From Modicisalibacter luteus DSM 23508 (GTDB lineage Bacteria > Pseudomonadota > Gammaproteobacteria > Pseudomonadales > Halomonadaceae), in the NCBI RefSeq assembly GCF_000378505.1, contig NZ_KB899992.1:248001-312000 (forward strand): 64,000 nt of DNA. The letters run 5' to 3'. Below, piece after piece: positions 1 through 64,000 of the stretch (position 1 is its first letter; each line of letters begins with the position of its first letter). The notes under the pieces were generated by a model. It ran no database searches. It was given only the letters and a program-made list of their open reading frames with translations, and was not told the origin of the DNA. Both the position numbers and the translations under genes were made by a program.

Positions 1-856
1 CAGGGTTCAATTCGATGCGCCAGCCTTCACGGGTATGGCGAGCCAGCAGGTCGGGAATGACGTAATCGCTGCTGCTGTCGTCAAATGCCTGGCCTGGGCG
101 TGGATCGAGACCGCGGATCAGAGCGATGACGGTATTCAATTGGTCGTCGTCGAGGCGTAGACGTCGCTTGAGCAGCTTGCGGTCATCTCCGGCCAGGGCC
201 TCCAGGAACTGGCGGACCAGCCGCTTGGCCTGGGGCAGCAAGGGTGTCTCGTCGGGTAGGGCGCCGAGCTGTAGCAGCAGACACTCACGCAGGTTACGCG
301 CACACGCGCCGGTGGGGTCGAACTGCTGAATTTGCACGAGCACCTGTTCGACCTCGGCGGTCTTGAGCCCTGCCAGCCCCTGGTCACGAAGCCCCTCGGT
401 CAGCGTGTCGAGATCGACGTCGAGGTAGCCGGAGGGGCTGACCGCATCGATCAAGCTCTCGGCAATGATCCGATTACGCTCGGAAAGGTCGGTCATGTTC
501 AGCTGCCACATCAGGTGGCCTTGAAGGCTGGCGCCTGCTGTATTGCGTTCGAAGTCGGGACCTTCTTCGCTACTACCGCTACTGCCGACAACATCCTGAT
601 AGGTGTCCGACCACTCGCTATCGACAGTGAGTTCGTCAGGTATATCGTCGGCCCAATCATCATCAGCCGGCTCGCTGACAGCCGTTTCGCCGTAGGCCTC
701 CTCGAGCTCCAGCATGGGATTGGAGTCCAATGCCTGCTGAATCTCCTGGCGAAGGTCCAGGGTCGACAGCTGCAGGAGTTGGATTGCCTGCTGCAACTGT
801 GGCGTCATGGTCAGCTGGGTGCCGACGCGGAGCTGCAACGTTGGTTTCATTGCCAT
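1..856 (-). CDS. rpoN: RNA polymerase sigma-54 factor RpoN (N-terminal 285 residues, cut by window edge)
   Basis: Sigma-54 directs RNA polymerase to -24/-12 promoters and needs enhancer-binding ATPases. The visible part holds the glutamine/leucine-rich region I (LQLRVGTQLTMTPQLQQAIQ, first about 50 residues), the acidic region II and part of the core-binding region III. The DNA-binding C-terminus and RpoN box lie outside the window. The first ATG is at 856; a second in-frame ATG at 850 gives the start usual in Pseudomonas. Neither has a clear Shine-Dalgarno. It follows lptB as in most gammaproteobacteria, but a 150-base gap carries a candidate sigma-54 promoter. Confidence 0.95.
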   Translation of the reverse strand, partial: MAMKPTLQLRVGTQLTMTPQLQQAIQLLQLSTLDLRQEIQQALDSNPMLELEEAYGETAVSEPADDDWADDIPDELTVDSEWSDTYQDVVGSSGSSEEGPDFERNTAGASLQGHLMWQLNMTDLSERNRIIAESLIDAVSPSGYLDVDLDTLTEGLRDQGLAGLKTAEVEQVLVQIQQFDPTGACARNLRECLLLQLGALPDETPLLPQAKRLVRQFLEALAGDDRKLLKRRLRLDDDQLNTVIALIRGLDPRPGQAFDDSSSDYVIPDLLARHTREGWRIELNP

Positions 857-927
857 AGTGGAAACAGGTTCGAAGACAGGTTGTGTTCGACACGGTATCC
901 CTGGCGAGGTCAGCTTGCAAGTGCAAA

Positions 928-943
928 AGCAATATTCATGCCA
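928..943 (-). promoter_or_regulatory. candidate sigma-54 (-24/-12) promoter for rpoN
   Basis: On the minus strand this reads TGGCATG-AATA-TTGCT, which fits the consensus TGGCACG-N4-TTGCW at all but one defined position, with the required GG-N10-GC spacing. It would start transcription near 917, giving a leader of about 60 nt before rpoN. It was found by eye; chance matches of this quality are uncommon but possible. Confidence 0.5.
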
Positions 944-1009
944 CGAATGGAGGGGGTGCCGTCATACACGGGCTTGGGTCGGCTGGGAGTGGCTTGCATA
1001 ATGAGGGGA

Positions 1010-1735
1010 TTAGAGGCGGAACTCGTCACCAAGGTAGACCTGGCGTACTTTCTGGCTAGCCAGAATAGCTTCCGCATTGCCCTCGGCAATGATCTGCCCA
1101 TCACCGACGATATAGGCGTTATCGCAGATATCGAGCGTCTCACGGACGTTGTGATCGGTAATCAATATGCCAATGCCACGTGCGCGAAGCTGACGGATGA
1201 TGCCCTTGATTTCACCCACCGAGATGGGGTCGACCCCGGCGAAAGGCTCATCAAGCAGGATGAATGCCGGGTCGGTAGCTAGCGAGCGGGCGATCTCGAC
1301 ACGCCGACGCTCCCCGCCCGACAGGCTCATTCCCAGGTTGTCGCGAATGTGGGTGATATGGAACTCCTCAAGCAGCCGTTCCAGCTGGGCATGGCGCTGT
1401 GTCTTGTCGAGCTCCTTCCGTGTCTCGAGAATCGCCAGGATATTGTCGGCTACCGATAACTTGCGGAAAATCGAGGCTTCCTGGGGCAAGTAGCCGATAC
1501 CAGTACGGGCTCGTAGATGCATGGCGGCGTGCGTCAGGTCCTGATCGTCAATGCTGACGGTGCCGGCATCCGCTCTGACCAGGCCGACGATCATATAGAA
1601 AGAGGTCGTCTTGCCGGCGCCATTGGGGCCCAGCAGGCCCACGATACTGCCTTGGCCTATGGTAAGGCTAATGTCCTTGACCACGCGCCGGTTCTTGTAG
1701 CTCTTGGCCAGGTGTCTAGCTGACAAGGTTTTCAT
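1010..1735 (-). CDS. lptB: LPS export ABC transporter ATPase LptB
   Basis: Cytoplasmic ATPase of the LptB2FGC complex, which extracts LPS from the inner membrane and drives it along the Lpt bridge. Walker A GPNGAGKT is at about residues 36-43, the signature LSGGE at 138-142, and Walker B with [10 protein letters not shown] at 158-170. From the ATG at 1735 the protein is 241 residues, the same as E. coli LptB. A GTG at 1759 that overlaps the lptA stop is an alternative start with no visible ribosome site. It sits in the conserved kdsC-lptC-lptA-lptB-rpoN order. The lptFG partners are not in the window. Confidence 0.96.
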
Positions 1736-1755
1736 CGGTTCGCGTATCCTGTTCG

Positions 1756-2289
1756 TCACTGGGTGCGCTGAGGTGTCAGGGTCATGCGTACACGTTCGCG
1801 CTCACCGTCGCCAGTCTCGGAGCGGGCCTGTACCTGGCGCCGGTCAAGGAAATACTCGACATAGGCGCCACGGAAGGTATCGCCGCCCTGATGCAGTTCC
1901 GCCTGATTGATGAGTTCCACGCGACGCTGGTCTGCGTGGTAAATAACGGTACGACCCCACCCTCGGACGATCGGGTCCTCGGGGGCGGGCTTCTGCTCGA
2001 GATAGGCTCGCTCGCTCTCGCCAATGGCTGTAACGAGCGAAACTTCGCCTTGCCCGTTGCGTTCGATCTCGACCCGGCCCGCTGTCAGTTTCATGCTGCC
2101 CTGCTGCATTTCCACATCGCCGATATAAACTGCAGTACCTGCCCGGTTGTCGAGTTCGAGGCGATCCGCGGCGATCTCTATCGGTGCGCTGGCATCGCTC
2201 TCTAAAGCGATGGCTGCAGGGCTGACAAGACCCAGCAGGGCTAGGCCGAGCCCGGCGATGGCTGCTTTGATGGGCAATGAAAGCATCAT
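1756..2289 (-). CDS. lptA: LPS transport periplasmic protein LptA
   Basis: Periplasmic beta-jellyroll protein that polymerises or bridges between LptC and LptD to carry LPS across the periplasm. It has 177 residues. An N-terminal signal peptide with a hydrophobic core ([14 protein letters not shown]) is followed by an AxA-type site near AIALES. The OstA/LptA-like repeat region follows ([31 protein letters not shown]), typical of the family. The start overlaps the lptC stop (ATGA), so the two are probably translationally coupled. Confidence 0.95.
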
Positions 2290-2873
2290 GATCCTCTTTC
2301 CTCATCTATCGGGGGATGGATGCCGCGCACGTTATCGGTCAGGCGCATGCGGTCTTCGTTGAGCCAGGCATCGAAACGGTCACCGCGTACCCGTTGTTCA
2401 TACTGACGCAACAGCGCCTCGCTCTCGCTCCAGGCATGGCTACTAGCATTGTCGTAGATCAGGGTCTCGGTGTTGAGCCGCCAGCCCTCCGCGGGTGCTT
2501 CCAGTTGAGCATCGCCTCGCAGGGTCAAAGGATTGCCGCCAGCGCCCAATGTTCCTGTTTCACCTCGCGCGAACCAGATACGGCCCTCTTCGTCGAAGAT
2601 TCGGATACGTGGGGTTTCGGCACGCGTCACATCGTCCTCGGGGGTATGCACGAGGCGTGGGGTTTCCAGGCGTTGGTAGGCACGCCCTTGGGCATCGAAG
2701 CGCGTCATGCGTGCTCCTTCCAGATAAAAATCCGGCTCGCCTGCTTCGTCATGGGGGACCGGGCCCGGCAAGGAGGCGTCGCGCTGCTCAATGATGGCGA
2801 GCACACCACCCAGGGCCAACAATAGCAGGGCCAGCCATACTTTGACGGACGGTTTGCGCAGGCGCCAGGCCAT
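2286..2873 (-). CDS. lptC: LPS export system protein LptC
   Basis: Bitopic inner membrane protein that accepts LPS from LptB2FG and passes it to LptA. It has 195 residues with one N-terminal membrane anchor (VWLALLLLALGGVLAII, about residues 11-27) and then a periplasmic beta-jellyroll domain. Conservation is weaker than for LptA/LptB, as is usual for LptC. Identity rests on the anchor, the size, phrases such as PDFYLEGARMTRFDAQG, and the position between kdsC (2-base gap) and lptA. Confidence 0.92.
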   Translation of the reverse strand: MAWRLRKPSVKVWLALLLLALGGVLAIIEQRDASLPGPVPHDEAGEPDFYLEGARMTRFDAQGRAYQRLETPRLVHTPEDDVTRAETPRIRIFDEEGRIWFARGETGTLGAGGNPLTLRGDAQLEAPAEGWRLNTETLIYDNASSHAWSESEALLRQYEQRVRGDRFDAWLNEDRMRLTDNVRGIHPPIDEERGS

Positions 2874-2875
2874 GG

Positions 2876-3433
2876 TTAATGCTGCCCGTACAGGAAGGTA
2901 TCCAGGACGGAGGCCCAGTGCCCCTGCATCTGGAGCAAGCCATCACAGATCTCACGGACGGCGCCATCTCCGCCACGGCGAGCGGTGACCCACTCGGCAT
3001 GCTCACGGATATAGGCAGGAGCATTGGGGACGCTGATCCCCAGGCCGACCTGGCGAATGGAAGGCAGATCGGGAAAATCGTCGCCGCAATAGGCGACTTC
3101 GGTAAAAACCATCCCGAGTTGTGCAAGCAAGCTTTTCAGAACCTCCAGCTTATCGTCCCGACCCTGGATAACATGCTCGATACCCAATGCGGCCGCCCGT
3201 TGGCTGACCATGGGGGACTCCCGTCCGGTGATGATTGCAACCTTGACGCCTGAGCGCTGCAGCAACTTGATGCCGAGTCCGTCCTGGGTGCTGAAGGCTT
3301 TGAGTTCTTGGCCATCTGCCTGGAAATAGAGTTGCCCGTCGGTCATGACACCGTCCACGTCCAGCACCAGCAGGCGAATGTGGCGCGCCCGTTCGATCAG
3401 GCCGGGACTGTTGAGACGTGGGTCGAGTACCAT
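2876..3433 (-). CDS. kdsC: 3-deoxy-D-manno-octulosonate 8-phosphate phosphatase KdsC
   Basis: HAD-superfamily phosphatase that converts Kdo-8-phosphate to Kdo for LPS inner core synthesis. It has 185 residues. The catalytic motif DVDGVMTDG is at about residues 25-33 (nucleophile D25, acid/base D27), the lysine region is near 95-100, and motif IV GDDFPD is at 117-122. It lacks a cap domain, like other tetrameric KdsC proteins. It lies two bases upstream of lptC and downstream of kdsD in the same direction. Confidence 0.95.
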   Translation of the reverse strand: MVLDPRLNSPGLIERARHIRLLVLDVDGVMTDGQLYFQADGQELKAFSTQDGLGIKLLQRSGVKVAIITGRESPMVSQRAAALGIEHVIQGRDDKLEVLKSLLAQLGMVFTEVAYCGDDFPDLPSIRQVGLGISVPNAPAYIREHAEWVTARRGGDGAVREICDGLLQMQGHWASVLDTFLYGQH

Positions 3434-3592
3434 GGCATGCTCTCCTTACTAGGCTATCCGTAGTGGCTTAACGAGCGTGACAGGGATCTGTTCCGCTGGC
3501 TGAGCTCGTTACAGGCGCGAAGTTTACCTGTTGTGGTCAGGTATTGTGAGGGAGAGAAGGCAAACTTGTCGGCAGTCAGGTCGACAGTTGAC

Positions 3593-4573
3593 TCAGATGA
3601 CACCGCTGGCAAGAAGGTCGTGCATGTGCAAAGCACCGATTGGATGGTCGTCATCATCAACCACTGCCAGCGCAGTGATGCGGTTGTCCTCCATGATTTT
3701 TACCGCCTCGGCGGCAAGCATGCCAGGGCGGACCCGTTTGCCACCCCGGGTCATCACGTCATCGACTCGCAAGCTGCGCAGGTCGCCGTAATGGTCCAGG
3801 GTGCGTCTTAGATCCCCATCCGTATAGACGCCTTCCAGCCGGTTGGCATCATTCACGACACAGGTGAACCCTAGCCCTTGGCGGGTAATCTCCAGTAGTG
3901 CATCGCGCAGCGGACTGCCGAGCGGGACGCTAGGCAGGCGATCACCGCCATGCATGAGGTCCTCGACCCTGAGCAGCAGACGTCGACCCAGACTGCCGCC
4001 CGGATGCGACAAGGCAAACTCCTCGGCGGTAAATCCACGCGCTTCAAGCAGGGCAACGGCCAGGGCGTCGCCGAGCGCCAGGGCAGCAGTCGTCGAAGAG
4101 GTTGGGGCCAAATCCAGCGGGCACGCTTCACGCGCCACGCCAGCATCGAGATGTGCTTCGGCATGTCTCGCCAGGGTTGAGCCGGGGCGTCCGGTCATGC
4201 TCACCAGAGGGGTGCCCATGCGCTTCAATAGGGGTAAAAGGGCGGTGACCTCACTGGTCTCGCCCGAATTGGATAGCGCAAGTACGACATCTCTAGACGT
4301 AATCATGCCGAGATCGCCGTGACTGGCTTCGCCGGGATGAACGAAAAACGCTGGCGTGCCGGTACTTGCTAGAGTAGCGGCGATTTTGCGAGCGATGTGG
4401 CCCGACTTGCCCATGCCTGTGACTACGACTCGTCCTTGACATGCCAGTATCAGCCGGCAGGCATCATCGAAATCCTCGGAAAGCTTGGCTGCGAGCGCGG
4501 CAACGGCCTGCTGTTCCAGATCCAGGGTACGTCGCGCACTGGTGCGAAAAGCGAAGTCGGTATTGACTGTCAT
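3593..4573 (-). CDS. kdsD: D-arabinose 5-phosphate isomerase KdsD
   Basis: Interconverts ribulose 5-phosphate and arabinose 5-phosphate, the first step to Kdo. It has 326 residues. An N-terminal SIS sugar isomerase domain (VVTGMGKSGHIARK at about residues 50-63; ALSNSGETSE) is followed by two CBS domains (about 208-326). A 160-base gap separates it from kdsC, so it may have its own transcript end. It is divergent from mlaF, as in many gammaproteobacteria. Confidence 0.95.
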   Translation of the reverse strand: MTVNTDFAFRTSARRTLDLEQQAVAALAAKLSEDFDDACRLILACQGRVVVTGMGKSGHIARKIAATLASTGTPAFFVHPGEASHGDLGMITSRDVVLALSNSGETSEVTALLPLLKRMGTPLVSMTGRPGSTLARHAEAHLDAGVAREACPLDLAPTSSTTAALALGDALAVALLEARGFTAEEFALSHPGGSLGRRLLLRVEDLMHGGDRLPSVPLGSPLRDALLEITRQGLGFTCVVNDANRLEGVYTDGDLRRTLDHYGDLRSLRVDDVMTRGGKRVRPGMLAAEAVKIMEDNRITALAVVDDDDHPIGALHMHDLLASGVI

Positions 4574-4776
4574 GGTGAAATTGTTGCCCCTTTGGCCTCA
4601 AGGCTCAAGCAGAACGGGTCGGACGGGGTAGCGTGTGTCCCGTGTGCCTGCCGTCGGTGAGGCGCCATTAAACGCATTGCATGAGGTGTCTGCAAGCTAC
4701 GCCCGCACGCCATTGTGGCGATGTCGGTCCTAGTTAGGATACGATGTTCGATAATTTTTCGTGACGGAACCTGTGC

Positions 4777-5589
4777 ATGAGTGATGCGATGCTCGTCGAC
4801 CTGAAAGGCGTACGCTTTTCTCGTGGCGAGAAGGAGATATTCCGGGGCGTCGATTTGCAGGTACCGCGTGGCAAGATCACGGCCATCATGGGGCCGAGTG
4901 GTACAGGTAAGACGACGCTGCTCAAGCTGATCGGGGGGCAGTTGGCCCCTGATTCTGGCAGTGTGTGTATTGCTGGACAGAACGTGCATCGCCTGCCCAG
5001 GCGTGAGCTGTTCCGGCTGCGTCGGCGGATGGGCATGCTATTTCAGAGTGGAGCCCTGTTTTCCGACCTCGACGTGTTTGAGAATGTGGCGTTTCCCTTA
5101 CGCGTACATACCGATCTGCCCGATGCGATGATTCGTGATGTGGTGTTGATGAAGCTTGAGGCGGTCGGCCTGCGCGGTGCGCGACAGCTGATGCCCGCCG
5201 AACTCTCGGGCGGTATGTTGCGGCGCGTGGCACTGGCGCGGGCCGTAGCGTTAGATCCCGAGCTTATCCTGTATGACGAACCCTTCGTTGGGCAGGATCC
5301 CATTTCGATGGGGGTGCTGGTCCAGCTGATTCGCAAGGTCAACCAGGCTTTGGGTCTTACGGCCGTCGTGGTTTCCCACGATATCAAGGAGACCCTGTCG
5401 ATCGCCGACTATGTTTATGTGATATCGGATGGGCAGGTCATGGCTCATGGTACGCCTGCGTCGCTCGATGTCGATCAGGATCCCCGTGTCAGTCAGTTCA
5501 TCCATGGCGAGCCGGATGGTCCGGTGCCTTTCCATTACCCGGCGCCAGATTATTTCAGTGATATCCTGGCCGAGAGGGCAGGGTCATGA
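4777..5589 (+). CDS. mlaF: Mla phospholipid transport ATPase MlaF
   Basis: ATPase of the MlaFEDB inner membrane complex, which maintains outer membrane lipid asymmetry. It has 270 residues with Walker A GPSGTGKT at 39-46, signature LSGGM at 143-147 and Walker B LILYDEP at about 163-169. It is the first gene of a tightly coupled mlaFEDCB operon. Its stop overlaps the mlaE start (ATGA). The promoter should lie in the 200-base gap to the divergent kdsD; no clear -35/-10 pair was found. Confidence 0.95.
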
Positions 5590-6374
5590 ATCTGGTGCAC
5601 CGTATTGCTGCACTGGGGCGAGGTACGCTCTATTTACTCGAGTCCCTTGGGCGGGCTGGCATATTTTTGCTGCAATCGAGCGTCGGCATCCCTTCACGCG
5701 AGGGGTGGTACCTTTGGCTACGCCAGATGCACTTCGTGGGCGTGATGTCGCTGGCGATCGTCCTCGTTTCAGGTGTTTTCATTGGCATGGTGCTCAGCCT
5801 GCAGGGCTATACCATCTTGGTGGACTTCGGAGCCGAAGAAGCCTTGGGGCAGATGGTTGCGTTGTCGCTGCTTCGAGAGCTGGCGCCGGTGGTAGCCGCG
5901 TTGTTGTTCGCGGGGCGCGCCGGGTCAGCATTAACGGCTGAAATCGGCCTGATGAAAGCTACCGAGCAATTGTCCAGCATGGAAATGATCGGTGTCGATC
6001 CATTGCGCCGGGTAGTTGCGCCCAGGCTGTGGGCGGGCTTCGTGTCGCTACCTCTGCTGACGGTGGGTTTTAGCGTGGTAGGTATCTGGGGAGGTTACCT
6101 GGTCGGCGTGGAGTGGCTGGGGGTCTATGAAGGAGCCTACTGGAGTGGAATGCAAAGCAGCGTGGGCTTCTTTGACGATGTCGGTAATGGCTTGGTCAAG
6201 AGTCTGGTGTTTGCCCTCGTCGTGACCTGGATCGCCGTCTTTCAAGGCTATGATCTGATTCCTACTTCCGAAGGTATTTCCCGCGCAACCACACGCACGG
6301 TGGTGTATTCCTCGCTGGCCGTACTCGGGCTGGATTTCGTGCTGACGACGCTGATGTTTGGAGAGCTTGGATGA
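5586..6374 (+). CDS. mlaE: Mla phospholipid transport permease MlaE
   Basis: Inner membrane permease of the Mla ABC system. It has 262 residues with a MlaE/YrbE family core: an amphipathic N-terminal segment, then several hydrophobic helices (for example [20 protein letters not shown] and [20 protein letters not shown]). The conserved [10 protein letters not shown] segment contacts the ATPase. Overlaps of four bases join it to mlaF and mlaD. Confidence 0.95.
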
Positions 6375-6835
6375 AGCGCAGCAAGATGATGGAGTTTGGG
6401 GTCGGCCTGTTCATGCTGGCAGGCATTCTGGGGCTGGTGTTTCTCGGGCTGCGCGTCAGTGGGCTGGGTAACGGGATCAGCGGGGAGACCTTCACCCTTT
6501 ACGCCGATTTCGCCAATATCGGCGGTTTGAAGCCGCGGTCCAAGGTTACGCTGGCGGGTGTGCAGGTCGGCCAGGTTGCTGATGTCGAGCTGGATCAGGA
6601 ATGGTTCGAAGCACGTGTCACGCTGAAGCTGGATGCCGATCTGGAGGGCAAATTGCCACGCGACACCACGGCCGCCATCCTGACCTCGGGCTTGCTCGGT
6701 GAACAGTACCTCGGTCTGTCGGTGGGAGGCGATCCGGACACCCTGGCCAATGGCGATACGATCCGGGACACCCAGCAAGCGTTAGTGCTTGAAGAACTGA
6801 TTCAGCAATTCGTGTCCAACATGGTTAGAGAATGA
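6371..6835 (+). CDS. mlaD: Mla substrate-binding MCE protein MlaD
   Basis: Membrane-anchored MCE-domain protein that forms a hexameric ring on MlaE and passes phospholipids to or from MlaC. It has 154 residues with an N-terminal transmembrane helix ([19 protein letters not shown]) and one MCE domain ([27 protein letters not shown]). The C-terminus is hydrophobic and leucine-rich, as usual for the family. It is coupled to mlaE and mlaC by overlaps. Confidence 0.95.
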
Positions 6836-6855
6836 ACCGTTTTTCAGGAGTTCGT

Positions 6856-7509
6856 ATGAACGAGTGGACGTCTGTAGTGAAGCGCATCCCGGTACTCCTT
6901 TTGTCGCTGTGCCTGGTTCTGTTTGCCTCGCAAGTATCGGCCCAAGCCCCTGAGCAAGTGATTCGCGATAGCATCAAGCAGTTGATGGGGCAGATCGAAG
7001 GGCGCAAGGATTATTTTGCCCAGCATCCTGAGGAGCTCAAGAGGTTGGTCGACGAAAGCCTTGAGGGAGCGGCGGACTTTCGTTACATCGGCGCCAGCGT
7101 GATGGGGCGCTATTTCCGCAATGCCACGCCCGAGCAGCGCTCGCGCTTTGCCAAGGTGTTCCGCCAGACATTGATCGATACCTATGCCAAAGGGTTGGTT
7201 ACCTTCGATTACCGCGACCTTCGCGTGCTGGAGGGCACCGGGTCGCGCTATGAGGACCAGACCAGCGTGGACATGGAAGTCGTCGCCACGAACGGCCAAG
7301 TCTATCCGGTCAGCTATAGCCTGCGTCAGAATGACGATGGTCAATGGAAAGTCGTCAATGTCATCGTCAATGGCATCAATCTCGGGCTGACTTTCCGCAA
7401 CCAGTTTGACCAGGCAATGCGCGAGAACAACCGTGATTACGATCAGGTCATCAATGGCTGGGCACCGGAGGTAGGTACCGAGGAGCTGGAGCAGGGCCGC
7501 GAAGCATGA
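6856..7509 (+). CDS. mlaC: Mla periplasmic phospholipid-binding protein MlaC
   Basis: Soluble periplasmic shuttle between the MlaA-porin complex and MlaFEDB. It has 217 residues with a signal peptide ending near QVSAQA and a Tol-Tol/MlaC fold. I chose the ATG at 6856 because AGGAG lies six bases upstream. An ATG at 6832 that overlaps the mlaD stop would add eight residues and has no clear ribosome site. The C-terminus (WAPEVGTEELEQGREA) runs into the mlaB start by four bases. Confidence 0.93.
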   Translation: MNEWTSVVKRIPVLLLSLCLVLFASQVSAQAPEQVIRDSIKQLMGQIEGRKDYFAQHPEELKRLVDESLEGAADFRYIGASVMGRYFRNATPEQRSRFAKVFRQTLIDTYAKGLVTFDYRDLRVLEGTGSRYEDQTSVDMEVVATNGQVYPVSYSLRQNDDGQWKVVNVIVNGINLGLTFRNQFDQAMRENNRDYDQVINGWAPEVGTEELEQGREA

Positions 7510-7844
7510 CCACCCTGCTGCAAGGGATAGCGCGACTTGAGGCGCGCGATAATGTGCTGGTCGCCAGCGGCGAGGCCGGTTTCGATGTGGCGGCAGCTCT
7601 GGCCGAGAAAGGTTGTGAGTGGCTCATGCAGCAATCTTCGGGTGGCCAGGTCATTTTCGATCTGAGCGGCGTCGACCAAGCCAGCAGTGCAGCGCTGAGC
7701 GTCATGCTCGAGTGGCTGCGCTGTGCTCGCCAATGTCATCTAACGGTGACGGCGGTTCGTTTGTCCGTGCCGCTGTCACGCCTTACTGCCATGGCTGGGC
7801 TTGATCGGTTGTTGCCCGAAGTGTATGCCGATACCTCTCTTTGA
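7506..7844 (+). CDS. mlaB: STAS-domain protein MlaB
   Basis: Small cytoplasmic STAS protein that binds and stabilises MlaF in the MlaFEDB complex. It has 112 residues. The STAS signature region (FDLSGVDQASSAALSVMLEW) contains the SSAAL segment that corresponds to the conserved serine/threonine loop. It is the last gene of the mla operon. Its stop codon lies inside a 13-bp hairpin (see 7825-7855). Confidence 0.9.
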   Translation: MTTLLQGIARLEARDNVLVASGEAGFDVAAALAEKGCEWLMQQSSGGQVIFDLSGVDQASSAALSVMLEWLRCARQCHLTVTAVRLSVPLSRLTAMAGLDRLLPEVYADTSL

Positions 7845-7855
7845 GGTGTCGGCAT
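7825..7855 (+). other. strong hairpin spanning the mlaB stop codon
   Basis: ATGCCGATACCTC (7825-7837) pairs with GAGGTGTCGGCAT (7843-7855) through 13 positions with one G-U, around a TCTTT loop. The mlaB stop (TGA, 7842-7844) is within it. There is no run of U after it, so it is not a classical terminator. It could stabilise the mla mRNA 3' end or attenuate read-through into ibaG. Confidence 0.6.
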
Positions 7856-7965
7856 CGCCATCGTCCTCGCTTTTCATTACCATGGGGCATCGTGAGTCAC
7901 TCTTGGCCGCACCTCGGTGTCTGCCGGCGGTGCGTACAGATTATTAATAGGAGCCACCGCAACCC

Positions 7966-9496
<1,531 letters not shown>

Positions 9497-9533
9497 TGCC
9501 GCCATCGCATTAGTCACCAAGTAGCGACCTACT

Positions 9534-10190
9534 ATGAGCAAGCAACTGATTCTAGCCCTTTCCAAGGGCCGTATTCTGAAGGAAACCCTGCCGCTATTGG
9601 CTGATGCCGGCATTGAGCCGGCCGAGAACCTGGACAAGAGCCGCAAGCTCTTGTTCGATACCAACCTCGATGACGTGAAGCTGGTAGTGATTCGTGCTGT
9701 CGATGTGCCGACCTACGTACAGCTGGGCGCCGCCGACCTTGGTATTGCTGGCAAGGACGTGCTGCTCGAGCATGGTGCCGAAGGCCTCTACGAGCCACTA
9801 GACCTCGAAATCGCCCGCTGTCGCCTGATGACTGCCGGGGTCGTGGGGGCAAAGCCGGCGCGTGCCCGTCGCCGAGTGGCTACCAAGTTTGTCAACGTGG
9901 CGCGTCGCTATTATGCCGAGCAGGGCATTCAGGCAGAAGTTATCAAGCTCTATGGTGCCATGGAGCTCGCGCCGCTAATGAACCTGGCCGACGAAATCGT
10001 AGATATCGTCGATACTGGAAACACCTTGCGCGCCAATGGCATGGAACCGCGCGAGCTGATCGAAGGCATCAGCACCCGACTGGTGGTCAACAAGGCCGCC
10101 ATGACCATGAAACACGAGCGGCTTAAACCCCTGATCGAACGCTTGCGCGATGCCGTCGCCATGCGCCGTGCCGACGCTGCCGCTTCCTGA
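9534..10190 (+). CDS. hisG: ATP phosphoribosyltransferase HisG, short form
   Basis: First step of histidine synthesis, joining ATP and PRPP. At 218 residues it is the short HisG_S form that lacks the C-terminal ACT-like regulatory domain. Such enzymes work as a hetero-octamer with the HisRS paralogue HisZ, which is not in this window. Conserved segments include [16 protein letters not shown] at the N-terminus and the PRPP-binding [17 protein letters not shown] near residues 150-166. It is followed by hisD with 8 bases between. Confidence 0.95.
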
Positions 10191-10198
10191 TCGAGACG

Positions 10199-11536
10199 AT
10201 GAGAAACACCATGGCCGAGACAGCTGCACGCCAGATCAAGATAGCCAGGCTATCGACTGCCGATGCCAATTTCGACGCCTCGCTCGAGGCTCTGTTGTCC
10301 TGGGAAGGCGTTTCCGACGCCCAGGTGCAACAGCGTGTAGAGGAGATTCTGCATGCAGTCAGAACGCGGGGAGACACGGCATTAGTCGAAGCCTCGAATC
10401 GCTTCGATCGCCTTTCCGTCAGTTCTATGGCGGAACTGACGCTGGACAAGGCGCGGCTGCGTCAGGCCTACGACGGTTTGCCCGCAGAGCAGCGCGATGC
10501 ATTGGCTGTGGCTGCCGAGCGCATCCGTGTTTATCACGAGCGTCAGAAGCCCGAGTCATGGCAGTATACCGAAGCCGACGGTACGGTATTGGGCCAGAAG
10601 GTGACGCCGCTTGATCGCGCCGGTATCTACGTACCCGGCGGCAAGGCAGCGTACCCTTCCTCAGTGCTGATGAATGCGGTTCCTGCCCATGTAGCGGGTG
10701 TCAGGGAAATCGTTATGGTCGTGCCTACGCCTGACGGGGTGCTTAACGAGCTGGTCCTGGCAGCCGCTTACCTGGCCGGAGTCGACCATGTATTCACTAT
10801 CGGTGGCGCCCAAGCCGTAGCGGCATTGGCTTACGGCACTGAAAGTGTCCCGCGAGTCGACAAGATCGTAGGGCCGGGCAATATTTATGTAGCTACCGCC
10901 AAGCGTGCCGTTTTCGGGCAGGTGGGTATCGACATGATCGCCGGTCCGTCCGAGATTCTGGTGCTGTCTGACGGCGGTACCGATCCCGAATGGCTGGCGA
11001 TGGACCTGTTCTCCCAGGCCGAGCATGACGAGGATGCCCAGGCAATTCTCGTGAGCTGGGACGCCGAGCACATCGATGCTGTCGAGGCGGCCATCGAGCG
11101 GCTGTTGCCTACTATGGAGCGTGAACCGATCATTCGCGCCTCCCTCGAATCGCGCGGAGCGCTGATTTCCTGTAACAATCGTGAAGAAGCCGTCTCCTTG
11201 ATCAACCGAATCGCGCCGGAGCATCTTGAGCTTTCTGTCGAAGATCCTGAGGCGCTACTGCCCGATATTCGACATGCAGGGGCCATCTTCATGGGCCGTT
11301 ACACGGCGGAAGTGCTGGGCGATTACTGTGCCGGACCCAACCATGTCCTGCCAACATCGGGCACGGCGCGCTTCTCGTCTCCATTGGGGGTTTATGATTT
11401 TCAGAAGCGCTCGTCGATCATCCACTGCTCATCGGCTGGCGCTTCGACATTGGGGCGCACCGCATCCATATTGGCGCGCGGCGAGTCGCTGACTGCGCAT
11501 GCTCGTTCTGCGGAGAACCGGATCCGAAACGATTGA
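10199..11536 (+). CDS. hisD: histidinol dehydrogenase HisD
   Basis: Zinc enzyme for the last two steps of histidine synthesis (histidinol to histidine). It has 445 residues from the ATG at 10199, or 441 from the ATG at 10211. The family core is clear: [51 protein letters not shown] and the C-terminal [20 protein letters not shown] with its catalytic histidines. hisC does not follow; a terminator closes the unit. Confidence 0.96.
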
Positions 11537-11556
11537 TTGCCGCGCGGGGATAGTTC

Positions 11557-11591
11557 AGGCCCACACTGCCATTGGCGATGTGGGCCTTTTT
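11557..11591 (+). terminator. rho-independent terminator after hisD
   Basis: AGGCCCACA (11557-11565) pairs with TGTGGGCCT (11579-11587) around a 13-nt loop and is followed by five T. It lies between convergent hisD and the DegS-like gene, right beside the latter's stop, so it may end transcripts from the left only. Confidence 0.8.
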
Positions 11592-11593
11592 GG

Positions 11594-12787
11594 TCAGCGC
11601 TGCGAAGGTGGTGGGCGCTCGCCGGCCACGATCTCGATCTCGAGAGTATCGCCGTTGCGTACCACCTTGAGGGGCAGTCGCGTTCCAGGCTCGATATCGG
11701 CGATGTCGGCCATAGCCACTCGCGGGTCGAGTATCGGTTTGCCGTCGATGGCCAGCAGAACATCTCCCGGCCGCAAGCCCGCTTGCTGGGCAGGGCCGTT
11801 CTGCACCACGCTGGACACGATGACGCCTTGGGCGGCATTAAGCCCAAACGAGGCGGCGAGTCCCGAGGTGATTTCCTGAACTTCCAGGCCGAGCCAGCCG
11901 CGTACTACCCGGCCATGTTGTACGAGTTCGTCGAGAATCTCGCGAGCCAGATTGACGGGAATTGCGAAACCGATACCCTGCGATCCTCCCGAGCGCGAGA
12001 ATATTGCAGTATTGATGCCAACCAGGGCCCCATTGGCGTTGATAAGCGCTCCGCCTGAATTGCCGGGGTTGATTGCAGCATCAGTCTGAATGAAATCTTC
12101 ATAGGCGGACAGGCCGAGATGGTTGCGGCCGGTAGCGCTGATAATGCCCATGGTCACGGTTTGGCCCACGCCGAAAGGATTTCCGATTGCCAGGCTGACA
12201 TCGCCTACGGCGACGCTCTCGGAGTCTCCAAGGGCGATGGCGGGAAGGCTGTCGAGATTGATCTTGAGTACCGCCAGGTCGCTTTCCGGGTCGGTGCCGA
12301 TGACATCGGCAAAGGTCTCACGTCCATCACGCAAGGCTACCTGAATCTGGTCTGCTCCGCTGATGACATGATGGTTGGTCAGGACATAGCCCTCGTCGCT
12401 GACGATAACCCCCGAGCCCAGGCTGGAGAGCATCCGCTGGCGCCTGGGCATCTCCTCTCCAAAGAACTGACGAAAAAAAGGATCGGACATCAAGGGGTGT
12501 TGCTCGCGCTCTACGACGCGTGATGAGTAGACATTCACCACGGCCGGGGCCGCCTTGTTGACGGCAGTTGCATAACTGACCGGTCCGCTCGAGCGCGAAA
12601 ACGGGACGGCCTCGCGCAACTCGGGGGCCGGCCTCGGCTCGCTATTGGTCTCTCGTTGGATATAGTCGACTACTTGCGTAACCGGCTGCGAAGAACTGAA
12701 CCATTGGGGAAATAGGTTGAGCAGCAGTACGGCCACGAGTATACCGCTGAGGATGGGCCAGATAAGCGGCTTCAGGTAGCGACGCAT
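11594..12787 (-). CDS. membrane-anchored serine protease, DegS/AlgW family
   Basis: HtrA-family protease that cleaves the anti-sigma factor RseA/MucA when its PDZ domain senses misfolded porin C-termini. It has 397 residues: an N-terminal anchor (IWPILSGILVAVLLLNLF, 9-26), a trypsin-like domain with catalytic H140, D170 and S244 (NPGNSGGAL), and one PDZ domain (about 295-390). One PDZ plus a membrane anchor separates DegS/AlgW from DegP/MucD. Whether it is called degS or algW is a matter of naming. Confidence 0.92.
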   Translation of the reverse strand: MRRYLKPLIWPILSGILVAVLLLNLFPQWFSSSQPVTQVVDYIQRETNSEPRPAPELREAVPFSRSSGPVSYATAVNKAAPAVVNVYSSRVVEREQHPLMSDPFFRQFFGEEMPRRQRMLSSLGSGVIVSDEGYVLTNHHVISGADQIQVALRDGRETFADVIGTDPESDLAVLKINLDSLPAIALGDSESVAVGDVSLAIGNPFGVGQTVTMGIISATGRNHLGLSAYEDFIQTDAAINPGNSGGALINANGALVGINTAIFSRSGGSQGIGFAIPVNLAREILDELVQHGRVVRGWLGLEVQEITSGLAASFGLNAAQGVIVSSVVQNGPAQQAGLRPGDVLLAIDGKPILDPRVAMADIADIEPGTRLPLKVVRNGDTLEIEIVAGERPPPSQR

Positions 12788-12833
12788 GAATGCGTTCCTT
12801 GTCGGTGAGGGCGATGGATCCGAGGCCAGAGGT

Positions 12834-12852
12834 TACAATGGGTAGCATTGTA
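12834..12852. promoter_or_regulatory. inverted repeat in the degS-like / nif3-like divergent promoter region
   Basis: TACAATG (12834-12840), five bases, then CATTGTA (12846-12852) form a perfect 7-bp inverted repeat midway between the two divergent genes. Each arm holds a TACAAT -10-like hexamer. On the minus strand a CGGACA hexamer sits 17 bases upstream of its TACAAT, a fair promoter for the protease gene. The plus-strand -10 has no good -35. Confidence 0.4.
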
Positions 12853-12883
12853 CACCGCAGCTCAACGACTGTCCGGAGGACCC

Positions 12884-13642
12884 ATGATATCCCGTGATCG
12901 CTTGGTGCATACCTGCCATGAATTGTTGAAGGCCGATGCCTTCAAGGACTATACCCTCAATGGCCTGCAGGTCGCCGGTAGTGAAACTGTCGGAAAGGTG
13001 ATGACCGGAGTGACCGCCTGCCAGGCACTCCTTGACGAAGCCGTCGCCTGGGGCGCCGATCTGGTACTGGTGCATCACGGCTATTTCTGGAAGAACGAGC
13101 CCGTGGCCATCGCTGGGATGAAACGCCGGCGGCTCGGAACGTTGATGGCGCATGACATTAATCTTCTCGCTTACCACTTGCCGCTGGATGCCCATGCGGC
13201 GCTAGGCAACAATGCCAGGCTGGCGACAGAGCTGGGCTTCACTGTCGAGGGCTGTGTCGACGGCGAAATGGGGGAAGGGCTGATCTGGCTTGGGGCGCCG
13301 CATGCACCGATGAACAACACTGAGCTTGGGCATCATCTGGCGCAGCGTTTGAAGCGCGAACCCGTGGTGATCGCAGGACATGATCGGCCCATAGAGCGCA
13401 TCGCCTGGTGTACCGGAGGGGCTCAGGACATGATCATTCAGGCCTGTGAAGCGGGAGCCGATGCCTTTATCTCGGGCGAAATCTCAGAGCGTACGACGCA
13501 TCTGGCCAGAGAAATGGGGATCAGTTATTACGCTGCGGGACATCATGCAACCGAGCGTTATGGCGTCCAGGCGTTAGGAGAGTGGCTAGCCTCCGAATTC
13601 GAGATAGAACATCGCTTCGTTGATATAGACAACCCGGCGTGA
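12884..13642 (+). CDS. Nif3-like dinuclear metal centre hexameric protein (YbgI/DUF34 family)
   Basis: Member of the Nif3/YbgI family, ring-shaped hexamers with a dinuclear metal site. Its role is debated (GTP cyclohydrolase-like or metal insertion proposals). It has 252 residues. Metal ligands are visible as HH in LVHHGYFWK (64-65), D/H in AYHLPLDAH and the C-terminal GHHATERYG. The start at 12884 follows GGAGGA by four bases. An upstream in-frame ATG at 12848 lacks a ribosome site and falls in the divergent promoter repeat. Confidence 0.9.
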   Translation: MISRDRLVHTCHELLKADAFKDYTLNGLQVAGSETVGKVMTGVTACQALLDEAVAWGADLVLVHHGYFWKNEPVAIAGMKRRRLGTLMAHDINLLAYHLPLDAHAALGNNARLATELGFTVEGCVDGEMGEGLIWLGAPHAPMNNTELGHHLAQRLKREPVVIAGHDRPIERIAWCTGGAQDMIIQACEAGADAFISGEISERTTHLAREMGISYYAAGHHATERYGVQALGEWLASEFEIEHRFVDIDNPA

Positions 13643-13663
13643 CGTCCTTGGCGAGCCGCGCAA

Positions 13664-13697
13664 TGGCGCCCGCAGGAACGACTTACTACGGGCGCCA
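13664..13697. terminator. hairpin between convergent nif3-like gene and zapG
   Basis: TGGCGCCCG (13664-13672) pairs perfectly with CGGGCGCCA (13689-13697) around a 16-nt loop. It lies in the 74-base convergent gap. No T run follows on either strand, so it is a weak terminator call. Confidence 0.4.
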
Positions 13698-13716
13698 ATG
13701 AACAGGTTCGTCCGCC

Positions 13717-14169
13717 TCAATATCGGACCGGCTGAGGCTGCTCCTTTTCACTCGCTTCTTCCTGACGCAGCCCGTAGTCCTCCGCCAAAGTGCCGCGTCC
13801 GCCATCGGCATAGTCGCGAGGCATGGAGAGTTCGTCGCTCTCGGTTAAGGGGTCATCTGAGCTGTTGCCGTTCAGGCGTCGCTTAAGCTGCAGGTCGTCG
13901 CAGAGACGGTCGGCGCTCTGGTTGAGCTGCTGCTCGAGTTCTTGGCTCTGGCGTTGGATGCTTGCTACCAGATCTGTCGCCTTGGCGAAATGATCGTTGA
14001 GCGCATCGCGTACCTGGTTAAGTTCCAGCTCGGTTTCCGCCAATCGCTGGCGCACTTTTTGATTTCGCGCCACGTTGGCATTAAGTAGATGGTAGCCCAA
14101 GGCGCCAATGCCAATGCCGGCGAGAAAGCAGGCAATGGCCAGTATCCAGTCGATATTGCTTTCGTTCAC
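13717..14169 (-). CDS. zapG: ZapG (YhcB, DUF1043) cell division/envelope protein
   Basis: Inner membrane coiled-coil protein linked to cell envelope synthesis and division in E. coli. It has 150 residues with one N-terminal membrane helix (ILAIACFLAGIGIGALGYHLL, 9-29). A long heptad-rich coiled coil to about residue 95 and a polar disordered tail follow. The start codon is GTG with AGGGGAG a few bases upstream. It is divergent from zapE, as yhcB and yhcM (zapG and zapE) are in E. coli. Confidence 0.88.
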   Translation of the reverse strand: MNESNIDWILAIACFLAGIGIGALGYHLLNANVARNQKVRQRLAETELELNQVRDALNDHFAKATDLVASIQRQSQELEQQLNQSADRLCDDLQLKRRLNGNSSDDPLTESDELSMPRDYADGGRGTLAEDYGLRQEEASEKEQPQPVRY

Positions 14170-14385
14170 GTTGCTCCCCTCTATTCACGCCCAGCCGCAG
14201 CGTGGAAAGACCAGGCTGTTATTACCCAGCATGCCACGTTGGTCATGGTCCACATCCAGGCGGCCCATTATATGGGGCATAAGGCAACACAGGTCAACGC
14301 GACGGAGTCCATGGCATGCGCAACATCGCTTGCCCGCGTATAATGACCGGCTCATCGACAGCCGTTCGAGGTATGCAAGACGCCC

Positions 14386-15579
14386 ATGTGCGCGACTACG
14401 ACTTCTCCGCCGAACTCCGCCGCCAAGCCCACTAGTCAGCCCCCTCTCAAGCGCTATCAGGCAGACCTGAAACGTGAGGGCTTCCAGTATGACGAGGCCC
14501 AGGAACGGGCCGTCAAGCATCTGCAACGGCTCTACGACGATTTGGTCAACACGCCACGCCGGGATCTGGCGCCGTCATCCGCGGAGCGTGGACTCAAGTC
14601 GAAGGTGGCGGGTCTGTTCGGAAAAAAATCGGCGCCTAGTCAGCAGGAACCGGAGACACCGGAAGTGACCGGCCTGTACTTCTGGGGAGGGGTGGGGCGC
14701 GGTAAGACTTACCTAGTCGACACCTTTTACGAGTCGTTGCCGTTTCCGGACAAGATGCGCACGCATTTCCATCGCTTTATGCAACGCGTACATACTGAAC
14801 TGGAGCACTACAAGGGCGAGAAGAATCCATTGACACTGATCGCCGGCAAGTTTGCCAGCGAGGCCAGGGTGATCTGCTTCGACGAGTTCTTCGTCAAGGA
14901 TATTACCGACGCCATGATTCTCGCCAACCTGCTTGAGGCGTTGTTCAGCAAGGGTGTCGTGCTGGTGGCGACATCAAATATCGTACCCGATGATCTCTAC
15001 AAGGACGGCTTGCAGCGGGCGCGGTTTCTGCCAGCTATCGATCTCGTCAAGCGCCATTGCGAAGTGGTCAACGTTGACTCGGGGATCGATTACCGGCTGC
15101 GAGCGCTGGAACGTGCCGAGATTTTTCATCATCCGTTGGATAACGACGCCGCGATACAACTGGAGCGAAGCTTCCGGGAAATCGCGGGAGACGAGGGTGA
15201 GCGTGATGCGCCCATCGAGGTCAATCGTCGTATCCTGACGTCGCGGCGCGTCCACGAGGATGTCGTGTGGTTTGATTTTGGCATGTTGTGTGATGGTCCT
15301 CGCAGCCAGAACGACTACATCGAGCTGGCGCGCGAGTTTCATACCGTATTGGTATCCGATGTGCCGCAGATGGGGCGGGGCAGTGATGATCAAGCCCGGC
15401 GTTTCATCAATATGGTCGATGAATTCTATGATCGGGGCGTCAAGTTGCTGATGTCGGCCGAAACCGCGGCTGAGCAGCTCTACACCGAAGGCAATTTGAC
15501 CTTCGAGTTCGAGCGTACGGTATCACGTCTGCAGGAAATGCAGTCACGTGAATATCTGGCCTTGCCTCACAAGCCTTGA
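14386..15579 (+). CDS. zapE: cell division ATPase ZapE (AFG1 family)
   Basis: P-loop ATPase that associates with FtsZ at late division in E. coli; related to mitochondrial AFG1/LACE1. It has 397 residues. Walker A GGVGRGKT is at 101-108, Walker B VICFDEF at about 162-168, and the AFG1 motif HFHRFM lies just after. The first about 25 residues are low-complexity and may be partly untranslated. A TATAAT hexamer at 14339-14344, about 42 bases before the start, has only a poor -35. Confidence 0.93.
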   Translation: MCATTTSPPNSAAKPTSQPPLKRYQADLKREGFQYDEAQERAVKHLQRLYDDLVNTPRRDLAPSSAERGLKSKVAGLFGKKSAPSQQEPETPEVTGLYFWGGVGRGKTYLVDTFYESLPFPDKMRTHFHRFMQRVHTELEHYKGEKNPLTLIAGKFASEARVICFDEFFVKDITDAMILANLLEALFSKGVVLVATSNIVPDDLYKDGLQRARFLPAIDLVKRHCEVVNVDSGIDYRLRALERAEIFHHPLDNDAAIQLERSFREIAGDEGERDAPIEVNRRILTSRRVHEDVVWFDFGMLCDGPRSQNDYIELAREFHTVLVSDVPQMGRGSDDQARRFINMVDEFYDRGVKLLMSAETAAEQLYTEGNLTFEFERTVSRLQEMQSREYLALPHKP

Positions 15580-15634
15580 GCCAGGCAGGGGAAAGAAGAT
15601 GGGCAGCGGGTCGGCGTATCCGATGAATTTTCCC

Positions 15635-15663
15635 TTAACCTGAGCATGGGGCTCATGTACAAT
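15635..15663 (+). promoter_or_regulatory. sigma-70 promoter for rplM-rpsI
   Basis: -35 TTAACC (15635-15640), 17-base spacer, -10 TACAAT (15658-15663). It leaves a leader of about 110 nt before the rplM start. In E. coli L13 represses its own operon at the rplM leader, so the leader may contain such an operator; that part is inference. Confidence 0.6.
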
Positions 15664-15779
15664 GCGCGCTCGCTCGACCGTTGTCGCTCCATGTGGAGGG
15701 CAACCAAGAAAAATAGGGATGGTCCTCGTCAACGTATCAAGTGGCGCAGGGCCCAATGTATCAATTGGTGATTGAATCC

Positions 15780-16208
15780 ATGAAGACGTTCAGTGCTAAG
15801 CCGCAGTCCGTCCAGCGCGACTGGTTCGTCGTCGACGCGACTGACAAGACGCTCGGCCGTCTGGCTACCGAAATCGCTCGCCGCCTGCGCGGTAAGCATA
15901 AGCCGGAATATACCCCGCATGTTGATACCGGCGATTACATCGTCGTGATCAATGCCGAGAAGGTCCACGTGACCGGCAACAAGGCGCAGGCCAAGAATTA
16001 CTATCGTCACACCGGCTATCCTGGTGGGCTGCGTTCCCTGTCCTTCGAGAAGATGATCGATCATGCGCCGGAGCGTGTTATCGAATCGGCCGTCAAGGGC
16101 ATGCTGCCGAAAGGGCCGCTGGGTCGTGCCATGTATTCCAAGCTTAAGGTTTATGCTGGCACCGAACATCCGCACGCTGCGCAGCAGCCGCAAGAACTGA
16201 ACATCTGA
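15780..16208 (+). CDS. rplM: 50S ribosomal protein L13
   Basis: Early-assembly large subunit protein. From the ATG at 15780 ([11 protein letters not shown]) it has 142 residues, the same as E. coli L13. Family motifs are [35 protein letters not shown] and [14 protein letters not shown]. In-frame ATGs further upstream (15741, 15756) would add non-homologous residues. It is followed by rpsI after 13 bases. Confidence 0.98.
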
Positions 16209-16221
16209 GGGATACTTCGCC

Positions 16222-16611
16222 ATGTCACAGCAGTATTATGGTACCGGGCGTCGCAAGACTTCTACCGCTCGCGTCTTCCTGAAGCCGGGTACCGGCAAGA
16301 TTACCGTCAACAGCCGTGAGCTGAACGAATACTTTGGTCGCGTTACCGCGCAAATGGTCGTTCGCCAGCCGCTGGAATTGACCCAGACCGGTGAGCAGTT
16401 CGACGTTTATGTCACTGTGGCCGGTGGTGGTGGCTCTGCACAGGCCGGTGCCATTCGCCACGGCATCACTCGTGCCCTGCTCGACTACAATGAAGAGTTC
16501 CGCAAGCCGCTGCGCGATGCTGGCTACGTGACTCGTGATGCTCGTGAAGTCGAGCGTAAGAAAGTTGGTTTGCGCAAGGCACGTCGTCGCCCGCAGTTCT
16601 CCAAGCGTTAA
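16222..16611 (+). CDS. rpsI: 30S ribosomal protein S9
   Basis: Small subunit head protein whose C-terminal tail reaches the P site. It has 129 residues (E. coli 130). [13 protein letters not shown] is at the N-terminus, [14 protein letters not shown] lies mid-protein, and the tail ends KRRPQFSKR. It is the second gene of the rplM-rpsI operon, closed by a strong terminator. Confidence 0.98.
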
Positions 16612-16633
16612 ACGCGACTTCGCCAAGTGCTTC

Positions 16634-16673
16634 AAAAGCGCCCAGCCGATACAGGCTGGGCGCTTTTTTTTTC
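16634..16673 (+). terminator. rho-independent terminator after rpsI
   Basis: AAAGCGCCCAGCC pairs with GGCTGGGCGCTTT around a short GATACA loop, followed by a run of nine T. It is one of the strongest terminators in the window. Confidence 0.95.
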
Positions 16674-16824
16674 ATCAGTGGATTGGGTTTGACGTTAGGT
16701 TGGGTCAAAAGCGCGCCAGTTTGTTTTGGCATGACGGAACTTTGTATCCGTGCGTTTCGAGGCGTTATTATCAAAGTGGGTGGCAGCGGGGCAGCAGCGG
16801 GTAATTGACGGGAGAAACCATACA

Positions 16825-17421
16825 ATGACAAATAACGGCGTGAATAAAGGGAGGCGCCGTTTCCTTGTCGGCGCAACTACCGTGATTGGTGCGGTAGGCG
16901 CTGTTGGGGTGGCGGTCCCCTTTGTGGCTTCTTGGCAGCCTAGCGCAAGAGCACTGGCAGCAGGAGCTCCGGTAAGAGCGGATATTTCCAAGCTGGAAAC
17001 GGGGCAGCAGATGACGGTCGAATGGCGGGGTAAGCCCGTCTGGGTCGTGCGTCGTTCCAAGGAAATGATCGAGCAGACCCGTAATGTTTCTCCCGAACGC
17101 CTGCGCGACCCACAGGCACAGGCCGATCAGCAGCCTAGTTATGCCAGTGGCCCGCTACGTTCCATCAAGCCGGAAATCGCCGTGTTCGTTGGTATCTGCA
17201 CTCACCTCGGCTGTTCACCGACCTTCCGGCCGGAACCCGGCGCGGCCGACCTCGGCGGTGATTGGCCCGGAGGCTACTTCTGCCCTTGCCATGGCTCGCG
17301 CTTCGATCTGGCAGGGCGGGTATTTACAGGGGTGCCGGCACCGTTGAATCTCGAGGTACCGCCACACCGCTACGAGAGCGACACTGTTCTGGTGGTTGGC
17401 GAAGACGAGGAGGCGAGCTGA
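16825..17421 (+). CDS. petA: ubiquinol-cytochrome c reductase Rieske iron-sulfur subunit
   Basis: [2Fe-2S] subunit of the cytochrome bc1 complex, which takes electrons from ubiquinol. It has 198 residues from the ATG at 16825, preceded by GGGAGA. A twin-arginine motif (GRRRFLVG) and membrane anchor lie in residues 9-35. Cluster ligands are C125 and H127 in CTHLGC and C153 and H156 in CPCHGS, with C130 and C155 forming the disulfide. It overlaps petB by one base (TGATG). A possible promoter is TTGTAT (16742) with TATTAT (16766). Confidence 0.97.
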   Translation: MTNNGVNKGRRRFLVGATTVIGAVGAVGVAVPFVASWQPSARALAAGAPVRADISKLETGQQMTVEWRGKPVWVVRRSKEMIEQTRNVSPERLRDPQAQADQQPSYASGPLRSIKPEIAVFVGICTHLGCSPTFRPEPGAADLGGDWPGGYFCPCHGSRFDLAGRVFTGVPAPLNLEVPPHRYESDTVLVVGEDEEAS

Positions 17422-18683
17422 TGGGCAACCCCAATCGCATCAAGGCGGAAAAGGGTTTCATGCGCTGGGTCGATGATCGTTTTCCTGCGACTCAGCTGTG
17501 GAAGGAACATCTCTCCGAATACTATGCCCCGAAGAATTTCAATGTCTGGTACTTCTTCGGCTCGCTGGCCATGCTCGTCCTGGTGAACCAGATACTGACC
17601 GGCATCTGGCTGACCATGAGCTACAACCCCAGCGCGGAAGGTGCGTTCGCCTCCGTTGAGTACATCATGCGTGATGTCGAATACGGCTGGTTGCTGCGCT
17701 ACATGCATTCCACCGGCGCATCCGCCTTCTTCGTGGTGGTCTATCTACATATGTTCCGTGGCATGATGTACGGCTCCTACAAGGCGCCACGTGAGCTGGT
17801 GTGGATTTTTGGCATGTGCATCTACCTGGCCCTCATGGCCGAAGCTTTCATGGGGTATCTGCTGCCTTGGGGGCAGATGTCGTACTGGGGTGCGCAGGTT
17901 ATCATTTCGCTGTTCTCGGCGATTCCTATCATTGGTGATGATCTGTCTCAATGGATACGCGGCGACTTTCTGATTTCCGGCATCACCCTGAATCGCTTCT
18001 TTGCCTTGCATGTCGTGGCTCTGCCGATCGTGATTCTGGGACTCGTCGTGCTTCATTTGATTTCCTTGCACGAGGTGGGTTCCAACAACCCGGATGGTAT
18101 CGATATCAAGGCCATGAAGGATGAGGCCGGCAAGCCGTTGGACGGTATACCTTTTCATCCTTATTACACTGTCAAGGATCTCGTCGGGGTGGCGGTGTTC
18201 CTGTTCGTGTTCTGTGTAGTGCTTTTCTACTTCCCCGAAGGCGGAGGCTATTTCCTCGAGAAGCCGAACTTCGAGCCTTCCGACCCACTGAAGACCCCCG
18301 AACACATCGCGCCAGTCTGGTACTTCACACCGTTCTACGCCATGTTGCGGGCCGTCACGTTCAACCTGTTCGGCCTGGATTCCAAATTCTGGGGGGTGGT
18401 CGTGATGGGTGCTGCTATCGCGATTCTTTTTGTGCTGCCATGGCTGGACCGTTCGCCTGTCAACTCCATGCGTTACAAAGGCTGGATCTCTAAGGTTATG
18501 CTGGCGCTGTTTGCGATCAGCTTCGTGGTCTTGGGCGTGCTTGGGGTTTTGCCTTCTACCGAAGTGCGGACCGTCATCGCCCAAGTCGCCACACTAATGT
18601 ATTTCGCTTACTTCTTGCTCATGCCGTTCTACACAAGGATTGAAAAAACCAAAATCGTTCCGACAAGGGTGACTGGCCAATGA
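17421..18683 (+). CDS. petB: cytochrome b subunit of the bc1 complex
   Basis: Diheme transmembrane subunit that holds the Qo and Qi sites. From 17421 (MGNPNRIKAEKG) it has 420 residues and about nine hydrophobic segments. Heme ligands are in LLRYMHSTGASAFFVVVYLH and in FALHVVALPIVILGLVVLH. The Qo motif appears as PVWYFTPFYAMLRAV, with Y in place of the common PEW glutamate region as written here. It overlaps petA by one base and petC by four. Confidence 0.96.
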   Translation: MGNPNRIKAEKGFMRWVDDRFPATQLWKEHLSEYYAPKNFNVWYFFGSLAMLVLVNQILTGIWLTMSYNPSAEGAFASVEYIMRDVEYGWLLRYMHSTGASAFFVVVYLHMFRGMMYGSYKAPRELVWIFGMCIYLALMAEAFMGYLLPWGQMSYWGAQVIISLFSAIPIIGDDLSQWIRGDFLISGITLNRFFALHVVALPIVILGLVVLHLISLHEVGSNNPDGIDIKAMKDEAGKPLDGIPFHPYYTVKDLVGVAVFLFVFCVVLFYFPEGGGYFLEKPNFEPSDPLKTPEHIAPVWYFTPFYAMLRAVTFNLFGLDSKFWGVVVMGAAIAILFVLPWLDRSPVNSMRYKGWISKVMLALFAISFVVLGVLGVLPSTEVRTVIAQVATLMYFAYFLLMPFYTRIEKTKIVPTRVTGQ

Positions 18684-19450
18684 GAAAGCAATTACTTGCA
18701 CTGCTTCTTGTGCTGGCGCCCTTTATGGTTATGGCTGCGGGCGGTGAAACGGTACACCTCGAGAAGATGAATCCCGACCTGCATGACAAGCCCTCGTTGC
18801 AGCGGGGCATGAAGCTCTATACGAACTATTGCATGGGATGCCACTCCTTGGAGTACCAACGTTTCAGCCGGGCTGCCGAGGACCTGAATATTCCTCAGGA
18901 GCTGGTCGAGGAGAACCTGATCTTCTCGGAAGATCTGGCATTCAATGATCAGATGCGCATCGGCATGCCCGCCGACTCGGCAGAAGCCTGGTTCGGGACA
19001 GCGCCACCGGATCTCACGCTGATAGCGAGGCTGCGCGGTACCGACTGGATCTATACCTATTTACAAAGCTTCTATCTTGATCCTGAGCGCCCTTGGGGCG
19101 TGAACAATAGGGTTTTCCCCGACGTCGGCATGCCCAACGTGTTGGAGCCGCTGCAGGGAACGCAGGAAATGGTCTGTGGACGTACCCAAAAGGCGCTTCC
19201 CGAGGCCAAGCTTGACCCGCTGACGGGGCTTTATGAGTCTTGCCACGTGCTGCAGGTTACCGAGCCAGGCACAATGGAGCCCGAAGAATTTGAGCAAGCT
19301 GTGTGGGATATGACCAACTTCCTTGCCTATGTCGGCGAGCCGTCAAAACTGAAGGCGCAGTCATTAGGACCTAAGGTATTGATCTTTATTTTTATTTTCG
19401 GTGTTATTGCCTACCTGCTCAAGCGTGAATACTGGCGCGATGTGCACTAG
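18680..19450 (+). CDS. petC: cytochrome c1 subunit of the bc1 complex
   Basis: Membrane-anchored c-type cytochrome that passes electrons to soluble cytochrome c. It has 256 residues with a signal peptide (LLALLLVLAPFMVMAAGG), the heme motif CMGCH at 51-55, a methionine ligand probably in the DQMRIGMP segment, and one C-terminal membrane helix (VLIFIFIFGVIAYLLKREYW). It ends the petABC operon. Confidence 0.96.
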   Translation: MRKQLLALLLVLAPFMVMAAGGETVHLEKMNPDLHDKPSLQRGMKLYTNYCMGCHSLEYQRFSRAAEDLNIPQELVEENLIFSEDLAFNDQMRIGMPADSAEAWFGTAPPDLTLIARLRGTDWIYTYLQSFYLDPERPWGVNNRVFPDVGMPNVLEPLQGTQEMVCGRTQKALPEAKLDPLTGLYESCHVLQVTEPGTMEPEEFEQAVWDMTNFLAYVGEPSKLKAQSLGPKVLIFIFIFGVIAYLLKREYWRDVH

Positions 19451-19470
19451 CAAATTGCTGATAGGAAATT

Positions 19471-19510
19471 CGAGGGCGTGAGGTCGTTAGATCGCACGCC
19501 CTCGTCTGTT
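19471..19510 (+). terminator. hairpin terminator after petC
   Basis: CGAGGGCGTG (19471-19480) pairs perfectly with CACGCCCTCG (19495-19504) around a 14-nt loop, followed by TCTGTT. The stem is strong but the U tract is poor. Confidence 0.6.
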
Positions 19511-19599
19511 GTGAATCGCTCGGAATCCAACATTCGCGTCACGGTGGCGGCGGATGACATGTTATTATTGTAGACCGAACAGATGCGAGGAAGTATTAC

Positions 19600-20223
19600 A
19601 TGGGTGTAGTGGCCAAGCGGTCGTCGATGACCTTTTACTCAGGCAGTGAGGATCATTACAGCCACCGCGTGCGTATCGTGCTGGCGGAAAAAGGCGTTGC
19701 CGTGGATATCGTGGATGTCAGCGAGGGTAGTCGCCCCGACGAGCTGGCAGATCTCAACCCGTACAACAGTGTGCCCACGCTGCTGGATCGTGACTTGGTG
19801 CTCTACGAGTCCAAGGTCATGATGGAATACCTCGACGAACGTTTTCCGCATCCGCCCCTGTTGCCCGTCTATCCTGTGGCGAGGGCGCAAAGTCGGCTAT
19901 GGATGCACCGAATCGAGCATGAATGGGCGCCGCTTGTCGAAACTATCCTCAGCAACGGTAAAGAAGCAGACAAGGCTCGTAAGGAGCTGCGTGAGAGCCT
20001 GGTTGGCATCACGCCTATCTTCGAAGATATGGCTTTCTTCATGAGTGAGGAATTCTCACTGGTTGATTGCTGTATTGCGCCGATCTTATGGCGTCTGCCG
20101 GCCCTCGGCATCGAACTGCCCGAGCGCCAGGTCAAGCCGTTGATCACTTACATGGAGCGCCTGTTCGCACGCGATGCCTTCAAGGCCTCTCTATCGGAAG
20201 CCGAACGCGAAATGCGTACCTGA
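19600..20223 (+). CDS. sspA: stringent starvation protein A
   Basis: RNA polymerase-associated protein with a glutathione transferase fold that does not conjugate glutathione. It is needed for stationary-phase and acid tolerance responses in E. coli. It has 207 residues: an N-terminal thioredoxin-like domain ([20 protein letters not shown]) and an all-helical C-terminal domain. The start at 19600 follows GAGG by about ten bases; an ATG at 19627 is an alternative. It is paired with sspB, 71 bases downstream. Confidence 0.95.
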
Positions 20224-20294
20224 ATCCACTAGCGACGACCGCGTCGTGCAATAGCCAACGCGCGGTTGCCGCCCAGATCAAGGGAGGCAAGACC

Positions 20295-20786
20295 ATGCTT
20301 TCCAGCCGTCCCTACCTTGCCCGTGCCTTGTACGAGTGGTTGCTGGATAACGACCACACGCCTTACATCGTCGTGGATGCCGAGCGTGAAGGTGTTCAGG
20401 TGCCGGGGCAGTTTGTGCAGAACGGACAAATCGTGTTGAACATATCGCCTTCGGCGGTGCGTGACCTGTTGATATCCAACGAGGCAATCACCTTCAATGC
20501 GCGTTTCGGTGGCCAGCCGATGCAGGTCATCGTGCCCAGCGAGGCATTGATTGCCCTCTACGCTCGAGAGAATGGCGTAGGCATGGTGTTCGGTCATGAG
20601 CCGGTCATGCCAGGGTATGATCCGGCCCCGACAGGAGAGGCCGCTACAGATCAGGAGCCTGAGAGGCCCAGTCTTGAAGGTATTGATGGCAATAGTGCCT
20701 CGACTGACACCGAGGAACCGGAGGGATCAGAGGAGAAGAAGGACGGTGCGCGCAAAGGTCGTCCTTCGCTACGTGTAATCAAGTAG
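20295..20786 (+). CDS. sspB: ClpXP protease specificity-enhancing factor SspB
   Basis: Adaptor that binds ssrA-tagged proteins and delivers them to ClpXP. It has 163 residues from the ATG at 20295, preceded by GGGAGG. The N-terminal substrate-binding domain (about 1-110) is followed by an acidic, low-complexity linker. The C-terminal ClpX-binding tail GRPSLRVIK matches the XB motif of E. coli SspB (GRPALRVVK). Confidence 0.95.
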   Translation: MLSSRPYLARALYEWLLDNDHTPYIVVDAEREGVQVPGQFVQNGQIVLNISPSAVRDLLISNEAITFNARFGGQPMQVIVPSEALIALYARENGVGMVFGHEPVMPGYDPAPTGEAATDQEPERPSLEGIDGNSASTDTEEPEGSEEKKDGARKGRPSLRVIK

Positions 20787-20801
20787 CGATGCATGAGGAA
20801 C

Positions 20802-20836
20802 AAAAAAGCGGGAGGCATAACGCCTCCCGCTTTTTT
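20802..20836. terminator. bidirectional terminator between sspB and dolP
   Basis: AAAAAAGCGGGAGGC pairs with GCCTCCCGCTTTTTT around a 5-nt loop. A tracts on one side and T tracts on the other let it act on both convergent transcripts. Confidence 0.95.
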
Positions 20837-20853
20837 GCATATGAGGAAGAGGA

Positions 20854-21429
20854 TCAATCGAGGTATTCGAAGACCTTGACGATCCGTTGAACGCCGCCGA
20901 TCTGGGAAACGACATTAACGACCCGCTCGGCTTCCTGGCGGCTAACCATGCCCATGAGATAGAGCGTGGCGTTTTCGCTGATGACTTCGACATGGCGTGA
21001 GTCGATGTTTTCGTTCAGTGCCAGTTCTGTCTGTGCGCGAGTTTCCAGCCAGTTGTCAGTCATACGCTGACTCATCGGCAGATTGGCCGCTACCGTCAGC
21101 TCGTTATGAACCTGGCGAACCATGCGTGTGTTCTGTGCAATCTGGCCCGCCTTGTCCTTGAGTTCCTGGCTAGGAACCTGGCCGTAAAGCAGTACAACGC
21201 CGTTGTAGCTGTTCACACCGACCCGTGCATCGATGAGACGGGCGTCAGCCTGCTCCATGGTCTTGATGATCTTGGACTCGATGCCCTCGTCCTCGACCTT
21301 GGTGCCTTGGGTCCTTACGCTAAAGTCTTCCCCCGCCGGAGTAGGGGTAGTGGCGCTGTTGATGGCAGTGCAACCACCAAGGCCAAGTGTCAGGACCAGC
21401 AAGGCTGGAAAGAGCGCTCCGTTTTTCAT
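20854..21429 (-). CDS. dolP: outer membrane BON-domain lipoprotein DolP (YraP)
   Basis: Division- and outer-membrane-integrity-associated lipoprotein with two BON domains that bind anionic phospholipids. From the ATG at 21429 it has 191 residues, as in E. coli. The lipobox is LGLGGC, with lipidated cysteine near residue 20. BON domains cover about 45-115 and 120-190. It closes the lpoA-yraN-diaA-dolP operon. Start codons just upstream (21435 ATG, 21438 GTG) overlap the diaA stop and are alternatives. Confidence 0.93.
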   Translation of the reverse strand: MKNGALFPALLVLTLGLGGCTAINSATTPTPAGEDFSVRTQGTKVEDEGIESKIIKTMEQADARLIDARVGVNSYNGVVLLYGQVPSQELKDKAGQIAQNTRMVRQVHNELTVAANLPMSQRMTDNWLETRAQTELALNENIDSRHVEVISENATLYLMGMVSRQEAERVVNVVSQIGGVQRIVKVFEYLD

Positions 21430-21434
21430 AGTCA

Positions 21435-22409
<975 letters not shown>

Positions 22410-22420
<11 letters not shown>

Positions 22421-24275
22421 CACTGCTACGTCCTGCTCCGGTGGTATCGGGTGCCTCGCTTGGTGGGGCCGTGTCTGGCGTGGCTCGTTCGCCGGCGGGG
22501 TCCGGATCACTCGCATTATTGTGCAGCGGCGGCTGCGGTACGCCACCGGAGAACTGTGCCCAAGGCAGCTCTCGGTGAATGCGGCTATCGGTACCTACAC
22601 TCAACGTACCGGTGGCACCGTAGATCTCGCTGCCGGGCAGGCTCATGAGAAGCGGCAATTTGCGCCCCAGTTCGTACGCATCGACACCCATTGCCTTGAG
22701 CTTGAACAGGGCGGGCTCTTCGTCGCTGCGCAGCTTGCGGTAGCTATCCAGGTAGGGCAGTGCCTCCTCGCCCCCTACGGCGGCGTCTGGAATGATCCAG
22801 GGAATCTCGACGAACATGACGTTGTTAAGGTCATGATCAACGCGTGGCTGCGGCCGGCCCTCGTAAAGGTGGGATGTAGCATAAATCGGCAGGCCACCTG
22901 CGTAGTAGAACTTCAACATGGGCGGGACCTGACGGGCATAGCTCGGCAGTGCGAGCAAAAACAGCATATCCATGTTGCGCTGGGCACGCTCGCCGCGCAC
23001 ATTGAGGAGCGGCTTGACGGCATTGGCTACCGAGGCTTCGGGGTTGTATCTGATCAGGCTGGCGACGTTTCCGCCCAACTCTTGCCAGGCTTGGCGAAAC
23101 GTTTCTGAAACCCGGGATCCCCAGGGGTTGTCGGGGACCAGCATGCCGGCGCTGCGGTGGCCATCACGCCAGGCGCGCTGGGCTACCTGTCGTGCCTCGT
23201 CCTCCGCAGACAGGCCATACTGGAACAAGCCTTCGGCGTGATTGGTGGGGGCTGTGCCATAGTTCAGCGCCAGCGTCGGTAGCGGTACGTCATTGCGTAC
23301 CTCCAGACGGGATACCTGCTCTTTATCCAGCGGGCCGATGACTACCTGGGCGCCTTCCATCTGGGCGCGGGCATACAGTGCCTGCATATCGACGCCAGTG
23401 GTGTCGTAAAAGCTGAGTTGTGGGGTCTGCTCGCCCTGGTCGAGCGCGCTCATGTGGCGTGCCTGGATACCCTCACGAAGTGCCTTGGCGACATTGGCCA
23501 GAGGCCCGGACTCCGGCAAGAAGACAGCGATATGGCGCACGTCGCGGCCTCGCAGCTCACGTAGCGCCTGGAGATCGCCAGGGAGGCGTCGTGCCGCCGG
23601 ATGGTTGGGATAGGTGCTGCGCCATTCTTCGATACGCTCGAAGAGTCGAGCGATGTCACTGCTATTACGGCGCTGCAACTCGAGCAGTGCCAGCCAGCCC
23701 TGAACGGCCGGATCCTGAGTGTTGGCGAGTTCTTGCAGCGAAGAGCCGCGCAGGCGGGTCAGCTGCTGCCATATCTCGTCATTAAGCTCGAAGCCGGGAT
23801 CATCCTTTTGTACCCCGATCAAGGTCTTGGTAGCGGGTAGAGGCTCGCCGACCATGCCTAGTGCGAGGCCGCGCCTATAGCGTAGGGTCAGGGCATCCTT
23901 GCGAGGGATCTCGATATTGCCTTCCAGCAAGGAGGTTGCTTCGATAACTAGCCTGCCGTCTTGCTGTGCCAGGCCGAGATAAGAGAGCAGCAGAGCTCGC
24001 TCGACACGCTCTGCCGGCGTAAGCAAGGAGGCGTCGATTTCTTTGACGATCTGGATCGCCTGCGCGTTGTCGCCCTGGCGTGCTAGGATGTCAGCGGCCT
24101 GCAGTCGGGTACGTGCCGCCTCTGTGCCGCTCTGGTTTTCGGCTTGGCTCAGTAGTTCGGAAGGTTCCTGCCCGTCGGGCAGACGCTCGACGACACCTTG
24201 CGGTGCAGCGCAACCGGCCAAAAGAAGTGCCACCAGGCCGGCACTCACCAGGCGGCGCAGCGATTTGTCTATCAT
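22410..24275 (-). CDS. lpoA: penicillin-binding protein activator LpoA
   Basis: Outer membrane lipoprotein that reaches through the periplasm to activate PBP1a. It has 621 residues with lipobox LLLAGC (Cys22). An N-terminal helical TPR-like domain (about 40-240) and a C-terminal periplasmic-binding-protein-like domain (about 245-560) follow. The tail (after about 590) is rich in D, P, A and T and is probably disordered. It is divergent from rsmI as in E. coli. Confidence 0.93.
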
Positions 24276-24393
24276 TCTTGATTCCTTGTGACTGGCAAAG
24301 TTCGGCCAGATGGCGACCCGCTAACGATGACACGGCTTGCCAAAAGCCGGCCCGGCAATGGCGAGGCGACACTTCCCTGTATGAGATCAGCAC

Positions 24394-25248
24394 ATGACCG
24401 AGTCTAGCAAGGGCACATTGTACGTGGTGGCAACGCCGATTGGTAACCTTGAGGATCTGTCGCCACGTGCTGCCGGGATATTGGAAAGCGTAGCCGTGAT
24501 TGCCGCCGAAGATACCCGGCATACGGCACGACTGCTCAAGCATCTGGGAATCGAGTGCTCCCTGCTGTCGTTGCATGAGCATAACGAGGCGGGTCGTGTC
24601 GGCCAGCTCGCCGCCAAGCTTGATAGCGGCGAGGATGTCGCATTGGTCAGTGACGCGGGAACGCCGTTGATCTCCGATCCAGGATTCGTGCTGGTGCGTG
24701 CCTTGCGCGAAGGAGGCCATCGGATCGTTCCAGTGCCGGGGCCCTGCGCCTTGGTTGCGGCGTTATCCGCGGCGGGGCTGCCGACCGACCGCTTCGTGTT
24801 CAATGGTTTCTTGCCGGCCAAGCGAGGCGCGAGGCGCAGCAGCCTGGAAACTCTGAGCGAGCGGGGCGAGACTTTGGTTTTCTACGAGTCCCCGCATCGC
24901 ATTCGCGATAGCCTCGAAGATATTGCGGCCGTACTTGGCGATCGCCGGGTCGTCCTGGCACGGGAGTTGACCAAGACCTTCGAGACCTTTCTTGACGGAA
25001 CTGCCGAACAACTCTTGTTACTCATGGATCAGGACCCTGACCAGTCGCGTGGCGAGTTCGTCATAATGGTGGCTGGCGCGCCGCCACGAGATATCGATAC
25101 CGCTAGTCTGGATGGGAAGGCGATTCTTCAAGCCCTGCTGGCGGAAGGCGTTGGGGTGAAGCAGGCCGCTGCCGTCGTGGCGCGCCTGCTCGGTGGTCGC
25201 AAGAAGGCGTGGTACGAGAAAGCACTGTCGCTGAGGGCCGACGGTTGA
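24394..25248 (+). CDS. rsmI: 16S rRNA (cytidine1402-2'-O)-methyltransferase RsmI
   Basis: Adds the 2'-O-methyl group to C1402 in the decoding centre; its partner RsmH (N4 of the same base) is encoded just downstream. It has 284 residues of the tetrapyrrole methylase fold: LYVVATPIGNLEDLSPRA, ALVSDAGTPLISDPG and VPVPGPCALVAALSAAGLP. The divergent gap to lpoA is 118 bases. Confidence 0.96.
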   Translation: MTESSKGTLYVVATPIGNLEDLSPRAAGILESVAVIAAEDTRHTARLLKHLGIECSLLSLHEHNEAGRVGQLAAKLDSGEDVALVSDAGTPLISDPGFVLVRALREGGHRIVPVPGPCALVAALSAAGLPTDRFVFNGFLPAKRGARRSSLETLSERGETLVFYESPHRIRDSLEDIAAVLGDRRVVLARELTKTFETFLDGTAEQLLLLMDQDPDQSRGEFVIMVAGAPPRDIDTASLDGKAILQALLAEGVGVKQAAAVVARLLGGRKKAWYEKALSLRADG

Positions 25249-25273
25249 GGGGCGGCTTAGGCGCTGGTATTCT
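25245..25273 (+). promoter_or_regulatory. sigma-70 promoter for rnpB
   Basis: -35 TTGAGG (25245-25250), 17-base spacer, -10 TATTCT (25268-25273). The predicted start, about 25280, agrees with the 5' end of RNase P RNA deduced from pairing of its ends. The -35 overlaps the rsmI stop codon. Confidence 0.7.
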
Positions 25274-25281
25274 TGCGCGCT

Positions 25282-25646
<365 letters not shown>

Positions 25647-25678
25647 CACAATTTTCGCTTCGCCGTATCGAGACCCGC

Positions 25679-26635
25679 ATGCCGCATCGTGCCAACGCTT
25701 CGTCTTCGCCCGACTACCGTCATGCCAGTGTTCTGCTCGATGGCGCCGTCGATGCGCTGATTCACGATCCCGCCGGGATCTACCTCGACGGCACGTTCGG
25801 GCGCGGCGGGCATTCCCGCGCGATTCTCGAACGGCTGTCGCCTGAGGGCCGTCTGGTCGCTATCGATCGCGATCCGCAGGCACTCGCGGAAGCCCGTCGT
25901 ATCGATGACCCTCGTTTCTCGATCCATGCCGACACCTTCGGCCGCCTTGGTGAACTGGCCGAGACATTAAGCGTACACGGACGTCTCGCTGGCGTACTCC
26001 TCGATGTTGGGGTGTCATCGCCACAGCTCGATGACCCTGAGCGCGGCTTTAGTTTTCTGCGTGACGGTCCGCTCGACATGCGAATGGATCCTACCCAGGG
26101 TGAGACTGCCGCCGAATGGCTGTCTCGGGCCAAGGAGGCCGACATTGCCTGGGTATTCAAGACCTACGGCGAGGAGCGTTTCGCCAAACGCATGGCGCGT
26201 GCCATTGTCGAGCGTCGTCGAGAAACTCCAATCACTCGAACCGGTGAGCTGGCCGAGCTGCTCAAGGCTGCCCATCCCGCCTGGGAGAAGGGTAAACACC
26301 CAGCCACTCGAGCCTTTCAGGCGATGCGCATCCACATCAATCGCGAACTGGATGAGCTTGATACCGCGCTTGGCGCTGCACTGGAAGCCCTGATGCCGGG
26401 TGGCCGCTTGGTAGTGATCAGTTTCCACTCCTTGGAAGATAGGCGCGTCAAGCGCTTTATACGCGACCATGTGCGTGGCGATACCCACTTGCCCCGGGGC
26501 ATGCCGATTCGCGAGGATCAATTGGCAAAGCGTCTGGAGACGCTGGGTAAGGCCCAGCGCCCCGGGCCGGCTGAGGTCGACGCCAACCCCCGCGCGCGCA
26601 GTGCCGTCATGCGTGCGGCGCGCAAGATCGCTTGA
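25679..26635 (+). CDS. rsmH: 16S rRNA (cytosine1402-N4)-methyltransferase RsmH (MraW)
   Basis: First gene of the dcw cluster. It has 318 residues from the ATG at 25679 ([20 protein letters not shown]). A SAM-binding segment [16 protein letters not shown], then [22 protein letters not shown] and [13 protein letters not shown], is typical of the family. A longer frame from 25598 would overlap RNase P RNA. mraZ, which normally precedes rsmH, is absent: only about 32 bases separate rnpB and this start. Confidence 0.96.
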
Positions 26636-26642
26636 GGTCAGC

Positions 26643-26957
26643 ATGGCGAATGCAGGCAAGCCATCGGCAAGTCGACATATCAAGCTGTTCGGGTGGCGTC
26701 AGCTGCTGGTCATGATATTGGTTGGACTGGTACTGGCCAGCGCCTTGGCCGTCATTACCAGTGCGCACATGACGCGCGTGCAATACGCCCGCCTACAACA
26801 GCTCGAACGTCACAAGGACAAGCTACAGACCGAGTGGGGACAATTGCTGCTCGAGGAGAGCACCTGGTCGGCGCCGTCGCGCATCGAGCGACTGGCTAGC
26901 GAGCGCCTCGACATGCATGTTCCTGAACTCAGCGAAATCAAGGTGATACGCCCATGA
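26643..26957 (+). CDS. ftsL: cell division protein FtsL
   Basis: Bitopic divisome protein that forms the FtsQLB complex and activates FtsWI. It has 104 residues from the ATG at 26643: a short cytoplasmic tail, one membrane helix (LLVMILVGLVLASALAVITS, about 21-40) and a periplasmic leucine-zipper-like coiled coil (YARLQQLERHKDKLQTEWGQ). It overlaps ftsI by four bases. Sequence conservation is low, so the dcw position supports the call. Confidence 0.93.
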   Translation: MANAGKPSASRHIKLFGWRQLLVMILVGLVLASALAVITSAHMTRVQYARLQQLERHKDKLQTEWGQLLLEESTWSAPSRIERLASERLDMHVPELSEIKVIRP

Positions 26958-28660
26958 GTGCGGCAGGAGGCAGCTCGCCTACCCGGGCTCAGGTCGCTCC
27001 GCTGGGCTCAGGGCGCTACCGCTTTATGGTCTGCGTGGTGCTGGTTGCCCTGGCCGTTCTGGTGGGGCGTATCGTCGATTTGCACGTCATCGACCGCCTG
27101 TTCCTGCAGGGGCAGGGCGACGCCCGTACCCTGCGTGTCGAGACTATTGACGCACACCGCGGTATGGTCACAAGTCGGCATGGCGAGCCCTTGGCAATTT
27201 CTACGCCGGTCGTGAGCCTATGGGCCAACCCGCAGGAACTGCCGGCCGATGACATTCAGCGCATGATGTTGGCTCGAGCGCTCGGCATGGATCTTTCCGA
27301 ACTCAACACCCGTATCGGGCGCTATGCCGAACATGAGTTTATGTATCTGCGTCGACGCATGACGCCTGCCGATGCGCAACCCATTCTCGACATGCGTCTG
27401 CCCGGGGTTTATGCGCAGCATGAATACAAGCGCTATTACCCGTCTGGTGAAGTGACCGCCCAGTTGGTTGGTGTCACCAACATCGATGACAAGGGGCAGG
27501 AAGGGGTTGAGCTCGCCTATAACAGCTTCCTGGCTGGCCAGCCTGGCAAGCGTCGGGTACTCAAGGATCGCAAGGGGCGTCTGGTTCGCGACCTTCACCT
27601 TCTCAAGGAAGCCAAGCCGGGAGGCAACCTGGCCCTCTCCATCGATCTGCGCCTGCAGTACATGGCCTATCGCGAACTCAAGGCGGCGGTGGACGAGAAC
27701 AATGCCGACGGTGGCACGTTGGTGATGATGGATGCGCGGACCGGGGAAGTCCTGGCGATGGCTAACCTGCCGTCCTATAACCCGAACAATCGTGCCGAGC
27801 TCGATGCCAACGGCCTGCGCAACCAGGCAATTACAGACGCTTTCGAGCCGGGCTCGGTCATGAAGCCACTGGCCATGTCTGCAGCGCTTGAGACCGCCAA
27901 GTTTTCACCTGAGACAGTCATCGACACGTCGCCGGGCTGGATGCGGGTCGACAATTTCACCATCCGCGACTTCCGCAACTACGGTGATCTGTCGATGGCT
28001 GGCATCTTGCTGCACTCATCGAATATCGGCATGTCGCGGGTCGTCCTGCAACTCGACGAGGATGCGGTGTGGAATCGTTATCATGCGCTGGGTCTCGGCC
28101 AGACGCCGGGGACCGGTTTCCCCGGTGAGACGACCGGCAGCCTGCCCACCCCTTACGACTGGTCGGATAGCAAGCGGGCTTCCATGTCTTACGGTTACGG
28201 TGTCGCCGTATCCGCTTTGCAGCTGGCCAGTGCCTATACAGCGATCGCCAATGAAGGCAAGCGTATGCCGCCTTCGCTGCTTAAATTGCCGTCACCGCCC
28301 GAAGGGCAACAGGTCATGGCGCCTCAGGTCGCCGACGATCTGCTGCACATGCTCGAAGCTATCGTACAGCCCAATGCGGGAGGCTCGCGCGCCGTGGTGC
28401 CGGGCTACCGGATTGCCGGCAAGACGGGGACGGTGCGCAAGGTCACCCAGGCCGGCTATCAACAAACGGCGTATCGTTCGCTGTTTGCCGGTATTGCACC
28501 GGTCACTGATCCGCAAATTGTCACCGTGGTGATGATCGATAACGCCAAGAATGGCGATTACTATGGCGGTCTGGTTGCTGCACCGGTATTTGCCCGTGTG
28601 GTGGGCAAGGCTTTGCGCCTGCTCGATGTTCTGCCCGACAAGAAGGAGGCGGTAGAGTGA
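26954..28660 (+). CDS. ftsI: peptidoglycan D,D-transpeptidase FtsI (PBP3)
   Basis: Septal transpeptidase that works with FtsW. It has 568 residues: cytoplasmic tail, membrane anchor (about 26-43), pedestal domain and transpeptidase domain. Active-site motifs are S301-V-M-K304 (nucleophile S301), S354-S-N356 and K489-T-G-T492. The stop overlaps the murE GTG start. Confidence 0.97.
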   Translation: MSAAGGSSPTRAQVAPLGSGRYRFMVCVVLVALAVLVGRIVDLHVIDRLFLQGQGDARTLRVETIDAHRGMVTSRHGEPLAISTPVVSLWANPQELPADDIQRMMLARALGMDLSELNTRIGRYAEHEFMYLRRRMTPADAQPILDMRLPGVYAQHEYKRYYPSGEVTAQLVGVTNIDDKGQEGVELAYNSFLAGQPGKRRVLKDRKGRLVRDLHLLKEAKPGGNLALSIDLRLQYMAYRELKAAVDENNADGGTLVMMDARTGEVLAMANLPSYNPNNRAELDANGLRNQAITDAFEPGSVMKPLAMSAALETAKFSPETVIDTSPGWMRVDNFTIRDFRNYGDLSMAGILLHSSNIGMSRVVLQLDEDAVWNRYHALGLGQTPGTGFPGETTGSLPTPYDWSDSKRASMSYGYGVAVSALQLASAYTAIANEGKRMPPSLLKLPSPPEGQQVMAPQVADDLLHMLEAIVQPNAGGSRAVVPGYRIAGKTGTVRKVTQAGYQQTAYRSLFAGIAPVTDPQIVTVVMIDNAKNGDYYGGLVAAPVFARVVGKALRLLDVLPDKKEAVE

Positions 28661-30201
28661 TTCAGGTTGACGGTAACCGCCTGTGGCAATCGATCGCCGA
28701 ACTATGGCCCGGTACGCACATGCCAGATACTGGCCGGATGCGGTCTGCTTCGGCGTTGCGCCTGTGCCAGGACAGTCGTGAGGTGGCGTCAAGCGAGGTC
28801 CCGGCAATCTTCGTGGCCGTCCCCGGGGTCAACGTCGATGGTCGCCGCTACGTGAGTCAGGCATTGGCCGATGGCGCATATTTGGTGCTGGCCGAAGCAT
28901 ATGCAACGGGAGCCGGGACCGATGCGCCGCCGCTGCCTACCGATGAGCGGGTATTGGCGCTTCCGGACCTGGGGCGCCGGCTGGGGGAGTTAGGCAAGCA
29001 CTTATTCAGTGTTCCCGAGTTGCTGGAACTTATAGGAGTGACCGGCACCAACGGCAAGAGCTCTGTCACGCACTACATCGCCGAGCTCAGCGAGTCGCTG
29101 GGTCGCCCAACCGGTGTTGTTGGCACGCTGGGCTGGGGACGGCCAGGACAGCTGACCGACAGCGGGCTTACTACCCCTGGCGCGCTCGAACTGCAATGGA
29201 TGCTGGGGCAGATAGCTGCCGGTGGTATCCGGCGTGTGGCCATGGAGGTTTCTTCGCATGCCTTGATGCAAGAGCGTCTGACCGGGTGTCGCCTCGAAAC
29301 GGCCGTGTTCACCAATCTGTCTCGCGATCACCTCGATTATCACGGCAGCATGGCGGCCTATGCGGCGGCGAAGGCGCGCCTGTTCCGACGCCCTGAGCTC
29401 AAGCTGGCCGTAGTCAACGGTGACGATGCGTTAACAAGACTGATGCTGGCTGGACTACCCGAGGGCGTGCGTGTACTGGCCGCCGGGCGTCAGGAAGCAA
29501 CGACACTACGGGTTCTCGATTGGCAACCGCATGCTACGGGGCAGCGTGTCCTGATCGCTACCCCCGATGGTGAGCGCGCCCTGGAACTTGGTCTGATGGG
29601 CCGGTTCAATCTGGATAACGTACTGCTTGCCATAGCAACACTATACGGCTTGGGCGAGCCGCTGGAAGCCCTGTGCGAGGCGGCGAATGCACTGACTCCC
29701 GTCCCTGGCCGAATGCAGATGATAACCAAGCCGGGGCTGCCTAGCGTTATTGTCGACTATTCCCATACCCCCGACGCATTGCATAACGCCTTGTCGGCCT
29801 TACGTGACCATTTGCCCCGGCAGGGGAGGCTATGGTGCCTGTTTGGCTGCGGCGGCGATCGCGATGCCGGCAAGCGCCCGCTGATGGCCCAGGCCGTCGA
29901 GCCGTTGGCCGATCGCATCGTGATTACCGATGACAATCCACGCAGCGAGAACCCCGCAGCCATCCGGGCTCAGGTCATGGCGGGGCTATCGCCTGCCGCG
30001 AAAGCACGTGTCTGGTGTATCGACGGGCGTGGCGAGGCTATTGCAAATGTCATTGCCGAGGCCGAGCCGGAGGATGTAATCCTTATCGCCGGCAAAGGCC
30101 ACGAGGCCTACCAGGAAATCCAGGGGCGTCGCCTGCCGTTTTCGGATACCGAGTGTGCCGAGGCAGCCCTGCAAGTACGTGAGGAGAGCCATGAGCAATA
30201 G
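28657..30201 (+). CDS. murE: UDP-MurNAc-L-Ala-D-Glu:meso-diaminopimelate ligase MurE
   Basis: Adds meso-diaminopimelate to the peptidoglycan precursor. It has 514 residues with a GTG start that overlaps the ftsI stop (GTGA). The ATP site is GVTGTNGKSSVTHYIAE (about 128-144). The DDNPRSENP motif marks specificity for meso-DAP rather than lysine. It ends with an 11-base overlap into murF. Confidence 0.96.
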   Translation: MIQVDGNRLWQSIAELWPGTHMPDTGRMRSASALRLCQDSREVASSEVPAIFVAVPGVNVDGRRYVSQALADGAYLVLAEAYATGAGTDAPPLPTDERVLALPDLGRRLGELGKHLFSVPELLELIGVTGTNGKSSVTHYIAELSESLGRPTGVVGTLGWGRPGQLTDSGLTTPGALELQWMLGQIAAGGIRRVAMEVSSHALMQERLTGCRLETAVFTNLSRDHLDYHGSMAAYAAAKARLFRRPELKLAVVNGDDALTRLMLAGLPEGVRVLAAGRQEATTLRVLDWQPHATGQRVLIATPDGERALELGLMGRFNLDNVLLAIATLYGLGEPLEALCEAANALTPVPGRMQMITKPGLPSVIVDYSHTPDALHNALSALRDHLPRQGRLWCLFGCGGDRDAGKRPLMAQAVEPLADRIVITDDNPRSENPAAIRAQVMAGLSPAAKARVWCIDGRGEAIANVIAEAEPEDVILIAGKGHEAYQEIQGRRLPFSDTECAEAALQVREESHEQ

Positions 30202-31558
30202 CGGACTAGGCAGCCTGGCCGCAATTGCCGCAGTGCTGGGGGGAGTGTGGCGTGGCAAGGATCGGCAAGCTGGTGCCGTGACGACCGACACGCGTTCCCT
30301 AAAGCCCGGCGACATATTTCTGGCCCTGTGTGGCGAGCGCTTCGATGCCCACGACTTTCTAGCCCAGGCCCGTGAAGCCGGCGCTGTGGCAGCGATTGTG
30401 TCGCGACCGGTCGACGACCGGCTGCCCCAGATCCAGGTTACCGATACTCGTCTGGCGTTAGGCATTCTAGGGCAGGCTCGCCGCCTGGCCTGGGGTGGGC
30501 CGCTGGTGGCGGTGACTGGCAACAGCGGCAAGACGACGGTCAAGGAGATGGTGGCCGCTATCTTGCGACGGCGCGGCGAGACGTTGGCGACGAAAGGGAA
30601 TCTCAATAATGACATCGGAGCGCCTCTCACCCTGTTGGGGCTCAGCCCGGCCCATCGACATGCGGTGATCGAATTGGGCGCCAATCATCTGGGCGAAATT
30701 GCATGGACCACGATGCTGGCTCGTCCTCAAGTAGCTGTGATCACCAACGTAACCGGAGCTCACGTCGGTGAATTCGGCGGCATGGGCCAGATTGCCCAAG
30801 CCAAAGGGGAAATCCTGGCCGGACTGGCGTCCGATGGTGTGGCGGTACTTAACCGCGACGATGTTTTCTATCCATTCTGGCAACGCCTCGCCGGCCAGCG
30901 GTGTGTCTTGGATTTCGGGCTATCGGCAGATGCACGAATCCAGGCGCGCGATATGGTTAACGACGAGGTCGGGCGTTATGCTTTTACGCTGGTTCAAGAT
31001 GGGAAGCCTCTGGGCAGGGTGCTGCTCGGCCTGTTCGGAAAGCATAATGTGCGCAATGCGCTTGCGGCCGCGGCAGCGGCGTTGGCGCTCGAGGTGCCCG
31101 CCGAGGATGTGATAGCAGCCCTGAGCGAACTCCAGGCCATGCCCGGCAGGCTGGCCATGGTCGAAGGACTACGCGGCAGCAGGCTTCTGGATGATACCTA
31201 CAATGCCAATCCCGGTGCCGTGAAGGCGGCATTGGATGTGCTGGCGCAGATGCCGGCGCCGCGCTGGTGTTTCCTGGGGGCAATGGGGGAACTCGGCGAG
31301 GCGGCTGGTTCGCTACATGCCGAGGTCGGGCATTATGCCCGTGAACGTGGTATCGATTTTCTCGGGACTCTGGGTCCCCTAGCCGAGCCAGCGGCTCGTG
31401 CCTTCGGTGAGCCAGGGTGTCATTTTACGAACTGGGACGCGCTTTTGCGCCATGCCCAAAACCATCTGCCGTCAGGGGCCAGCGTGCTGGTCAAGGGCTC
31501 GCGCAGCGCCGGTATGGAGAGACTGGTGGCCGAGCTGCGTGCGGATGCATCAAGGTGA
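30191..31558 (+). CDS. murF: UDP-MurNAc-tripeptide:D-Ala-D-Ala ligase MurF
   Basis: Completes the UDP-MurNAc-pentapeptide. From the ATG at 30191 ([12 protein letters not shown]) it has 455 residues. The ATP-binding motif is [13 protein letters not shown] and the substrate-loop motif is [19 protein letters not shown] lies just upstream of the start. A frame starting at 30155 would extend deeper into murE. Confidence 0.95.
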
Positions 31559-31568
31559 ACGCTATAAC

Positions 31569-32651
31569 ATGCTGCTTTATTTGGCTGAATTTCTTGCTCA
31601 GTATCAAAACGCTTTTACCGTCTTCGATTACCTGACCCTTCGCATCATTCTGGGCACGCTGACAGCATTGCTGTTGTGCCTGTGGTTTGGGCCGATGATG
31701 ATTCGTCGACTGGTCGAGCGCCAGATCGGTCAGGCCGTGCGCGACGATGGTCCGCAGTCACACCTTTCCAAGGCGGGCACGCCGACCATGGGCGGTGCAA
31801 TGATCCTGCTGGCCATGGCGATCAGTACGCTGCTATGGGGAGATCTGGGCAACCATTATGTCTGGCTGGTGCTGGTCGTGACGCTGGGCTTCGGCGCGAT
31901 TGGCTGGGTTGACGACTATCGCAAGGTCGTAGAGAAGAATCCGCGCGGTTTGCCGGCACGCTGGAAGTATTTCTGGCAAACCGTGCTCGGCATCGGTGCA
32001 GCGGTGGTTCTCTACTACACCGCGGCCAGTCCGGTGGAGACCAGCTTGATCGTGCCGCTTTTCAAGGAAGTCGTGATTCAGCTCGGTCTGTTCTACATCG
32101 TGCTGACGTATCTGGTCATCGTAGGTAGTTCCAATGCCGTCAATCTCACCGATGGGCTCGACGGGTTGGCAATTATGCCCACCGTCATGGTGGCCATGGG
32201 CCTGGCAGTGTTCGCCTATGCCAGCGGTAACGCGGTATTTGCTGACTACCTGCACATTCCCATGGTTCCCGGTGCGGGCGAATTGGCAGTATTCTGCGGC
32301 ACCATAGCGGGGGCGGGCCTAGGCTTTCTATGGTTCAACACATACCCGGCGCAGGTGTTCATGGGCGATGTGGGGGCCCTTGCCTTGGGGGCGGCTCTCG
32401 GCGTCGTGGCGGTCATCGTGCGCCAGGAAATCGTGCTTTTCGTGATGGGCGGCGTCTTTGTCATGGAAACCGTGTCGGTAATCCTTCAGGTCGGCTCCTA
32501 CAAGCTGACCGGACGGCGCATTTTCCGCATGGCGCCGCTGCATCACCATTTCGAACTCAAGGGCTGGCCTGAGCCTCGTGTCATTGTCCGTTTCTGGATC
32601 ATTACCGTGGTGCTGGTACTGATGGGACTGGCGACTCTGAAGATCCGTTGA
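31569..32651 (+). CDS. mraY: phospho-N-acetylmuramoyl-pentapeptide transferase MraY
   Basis: Integral membrane enzyme that makes lipid I from UDP-MurNAc-pentapeptide and undecaprenyl phosphate. From the ATG at 31569 ([12 protein letters not shown]) it has 360 residues, like E. coli MraY, with about ten membrane helices. Conserved motifs are [31 protein letters not shown] and [12 protein letters not shown] longer frame from 31398 lies within murF. Confidence 0.96.
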
Positions 32652-32720
32652 TACCTGGCCCCGTTGCGTACGGCAGCGCGCATGGTGCTTTTCCTTTCCG
32701 AACTGATCGCTTGAGGTGTA

Positions 32721-34115
32721 ATGCTGGTGGCGCGCGGACAAACCCTAGTCGTCGGGCTTGGCGTATCAGGGCGGGCGATAGCCCGCCACTTGGTACGTGA
32801 AGGTGCTTCCTTCACGGTGGCCGATACCCGAAAGATCCCGCCGGGGCTCGATGAATTCCGAAACGAGTTCCCACAGGTGAGGGTGCATTGTGGTCCTCTG
32901 TCCGAGATCGATCTCGAATCGTTCGAAGAAATTGTGCTGAGCCCCGGCGTGGATCCTCGCTCACCCGGACTGGAGAGCTTTTGGGAACGGTCTCGACAGC
33001 AAGGTTCTGCGCTGAGCATCGTGGGTGAAATTGCATTGTTCACAAGAGCCTGCAGCGCGCCGATTGCGGCGATTACCGGGTCCAATGCCAAATCCACCGT
33101 CACCACGCTGCTCGGCGAGATGGCTCACGAGGTGGGGCTCAATGCCGCGGTGGGGGGGAACCTGGGGACTCCCGCCCTCGATCTGTTGCATGCCCAGCCC
33201 GATGCCGAACTCTTCGTTCTTGAACTATCGAGTTTCCAGTTAGAGACGACCCCCTGCCTGGGGGCGACGACCGCAGCTTTTCTCAACCTGTCGGAAGATC
33301 ACCTGGACCGGCACGGCGACATGGCCGGCTACCGTGCCGCCAAGCTCGGCATCTTTCGCGGAGCGAAGCATGTCGTCGTCAATGCCGAAGACAACATGAC
33401 GTGGCCCGATGACAAGGACTTGCCGGTCGATTGCTTCACCATAAAGCCGCCTCAGGGGCCGCAGTGGGGCATTGCCGTCCATGATGACGGTGGCGGCAAG
33501 GCACCTTGGCTGATGCATGGCTCCAGGCCATTGATGGCTGTGGATGAGTTGCGTTTGCCAGGTCGACACAATCAGGCCAACGTGCTGGCGGCACTGGCCA
33601 TGGGGACACGCCTCGGATTCCCTCTGGAAGCCATGCGGCGTGTGCTAGCTCGCTTCCCGGGCCTGCCTCACCGCGGGCAACTGGTGGGGGCAGTCGACGG
33701 TGTGCGCTGGGTCAACGATTCCAAGGGCACCAATGTTGGGGCTACCCTGGCGGCGATCGATGGCTTGGGCGCCACTCTCGAAGGAAAGTTGATCTGGTTG
33801 GGTGGTGGAGTCGGTAAGGGGGCAGACTTCACGCCCTTGGCTGAGCCGCTGGCTCGCCATGCGCGAGAGGCCATCGTCTTTGGTGCCGATGCGCCGCGCC
33901 TTGTCGAATCGCTTTCCCCCAGTGTCCCTGTCGTTCGGAAAGACTCCCTGGAGCAGGCCCTCGAGCGAGCAGCCTCCATTGCGCGACCCGGGGATTGCGT
34001 TCTTCTGTCACCTGCCTGTGCGAGTCTCGATCAGTTCGCCAACTACATGGCTCGGGGTGAGGCCTTCTGCGAATGGGTGGAACGCCACCTTGAATTCCGG
34101 GAGAAGGGCGCATGA
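32721..34115 (+). CDS. murD: UDP-MurNAc-L-alanine:D-glutamate ligase MurD
   Basis: Cytoplasmic ligase that adds D-glutamate. It has 464 residues: an N-terminal Rossmann UDP-binding domain (LVVGLGVSGRAIARHL), the ATP site ITGSNAKSTVTTL and a C-terminal domain with VNDSKGTNVGAT. The Ala in GSNAKST replaces the usual Gly, as I recall for Pseudomonas MurD. It overlaps ftsW by four bases. Confidence 0.96.
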   Translation: MLVARGQTLVVGLGVSGRAIARHLVREGASFTVADTRKIPPGLDEFRNEFPQVRVHCGPLSEIDLESFEEIVLSPGVDPRSPGLESFWERSRQQGSALSIVGEIALFTRACSAPIAAITGSNAKSTVTTLLGEMAHEVGLNAAVGGNLGTPALDLLHAQPDAELFVLELSSFQLETTPCLGATTAAFLNLSEDHLDRHGDMAGYRAAKLGIFRGAKHVVVNAEDNMTWPDDKDLPVDCFTIKPPQGPQWGIAVHDDGGGKAPWLMHGSRPLMAVDELRLPGRHNQANVLAALAMGTRLGFPLEAMRRVLARFPGLPHRGQLVGAVDGVRWVNDSKGTNVGATLAAIDGLGATLEGKLIWLGGGVGKGADFTPLAEPLARHAREAIVFGADAPRLVESLSPSVPVVRKDSLEQALERAASIARPGDCVLLSPACASLDQFANYMARGEAFCEWVERHLEFREKGA

Positions 34116-35308
34116 CATTGGGACGTTTGCAGCGCATTAGGCAGCGCCTGTCCACCCAGGGGCAACCCTTTGATGGCTGGCTGCTGCTGGCTGCCGTAGC
34201 GCTGCTGCTGATCGGGCTGGTCATGGTCACGTCGGCCTCGACCGAGGTGGCAACAGGGTTGACGGGCAATCCTTTTTATTATGGTCTCCGGCATGGGGTG
34301 TTCGTACTCATCGCTAGCCTGGTGGCGGTGGGGGTGCTCTATGTGCCTTTGTCGGCATGGCAACGCAATGGTCCTTGGTTACTTCTGGCTGGGCTCTTCC
34401 TGCTGATCGCGGTATTAATCATCGGTACCGAGGTCAACGGCAGTAAACGCTGGATTCCGCTGGGACCAATCAATATTCAGGCCTCGGAAGTAGCCAAGCT
34501 CTTTCTCATTGTTTATGTCGCGGGCTATCTGGAGCGATTCCTTCCCGGCGTACGTAAGTCCTGGTGGGAGTTTCTCAAGCCGCTGATCATCCTGATGCCG
34601 ATAGGCATACTGTTAATCCTCGAGCCCGATTACGGCGCCCTAGTGGTAATGACCGGCTGTGTCATGGGGATGCTGCTGCTAGCGGGAGCTCCAATGATCC
34701 GCTTCATCCTGTTGCTCAGCGTAGTGCTGGCGCTGGGCGTGTACGTGGCTATCGCCGAGCCTTACAGGCTCGAGCGCATCACCAGTTTTGCCGACCCTTG
34801 GGCCGACATGTATGACTCGGGATATCAGCTGACCCAGGCGCTGATTGCCTACGGACGCGGCCAATGGTTGGGATTGGGGCTAGGTGACAGCGTCCAGAAA
34901 CTGTTCTATCTGCCCGAGGCCCACACCGATTTCGTATTCGCCGTGATTGCTGAGGAGTTGGGGCTGGTCGGGGCGATTACCGTCGTCGGCCTGTTCGCCT
35001 TGCTGGTTTATCGCGCGTTGCATATCGGCAGGCAGGCGGAACTGCAACGATTGCCGTTTGCTGCGTATCTCAGCTACGGTATCGGGCTGGTCTTCGGCGC
35101 CCAGGCGTTCATTAACATCGGGGTGAGTACCGGCATACTGCCCACCAAGGGATTGACTTTGCCCTTGTTGAGCTATGGAGGATCCAGCCTGGTCGTCAGC
35201 TGTGTCATGGTGGCGTTGTTACTGCGTGTCGACAACGAGACGCGTCGGCGTCGACAAGCGCCGGCTCCGGCTCCGGCCAAACGACTACAAGGAGCGGCTT
35301 CCCAGTGA
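34112..35308 (+). CDS. ftsW: septal peptidoglycan glycosyltransferase FtsW
   Basis: SEDS-family polymerase of lipid II that works with FtsI. It has 398 residues and about ten membrane helices. Family motifs are VMVTSASTEVA, NGSKRWIPLGPINIQASEVAK, PDYGA, the large periplasmic loop with TSFADPWADMYDSGYQLTQ, GLGLGDSVQKLFYLPEAHTDF and the C-terminal LPLLSYGGSS. It overlaps the murG GTG start. Confidence 0.96.
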   Translation: MTLGRLQRIRQRLSTQGQPFDGWLLLAAVALLLIGLVMVTSASTEVATGLTGNPFYYGLRHGVFVLIASLVAVGVLYVPLSAWQRNGPWLLLAGLFLLIAVLIIGTEVNGSKRWIPLGPINIQASEVAKLFLIVYVAGYLERFLPGVRKSWWEFLKPLIILMPIGILLILEPDYGALVVMTGCVMGMLLLAGAPMIRFILLLSVVLALGVYVAIAEPYRLERITSFADPWADMYDSGYQLTQALIAYGRGQWLGLGLGDSVQKLFYLPEAHTDFVFAVIAEELGLVGAITVVGLFALLVYRALHIGRQAELQRLPFAAYLSYGIGLVFGAQAFINIGVSTGILPTKGLTLPLLSYGGSSLVVSCVMVALLLRVDNETRRRRQAPAPAPAKRLQGAASQ

Positions 35309-36414
35309 AATCTCAGGCAGTCCAGTCGCGTCGGGCATTGATCATGGCTGGCGGAACCGGGGGGCACGTCATCCCGGCCTTGTCGCTGGCACGTGCCTTG
35401 CAAACGCGGGGTATCGACGTTGAGTGGCTGGGAAGTCCACGGGGTATTGAAAACCGTCTGGTTCCCGAGGCGAACATTCCTCTGCACTGTATCGATGTCG
35501 CCGGATTACGTGGCAATGGGGCAGCGGGGTGGCTAACCGCTCCCTGGCAGCTTGCCCGCGCTATCGGACAAGCGCGCCGTGTCATCCAGCGCTACGACCC
35601 ACAGCTTGTGGTGGGCATGGGGGGATTCGCAAGCGGGCCTGGAGGTTTGGCAGCCTGGCTGTCCCGGCGACCATTGGTCATTCACGAGCAAAATGCGGTG
35701 GCCGGCATGACTAACCAGGCCTTGTCCCGCCTGGCAACGCGAGTCTACGCCGCTTTTCCCGGGGCCTTTCGCAAGGCAGGCAAGTCGCACCGGGAAATCA
35801 TCATCGGCAACCCCGTGCGTGATGAGATCGCAACCTTGGGTGTCACGCCGCGACAGGCCGATGCCATGCAGGGGCGGCGCTTGCGTCTGTTGGTGGTAGG
35901 AGGGTCGCTGGGCGCTGTAGCGCTTAATGAATGCCTGCCCCAAGCGCTGGCATTAGTGGCTGAAGCGCAGCGCCCCGAAGTACGTCATCAGGCCGGTCGC
36001 GGTAAGGAGGAGGTCACTCGCCAAGGCTATGATACCGCCAACGTCGAAGCCGAGGTCAGCGACTTCATCGTCGACATGGCAGCCGCCTACGATTGGGCCG
36101 ATGTGGTAGTGTGCCGAGCCGGTGCGTTGACCGTCGCCGAACTTGCTGCCGCTGCGAAACCGGCGCTTTTTGTCCCGTTTCCGCATGCCGTCGACGATCA
36201 TCAGACGGCCAATGCCCAGCATTTGGTCAATGCCGGTGCAGCGCACCTGATACCCCAGACTACTCTGAGTGCGGAGGGCCTCGCCATGTCGTTGACCTCC
36301 ATGCTCGATCCTGACGTTCTTGCCACCATGGCCGGTGCCGCACGCGCCTGTGCTCATCTGGACGCGGTTGAGCGCCTGGTGGCGGGTTGCTTGGAGATAG
36401 GTTTTGAGCGATAG
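35305..36414 (+). CDS. murG: UDP-GlcNAc:lipid I N-acetylglucosaminyltransferase MurG
   Basis: Peripheral membrane glycosyltransferase that makes lipid II. It has 369 residues. The start is GTG, overlapping the ftsW stop. G-loops are [16 protein letters not shown] and [13 protein letters not shown] (the second usually reads GGSQGA). The acceptor-binding [12 protein letters not shown]-type segment and [15 protein letters not shown] are present. Its last bases overlap the murC start. Confidence 0.96.
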
Positions 36415-37873
36415 CGAATTTCCTTCCGTGCCGGGCCAGGCACGCCGCAACGGGCTGGGTATGCGCCGTATCCAGCGTATTCATTTTGTCGGTATTGGCG
36501 GTGCCGGGATGTGCGGTATCGCCGAAGTGCTGGTCAACCAGGGCTATCAGGTCAGTGGTAGTGACCTCAAGGAGTCGGTCGTCACTACCCACCTGCGCGA
36601 TTGCGGCATTAGGGTCGATATCGGGCATGCGACAAGCAATGCCGAGAATGCCGATGTAGTTGTAGTGTCGACTGCGGTCGATGCCAGTAACCCTGAAATC
36701 GCCTGGGCGCGTAAGCATCGCGTGCCGGTCGTGCGACGGGCGGAAATGCTGGCCGAGCTGATGCGCTTCCGGCATGGTATCGCCGTTGCCGGCACCCATG
36801 GCAAGACAACCACGACAAGTCTGACAGCCACCTTGCTCGCAGAAGGTGGGTTCGACCCCACATTCGTCATCGGGGGCAAACTGACCAGTGCCGGGACCAA
36901 TGCGCGCCTAGGTGAAGGCGATTACCTGGTTGCCGAGGCCGACGAGTCAGACGCCTCCTTTCTGCATCTGCAGCCTATGGTATCGATCGTTACCAATATC
37001 GATGCCGACCATATGGCGACCTATGCCGGAGATTTCGCCAAGCTGAAGGATACCTTCATCGAGTTTCTGCATAACCTGCCATTCTACGGTATGGCCGTGT
37101 TGTGTCTCGACGACGACAATGTGCGTAACCTGCTTCCCCGCGTGCAGCGTCAGTTCGTCACTTACGGTTTCAGTCAGGATGCAGATTACAGGATCACCGA
37201 GTTCGTTCAGGAGGCGGGAGAGGTCCGATTCACCGCAGTGCGGCCCGAGGGTTATGCTCCCTTGGCGGTACGCTTGGCCATGCCCGGCGAGCACAACGCT
37301 CTGAATGCGTTGGCAGCCATTGCAGTGGCGACCGATGCGGGCGTTGACGACGACGCCATCCAGCAAGGGCTGGCCGGCTTTGCGGGTGTCGGGCGTCGCT
37401 TCCAGGTACATGGCGATTATGCACTGCCGCATGGCGCAGGCGAGGTCATGCTGGTCGACGACTATGGACATCATCCACGCGAAGTCGAGATGGTGATTCG
37501 AGCCGTTCGTGCGGGTTGGCCAAAGCGTCGCCTGGTAATGCTCTATCAGCCGCACCGTTACTCCCGTACCCACGATCTCTACGAAGACTTCGTACGTGTG
37601 CTGTCCGGCGTCGATACCTTGCTGCTGCTCGATGTCTATAGCGCAGGTGAGTCGCCCATTCCCGGCGCCGAGGGGAGAACTCTGGCGGGGTCGATTCGCC
37701 AGCGCGGCCAGGTGGATCCGATTTTTGTCGAGCATAAGGACGAACTACCCAGACTACTTGCGCATGTACTGCGTGATGGCGATATCCTGATCACGCAGGG
37801 TGCCGGAGATGTCGGTGGTATTGCTATTTCGCTGGCAGCGAGCCGGCTTAGGCTTGATGAGGTGGAACTATGA
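36404..37873 (+). CDS. murC: UDP-N-acetylmuramate:L-alanine ligase MurC
   Basis: Adds L-alanine to UDP-MurNAc. It has 489 residues if started at the TTG at 36404, which has GGAG about ten bases upstream and overlaps murG by 11 bases. An ATG at 36461 ([17 protein letters not shown]) would drop 19 residues. The length of the E. coli N-terminus favours a longer form. The ATP motif is [11 protein letters not shown]; the substrate motif [12 protein letters not shown] is also present. Confidence 0.95.
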
Positions 37874-38817
37874 GCCGCAACCTGCATGAAAGTAATGCAT
37901 TGGGCCCGTCTCAGTTCGGTCGGGTAATTGTGCTGTATGGTGGCGACTCGGCAGAGCGGGAAGTGTCCCTGGTCAGTGGTGCCGCCGTTCTGGCCTCTCT
38001 GCAGCGCAGTGGCATCGATGCTCGCGGGTACGACCTGGCAGCAGGTGGGCTGAGTGGTCTCGAGGCGCTGGCCCCAGATCGGGTTTTCATAGCCATGCAC
38101 GGCAGGGGTGGGGAAGACGGCACCTTGCAAGGGGCATTGGAGCTGCTGGGTATCCCCTATACAGGCAGTGGCGTGCTGGCCTCGGCACTCGGCATGGACA
38201 AGCAGCGTACTAAGCAGGTCTGGCAAGCGATGGGCTTGCCGACCCCGGAAAGCATTACGCTGTCTTCAGAAGCAAACTGGGAGGCAGTCGTCGAGCGACT
38301 TGGCCTGCCGATGATCGTCAAGCCAGTGCATGAAGGCTCGACCCTTGGCATCACGATTGTCGATGATCTCGAGGCGCTAAAATCCGCCTACCAGGAAGCC
38401 GCACGCTATGACGCGGCGGTGATGGCTGAGCGCTTCATCCGTGGTGAGGAATATACCGTCTCGTTGCTCGGCGATGACGAATTGCCTGCCATTCGTGTCG
38501 AAGTTCCCAGTGGTTTCTACGATTACGAGGCCAAATATCATTCCAACGAAACGCTTTATCATTTGCCTTGTGGTCTTGATGAGCCAACCGAGCGGGTATT
38601 GGCAGCGCTATGTCGGCAGGCCTTCGATGCGATTGGCGGCCATGGCTGGGGGAGAGTAGACGTGATGCGTGATGCTCAAGGCCAGTTCTGGTTGTTGGAG
38701 GTCAACACCGTTCCCGGCATGACCGACCACAGTTTGGTGCCGCAGTCGGCTGCGCACGCCGGTCTTGGGTTCGACGCGCTGGTGCTGCGCATTCTCGCTA
38801 CGTCACTGGAGCGCTGA
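37870..38817 (+). CDS. ddlB: D-alanine:D-alanine ligase
   Basis: ATP-grasp enzyme that makes D-Ala-D-Ala for MurF. It has 315 residues. An N-terminal domain [19 protein letters not shown] leads to [15 protein letters not shown], the ATP-grasp core [14 protein letters not shown] and the metal-binding [15 protein letters not shown]. The tyrosine in [10 protein letters not shown] supports D-Ala rather than D-lactate specificity. It overlaps murC by four bases. Confidence 0.95.
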
Positions 38818-38821
38818 TAGC

Positions 38822-39544
38822 ATGGCCTCGGCCGGATCTCGCGGCTCACTCCTTGGGTTGGTTTTGCTGCTGATACTGCTGGGAGCCGGTGGGCGGACCC
38901 TTTGGTTGTGGTTGGACCGGCCGGTCGAACGTGTATCGATTCGCGGTGAACTGGAATATGTAAGCGCTAGCTACCTGAGGGAGCAACTGGCACCGCTGGT
39001 GCGCGGCCAGACGTGGCTGACGGTGGATCTCAAGGCGCTGCGCGAACAGGCACGGGCCATCGATTGGCTGGCTGAGGTCAGAGTTTCGCGCCACTGGCCG
39101 GATGCCTTGACCTTCGAGCTTTACGAACAGGAGCCGGTCGCGCGCTGGAACGACAACCTGCTGCTTAATCCGCGTGGCACACCCTTCCGGCGTGGCGAGG
39201 TAGATGTACCAGATGACTTGCCCGATCTGGCGGGGCCAGAGGGCAGTGGCGCCGAAGTCCTGGCGCTTCTCGATCAGTTACAGAGTGGCCTTGCCCCGTT
39301 GGGCCTGAATGTTACCCAACTACGCCTGGAAGACCGGGGAGCTTGGCGTTTCCAGGTCAACGACGGTGTCTGGGTCATGCTTGGTCGCAATCAGCGCGAT
39401 ACGCGCCTGGCCCGCTTTGCAGTTGCCTGGCAGCGTCAACTTGGTGAGCAATCTTCGCAGATTCGCTATATCGACTTGCGCTACCCTAACGGCGTTGTCG
39501 TAGCCTGGCATGGCGAGACAAATGTCGAGGTTTCGGAAGGATAG
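38822..39544 (+). CDS. ftsQ: cell division protein FtsQ
   Basis: Bitopic divisome protein with a periplasmic POTRA domain. It has 240 residues from the ATG at 38822: a short cytoplasmic end, a membrane helix (SLLGLVLLLILLGAGGRTLW), POTRA (VERVSIRGELEYVSASYLRE) and the beta domain (VSRHWPDALTFELYEQEPVARW). A 206-base AT-rich gap follows before ftsA; in E. coli ftsQ and ftsA overlap. Confidence 0.94.
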   Translation: MASAGSRGSLLGLVLLLILLGAGGRTLWLWLDRPVERVSIRGELEYVSASYLREQLAPLVRGQTWLTVDLKALREQARAIDWLAEVRVSRHWPDALTFELYEQEPVARWNDNLLLNPRGTPFRRGEVDVPDDLPDLAGPEGSGAEVLALLDQLQSGLAPLGLNVTQLRLEDRGAWRFQVNDGVWVMLGRNQRDTRLARFAVAWQRQLGEQSSQIRYIDLRYPNGVVVAWHGETNVEVSEG

Positions 39545-39750
39545 TAACGTTAGCGTTGCTTTTTTTAACGCGAGAGCCCGCCAGCAAAGGTGTCGAGGTA
39601 TTTCTTTCAACAAAAAATCCCCGTATTCTGTTGCTGACTTTGAGTATGGGCTGGTTAAATAATAATTATTGTTTACTTAATTGGCCAAAATACCTTATTT
39701 AGTAAATCAGTGGTTCAAATATTGTGAAGATCGAGGAGTGACCCCGACCC
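39545..39750 (+). promoter_or_regulatory. AT-rich ftsQ-ftsA intergenic region, likely ftsAZ promoter region
   Basis: 206 bases, far richer in A+T than the surrounding genes (especially 39655-39710). No ORF is credible. Several -35-like hexamers (TTGAGT 39640, TTGTTT 39669) and T/A-rich -10-like stretches occur, but none makes a convincing pair. The ribosome site GAGGAG lies just before ftsA. A dedicated promoter for ftsA-ftsZ is the likely function. Confidence 0.5.
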
Positions 39751-41028
39751 ATGGCAGGACAATCCAATGCTTCCAATATGGTCGTCGGGCTGGATATAGG
39801 AACATCCAAGGTAGTAGCTATCGTTGGCCAGCCAAATGACGATGGCGGGTTGGAGATTGCCGGGATCGGTTCCCATCCTTCGCGCGGAATGAAAAAGGGT
39901 GTGGTCATCAATATCGAATCCACGGTGCAGTCCATTCAGCGTGCCGTGGAAGAAGCCGAACTGATGGCCGGTTGTGACATCCACTCAGTTTATGTCGGGG
40001 TGGCGGGCAGCCATATTAGTTCGATGAATTCCGATGGTGTCGTCGCGATCAAGGACCGTGAAGTCACGCCGTCGGACATCGACCGTGTCATCGACTCTGC
40101 CCGGGCGAGGGCCATTTCCGAAGGGCAGCGCATCTTGCATGTGCTACCTCAGGAATTTGCCATCGATACTCAGGAAGGCATTCGCGAGCCGTTGGGCATG
40201 TCCGGCGTTCGGCTAGAGGCCAGAGTTCATCTGGTGACGGCTGCCCTGAATGCCGTGCAGAACATAGAAAAATGCGTGCGGCGTTGCGGACTTGAGGTGG
40301 ATGCCATCATTCTTGAACAACTCGCCTCGAGCCATGCGGTCCTTACCGAGGACGAGCGAGAGTTGGGCGTCTGCATGGTTGATATCGGTGGCGGTACGAC
40401 CGATATCGCCGTGTTCACCGAAGGTGCTATCCGTCATACGGCCGTCATTCCGATTGCCGGTGATCAGGTAACCAACGATATCGCCATGGCGTTACGCACG
40501 CCGACGCAATATGCCGAGGATATCAAGGTCAAGTACGCCTGTGCGCTGACCCAACTGGCCTCGAGCGATGAAATGATCAAGGTTCCCAGTGTGGGTGACC
40601 GCCCGGCCCGAGATCTGTCTCGCCAAGCCTTGGCCGAAGTGGTCGAACCTCGTTATGAGGAACTGTTTACTTTGGTACGCGAAGAACTGCGACGCAGCGG
40701 TTACGAGGACCTCGTGGCGGCGGGTGTAGTACTCACTGGAGGAACGTCGCGTATGGAAGGGGTGGTCGAACTGGCCGAAGAAATCTTCCATATGCCGGTA
40801 CGTATCGCCTGCCCGCAGAACGTTCGCGGTCTGGCTGACGTGGTGCGTAATCCGATTTATTCCACGGGAGTGGGTTTGCTACTCTACGGAATGCGGGATG
40901 CCAGTAAGCAGGCCCAGAGCCGAGCGGTATCCGCCCAGCCCCGTAGAGAGGAAATCTCTCGGCGTGGTAGCAAGGATGGCATCTCGACGCTGGAACGGGT
41001 CAAGAGCTGGTTCAAAGGAAATTTCTGA
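39751..41028 (+). CDS. ftsA: cell division protein FtsA
   Basis: Actin-like ATPase that tethers FtsZ to the membrane. It has 425 residues. Actin-fold motifs are [16 protein letters not shown] (phosphate 1), [14 protein letters not shown] (phosphate 2) and [16 protein letters not shown] (adenosine). The C-terminal amphipathic helix for membrane binding is [12 protein letters not shown]. It is followed by ftsZ after 37 bases. Confidence 0.97.
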
Positions 41029-41065
41029 CAGGGGCCGCATCCATGCGGTCACAGGAGACGGGGCA

Positions 41066-42229
41066 ATGTTCGAACTGGTAGATAATGCACCTTCCAGCAG
41101 CGCAGTCATCAAGGTGATCGGCGTTGGTGGAGGCGGCGGCAATGCCGTCAATCACATGGTCGAAAGCAACATCGAAGGCGTTGAGTTCATCTGCGCCAAC
41201 ACCGATGCGCAGGCGCTCAAGCGTGTTGCTGCCAAGACCGTTCTCCAGTTGGGTAGTGAGATCACCAAGGGGCTCGGTGCCGGTGCCAGCCCTGAAGTCG
41301 GCCGTCAGGCGGCGATGGAAGATCGCGACAAGATCGCTGAGCTCCTCCAGGGCGCCGACATGGTCTTCATTACTGCGGGTATGGGTGGTGGCACCGGTAC
41401 CGGCGGGGCGCCTGTCGTCGCGCAGGTGGCAAAGGAACTGGGTATCCTTACCGTTGCCGTAGTGACTCGGCCTTTCCCCTTCGAAGGCCCTAAGCGCATG
41501 CGTGTGGCGGAAGAGGGTATGCGCGAGCTTTCAGAGCACGTCGACTCGCTGATTACCATTCCCAACGAGAAGCTGCTGGCGGTGTTGGGCAAGAGCGCCA
41601 GTTTGCTGACAGCCTTCAGTGCGGCCAATGATGTATTGTTGGGGGCCGTGCAAGGGATTGCCGAGCTGATCACCAGTCCTGGCATCATCAACGTCGACTT
41701 TGCCGACGTCCGTACAGTAATGTCCGAGATGGGCATGGCAATGATGGGTACTGGTGGAGCCACTGGCGAGAACCGAGCCCGTGAAGCTGCCGAAAAGGCG
41801 ATCCGCAGCCCGCTCCTGGAAGATATCGATCTGCATGGTGCGCGAGGGATTCTCGTCAACATCACTGCTGGCCCCGATTTGTCGATCGGCGAGTTCAATG
41901 ATGTCGGCGCGACCGTACAGGAGTTCGCTTCGCAAGATGCCACCATCGTGGTGGGGACTGCCATCGACATGGAAATGGCTGACGAGCTGCGTGTTACCGT
42001 AGTGGCAGCTGGCCTCGATGGTCGTAAGGAAAAGGCCGTGACCCGCGAGAGCGCCTCACGTCCAGAGACAACGGACTATCGCAAGCTGCAGCAGCCTACG
42101 GTCATGCGTCAGCAGGCGGCCAAGGCCGATCAGGACAATGCCGCCAAGGCGCGCCAGGAGAAGCGTAAGTCACAAGAGCTAGACGATTACCTCGATATCC
42201 CGGCTTTCCTGCGGCGTCAGGCCGATTGA
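41066..42229 (+). CDS. ftsZ: cell division GTPase FtsZ
   Basis: Tubulin homologue that forms the Z ring. From the ATG at 41066, preceded by AGGAG, it has 387 residues. The tubulin signature GGGTGTG is in [17 protein letters not shown]. The T7 loop [11 protein letters not shown] and the conserved C-terminal peptide [13 protein letters not shown], which binds FtsA and ZipA, are present. A linker rich in Q, K and A precedes the tail. Confidence 0.98.
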
Positions 42230-42271
42230 GTTGTGCTATCGGAGCCATAGTGATGGCCGGACGACGAAATT

Positions 42272-42300
42272 TTGTTTAAACAGTCGTTTGATGGTATAGT
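42272..42300 (+). promoter_or_regulatory. sigma-70 promoter for lpxC
   Basis: -35 TTGTTT (42272-42277), 17-base spacer, -10 TATAGT (42295-42300). Predicted start is near 42307, about 37 bases before the lpxC ATG. This fits the independent lpxC promoter known at the end of the dcw cluster in E. coli. Confidence 0.7.
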
Positions 42301-42343
42301 GAACACTGTTTGACAACCTTTAGTGACAGCCTGGCCATTGCCC

Positions 42344-43258
42344 ATGATCAAACAACGCACTCTCAAGAATACCATGCGCGCCACTGGCGTCGGTCTGCAT
42401 TCCGGTGAGAAGGTCTACCTCACGTTGCGTCCGGCTCCGGTCAACACCGGGATCGTGTTCGTGAGAACCGATCTCGAGCCCGAGGTGCGCATACCGGCAC
42501 GTGCCGAAAACGTCACCGACACTGTGCTGTGTACTGCCCTGTCCAGCAACGGTGCCAAGGTGGCTACGGTTGAACATCTAATGTCCGCGTTCGCCGGCCT
42601 GGGTATCGACAATGCGATTGTCGAGCTCAGTGCACCGGAGGTGCCGATCATGGATGGAAGTGCAGGGCCTTTCGTCTTTCTTATCCAGTCGGCCGGTATC
42701 GAAGAGCAGAACGCAGCCAAGAAGTTCATCCGCATCAAGCGCGAAATTGGCGTGTGCGAAAACGGTAAGGAAGCGGTTTTTCTGCCTTATGACGGCTTCA
42801 AGGTATCGTTCTCCATCGATTTCGATCATCCAGTATTCGAGCATCAGAACCAGACCGCTGTAGTCGACTTCTCGACCACTTCGTTCGTCAAGGAAGTGTC
42901 ACGAGCGCGTACCTTCGGCTTCATGCGTGATCTGGAGTTTCTGCGCTCACAGAACCTGGCGCTGGGTGGCAGCCTCGACAATGCCATCGTGGTCGATGAA
43001 TATCGTATCCTGAACGAAGGCGGGCTGCGCTACGAGGATGAGTTCGTCAAACACAAGGTCCTCGATGCTATCGGCGATCTTTACCAGCTTGGTTACAGCC
43101 TGATTGGCGAGTTCCGTGGCGTAAAATCCGGTCACGCCCTCAACAACCAGTTATGTCGCGCCATGCAGGCCAACCCCGATGCCTGGGAAATCGTGACCTT
43201 CGAGGGTGAAGCCCAGAAAGCGCCGATCTCTTACGCAGCACCTGCCATGGCAGTTTAA
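42344..43258 (+). CDS. lpxC: UDP-3-O-acyl-N-acetylglucosamine deacetylase LpxC
   Basis: Zinc deacetylase and committed step of lipid A synthesis. From the ATG at 42344 ([11 protein letters not shown]) it has 304 residues, one fewer than E. coli. Zinc ligands are H78 (VEHLMSA), H237 and D241 (HKVLDAIGD); the catalytic His is in GHALNNQL. An upstream GTG at 42323 would fall in the early leader and is not needed. The C-terminus ends in [10 protein letters not shown]. coli LpxC is degraded through its C-terminus by FtsH. Confidence 0.97.
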
Positions 43259-43287
43259 TTGCACCGTATTTGGTAAACCAGGCTTCG

Positions 43288-43318
43288 ACGCCGACCCGAA
43301 CGGGTCGGCGTTTTTTTA
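43288..43318 (+). terminator. rho-independent terminator after lpxC
   Basis: ACGCCGACCC (43288-43297) pairs perfectly with GGGTCGGCGT (43302-43311) around a GAAC loop and is followed by seven T. It ends the dcw cluster. Confidence 0.95.
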
Positions 43319-43321
43319 TTC

Positions 43322-43795
43322 TCAGGATTTTCGCTCAGCATGAGCAGCCAAGCGCTCCAGCGAGCGACGCAGGCGCGGGTCTGTCGTATCGGCGGCACAA
43401 CAAGAGATTTCATCGGCGGCACGTGATGAGAGCTTGCGATGCTGAGTGACCGGCAGCTTCGGTGGCGAGATAGGGCGGACCTTGAAAGTGAAGCCCAGAA
43501 CGGCCTCGAACTCGGGCAATTGTCGCAGGAGTGCCAAGAGGCGTGCCTGCTCATAACGCAGCCAGGTTAACCAGGCGGCACGATCAGTAATCAGCGTTAG
43601 TTTGCCCTGACGATAACCCCCGACGAAAACATGCTCACGTACGTCCTCGGGCAGGTGCTGACGCAGATGCTGCTGGGCACGATCAATGACTCGGGCCATG
43701 CGCATCAGGCCGCTGAGCTCACCTGGCGCAGCTTGCGAACCGTCAAGCAGCCGGGTCATGGGCTGGGCGTAGAAACGCTTAGCCTTTATACTCAT
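43322..43795 (-). CDS. dciA: DUF721 protein, DciA-type replicative helicase loader
   Basis: DciA is the ancestral loader of the DnaB helicase in bacteria that lack DnaC. From the ATG at 43795 (MSIKAKRFYAQPM) it has 157 residues. The DUF721 KH-like domain spans about 20-105 (GLMRMARVIDRAQQHLRQHL, GKLTLITDRAAWLTWLRYEQ) and a charged, probably disordered tail follows. Its position between lpxC and secA matches other gammaproteobacteria. It is divergent from the small ORF before secA. Confidence 0.88.
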   Translation of the reverse strand: MSIKAKRFYAQPMTRLLDGSQAAPGELSGLMRMARVIDRAQQHLRQHLPEDVREHVFVGGYRQGKLTLITDRAAWLTWLRYEQARLLALLRQLPEFEAVLGFTFKVRPISPPKLPVTQHRKLSSRAADEISCCAADTTDPRLRRSLERLAAHAERKS

Positions 43796-43860
43796 GGGCT
43801 TGCTCGCCACTTTGCGAATCGATAGCGGCAATCTAACACGCAAGGGAGTCCTTCAACAGC

Positions 43861-44208
43861 ATGACCTGTGCCAACCCCTCAACGGCTCATGAGGAGCGCC
43901 CGACTCGCCGGCGGACACGTTGGTGGCTGGCGGGGTTGCTGGTCGGCTGCCTATTGCCGGCGGGGCTGGTACAGGCGGAAGCATTGCGCTTGGCGGAAAG
44001 GCTGACCCAGATCTGCCTGATGGCGCCCGACGCCATCCGTGCCCAGTCACGTCGAGTCGCGCGTCGCAAGGCACGACGCTCCCTCCCGCTACATGTCGCC
44101 CTGTCGCGTCGTCCCATTATTCCAGCCTGCCGGCCGGCTATGGGAATGCCCTGTGCCGGGCAGGATGTCCTGAACCGACGCGGTCCGCCGCAGGCTTTAT
44201 TGGCCTGA
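43861..44208 (+). CDS. putative SecM-like secretion-monitor/arrest peptide upstream of secA
   Basis: I do not recognise a named family. The 115-residue product has a long basic N-region (RRRTR at 16-20), a hydrophobic core ([17 protein letters not shown], 21-37), a signal peptidase-like VQAEA site and a very basic mature part. It ends with R107-G-P-P110 and only five more residues (QALLA). E. coli SecM likewise has a signal peptide, sits before secA, and ends IRAGP plus four residues. RAPP-type motifs near C-termini are known to stall ribosomes. Codon use is high-GC at third positions, as in real genes here. GGGAG lies 12 bases before the ATG. Its codons 102-105 can pair with the secA ribosome site. 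Stalling is inferred, not shown. Confidence 0.7.
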
Positions 44209-44272
44209 CGCCATCACGCGACCATGGCGGGATACCTCGATCTTCCGCCAGTACCTTTTCCGTTTCAGGACA
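44166..44272 (+). promoter_or_regulatory. predicted RNA hairpin sequestering the secA ribosome binding site
   Basis: TGTCCTGAA (44166-44174, inside the small ORF) is a perfect 9-base complement of TTCAGGACA (44264-44272), which contains the secA Shine-Dalgarno AGGA (44267-44270), six bases before the ATG at 44277. A ribosome paused at the RGPP codons (44179-44190) would cover the left arm and free the secA start. The intervening 89 bases can form the loop and the small ORF's stop. Confidence 0.6.
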
Positions 44273-44276
44273 ACTT

Positions 44277-47003
44277 ATGCTTAATACCGTTCTCCGTAAA
44301 TTGGTCGGCTCCAGGAACGACCGCGAAGTCAAACGCATGGGCAAGCTGGTCAGCGAGGTCAATGCGTTTGAAGAAAGCACCCAGGCGCTGTCCGATGCCG
44401 ACCTCCAGGCGCGTACCGAGCAGTTCCGCGAGCGTCTGCGTCAGGGCGAATCGCTCGACAAGCTATTGCCAGAGGCCTTCGCTACCGTACGCGAGGCCAG
44501 CCGTCGCGTGATGGGGATGCGTCACTTCGATGTTCAGCTGATCGGCGGCATCACTTTGCACCGTGGGCGTATCGCCGAAATGAAGACCGGTGAAGGCAAG
44601 ACCCTCGTTGCTACCCTGGCCGTTTATCTCAATGCGCTTCCTGCGCGGGGCGTTCATGTGGTGACCGTCAACGATTACCTGGCGCGGCGCGACGCCGATT
44701 GGATGCGGCCTCTCTACGAATACCTCGGTCTCAGCGTCGGCGTAATCTATTCCGGCCAGACGTCGGGCCAGAAGCGCGAGGCTTATGCCTGCGATATTAC
44801 CTATGGCACCAACAACGAGTACGGCTTCGACTATCTGCGCGACAACATGGCCTTCTCGCTCGAGGACAAGGTCCAGCGCGAGCTTCATTATGCGATTGTC
44901 GATGAGGTCGACTCGATTCTTATCGACGAAGCACGTACGCCGCTGATCATCTCGGGTCCGGTCGAGGAAAACACGCAGATGTATCAGGTCGTCAATCGCC
45001 TGGCGACCGAGCTCAAGCGCTGCGAGGACGAGGAAGACCCCTCGACCGGCGACTTTACCCTCGACGAGAAGCAAAAGCAGGTCGAACTCACCGAAGAGGG
45101 CCACCACAAGGTCGAGGAACTGATGCGCCGTCAGGGCCTGCTGAGCGAAGGCGATTCGCTGTATGCTGCCCAGAATCTCGGTCTCTTGCACCATATGCAT
45201 TCGGCGTTGCGTGCACGCCACCTTTTCCATCGTGATGTGGATTACATCGTCAATGACGGCGAGGTGGTCATCGTCGACGAGCACACCGGGCGCAGCATGC
45301 CGGGGCGTCGCTGGTCAGAGGGTCTGCATCAGGCCGTCGAGGCCAAGGAAGGCGTAGCCATCCAGAAGGAAAGTCAGACCCTAGCGTCGACCACCTTCCA
45401 GAACTATTTCCGTCTCTACGAGAAGCTGTCCGGCATGACCGGGACCGCCGATACCGAGGCGTTCGAGTTCCGTCAGATTTATGGCCTGGATGTCACCGTC
45501 ATCCCGACCAACAAACCCATTACCCGTATCGATTACAACGATCTGGTGTATCTCTCCGCCGAAGAGAAGTTCGAGGCGATCATAGAGGACGTAAAGACCC
45601 AGCGCGAGGCCGGACGACCCATTCTGGTGGGTACCGCTTCCATCGAAACGTCGGAACTGCTGGCGGGGCTGATGAAGCAGGGCGGCATTCCGCACAATGT
45701 CCTCAATGCCAAGCAACACCAGAGCGAAGCCGAAATCATCGCCCAGGCTGGGCGGCCCGGTGCCGTAACCATCGCAACAAACATGGCCGGCCGTGGTACC
45801 GACATCGTACTAGGGGGCAACTGGGAAGCCGAAGTCGCCAAGCTAGACGATCCAACCCAGGCCCAGATCGACGAGATCAAGGCCGAGTGGCAGAAGCGCC
45901 ATGATGCCGTGCTGGCGGCAGGGGGGCTGCATGTCATCGGCTCCGAGCGTCACGAGTCCCGGCGTATCGACAATCAGTTGCGCGGCCGGGCTGGCCGGCA
46001 GGGGGATCCAGGGTCGACGCGCTTCTTCCTGTCGCTGGAAGACAACCTCATGCGCTTGTTCGGTTCCGAGCGCGTTCAGCGTTTGATGCAGGCGCTGGGG
46101 CTGGAACGCGGTGAAGCCATCGAGCACAAGATGGTGTCCAATGCCGTCGAGCGTGCCCAGAAGAAAGTCGAAGGCCGTAACTTCGACATTCGCAAGCAAT
46201 TGCTCGAGTACGATGACGTGGCCAATGATCAGCGCCGGGTAATATACGAGCAGCGCGACGAGATTCTCGGGGCCGAGGACGTTTCCCAGAACGTAGCCGG
46301 CATTCGCGAGGAAATTCTCAATGGCACCATCAGCGACTACGTGCCGCCGCAGAGTCTGCCCGAGCAATGGGATCTCGATGGGCTTCAGCAGGTGCTCAAG
46401 ACGGAATTCAATCTCGATGTGCCGCTGCAGCAATGGGCTGAAGAAGATGAGAACTTCCACGAAGAGGTGCTGCGCGAGCGGCTACAGAACAGTCATCGTG
46501 AGGTCTATGCCGCCAAGGTCGAAGCCATCGGCGAGGAGCTGATTCGCCGCTTCGAGAAGCAAGTCATGCTCCAGGTGCTCGATACCCGCTGGAAAGAGCA
46601 TCTGCAGTCGATGGACCATCTGCGTCGCGGGATCCACCTGCGCGGTTATGCTCAGAAGAACCCCAAGCAAGAGTACAAGCGCGAAGCCTTCGAACTGTTC
46701 CAGGCGCTTCTCTTCAACATCAAGCACGACGTCACGCGCATACTCAGCCACGTTCAGGTGCGTCGCGAGGAAGAAGTCGAGGAACTCGAGCGCAAGCGCC
46801 GCGACACTCTCGAGCGCGAACGCGCCACAGCGCAACAGACTCGGGAAGATTCAGCTCGTGAAGACGCTGCCAGCGAGGTCGACGAAGGGGCCCAGGACGA
46901 CAGGCAGACTGTGCGTCGAGAAGGACCCAAAGTAGGGCGCAACGACCCGTGCCCGTGCGGATCGGGTAAGAAGTACAAGCAGTGTCATGGCAAGCTAGCC
47001 TAG
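44277..47003 (+). CDS. secA: preprotein translocase ATPase SecA
   Basis: Motor that drives unfolded preproteins through SecYEG. It has 908 residues from the ATG at 44277 ([13 protein letters not shown]), like E. coli (901). Walker A MKTGEGKT is at 102-109 and the DEAD-type [13 protein letters not shown] follows. NBD2 has [14 protein letters not shown] and [11 protein letters not shown]. The C-terminal zinc motif [14 protein letters not shown], for SecB and lipid contact, is complete. A frame open back to 43920 overlaps the small ORF and is not the true start. Confidence 0.98.
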
Positions 47004-47007
47004 GGGA

Positions 47008-47067
47008 TTGGGGGCTATTGCGCTCGGCAATGCGGCGTGTTTCGCCTTGCCTTGCACGTGCCCCCAA
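47008..47067 (+). other. structured intergenic RNA between secA and argJ
   Basis: TTGGGGGC (47008-47015) pairs perfectly with GCCCCCAA (47060-47067). Inside, GGCAA-GGCG (47026-47037, with TGC bulged) pairs with CGCC-TTGCC (47043-47051) around TGTTT. There is no U tract. It may be a processing site, a weak terminator or a 5' leader structure for argJ. Confidence 0.45.
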
Positions 47068-47133
47068 ATGCGTTCTGGTGCATTCGGGTAAATCGGGTTT
47101 CGGTAAGTTCCGAATTGAATAGGGAGTTAGCAA

Positions 47134-48348
47134 ATGGCGGTAGGGCAGGCGTATTTTCCCGAAATGCCGGTCATCCAGGGCGTTCGGCTGGGCTCAGCCA
47201 AGGCGGGCATCAAAAAGCCGGGACGTCGCGATCTGGTAGTGATCGAGGTTGCCGAGGGTAGCCGCGTCGCCGGAACGTTTACTCGCAATGCCTTCTGTGC
47301 CGCCCCGGTACATGTCGCACGGCGCCATCTGGCACACGGCGGGACGCGTTACCTGCTAATCAATACCGGCAACGCCAATGCCGGGACCGGCGAGAGCGGC
47401 ATGCGGGATGCCGAGGCATGCTGCCAAGCATTGAGTGAGTTGACCGGCACGTCGGCCGAAGCCGTGTTGCCATTCTCTACCGGTGTGATCGGTGAGCCAT
47501 TGCCGGTTGAACGACTCCGTGCCGGGCTTCCGGAGGCAGTTTCGTCACTGAACGATTCAGGCCAGGCATGGCGACTCGCGGCAGAGGGTATTCTGACCAC
47601 CGACACGCGGGCCAAGGGAGCCACTGCCACCTGCGACATCGATGGCCAGGTCGTGACGATCAACGGGATCAGCAAGGGCTCCGGTATGATCAAGCCCAAC
47701 ATGGCTACCATGCTGGGGTTCGTGGCGACCGATGCCGATATCGATCAGGCGTTGCTGGAGTCCCTGCTGCGTGACGGTGTTGATCGTTCCTTCAACTGCA
47801 TCACGGTCGATAGCGACACCTCGACCAACGATGCCTGTATGCTGATCGCCACGGGACGCAGCGCGCGCGTAGCGAGCGACGAAGCGATTGCTGAGTTCCG
47901 GGCCGCTCTCGATCGGGTGCTCATCGAATTGGCCCAGGCCATCATTCGTGACGGTGAGGGCGCAACCAAGTTCATCACGCTTGACGTCTCTGAGGCGCGT
48001 TCACGTCAGGAAGCGCTGGATGTGGCGTTTACCGTGGCGCATTCTCCCCTGGTTAAAACTGCGCTCTATGCGTCCGATGCCAACTGGGGGCGTATTCTCG
48101 CCGCAGTGGGGCGGGCCCCAGTGGAAGATTTCGACGTCGGGCGCGTAGCAATCGATCTTGGCGATGTGCGGTTGGTAGAGAATGGCGGGCGTGCCGCCAG
48201 CTATAGTGAGCAGGCCGGCACCACTGTCATGGCCCAGGAAGAGATCGCTATCCGCATTCGCCTGGGGCGGGGCGACTTCACCGCCACGGTCTGGACCTCC
48301 GATCTCTCACATGAATATGTCAGCATCAATGCCGACTACAGAAGCTGA
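47134..48348 (+). CDS. argJ: bifunctional glutamate N-acetyltransferase/N-acetylglutamate synthase ArgJ
   Basis: Ornithine acetyltransferase of the cyclic arginine pathway. It has 404 residues. It self-cleaves before the threonine of the KPNMATMLGF motif (A191-T192) to make alpha and beta chains, and T192 becomes the nucleophile. The oxyanion-hole pair is in STGVIGEPLP. GGGAG precedes the start. It forms a likely two-gene unit with the Nudix fusion 27 bases downstream. Confidence 0.96.
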   Translation: MAVGQAYFPEMPVIQGVRLGSAKAGIKKPGRRDLVVIEVAEGSRVAGTFTRNAFCAAPVHVARRHLAHGGTRYLLINTGNANAGTGESGMRDAEACCQALSELTGTSAEAVLPFSTGVIGEPLPVERLRAGLPEAVSSLNDSGQAWRLAAEGILTTDTRAKGATATCDIDGQVVTINGISKGSGMIKPNMATMLGFVATDADIDQALLESLLRDGVDRSFNCITVDSDTSTNDACMLIATGRSARVASDEAIAEFRAALDRVLIELAQAIIRDGEGATKFITLDVSEARSRQEALDVAFTVAHSPLVKTALYASDANWGRILAAVGRAPVEDFDVGRVAIDLGDVRLVENGGRAASYSEQAGTTVMAQEEIAIRIRLGRGDFTATVWTSDLSHEYVSINADYRS

Positions 48349-48375
48349 ACAGACGCTGAAAGGTAATTTCGCATC

Positions 48376-49323
48376 ATGATCAAACGAAGGGTACACGTGG
48401 CGGCAGCCGCCATTTTCAGCAGCGATGGTCAGGAAGTTCTGCTCGCCCGACGTCCCTCCACGGTCGACCAGGGTGGCCTGTGGGAGTTTCCCGGTGGCAA
48501 GTTGGCCCCATTCGAGACGGGGTTCGAAGCGCTGAAGCGGGAACTGCACGAGGAACTGGGCCTGTCCATCGAGCGTGCCCAGCCACTGATTCGCGTGCAT
48601 CACGAGTATCCCGACAAGCATATTCTGCTCGATGTCTGGCAGGTTCATGCGTTCAGTGGCGAGCCCTATGGGCGCGAAGGGCAGGCGGTACGCTGGGTGC
48701 CCATGGGGGAGCTTTTCAATTACCCCTTCCCGGCAGCGAATCTACCGATTCTGCGCGCTGTCATGCTGCCTACCGAGTACTTGATTACCGGTGAGGAAAG
48801 CGACGACGAGACCTTCCTGACCAAGCTTGAACGTGCGCTGATCGAAGACAAGGTACGTCTGGTGCAACTTCGTGCCAAGAACCTTGATGAAGCCGCCTAT
48901 CTGCAGCGTGCCGAAAAAAGCCTTGAGCTATGTCGCCGTTACCAGGCGCGGTTATTGCTCAATGGCGAGCCTCGGCTACTGGACACAGTCGATGCCGACG
49001 GCATCCACCTGACCAGCGAGCGGCTGATGTCGCTCGAACGTCGTCCAATCCCGGAAGGCAAATGGCAGGCAGCTTCGACCCACGACCGCGCCCAGCTCGA
49101 GCAGGCTGCTCGCATCGGTTGCGATTTCGTGACTTTGTCGCCACTGCGCACCACGCCGACCCATCCGGATGCCATGCCGTTGGGCTGGCATGACTTCCAG
49201 CAAATGGTCGAGACTGCCGGTATGCCGGTATTCGCCTTGGGAGGAATGACACGTCACGATGCGAACCATGCAAGAGCCGTTGGAGCGCAGGGGATCGCGT
49301 CGATCCGCGATTTCTGGAAATAG
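48376..49323 (+). CDS. Nudix hydrolase (MutT-type) fused to a ThiE/TenI-like domain
   Basis: It has 315 residues. Residues 1-130 are a MutT-like Nudix domain with a complete Nudix box at 41-63 (G-x5-E-x7-RE-U-x-EE-x-GU), expected to clean 8-oxo-dGTP. Residues about 145-315 resemble thiamine phosphate synthase (VRLVQLRAKN, DGIHLTSERL, TLSPLRTTPTHP, FALGGMT). The second half keeps the phosphate-loop motifs but its activity is unproved. I recall the same fusion in Pseudomonas and relatives. The secA-argJ-mutT order is shared with them. Confidence 0.9.
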   Translation: MIKRRVHVAAAAIFSSDGQEVLLARRPSTVDQGGLWEFPGGKLAPFETGFEALKRELHEELGLSIERAQPLIRVHHEYPDKHILLDVWQVHAFSGEPYGREGQAVRWVPMGELFNYPFPAANLPILRAVMLPTEYLITGEESDDETFLTKLERALIEDKVRLVQLRAKNLDEAAYLQRAEKSLELCRRYQARLLLNGEPRLLDTVDADGIHLTSERLMSLERRPIPEGKWQAASTHDRAQLEQAARIGCDFVTLSPLRTTPTHPDAMPLGWHDFQQMVETAGMPVFALGGMTRHDANHARAVGAQGIASIRDFWK

Positions 49324-49361
49324 AACCTGTCCGAAAGGCCTGCGCTCGCCAATACATTGTT

Positions 49362-49445
49362 GGAAAAAGCCTCAAGCTGCTGATTTATTCCAGTAAATTC
49401 CGCACTTCCGGCTTTTTCCGCCTACTCCTGGCATCGCTCGTCAGC
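49362..49445. repeat. nested-stem intergenic element, copy B
   Basis: Outer arms GGAAAAAGCC (49362-49371) and GGCTTTTTCC (49410-49419) are a perfect 10-bp inverted repeat. They enclose CTGATTTAT-TCCA-GTAAATTCCGC, whose ATTTAT/GTAAAT arms form an inner stem. GGCATCGCTCG follows. The same architecture with other arm sequences occurs at 56317 and 60081. It lies between convergent mutT and yacG. Confidence 0.6.
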
Positions 49446-49461
49446 TTTTTCAGCAAGTAAG

Positions 49462-49505
49462 GAAATGGCCATGGTTACTACGGTAATCATGGCCATTTCT
49501 TTTTG
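49462..49505. terminator. terminator between the Nudix gene and yacG
   Basis: GAAATGGCCATGGTTAC (from 49462) pairs with GTAATCATGGCCATTTC around a TACG loop, about 17 bp with few wobbles, and is followed by TTTTT. It serves the plus strand; a weaker T-rich flank may serve the minus strand. Confidence 0.85.
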
Positions 49506-49531
49506 ACTTGGGAGGCTTGGTGCGGAAGCGC

Positions 49532-49774
49532 TTAAGTGTTTCCACCGCGTTCCAGGCGGTCGATCAGCTCGTCGAGGTCGGCTTCGTCCATGGCGGGTTC
49601 GCCGGCAATCCGGTGGGACTCGTCGGCCCAGGCGCCCAGATCAAGCAGGCGGCAGCGCTTGGAACAGAATGGCCGATAAGGGTTGTCCGTAGACCAGACC
49701 ACCTTGGTGCGGCACTGAGGGCAGGCGACCTCCAGCGGACGTTCGTTCGATGCGTTGTGGTTTGAATCAGTCAT
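49532..49774 (-). CDS. yacG: DNA gyrase inhibitor YacG
   Basis: Small zinc protein that binds GyrB and inhibits gyrase. It has 80 residues from the ATG at 49774; a GTG at 49780 would add two. The zinc ligands are in CPQC and in [12 protein letters not shown], and an acidic tail ([13 protein letters not shown]) follows. It lies directly downstream of coaE in the pilBCD-coaE-yacG order typical of gammaproteobacteria. Confidence 0.93.
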
Positions 49775-49785
49775 GGTCACTCTTG

Positions 49786-50406
49786 TTAAGCAGGAGTTGA
49801 GGCGGCCAGCTGTCGATAGCGCCGATCCAGCTCAGCGACCTGACGCGCCAGATCGTCGTGGCTGCCTTGATTGTCGATTACGTCATCGGCACGCGCCAGG
49901 CGTTCGGTCCGGGGCATCTGTGCCCGGATGATCGCCTTTACCTGCGCTTCCTCTACCGTATCGCGACCCACGGTGCGCGAGATCTGCAAGGCTTCCGGAA
50001 CGTCGATGATCAGGCATCGGTCTACCAGCTTATGCTGTCCGGACTCGAATAGTAGCGGTGATACCAGAAGGTGGTAGGGGCCACCGCTAGCACGCATGTC
50101 TGCCAGGTAATGCTCCAGCCGCTGACGTATGCGGGGGTGAGTCACGGATTCCAGCCAGCGACGCTCACTCTCGTCGGCAAAGACGAGCGCGCGTAGCGCG
50201 CGCCGGTCTAGGCGGCCTTCGCTATCGATGACCTCGGGCCCGAAGCGCTCGGCAATATCGGCCAGGGCGGGCTCGCCGGGCTCTACGATTTCCCGGGCGA
50301 TGATGTCAGCGTCCACCCAGGGAATTCCCAGCTTGGCGAACTCGAGCGCCACGGCGCTTTTGCCCGAAGCGATGCCGCCCGTCACGCCGATGGTCAAGGG
50401 ACGCAT
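49786..50406 (-). CDS. coaE: dephospho-CoA kinase CoaE
   Basis: Last step of coenzyme A synthesis. It has 206 residues with P-loop [14 protein letters not shown] at about 8-21, VDADIIARE, and the lid region around [15 protein letters not shown] precedes the start. The ending has an alanine/serine-rich tail. It is transcribed with pilD upstream and yacG downstream. Confidence 0.95.
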
Positions 50407-50467
50407 GAGGTCTCCGTCATAGGCTGATAGATTGCACTAAGAAAATGCTGAATGTACTAGTAGGATC

Positions 50468-51334
50468 CTAACCGAGCAGGATGGCTTGATAAACGGCCAT
50501 TAGCGGTGCGCCGAAGAGTAGCGCAATCCAGCCAGCCATGGCCAGGAACGGGCCGAACGGCATTGGCATGCCCCGCAGCCGGGGAATCGTTACCTGTGCC
50601 AGGATGCCGACCACGGCCCCCGCTCCGGCTGAAAGGATCAGCAGCAGGGGGAGCATCTCCCAGCCCGTCCAGGCGCCCAGCGCTGCCAGCAACTTGAAGT
50701 CGCCGTAGCCCATTCCCTCCTTGCCGGTCGCCAGCTTGAACAGCCAGTAGAAGCCCCACAGCACGAGATAACCGGCTACGGCACCGATCACGGCACTCTC
50801 CAGCAGCAATGGCTGGAACATGACCTGGTACAACAGGCCCAGCCACAGTAGCGGCAAAGTCAGCACGTCGGGGAGCAGTTGGGTACGTAGGTCGATTATC
50901 GCTAGAGCGAGCAGAATCAGGCAGGCCGCCAGCACGAACAGGCTCGCCAGATTGGCCCCGTAAAGTGCCACCACAGCTACGGCCAGCGCCCCGCCAGCCA
51001 GCTCGACCAATGGATAGCGAATGCTGATCGGCTTGGCGCAACTCGCACAGCGCCCGCGGCGCTTCAGGTAGCCGAACAGGGGAATATTGTCATGCCAGGC
51101 AATCGGCTCACCGCACCGCGGGCAACTGGAACGTGGCGTGGCCAGATTGACTTTCGGCAGCGCCGACCCCGGCTCCTCAGCCGGTAACTCCAGTGCTTCA
51201 CGCGCCTCGGCACGCCATTGCAGCATCAGCATCGCCGGCAGTCGGGCAATCACGACGTTCACGAACGACCCGAGGGCCAGACCAAGGATAACTACCAGCG
51301 GCCACAGCAACAGTGAAGGAAGCGTCAATGCCAA
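50468..51334 (-). CDS. pilD: prepilin peptidase / N-methyltransferase PilD
   Basis: Membrane aspartyl protease that cleaves type IV prepilins after glycine and methylates the new N-terminal phenylalanine. It has 288 residues. The zinc cysteines C71, C74, C96 and C99 are intact, so both activities are expected. Catalytic aspartates are in IDLRTQLLPD and GYGDFKLLAALG. The start is TTG with TAAGGAG about eight bases upstream; no ATG lies nearby. Confidence 0.95.
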   Translation of the reverse strand: MALTLPSLLLWPLVVILGLALGSFVNVVIARLPAMLMLQWRAEAREALELPAEEPGSALPKVNLATPRSSCPRCGEPIAWHDNIPLFGYLKRRGRCASCAKPISIRYPLVELAGGALAVAVVALYGANLASLFVLAACLILLALAIIDLRTQLLPDVLTLPLLWLGLLYQVMFQPLLLESAVIGAVAGYLVLWGFYWLFKLATGKEGMGYGDFKLLAALGAWTGWEMLPLLLILSAGAGAVVGILAQVTIPRLRGMPMPFGPFLAMAGWIALLFGAPLMAVYQAILLG

Positions 51335-51354
51335 GAAAACTCCTTAGGTAGGGA

Positions 51355-52602
51355 TTAGATGGCAGTGCCTAGCTCGAAGATAGGTAGATACATCGACACC
51401 ACTAATCCTCCGACAAGCACTCCCAGCACCACGATGATAAACGGTTCGAGCAGCGAGGTCAGCGCGTCCACCTTGTTGTCGACCTCTTCCTCGTAGAAGT
51501 CGGCGACCTTGTTGAGCATGGCGTCCAGCGAACCGGCTTCTTCGCCGATGCCGACCATCTGCACTGCCAGCGCCGGGAACAGGTTGACGTTGCGCATGGC
51601 GAAGTGCAACTGCTGGCCGCTAGAGACATCCTCGCGCACCTGCTGAACGGCACGTTCATAAACCTTGTTGCCGGCAGCGCCGGCAGCCGTATCCAGTGCA
51701 TCCACCAGCGGCACGCCGGCACCGAAAGTGGTTGCCAGAGTGCGTGAATAGCGTGCCACCGACGACTTGTCGAGAATGTTGCCGATGACTGGCAAACGCA
51801 GCACCAACTGATGCATACGATAGGCAAAGCTTTCCGAACGCTTGATGCCCTGGCGAATCGCAACGATCCCGGCGATCAAGCCACCTAACCCCCACAGCCA
51901 ATACTGCTGAGCGAACTCTGACAGGGCGATGGTCATGCGTGTCATCGCTGGTAGCTCGGCCCCGAAGCCCTGAAACAGGCTTTCGAACTGGGGCACGACC
52001 TTGATCAACAGCAGGGCGGTGACGGCGATGCCAACGGTTATGACCGCCGCCGGGTAGTACATCGCCTTGCGTACACGGCCCTTGAGGGTTTCGATCTTCT
52101 CGCGGTAAGAGGCCACGCGGTCGAGCATGCGATCCAGCGAGCCCGACTGCTCGCCGGCCTCGACCATGTTGGTGAACAACCGGTCGAAGTGCTTGGGATG
52201 CTGGCGTAGCGCCTCCGAAAAACTGGAACCGGCGGAGACGTCATTGGCGAGTTTCTGCACCAAGCTGCGCATGGCCGGATTGTTCAGGCTCTCGGCAACC
52301 ACATTGAAGGCTTGCAGCACCGGCACGCCGGCACGGATCATGGTCGCCATTTGGCGTGCAAACAACATGACATCACGAGACTTAATGCGCCCACCGCGCC
52401 CGAACAGGCTACTCTTGCGGCGGATGCTCTTGACGATGATGCTCTGACCCGACAGCTCGCGCTCCACTTCGCCACGGTGGCTGGCGACGATTTCTCCACT
52501 CACGGGTTTGCCGCGGCTGTTCTTGCCAGTCCAGCGCCAACGGTACAGCTTGTTCTGCTCCCGCGACTTGTAGCCGCGCGAGGCACGGACGGATGTCACC
52601 AT
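51355..52602 (-). CDS. pilC: type IV pilus inner membrane platform protein PilC
   Basis: Polytopic platform that couples the PilB motor to pilin insertion. It has 415 residues with two GspF/PilC domains (about 75-200 and 280-405), each with the family pattern (FARQMATMIRAGVPVLQAF; YSRTLATTFGAGVPLVDAL). Membrane helices lie near 180-200, 225-245 and 385-405. It lies between pilB and pilD on the same strand. Confidence 0.95.
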   Translation of the reverse strand: MVTSVRASRGYKSREQNKLYRWRWTGKNSRGKPVSGEIVASHRGEVERELSGQSIIVKSIRRKSSLFGRGGRIKSRDVMLFARQMATMIRAGVPVLQAFNVVAESLNNPAMRSLVQKLANDVSAGSSFSEALRQHPKHFDRLFTNMVEAGEQSGSLDRMLDRVASYREKIETLKGRVRKAMYYPAAVITVGIAVTALLLIKVVPQFESLFQGFGAELPAMTRMTIALSEFAQQYWLWGLGGLIAGIVAIRQGIKRSESFAYRMHQLVLRLPVIGNILDKSSVARYSRTLATTFGAGVPLVDALDTAAGAAGNKVYERAVQQVREDVSSGQQLHFAMRNVNLFPALAVQMVGIGEEAGSLDAMLNKVADFYEEEVDNKVDALTSLLEPFIIVVLGVLVGGLVVSMYLPIFELGTAI

Positions 52603-52673
52603 AGTGTCCCCTGCGATGATGCCTGGCTCGTGTCGGCAGGCTTATTATCTTATCGGCCAAACCCTCTGGGGGT

Positions 52674-54488
52674 TCAGTCCTTGGTGATACGGTTAATCTC
52701 TTCCAGGCTGGTAATGCCGGACAACACCTTGAGCAGGCCGCTACGCCTCAGGTCCGGATGGCCTTCATGTCGTGCCTGGGCGGCAAGCTCCAGCGAATTC
52801 CCTTCTTGCATGATCAACCGGCTAATTGTCTCACTGACCGGCACCACCTCATAGATACCCACGCGTCCCTTGTAGCCCAATGTGCACTGGCGGCAGCCGA
52901 CCGGGTGGAAAAGGGTAGCGTCATTCAGCTCTTCATCGCTGAAACCTTCCTGTACCAGCACCTCACGAGGGATTTCCGACGGCTGCTTGCAATGCGGGCA
53001 CAGTTTACGCGCCAGGCGCTGGGCGATAATCAACGACACCGAGCTGGCTATGTTGAACGGCGCGACACCCATGTTGCGCAGACGGGTCAGCGTCTCGGCG
53101 GCGGAGTTGGTGTGGACGGTAGAGAGTACGAGGTGCCCGGTTTGCGAGGCCTTCACGGCGATTTCCGCGGTTTCCAGGTCACGTATCTCACCAACCATTA
53201 CCACGTCCGGGTCCTGACGCAAAAAGGCACGCAAGGCGCTGGCGAAATCGAGACCGATGCGTGGCTGGACATTGACTTGGTTGACGCCGGGCACCTTGAT
53301 TTCCACCGGGTCTTCGGCGGTCGAGATGTTGCGCTCCGCCGTGTTCAGGATGTTGAGCCCGGTATAAAGCGTGACGGTCTTGCCGCTGCCTGTCGGGCCT
53401 GTGACCAGGATCATGCCCTGGGGCTGGTCCAGGGCGTGCTCGTACATTGTTTTCTGTTCTGGTGTGAATCCCAACGCATCGATCCCCAGGCGAGCGGTAG
53501 CAGGGTCGAGGATACGTAGCACGACCTTCTCGCCATACACCGTGGGTAGCGAATTGACGCGGAAATCGATGGAGCGGTTTTTAGATAGGCGCAGCTTGAT
53601 CGCGCCGTCCTGCGGCAGGCGGCGTTCGGAGATATCCAGCCGCGACATGATTTTGAGACGCGCGGCAATCCGGGTGCGCATGGCAAACGGGGGGCGGGCA
53701 ACCTCGAGCAGGATACCGTCGATACGAAAGCGGATACGAAAGCTCGACTCGTAGGGCTCGAAATGGATATCCGACGCGCCCCGCTGAATGGCGTCGATCA
53801 GGATCTTGTTGACGAAGCGCACCACTGGCGCATCGTCACTGGACGCGGTGATCGCCGTGTCCTCGGCCTCGCTCAGCTCATCCTCGAAAGCCAGCTCGCC
53901 GATGGCATCGCTGCCGCCATCGAGCTGTTCCAGCATGTGGTTGGTGTCGGACTGGGCGAGATAGCTCTCCAGGGCTGGACCGAGCTGGTCCACCGAGGCA
54001 AGCACACCCTCCACCGACAGGCCGGTGGCGAACTGCAACTCGTCGAGCAGGGCCAGTGACGACGGGAAGGGGACGGCGACCGTTAGCCGATGCTCGGTGC
54101 GCATCAATGGCATGATCTTGTGACGGCGCAGAATCTTTTCCGGCATGTCACGGGCCGGGGGGAGGGCATCCAGTCGCAGTGCATCCAAGTCGATCATCGG
54201 CAGGCCGTACTCGTGGGCGGCGACTTGGGTGGCGTCGCGCGCATTGACCAGGCCATTATCGATGATCTGCTGCAGCAGGGACTCCTCGCTCTCGCGGTTC
54301 TCCTGCTCGGCGCGTCGTGCGGCCGCCTCGCTGAGCAGACCTTCCTTCACCAGCCGCCGCGACAGGCCACTCAATGACTCGCCACTCGAGGAAGACGTCC
54401 TGACCAGGGGAGGCTCCCTGTCGCGTTGCAAGGCGTCGTCGTCGGTGTCGCTGAGCGAGGAGTAGGGCGGCTGATGAGATGACGTCAT
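52674..54488 (-). CDS. pilB: type IV pilus assembly ATPase PilB
   Basis: Hexameric extension motor. From the ATG at 54488 it has 604 residues, slightly longer than the usual about 566-570. The extra part is a low-complexity Ser/Asp-rich N-terminal segment of about 40 residues before the MshEN/N1 domain. Walker A GPTGSGKT is at 364-371, with Asp box and Walker B region VVMVGEIRDLETAEIA. The zinc-binding CPHC and CRQC pairs follow. An upstream start at 54572 is possible but gives a non-homologous extension. Confidence 0.94.
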   Translation of the reverse strand: MTSSHQPPYSSLSDTDDDALQRDREPPLVRTSSSSGESLSGLSRRLVKEGLLSEAAARRAEQENRESEESLLQQIIDNGLVNARDATQVAAHEYGLPMIDLDALRLDALPPARDMPEKILRRHKIMPLMRTEHRLTVAVPFPSSLALLDELQFATGLSVEGVLASVDQLGPALESYLAQSDTNHMLEQLDGGSDAIGELAFEDELSEAEDTAITASSDDAPVVRFVNKILIDAIQRGASDIHFEPYESSFRIRFRIDGILLEVARPPFAMRTRIAARLKIMSRLDISERRLPQDGAIKLRLSKNRSIDFRVNSLPTVYGEKVVLRILDPATARLGIDALGFTPEQKTMYEHALDQPQGMILVTGPTGSGKTVTLYTGLNILNTAERNISTAEDPVEIKVPGVNQVNVQPRIGLDFASALRAFLRQDPDVVMVGEIRDLETAEIAVKASQTGHLVLSTVHTNSAAETLTRLRNMGVAPFNIASSVSLIIAQRLARKLCPHCKQPSEIPREVLVQEGFSDEELNDATLFHPVGCRQCTLGYKGRVGIYEVVPVSETISRLIMQEGNSLELAAQARHEGHPDLRRSGLLKVLSGITSLEEINRITKD

Positions 54489-55090
54489 AGGCTGGAGTTG
54501 GTCACTGCAGAGGACGAGGCTTAGTAAAGGGAGCTTGTCGGCGATTCTTCTGTACCCGAATTCTAGCGTCAACGGCTGGGGGCAATCATCCCGGCGGCAG
54601 TCAACGCCAAGTGATTTGACAGTATCCCCTTGTGGTCATTAACACTGTTATTTAATGTAACGTTATACTCAAGCCTGAGGAAAAATACTCAGCCTGGGGT
54701 ATGTGTTGCTGCTGGCAACGAGGATTACGAGCCCCATACCGGCGGCCAGTGACTCGCATTGCTGGGTGGTAACGGGGGCATGTCAGCGGCTGTAGGCGCG
54801 AGGCGGTAGTAAACCCGCAAAAAGACGCGGGTTCCGTGCGGTAAATGAGCGTTTGATGGCCACGATTTTGCCTTATGGTTTGTTCGAAAGGGCGCAAGGC
54901 ATTGTCCGACAGGCCGGTGATGAAGCGGCGCGGCGTATGACAGGGCAGGCCCGGTGCCAGCACGAAAACGTTGAAGCCAAGCGGTACACGCCAGCAACGA
55001 AATGAGATAGGTTCTCGCCACGCCTGAGTTACAGGCTCGGCAACCGAAGAACGACTGACAGGGCGCAAAGGCCCTTACAGAGGAATGACG
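54489..55090. other. 602-base non-coding divergent region between pilB and pilA
   Basis: No convincing gene. Minus-strand open frames at 54652-55068 and 54725-55222 are unlike any protein I know, and the latter runs into pilA. The region holds several small hairpins (GTTGC/GCAAC at about 54705-54720; AACCCGC/GCGGGTT at about 54812-54834), a TTGACA hexamer at 54616 without a good -10, and a candidate sigma-54 promoter at 54857. It probably serves pilA regulation and gives it a leader of about 200 nt. Confidence 0.5.
54857..54872 (+). promoter_or_regulatory. candidate sigma-54 promoter for pilA
   Basis: TGGCCACGATTTTGCC has the -24 TGGC and -12 TTGC elements with the required GG-N10-GC spacing. 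The start would be near 54884, leaving a leader of about 207 nt. Pilin genes of Pseudomonas are sigma-54/PilR dependent. PilS and PilR are not in the window. Confidence 0.45.
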
Positions 55091-55471
55091 ATGAAAAGAA
55101 GCATGGGAATAAACATGAAGGGACAGGGCGGTTTTACTCTGATCGAGCTGCTGATTGTGGTGGCGATTATCGGGATTCTCGCTGCGGTCGCGATTCCTAG
55201 GTACCAAGATTACGTACAACAATCGGCTATTAATGCATGTGAGGCTGAACTATCAGCTTTGAGAACACCTTATTCATTGTATTTGGCAAATGGTGGGGAT
55301 TCCGATACAACATCAACGGATGGAGACTTCATTTTCCCATCTGGTGATAACTCTGCTTGTACTGGTCATGCATACGCTAATGATCAACTTACAGCGAGCG
55401 CAAAGGACAACGCCACCACTACCGTGTCAGTTGCTTTATATCAGGGCGATACCAATAATATTCTGAACTAA
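55091..55471 (+). CDS. pilA: type IV major pilin PilA (short, divergent)
   Basis: Structural subunit of the pilus. It has 126 residues from the ATG at 55091, which sits seven bases after AGAGGA; an ATG at 55085 is too close to it. The prepilin leader ends GQGG, with cleavage before F15 ([16 protein letters not shown]) and Glu5 at residue 19. Only two cysteines (C50, C90) remain for a disulfide. The globular part is small and the codons from about 55200 are much richer in A/T than the neighbours, which suggests recent exchange of the pilin head. Confidence 0.93.
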
Positions 55472-55476
55472 GTAAA

Positions 55477-55505
55477 TTGAGGCGGTTATTAACCGCCTCA
55501 ATTAT
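55477..55505 (+). terminator. terminator after pilA
   Basis: TTGAGGCGGTT pairs perfectly with AACCGCCTCAA around ATT (55477-55501), followed by TTATAT. The stem is strong but the tail is mixed A/T rather than a pure T run. Confidence 0.75.
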
Positions 55506-55541
55506 ATAAGGTAATTGACCGATTTTGGTTAGGAGGAGAAG

Positions 55542-55811
55542 TTGGCTGTATTTAAGGTTAGCTACGAACCCTACTTTCCTAAGAAAAACATAGCTTTTTA
55601 TGAGGTCCTAGCCTCCTATCCTCATGTTCACATCATGGACTCTTTCTGGCTAATCGAGGCCGATAGCGATGCCAAGACGATACGTGACGAGCTGCACGTA
55701 CACCTCGAAGGTGGCGATGTATTGTTCGTGGCTCAGGTGAGTAAGGATTGGGCGGGGGCGGGGACTCAATGCGAACAGTGGCTGAATGCGTCCAACAGGA
55801 AATACGCTTGA
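55542..55811 (+). CDS. small Cas2/SinR-like ferredoxin-fold protein
   Basis: It has 89 residues starting at a TTG that follows an ideal AGGAGGAG by a few bases. The pattern V-S-Y (start), HIMDSFWLIEADSDAKTIRDEL and DVLFVAQVSKDWAG resembles the small stand-alone family sometimes labelled SinR or Cas2-like, with predicted beta-alpha-beta fold. No CRISPR array or cas gene is nearby. A toxin or nuclease role is possible but unsupported here. The A/T-rich 5' half resembles pilA, so the two may form one acquired islet. Confidence 0.6.
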   Translation: MAVFKVSYEPYFPKKNIAFYEVLASYPHVHIMDSFWLIEADSDAKTIRDELHVHLEGGDVLFVAQVSKDWAGAGTQCEQWLNASNRKYA

Positions 55812-55819
55812 GTAAAATT

Positions 55820-55860
55820 TCGATTCCAGGCGACTCAACTCTTATATAGCCTGGAATCGA
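55820..55860 (+). terminator. hairpin after the Cas2-like gene
   Basis: TCGATTCCAGGC (55820-55831) pairs perfectly over 12 bp with GCCTGGAATCGA (55849-55860) around a 17-nt loop. A weak T-containing tail (TATCTTGAT) follows. Confidence 0.6.
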
Positions 55861-55951
55861 TATCTTGATAACGTCGGTCGCTATTTTTCTTGGCTTTCTT
55901 CGTTTTTATTACTCGCCTGTCTCTAACTTTTCATCCCTTTGAACACCGCTT

Positions 55952-56251
55952 TTAGTAAAGCGCCTGCTCCTCGTCTACCACTTCCTTGAGAATCTCCAGA
56001 TATAGCCGGTCGGCCTCGGAGTGCTCGTTCGGATCCTCGGGGATATGCACGCTCGTAGTATCCGAGATGTCGTTGGCGATTCTGGCCATGACCTCGCGGT
56101 CGTTGCTACGCCCCGATTCGGCCTGCTCCTGATAGGCACGACGGGCGATCTCCAGCGAGCGTTCCAGAATCTGCGGGTCTTGCAGCAGTTTCTTGATGAA
56201 ACCACGCAGTTCGTTGATGACGCGAACTTTCTGCATTTCGGAGCTGGCCAT
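55952..56251 (-). CDS. hypothetical 99-residue acidic helical protein
   Basis: I do not recognise the family. From the ATG at 56251, preceded by GGAGGATAT, the product is soluble and rich in E, D, R and L. It has predicted long helices (RVINELRGFIKKLLQDPQIL, LYLEILKEVVDEEQALY) and neither signal peptide nor cysteine. A longer frame to 56308 has no ribosome site. Codon use matches the core genome, so it is likely a real gene. It stands alone, convergent with the Cas2-like gene. Confidence 0.7.
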   Translation of the reverse strand: MASSEMQKVRVINELRGFIKKLLQDPQILERSLEIARRAYQEQAESGRSNDREVMARIANDISDTTSVHIPEDPNEHSEADRLYLEILKEVVDEEQALY

Positions 56252-56316
56252 ATATCCTCCCGGTTGGTTGACTAAGGTCGTTCTGAAAAGTACCTGCGTT
56301 TGCCCCATGCTGAGTT

Positions 56317-56412
56317 AAAAATTGGCTCAGAATGCTCATTTACTTCCGTAAACTTCGCTTCTTTTTCAATTTTTGCCTTGTCTGGGGTTCGCTCGTGGAC
56401 TTGTCAGGCAAA
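56317..56412. repeat. nested-stem intergenic element, copy A
   Basis: Outer arms AAAAATTG (56317-56324) and CAATTTTT (56367-56374) pair perfectly. They enclose AATGCTCATTTAC-TTCC-GTAAACTTCGC with inner stem TTTAC/GTAAA. A second stem follows: TTTGCCT (from about 56372) with AGGCAAA (to about 56412). It shares the CTCA-n-TGCTnATTTA / GTAAA-n-TnCGC core with copy B. Confidence 0.6.
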
Positions 56413-56462
56413 CTTTGCATGGAAGATAGCATGCCCGCCCCTTAAGCGTCAGCGCTGTTAAT

Positions 56463-56490
56463 TTAGTCGCTCAACATGTTAGGTGACTAA
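56463..56490. promoter_or_regulatory. 28-bp palindrome, candidate operator
   Basis: TTAGTC-gctc-AACATGTT-aggt-GACTAA: TTAGTC/GACTAA and the central AACATGTT share the same centre of symmetry, so 11 of 14 base steps are symmetric. It lies about 140 bases upstream of the LuxR-type gene in A/T-rich DNA. It may bind a dimeric regulator, possibly the product of that gene. Confidence 0.5.
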
Positions 56491-56631
56491 CAAGATCACT
56501 ATATTGCCTGTTAACCCTGTGGTTACTTTGTGTTACAAAAATGAAAAGTTAGTCCATGTAATTGAATGGCCTAGGTAGGGCGAGGATCAGCCCAGCCATC
56601 CTGATAAGCGAGAACAGCGCAATAACGGACT

Positions 56632-57246
56632 ATGAAACGACATCTCTTCGTAAGCCAGGATGAAACCCTTGTTGCCCGTGCGTCTTCGGCTTTTCCCGAT
56701 GCTCGACAGTGTACGTTGCGGCAGGCCCGCTCCCAGGCATGCAGGGGGGATCAGGTGTGGTTGCTAACCGAGGAGGAAGGGTGGGTCGATATGGTGGCGA
56801 GATTGTCGAAACGTGGCGTTTTAATGGTAACGCTGGCTTATCGACCCGATGCACGACAGGCCTTGCTGGCATTAGATGCAGGCGCAAGGGCCTATGTGCC
56901 CGCAATGGCGCCGCTCCCGTTATTGGCGCAAGTCGCTTTGGTAACCGCCAATCAAGGGTTATGGATTTGGCCGGAATTGCTGCCGCAGATGGTTGGTTGT
57001 GCCTGCCGTATGTTGCAGGAGAAAACTCCTGCAAGTAATAGTGTCTTGTCGTGCTTGACGGAACGGGAGTGCGACGTGGCCTTGGCGGTGGCGGCAGGCA
57101 AAAGTAACAAGGAAGTCGCGAACGAGCTGGGCATTGCCGAACGTACGGTCAAGACTCACTTGGGCGCTGTATTTCGCAAGCTTGGCCTGCGGGATCGTAT
57201 GCAATTGGCGGTGACGCTGTCGGGCAAGTCGACCGAAGCACTCTAA
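56632..57246 (+). CDS. LuxR-family transcriptional regulator with degenerate receiver-like domain
   Basis: It has 204 residues. The C-terminal LuxR/FixJ helix-turn-helix is clear at 142-195 (LTERECDVALAVAAGKSNKE, then ERTVKTHLGAVFRKL). The N-terminal about 125 residues follow a receiver-like beta-alpha pattern (LDAGARAYVPAMAPLPLLAQ resembles alpha4-alpha5). However, the place of the phospho-acceptor aspartate reads LLTEEE, so classical phosphorylation is unlikely. No histidine kinase is adjacent. The target is unknown. Confidence 0.85.
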   Translation: MKRHLFVSQDETLVARASSAFPDARQCTLRQARSQACRGDQVWLLTEEEGWVDMVARLSKRGVLMVTLAYRPDARQALLALDAGARAYVPAMAPLPLLAQVALVTANQGLWIWPELLPQMVGCACRMLQEKTPASNSVLSCLTERECDVALAVAAGKSNKEVANELGIAERTVKTHLGAVFRKLGLRDRMQLAVTLSGKSTEAL

Positions 57247-57290
57247 AGGGGCTTGGCTTGTCCGTTTGGCGTCGCTCAAGATCCACGGTT

Positions 57291-58454
57291 TCATGCCTTG
57301 CCTGGCCCCTGCCAGATACGCAGACGGCCAAGCCAGGGTAGGGAGGTGCCAGCTTCGCGTAACTGACGGGCTTGTTCATCGAGGCCGGGATGACTGTCGA
57401 GAGCAGGCATATATAAAGAGACGTCGATCTGATTGTCCAGGTAATGAAGATCGAGCGCGACACGGCGTTGCCATGCTTCGATATTATGCCAGGCCGTGTC
57501 CAGTGCTGCTTCTACCTCGGAGCGTAGTGGCTGTTCAGGCAGTTGGGTAGGGTCATCGAGATCCGAATCGTCCTGTGGGTCGATGTGAAAGGTCACGTCG
57601 GACAGGCTGGGGAATGCCTGATTCAATTCACGACAGACCTGGTTGCCGATCTCATGAGCTTCCGAGACGGTAACGCGCGGCGCTACAACGATATGCAGAT
57701 CAAGCAGCACCTGCCCGCCAATGGTCCGAGTGCGCAGTTGATGGACGCCGCGAACGCCATGTACCTGACGTGCCAGGGCACGCATCTGTTTCTGTTCCTC
57801 TTCGGGTAGTGCCGTGTCGATCAACTCGCGTACCGCCTCCCAAATCAGCGCTCCGCCGATCTTGCCGATCAAGAGTCCCACAGTGACAGCGGCCAGGGCG
57901 TCCAGCCAACCTGCCCCGAATTGGGCACCGACCAAGCCTATCAGTACGACGACCGTCGATAGCGCGTCGCTGCGAGAATGCCAGGCATTGGCAGCGAGCA
58001 GGCGGGAGTCGAGGCGTTTCGCGATTCGTAGGGTATAACGGAAAATCCACTCTTTGCCGATAATACCAATGCCTGCAAGACCAATCGCCCAGATGCCAGG
58101 CGGCAAGATGGTGACTCCTGCCATTAGGCGCGTCAGGCTGGCCCAGGCAATGCCGCCTGCCACAAAGATCAGAACGCTGCCCAGCAGCAGGGTGGCAAGG
58201 GTTTCGATGCGTCCATGGCCGTAAGGGTGGTTGCGATCCGGTGCCTGACGGCCAAAGTGTGTGGCTACCAGTACCAGGGCGTCGGTGGCCAGGTCGGAAA
58301 AAGAGTGCACGCCGTCAGCGATCAGTGCGGCCGAGCCGACGAGATAGCCGACAGTGACTTTGGCGATGCCCAGTAGTGTATCGACCACGGCACCGATCAG
58401 AGTGACCTTATGCGCTTCGCTGGTCTCGGCTTGGTGGCGGCCGGGTTCATACAT
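57291..58454 (-). CDS. cation diffusion facilitator family transporter (FieF-like)
   Basis: Proton-coupled exporter of Zn2+, Fe2+ or related metals. From the ATG at 58454, with GGAG about nine bases upstream, it has 387 residues. Six membrane helices lie in the first about 210 residues. The transport-site motifs are ADGVHSFSDLATD (helix II) and NAWHSRSDALSTV (helix V). A cytoplasmic metallochaperone-like domain (about 215-290) and an unusually long C-terminal extension (about 290-387) follow. A TTG at 58469 is an alternative start. Confidence 0.9.
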   Translation of the reverse strand: MYEPGRHQAETSEAHKVTLIGAVVDTLLGIAKVTVGYLVGSAALIADGVHSFSDLATDALVLVATHFGRQAPDRNHPYGHGRIETLATLLLGSVLIFVAGGIAWASLTRLMAGVTILPPGIWAIGLAGIGIIGKEWIFRYTLRIAKRLDSRLLAANAWHSRSDALSTVVVLIGLVGAQFGAGWLDALAAVTVGLLIGKIGGALIWEAVRELIDTALPEEEQKQMRALARQVHGVRGVHQLRTRTIGGQVLLDLHIVVAPRVTVSEAHEIGNQVCRELNQAFPSLSDVTFHIDPQDDSDLDDPTQLPEQPLRSEVEAALDTAWHNIEAWQRRVALDLHYLDNQIDVSLYMPALDSHPGLDEQARQLREAGTSLPWLGRLRIWQGPGKA

Positions 58455-58533
58455 CGGCGAAAACTCCAAGAATATAAGAAAACTCTACGCTATAGTTGCC
58501 GCCGGCCATTACATACGCAAGGGAAGAGAACGC

Positions 58534-60015
58534 ATGGCCTCGTTTCGTTTGCCACTCCGGCATGCCATGGTGAGTTGGGCGCCAGTGCTCAAGGTGTTGG
58601 CCGTGCTCTGGCTGGTACTCGCGTCGTTCATGGTGCTGCCGTGGTTGGTATTGTTGCTTGAGCGGGACCCGGATGCCTGGGCCTTCGGGTGGTCAATACT
58701 GATCGTGATGACGTCCGTCTTTCTGGGGTGGTCCCTGACACACCGAGTCTCGATCGAGCTCAAGCCGCGTCACATGTTTGTCCTGACGACCCTGAGCTGG
58801 GTTTCGATTTGCGGATTCGCCAGCCTGCCGCTCATTCTGGGGGCGCCGCAGCTCTCGTTCACCGATGCCGTGTTCGAGTCGGTGTCGGCCATTACCACGA
58901 CCGGTTCGACGATCCTGGTGGGAATCGAGCGCCTATCAGATGGCCTGAAGTTATGGCGGGGCATGATGCAGTGGTTGGGGGGCATCGGCATCATAGTCAT
59001 GGCGATCGCCATCCTGCCTTTTCTCAAGGTCGGCGGCATGCGTCTCTTCCAGACCGAATCCTCCGACTGGTCCGATAAGGTCATGCCACGGACCGGTGGT
59101 ATCGCCAAGGCCACCATGACGGTCTATGGTGGCCTTACACTGGTAGCCATCTTCAGTTACTGGCTGGGTGGAATGCTGCCGCTTGATGCCGTGGTGCACG
59201 GCATGACTTCGCTCGCTACGGGCGGTTTTGCCAATTCGGATGCCTCGTTCGGTGCTTATGCGGATAAGCCTGTGCTGCTGTGGCTGGGGTCGCTTTTCAT
59301 GCTCAGTGGCGCGCTGCCCTTCGTACTTTACATTCGCAGTGTTCGCGGCTCGCCATCGGCGTTATGGCGCGACCAGCAGGTTCGTGGTCTGTTATGGCTG
59401 CTGCTATTGGTCATCGCGCTATTGACAGGGTACCTGATTGCCAAGGGCGCACCGGCGTTCGACGCGCTGACCCAGGTCACGTTTAACGTCGTGTCGGTAG
59501 TTACCACGACGGGGTACGCTTCCGGTGATTACACGCTGTGGGGCCCCCTTGCGGTGGCAGCGTTCTTCTACCTGACTTTTGTCGGAGGCTGCAGTGGCTC
59601 GACCAGTGGTGGCATGAAGATATTCCGCTTTCAGGTCGCGATGGTTATGCTATTCAACCAGTTGCGGTTTCTGGTCCATACCAACGGCGTCTTTGCCCAA
59701 CGCTACAATGGCACTGTCCTGACCGACGAAGTTGTGCGCGGCGTCATCGCCTTCTCGTTTTTCTTCTTTCTGACCGTCGCCGGATTGGCCCTGGCCCTTG
59801 CGATGCTTGGACTGGACTTCGTGACGGCACTGTCCGGGGCGGCCACAGCGGTTGCCAACGTCGGCCCAGGGTTGGGCGACATCATTGGACCGGCAGGCAA
59901 CTTTGCGACCTTGCCCGACGCTGCCAAGTGGTTGCTATGTGTGGGGATGCTGATGGGACGCCTGGAGATCTTGACGGTCCTGGTGTTACTGACTCCGATG
60001 TTCTGGAGAAAGTGA
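58534..60015 (+). CDS. trkH: Trk-type potassium uptake channel subunit TrkH
   Basis: Channel subunit that with TrkA takes up K+, central to osmoadaptation. It has 493 residues from the ATG at 58534, preceded by GGGAAGAG. Four pore-loop repeats are visible: TTTGSTILVG, TSLATGGFANSD, VTTTGYASGDY and ANVGPGLGDI, each with the filter glycine. It is of the TrkH/TrkI group; which of the two Halomonas paralogues it is cannot be decided by eye. trkA is not adjacent. Confidence 0.92.
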   Translation: MASFRLPLRHAMVSWAPVLKVLAVLWLVLASFMVLPWLVLLLERDPDAWAFGWSILIVMTSVFLGWSLTHRVSIELKPRHMFVLTTLSWVSICGFASLPLILGAPQLSFTDAVFESVSAITTTGSTILVGIERLSDGLKLWRGMMQWLGGIGIIVMAIAILPFLKVGGMRLFQTESSDWSDKVMPRTGGIAKATMTVYGGLTLVAIFSYWLGGMLPLDAVVHGMTSLATGGFANSDASFGAYADKPVLLWLGSLFMLSGALPFVLYIRSVRGSPSALWRDQQVRGLLWLLLLVIALLTGYLIAKGAPAFDALTQVTFNVVSVVTTTGYASGDYTLWGPLAVAAFFYLTFVGGCSGSTSGGMKIFRFQVAMVMLFNQLRFLVHTNGVFAQRYNGTVLTDEVVRGVIAFSFFFFLTVAGLALALAMLGLDFVTALSGAATAVANVGPGLGDIIGPAGNFATLPDAAKWLLCVGMLMGRLEILTVLVLLTPMFWRK

Positions 60016-60080
60016 ACGGAACTGGCTGTACTCGGCCATACTTCGTTAGCAGTCAGTTCGTTCGTGAGTCCAACCCCGGC

Positions 60081-60128
60081 GTCCCAACGAAATGCTCACT
60101 TAACAGCTAGTGAGCTCGCGTGCGGGAC
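60081..60128. repeat. nested-stem intergenic element, copy C (divergent)
   Basis: Outer arms GTCCC (60081-60085) and GGGAC (60124-60128). Inner arms GCTCACT (60094-60100) and AGTGAGC (60109-60115) pair perfectly around TAACAGCT. AATGCTCACTTA corresponds to AATGCTCATTTA of copy A, and TTTTGCCTAGGC downstream to its TTTTGCCTTGTC. It lies between convergent trkH and the acyltransferase. Confidence 0.5.
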
Positions 60129-60205
60129 CAGTCCGCTTTTCACTGATTTTGCCTAGGCTATACGCCCCGGGCTGGCGCTCGTCATTTCTTTAGCGCGCTT
60201 CGTTG

Positions 60206-61369
60206 TCAGTCGCTGCGGATCCGGCCTGCGCGGTTGAGAATGGGGTTGGCGTATTGGGCTAGCCACCAGTCGCGCAGTTCGCTGGGTACTTCGTTGAGGC
60301 GAGCAGTGAATCGCTCACGATCAGCGCTTGTGACCTCGCCCAGGTCGAGAAGATCGGGGGCCTCGCCGCTGGCCTCGAGTGCCAGTTCGTGGCTGGGGAA
60401 GGTGTGGTAGCCACCCAACACCTGGCGGTTGATCTCCTCGGCGACTTGCTCCGGCGTATCGAAGTCGGCAGTCAAAGGGGTGCCGAAGGTCAGCTTGATG
60501 CGGCCCTTGGCACCGGTAATGCCGGTGACGATCGAGCGAATGTCCTCGAAATCGGCTTTTTCATAACGCCCCTCGGTATGCACGGCATACAGCTCACGTG
60601 CCTTCTGCACATCGCAGGGGTCGTATTCGTAGCTGATCGATACCGGCACCATATGCAGTTCACGGATGGCATCGCCCAGGCTGGCTTCCTTGTCCTGCTG
60701 GCGGCGCGCCATGGTGAGCATCTTGATGATTGCCGGATCGGCTTGATCAATACCGTCCTTGGCGCGGCCTTCACGCTGGGCCAGCCACACCGAGTGGTTA
60801 TCGACGGTAATCGAATATTGAATGTACCGCGAGAGTGCCTGGTAGGCGGCGAGCATGGCCCGCTTGCCCTTGGCGCTACGGGGGACGATAAAGCTCTTGT
60901 TAAGGCGCATCAGGTCGGTGACGTAGGGTTTTTGCAGCAGATTGTCACCGATGGCGATACGCACCGTGTTGCGGCCGGCCTGATAGAGCGCGAAGTTGAC
61001 GAATGCCGGGTCGAGCGCGATATCGCGATGATTGCCGATGAACAGGTAGGCCTGGTCGGGGTCGAGCTTATCGAGACCCTCTACCTCGAAGGCGTCGGTA
61101 GTCTTGGCAATCATATGCCGCATATAGTCGGCGATGCGATTCTGAAGCTTGGCCACGCTATCCACGCCACGCATCTGGCGTGACAGGGCGCGGCCTGCGA
61201 GAAAGCGGGCCAACCACGGGGTATAACGCGCCATCCGAGGTAGCCTATAGCGCGTAATGGCGTCGAGGAACTCGTTATTGTGTGCAAGCCGCGCAAGTAC
61301 CTCGGCGACTTCGTCGTCGTGGTAGGGACGGATGTTTTCGAAGTTTTCCTGGGATAGCTGATTTGTCAT
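60206..61369 (-). CDS. PlsC-like 1-acylglycerol-3-phosphate acyltransferase family protein
   Basis: Membrane-associated acyltransferase of the LPLAT family. From the ATG at 61369 it has 387 residues, longer than PlsC (about 245). The catalytic NHRDIALD (NHx4D) motif is at about 113-120; FIVPRSAKGKRAML corresponds to block II/III. The N-terminal about 90 residues are an extra helical part. The substrate is not known. Its ATG overlaps the rdgC stop (ATGA), so the two are cotranscribed. Confidence 0.85.
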   Translation of the reverse strand: MTNQLSQENFENIRPYHDDEVAEVLARLAHNNEFLDAITRYRLPRMARYTPWLARFLAGRALSRQMRGVDSVAKLQNRIADYMRHMIAKTTDAFEVEGLDKLDPDQAYLFIGNHRDIALDPAFVNFALYQAGRNTVRIAIGDNLLQKPYVTDLMRLNKSFIVPRSAKGKRAMLAAYQALSRYIQYSITVDNHSVWLAQREGRAKDGIDQADPAIIKMLTMARRQQDKEASLGDAIRELHMVPVSISYEYDPCDVQKARELYAVHTEGRYEKADFEDIRSIVTGITGAKGRIKLTFGTPLTADFDTPEQVAEEINRQVLGGYHTFPSHELALEASGEAPDLLDLGEVTSADRERFTARLNEVPSELRDWWLAQYANPILNRAGRIRSD

Positions 61370-62295
61370 GGCGTCGGCGTGGCGGGTGTGGCTTCGCCAC
61401 CCAGCCATTCGATAAGTTGTTCGATAGTGTGTGAAAGTGATCGGGTCATCAGCGCGAAATCGGTCTCGAGGCGCAGGATGGGGTCGTCGCCATCATCGGT
61501 CTGGCTGGCTTCGTCGATCAGGGCGTCGGCAAAGCGCAGGCTCTTCAGGGCAAGGTCATCGGTCAACACCAGAGATAGCGACTCGTCGATAGTAAAGGCC
61601 AGCCGGGTTGCCTGACGTCCAGCCTCGAGCGCCGTCTGGATCTCTTCGCCATCGAGGTCGATTTGACGTCCGCGCAGCACGCTTTCGTCACCGCTGATGG
61701 CCTTGAGTTCGACCTGGTCACCCAGGACAAGGGCCGCCGGGCGCTTGTCCTGATCGCTGAGCCATTCCGTCATGGCGCGCATGGGCGTCGCCCGGGTGGC
61801 CAGTGGCGTTACTTTGAGACTGCCCAGGGTCTGGCGCAGCAGGTCGAGAACATCCTCGGCGCGCTTGCGGCTAGAGGCGTTGACGCCGATCAGGTGACGC
61901 TGGGTATCCCACCAAAGATCGATACGCTGAGTGCGCACGAAGGCGCGCGGCAGGAATTCCTCGTAGATCTGTTCCTTGAGGGTCTGCTTTTCCTGGCGGC
62001 GCAGCGGGCGCCCCTCGGCCTCTTCGCGTTCGGCGGCGCGACTTTCCATCTCTTCCTTGACCACCGAGGCGGGTAGTAGCCGCTCCTGGCGAAGAGCCGA
62101 CATCAGGCGGTGACCTTGTATCTCGTGTAGATGCTGCTGACTGCCTCGGCCGGCTGGTGCACTCCAGCCCATGCGCTTGGCTTCAACGCTGCCTAGCGGA
62201 CGAAAGGCCTGCTCATCGAGCGCCACGGCCAAATCGTCATCGCTTAGTGCTGGGGCGTCATGCACGCGGTAGAGATGCAAGTGCTTGAACCACAT
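61366..62295 (-). CDS. rdgC: recombination-associated protein RdgC
   Basis: DNA-binding ring protein that limits RecA activity. From the ATG at 62295 (MWFKHLHLYRVHD) it has 309 residues (E. coli 303). Conserved stretches are RLMSALRQERLLPASVVKEE, RIDLWWDTQRHLIGVNASSR and LVLTDDLALKSLRF. A frame open to 62382 would add non-homologous residues. It is the upstream gene of a pair with the acyltransferase. Confidence 0.95.
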   Translation of the reverse strand: MWFKHLHLYRVHDAPALSDDDLAVALDEQAFRPLGSVEAKRMGWSAPAGRGSQQHLHEIQGHRLMSALRQERLLPASVVKEEMESRAAEREEAEGRPLRRQEKQTLKEQIYEEFLPRAFVRTQRIDLWWDTQRHLIGVNASSRKRAEDVLDLLRQTLGSLKVTPLATRATPMRAMTEWLSDQDKRPAALVLGDQVELKAISGDESVLRGRQIDLDGEEIQTALEAGRQATRLAFTIDESLSLVLTDDLALKSLRFADALIDEASQTDDGDDPILRLETDFALMTRSLSHTIEQLIEWLGGEATPATPTP

Positions 62296-62489
62296 GGTGT
62301 CGTTCCGTTTGAAAGGAGGCACATTATGTCGAATAGCGCTGGAGGGTGCCAGTGGCATTCGGGTAATGGCAAGTGAGTCCATGCTTGTAAAGACGGTGCC
62401 TCAGTTTAAAACATCCGTTTGTTACTCGATGGCGATCTGACTAGAATCGAGTGTTGTTTTTACCCTTATATCAAAGGATCTTCCCGGCC

Positions 62490-62924
62490 ATGGATCAACG
62501 TATCGCCCGCTCGACCGTGCGCGTGCGCGGCTTTCATCTTGATGGTTATGCCCACGTCAATAATGCACGCTACCTGGAGTTCCTCGAGGAAGGGCGCTGG
62601 GCCTATTTCGAGCAGCAGTTTGACCTGGCGGCCTTGTTCAATCAGGGGTTGGCAGTCGTGGCGGTCAATCTCAATATCAACTATCGGCGTGCCGCGGTCA
62701 TGAATGATGAGCTGGAAATTCTCACCTCGCTGTCAAGATTGAACCATCGTAGCGCCGTCATGCATCAGGAAATCAATCGCGTCGATGGCGGAAAGCGCAT
62801 TGCTGATGCCGATTTCACCTTCGTGCTGCTCGATAGTCGATCCGGCCGAACCATGAGTATCGAAGACGATCTGCGCGAGACGCTCAAGCCGTTGATACTC
62901 GAGCCCGAAAGTCGGCCAGGATGA
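62490..62924 (+). CDS. acyl-CoA thioesterase, hotdog fold (4HBT/YbgC-FadM type)
   Basis: It has 144 residues from the ATG at 62490; GGATC lies upstream. The hotdog active-site region is YAHVNNARYLEFLEEGRWAY, where the family usually has D-x-x-GHVNN; here HLDGYAHVNN keeps the aspartate. It hydrolyses acyl-CoA thioesters of unknown chain length. It is divergent from rdgC and precedes gyrA. Confidence 0.88.
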   Translation: MDQRIARSTVRVRGFHLDGYAHVNNARYLEFLEEGRWAYFEQQFDLAALFNQGLAVVAVNLNINYRRAAVMNDELEILTSLSRLNHRSAVMHQEINRVDGGKRIADADFTFVLLDSRSGRTMSIEDDLRETLKPLILEPESRPG

Positions 62925-62937
62925 TCGCTCCGCGCGC

Positions 62938-62966
62938 TGCCTTAATCCTTCGCACAATGGTATAAT
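62938..62966 (+). promoter_or_regulatory. sigma-70 promoter for gyrA
   Basis: A perfect -10 TATAAT (62961-62966) with a poor -35 TGCCTT (62938-62943) at 17-base spacing. Transcription would begin near 62973, giving a leader of about 128 nt. A weak -35 is in line with supercoiling-sensitive gyrA promoters. Confidence 0.55.
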
Positions 62967-63003
62967 CCGCCGATTACGATCTCTCCCGACTCGGAAGATC
63001 GGC

Positions 63004-63040
63004 CATCCCGTCTGCGTGCCGTCAGGCTCCGCATGGGATG
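63004..63040 (+). other. long hairpin in the gyrA leader
   Basis: CATCCC (63004-63009) pairs with GGGATG (63035-63040), continued by G-U and U-A pairs. TGCG (63013-63016) with CGCA (63030-63033) and GCC/GGC around GTCA can close the top. No U run follows, so it is a leader structure rather than a terminator. Confidence 0.45.
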
Positions 63041-63100
63041 ATGCTTGCATGCCATATGCCAGCTGCTTACCAGTCGCAGTGCCAAAGGATTTGACAACCC

Positions 63101-64000
63101 ATGGGTGATATCGCCAGAGAGATTCTTCCAGTCAATATCGAGGACGAGCTGAAACAGTCGTACCTCGACTACGCGATGAGCGTGATCATCGGCCGCGCGC
63201 TGCCCGATGTTCGCGATGGCCTTAAGCCAGTACACCGCCGCGTACTGTTCGCCATGCATGAGCTTGGCAACGACTGGAACAAACCCTACAAGAAGTCCGC
63301 GCGTGTGGTCGGTGACGTCATCGGTAAATATCACCCGCACGGCGATAGCGCGGTGTACGACACCATCGTGCGTATGGCGCAGCACTTCTCGATGCGCTAT
63401 GTGCTGGTCGACGGCCAGGGTAACTTCGGTTCCATCGACGGCGACAGCGCTGCAGCGATGCGTTACACCGAAGTGCGCATGGCCAAGTTATCGCATGAGC
63501 TGTTGGCCGACCTCGAGAAGGAAACCGTCGATTGGGTCGATAACTACGACGGCACCGAGCGAATTCCCGATGTGCTACCTACCAAGGTTCCGAACCTGTT
63601 GGTCAATGGGGCCTCGGGCATTGCCGTGGGTATGGCGACCAATATCCCGCCGCACAACATGGTCGAGGTCATCAACGGTTGCCTCGCCCTGATCGACGAT
63701 TACACGCTGACCGTCGACGATCTGATGGAGTACATTCCCGGCCCTGATTTCCCTACCTCGGGCATCATCAATGGCAAGGCGGGTATTCTCGATGCCTACC
63801 GGACGGGGCGGGGACGTATCTATGTCCGGGCGCGGCATAGTATCGAGTATCACGAGAAGTCCGGGCGCGACCATATCGTCATTACCGAGTTGCCCTATCA
63901 GGTCAACAAGGCACGTCTGATCGAGAAGATTGCCGAGCTGGTCAAGGAAAAGCGTATCGAGGGTATTGCCGAGCTACGTGACGAGTCCGATAAGGACGGG
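63101..64000 (+). CDS. gyrA: DNA gyrase subunit A (N-terminal 300 residues, cut by window edge)
   Basis: Breakage-reunion subunit of gyrase. The start ATG at 63101 ([16 protein letters not shown]) follows AGGATTTG. The quinolone-resistance region reads [17 protein letters not shown] with Ser and Asp at the classical positions, the sensitive wild-type pattern. The catalytic tyrosine is in [12 protein letters not shown]. The rest of the tower and C-terminal wrapping domain lies beyond the window. Confidence 0.97.

Follow-up and report, generated by a model that had tools for sequence, protein, structure and literature searches.

The uORF-secA locus

The window analysed here is a 64,000-nucleotide stretch of the Modicisalibacter luteus DSM 23508 genome, and it carries on its plus strand secA (44277..47003), recognized by its SecA Pfam domains and the presumed regulated gene. 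Directly upstream, on the same strand, lies a 115-residue upstream open reading frame (uORF; 43861..44208), a candidate arrest peptide of the RQH type as judged from its reading frame, homologues and conservation, whose stop codon is separated from the secA start (44277) by 68 nt. The first-pass annotation had described a small ORF before secA with a signal-peptide-like start, an extended basic N-region and a C-terminal R-G-P-P followed by five residues, and this description is confirmed: RGPP occupies residues 107–110 and is followed by QALLA. The protein is built from a basic n-region (RRRTR), a hydrophobic core, a cleavage-like site, a basic spacer and the sequence D102-V-L-N-R-R107-G-P-P110. 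The signal peptide region, supported by conservation, spans residues 1–39 (43861..43977), with a class-I-like cleavage site placed by inspection after A39 (VQA-EA). Closer to the stop codon, the codons of D102-V103-L104-N105 (GAT GTC CTG AAC; 44164..44175) encode a conserved peptide motif and also form the 5' strand of a predicted helix, the 3' strand of which is the Shine-Dalgarno (SD) region of secA (44263..44274). The codons of the arrest motif, R107 G108 P109 P110 (44179..44190), were assigned from conservation among parsed loci.

Upstream of the uORF, lpxC (42323–43258) is followed by a terminator-like hairpin on the plus strand (43287..43312), the scan returning one such site against 0.9 expected from shuffled sequences; this hairpin probably separates lpxC from the uORF-secA unit. 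The gene dciA (PF05258) is found on the minus strand between lpxC and the uORF, an arrangement not shared by E. coli K-12. The scan detected no terminator-like site between the uORF and secA, and the two are therefore probably carried on one transcript. No sigma-70 consensus promoter was found before the uORF at the scan's threshold. SecD/SecF and YidC genes were also identified in the same genome. By eye, a TANCAT-like box and a GGAG-type ribosome-binding site recur before the uORF in many genera (43830–43860 in the window, which itself reads TAACAC).

Distribution in the Halomonadaceae

Homologues of the uORF were identified in 33 of 58 related genomes searched, which amounts to 33/37 of its own family and 0/21 of the others. 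A search with an alignment of 30 homologues found one in 234 of 250 sampled Halomonadaceae genomes, and the 16 genomes without a match all belong to four genera, g3, g5, g22 and g24. The uORF is intact in close relatives, as the earlier reading required, two of them at 89–90% identity. Among the 80 matches kept of 159 in named genomes, M. xianhensis and Halomonas sp. McH1-25 stand at 89–90%, which marks the window as Modicisalibacter-like. The genera represented, which identify the family as Halomonadaceae, include Modicisalibacter, Halomonas, Chromohalobacter, Onishia, Billgrantia, Litchfieldella, Vreelandella and Aidingimonas. Genera are numbered here such that g1 is the window's genus, with M. 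xianhensis and M. tunisiensis, while g2 contains Chromohalobacter sarecensis and g11 contains Vreelandella aquamarina. In one example each of g3 and g5 (L033 and L032), the ORF directly before secA is peptidase-M23-like by inspection, and no RGPP ORF is visible; the g22 example likewise yielded no RGPP ORF.

A survey of the GTDB order collected 90 secA loci from 126 genomes, of which 86 were parsed. Only the two Halomonadaceae among these 86 loci have a RAPP or RGPP uORF within 450 nt upstream of secA, and none of the 84 parsed loci from other families of the order has one (0/84). A different RAPP-like tetrapeptide, lacking a strong hydrophobic stretch, was found at one of these 84.

Three homologues deserve separate mention. 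The match in G005 was flagged with an in-frame stop; the parsed ORF (L025) is intact, and the TGA is probably the ORF's own stop codon. A homologue at G220:C2:23118-23468 was flagged with one in-frame TAA. At L102 (G101:C1:3081476-3082487), the uORF has no stop and continues in frame into secA, with the secA AUG and the RGPP kept; read-through would yield a signal-peptide-RGPP-SecA fusion, and a sequencing error is possible.

Conservation of the peptide

Conservation was analyzed on 133 parsed loci: 30 from the 58-genome search, three reached via secA and 100 chosen across genera among the matches listed. The first parse left ten loci without a secA start and L102 without a uORF; a broader secA pattern recovered nine, while L036 and L102 were added by hand, aided by their motif. 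The parse required the signal core to end in a Cys, which every locus did, and set no condition on the motif. RGPP conservation among orthologues had been set as a test in the first-pass annotation, and an R[GA]PP near the C-terminus is present in 133/133 parsed loci (130 RGPP and three RAPP, in L016, L021 and L036). The search that gathered these loci scored overall similarity to a profile containing the motif, and could therefore have missed a homologue without it. The R[AG]PP motif is absent from 19,682 residues of window open frames of at least 250 amino acids, coding or not, which, together with its presence in all homologous loci, argues that it did not arise by chance. The tail that follows it measures 1–15 residues, L102 excepted.

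Genus-weighted conservation is 1.00 at R107, P109 and P110 and 0.94 at G108, and remains high just before the motif (D102 0.90, R106 0.90, L104 0.84, V103 0.83); the means for spacer residues 71–98 and for the tail are 0.35 and 0.21. Synonymous codon identity between genera at RGPP is 0.82–0.97 of the codon-usage expectation, and no synonymous constraint is apparent at the D-V-L codons when genera are compared, which indicates that D-V-L is kept for the peptide. The idea that D-V-L is kept solely for RNA pairing was rejected on the same ground. With the motif kept, the spacer and tail variable and the synonymous codons free, selection acts on the peptide and not on the DNA, and this sequence pattern fits what would be expected of an arrest peptide.

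The signal core W21–P33 (43921–43959) is nearly invariant, with a genus-weighted mean of 0.91 and values of 1.00 at L27, C30, L31 and P33. Such near-invariance is unusual for a signal peptide. The L-V-G-C within this core also fits a lipobox pattern. Between the signal peptide and the variable spacer, a basic block at residues 43–73 (43987–44079; ...ICLMAPxAIRAxSRRxARR) is moderately conserved.

Relationship to the RQH arrest peptides

The Halomonadaceae are, we assume, among the Oceanospirillales members that were placed in Pseudomonadales by GTDB. Most members of Oceanospirillales were moved in this way (PMC7498684). The RQH family of RAPP-like uORFs was defined by Fujiwara et al. 2024 (PMC10987492) in a screen of more than 30,000 genomes; its groups have no overall similarity to each other. 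One of them, uA_RQH_Pseudomonadales, precedes secA in part of the GTDB order Pseudomonadales. Its representative, with R109GPP, stalls ribosomes of both E. coli and B. subtilis, the arrested fraction exceeding 0.9 (PMC10987492). Like the RQH peptides, the uORF is short, lies before secA on the same strand, has no annotated function, carries an N-terminal signal (by inspection and conservation) and ends in a conserved RAPP-like motif. From A39 to P109 it counts 70 residues, which exceeds the more than 30 residues set for RQH peptides between signal and conserved end and is close to the median of 71 for the short SecM class (PMC10987492).

The likeness to uA_RQH_Pseudomonadales extends to the position before secA, the N-terminal localization signal, the RGPP near the C-terminus and probably the GTDB order, and there is possibly no difference between the two, as far as the group is described in PMC10987492. 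R109 of the representative corresponds to the motif position in 6/29 homologues (L014, L015, L017, L022, L023 and L025), and this shared position, combined with the order survey, makes it very likely that the uORF belongs to the published group. The main text of PMC10987492 does not contain 'Halomonas' or 'Halomonad', and the portions of it considered here describe neither a secA induction test nor a D-V-L-codon helix for uA_RQH_Pseudomonadales; among the literature matches listed, no paper deals with the uORF in Halomonadaceae. The first-pass annotation had proposed a possible new arrest peptide before secA expected to work like SecM. The candidate itself is supported, but the novelty of its kind does not stand: RGPP-type secA uORFs from part of the Pseudomonadales were named in 2024 and their representative stalls ribosomes (PMC10987492), so the uORF does not form a class of its own. 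The present analysis contributes the family-wide conservation pattern, by which an arrest peptide of a published kind is traced through nearly every genome sampled from a halophile family, and a candidate codon-encoded anti-Shine-Dalgarno in the window's genus.

ApdA and ApdP lie upstream of secDF. They share the R-[AG]-P-P core with the uORF and probably the same block of peptide bond formation, which is the mechanism described for RAPP (PMC10951233); unlike the uORF, they occur in Actinobacteriota and Alphaproteobacteria (PMC10987492). Both RAPP and RGPP support arrest in ApcA and SecM reporters, with RGPP the stronger (PMC12992588), and the Halomonadaceae loci display a natural RGPP/RAPP exchange at this arrest core. 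The closest regulatory parallel comes from uDF_RQH_Enterobacterales of Alteromonas naphthalenivorans, which has RGPP and in which, as shown with reporters, a stem-loop partly masks the downstream SD and arrest relieves the masking; this uORF controls secDF2, unlike the one before secA studied here (PMC10987492).

A predicted RNA switch in the window's genus

In the window, the secA SD region TTTCAGGACAAC (44263–44274) pairs at 10/12 positions with the D-V-L-N codons GATGTCCTGAAC (44164–44175). The fold of 44160–44290 has a predicted energy of −47.1 kcal/mol (z −3.4) and none of 200 shuffles is as stable (0/200), whereas the longer fold of 44140–44310 is not unusually stable (z −1.0). The predicted cost of opening the SD/AUG region falls from 10.15 kcal/mol in the free RNA to 5.33 once the part covered by a stalled ribosome is removed, and in that stalled state the minimum-energy structure still pairs part of the SD region. 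Synonymous recodings of the uORF give an opening cost of 5.88 ± 1.42, with 0/25 reaching the observed 10.15.

The pairing recurs within g1, where 9–12 of the 12 pairs form in 11/14 species in the same register to the AUG; the hypothesis arose from the window itself, and leaving it out the count is 10/13. Some of the kept pairs differ by an exchange of G-C for G-U. L007, L016 and L021, the three that depart from this pattern, are also altered in residues at or before the motif, and RNAalifold supports the D-V-L helix in g1 for 11/14 sequences, these three having been left out by choice. In the accessibility analysis, the mean z of the opening cost in g1 is 1.37, and 5/14 loci lie above 1.64. 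On the basis of these structure predictions, we lean towards a D-V-L/Shine-Dalgarno switch that operates in the window's genus, at somewhat better than an even chance.

Together with the reading frame, its position and conservation and the selection on its peptide, the predicted pairing beyond synonymous nulls, seen in the window and in several relatives, is directly established for the uORF. The favoured account is the following cycle. The signal peptide would engage the Sec machinery. Slow export would leave the ribosome stalled at the motif, P109 (44185–44187) occupying the P site and P110 the A site, since R-G-P-P is proposed to prevent peptide bond formation. This stall position is deduced from toeprints of the RQH family, in which the third residue of the motif occupies the P site of the arrested ribosome (PMC10987492). 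In the free mRNA of the window's genus, the D-V-L-N codons would pair with the secA SD region. A stalled ribosome would cover these codons and free the SD, increasing SecA synthesis, and brisk export would pull on the peptide, release the stall and allow the helix to reform. Signal-peptide function, pulling-dependent release and secA regulation are features that we infer, regulation by analogy with SecM and the reporter-tested uDF_RQH_Enterobacterales. That the uORF is an arrest peptide controlling secA is nonetheless the reading in which we have good confidence. The RNA switch proposed with it is open to test: the codons beside the arrest motif would serve both as a peptide signal and as a mask of the secA start site.

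RNA pairing in other genera and the route to secA

The accessibility analysis used 25 synonymous controls per locus and covered 129 of the 133 loci, the four whose motif lies more than 180 nt from the AUG being left out. Opening costs are higher overall than the synonymous null when 17 genera are compared (11/17 positive, one-sided Wilcoxon p = 0.012), with only 25/129 loci above a z of 1.64. A direct duplex test found the locus's own pairing weaker than the synonymous mean in g2, g7, g11, g12, g13, g14, g16 and g17. Genera other than g1 average 7.0–9.5 of 12 pairs in a count that takes the best of nine offsets, so 9/12 alone is unremarkable. RNAalifold, run genus by genus on eight genera (g1, g2, g4, g11, g12, g13, g16 and g20), gave no clear common SD-masking structure in g4, g11 or g20, and in g2 its consensus pairs the SD with the R-G-P codons and not with the D-V-L codons. 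A family-wide Shine-Dalgarno/D-V-L helix was rejected as a general feature, being strong in g1 and not seen in g11, g16, g12 and others. With the pairing strong in g1 and not seen in several genera, structure prediction backs the switch for the window's genus but not as a rule for the whole family.

These differences bear on a rival explanation that is identical to the preferred one up to its last step and thus overlaps with it: the uORF would be an arrest peptide, but secA would be controlled otherwise, by translational coupling, mRNA protection or relief of Rho termination, and the SD pairing in the window's genus would be incidental or accessory. The motif is universal among the parsed loci, yet in several genera no masking of the SD by the uORF codons is apparent, loci above z 1.64 numbering 0/28 in g11, 0/7 in g16 and 0/7 in g12 (g4 has 1/15). 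Moreover, anything from 15 to 207 nt separates the uORF from secA (L102 set aside). Both findings would suit such a route. It would leave unexplained why the pairing holds a single AUG register in 11/14 species of the window's genus despite a gap that varies there from 67 to 146 nt, and why the genus means of g2, g9, g10, g15 and g23 exceed the synonymous null by 1.7 to 4.5 standard deviations. We regard control of secA by such another route as rather unlikely.

In a related idea our confidence is low, if slightly greater. The arrest peptide may be old and fixed in the Halomonadaceae and its RNA output repeatedly rewired, the D-V-L codons acting as the secA anti-Shine-Dalgarno in Modicisalibacter-like species, the R-G-P codons doing so in Chromohalobacter-like species and masking being lost in Vreelandella-like species. 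In the last of these, arrest would then have to reach secA by another route.

Comparison with SecM and with secreted proteins

E. coli SecM resembles the uORF in its position before secA, its signal peptide, a late R-containing Gly-Pro motif and a short tail. The SD masking of the SecM model is predicted here in the window and most of its genus, and is not seen in several other genera. Placement between lpxC and secA as in E. coli, with the signal peptide, late motif and short tail, might suggest a divergent true SecM orthologue in which RAGP was exchanged for RGPP. The sequences argue otherwise, in line with the first-pass view that the two are unrelated beyond these features: hhalign gives a probability of 0.1% (E 0.67) and BLASTP an E of 0.95 against E. 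coli SecM, the Pfam SecM family matches none of 30 members at E up to 1, and the SecM arrest sequence FxxxxWIxxxxGIRAGP (PMC10987492) is absent from the uORF, which has RGPP in its place. In addition, the lack of an RGPP or RAPP uORF at the 84 parsed secA loci of other families in the order means that no bridge to SecM is seen. Homology to SecM was rejected, since hhalign, BLASTP and Pfam SecM all gave no support, and descent from a true SecM is thus highly improbable.

Least likely of all is a small secreted protein whose C-terminal RGPP has a periplasmic function and stalls no ribosome, as the signal-peptide-like start, the conserved basic region and the unusually conserved signal core could suggest, given that an R-[GA]-P-P with 1–15 unconserved residues behind it suits an arrest motif better than a folded domain, that neither Pfam nor NCBIfam gave a match to the window's protein at E up to 10 and no Pfam family is common to more than one of the 30 members, and that the same motif stalls ribosomes in the published representative (PMC10987492).
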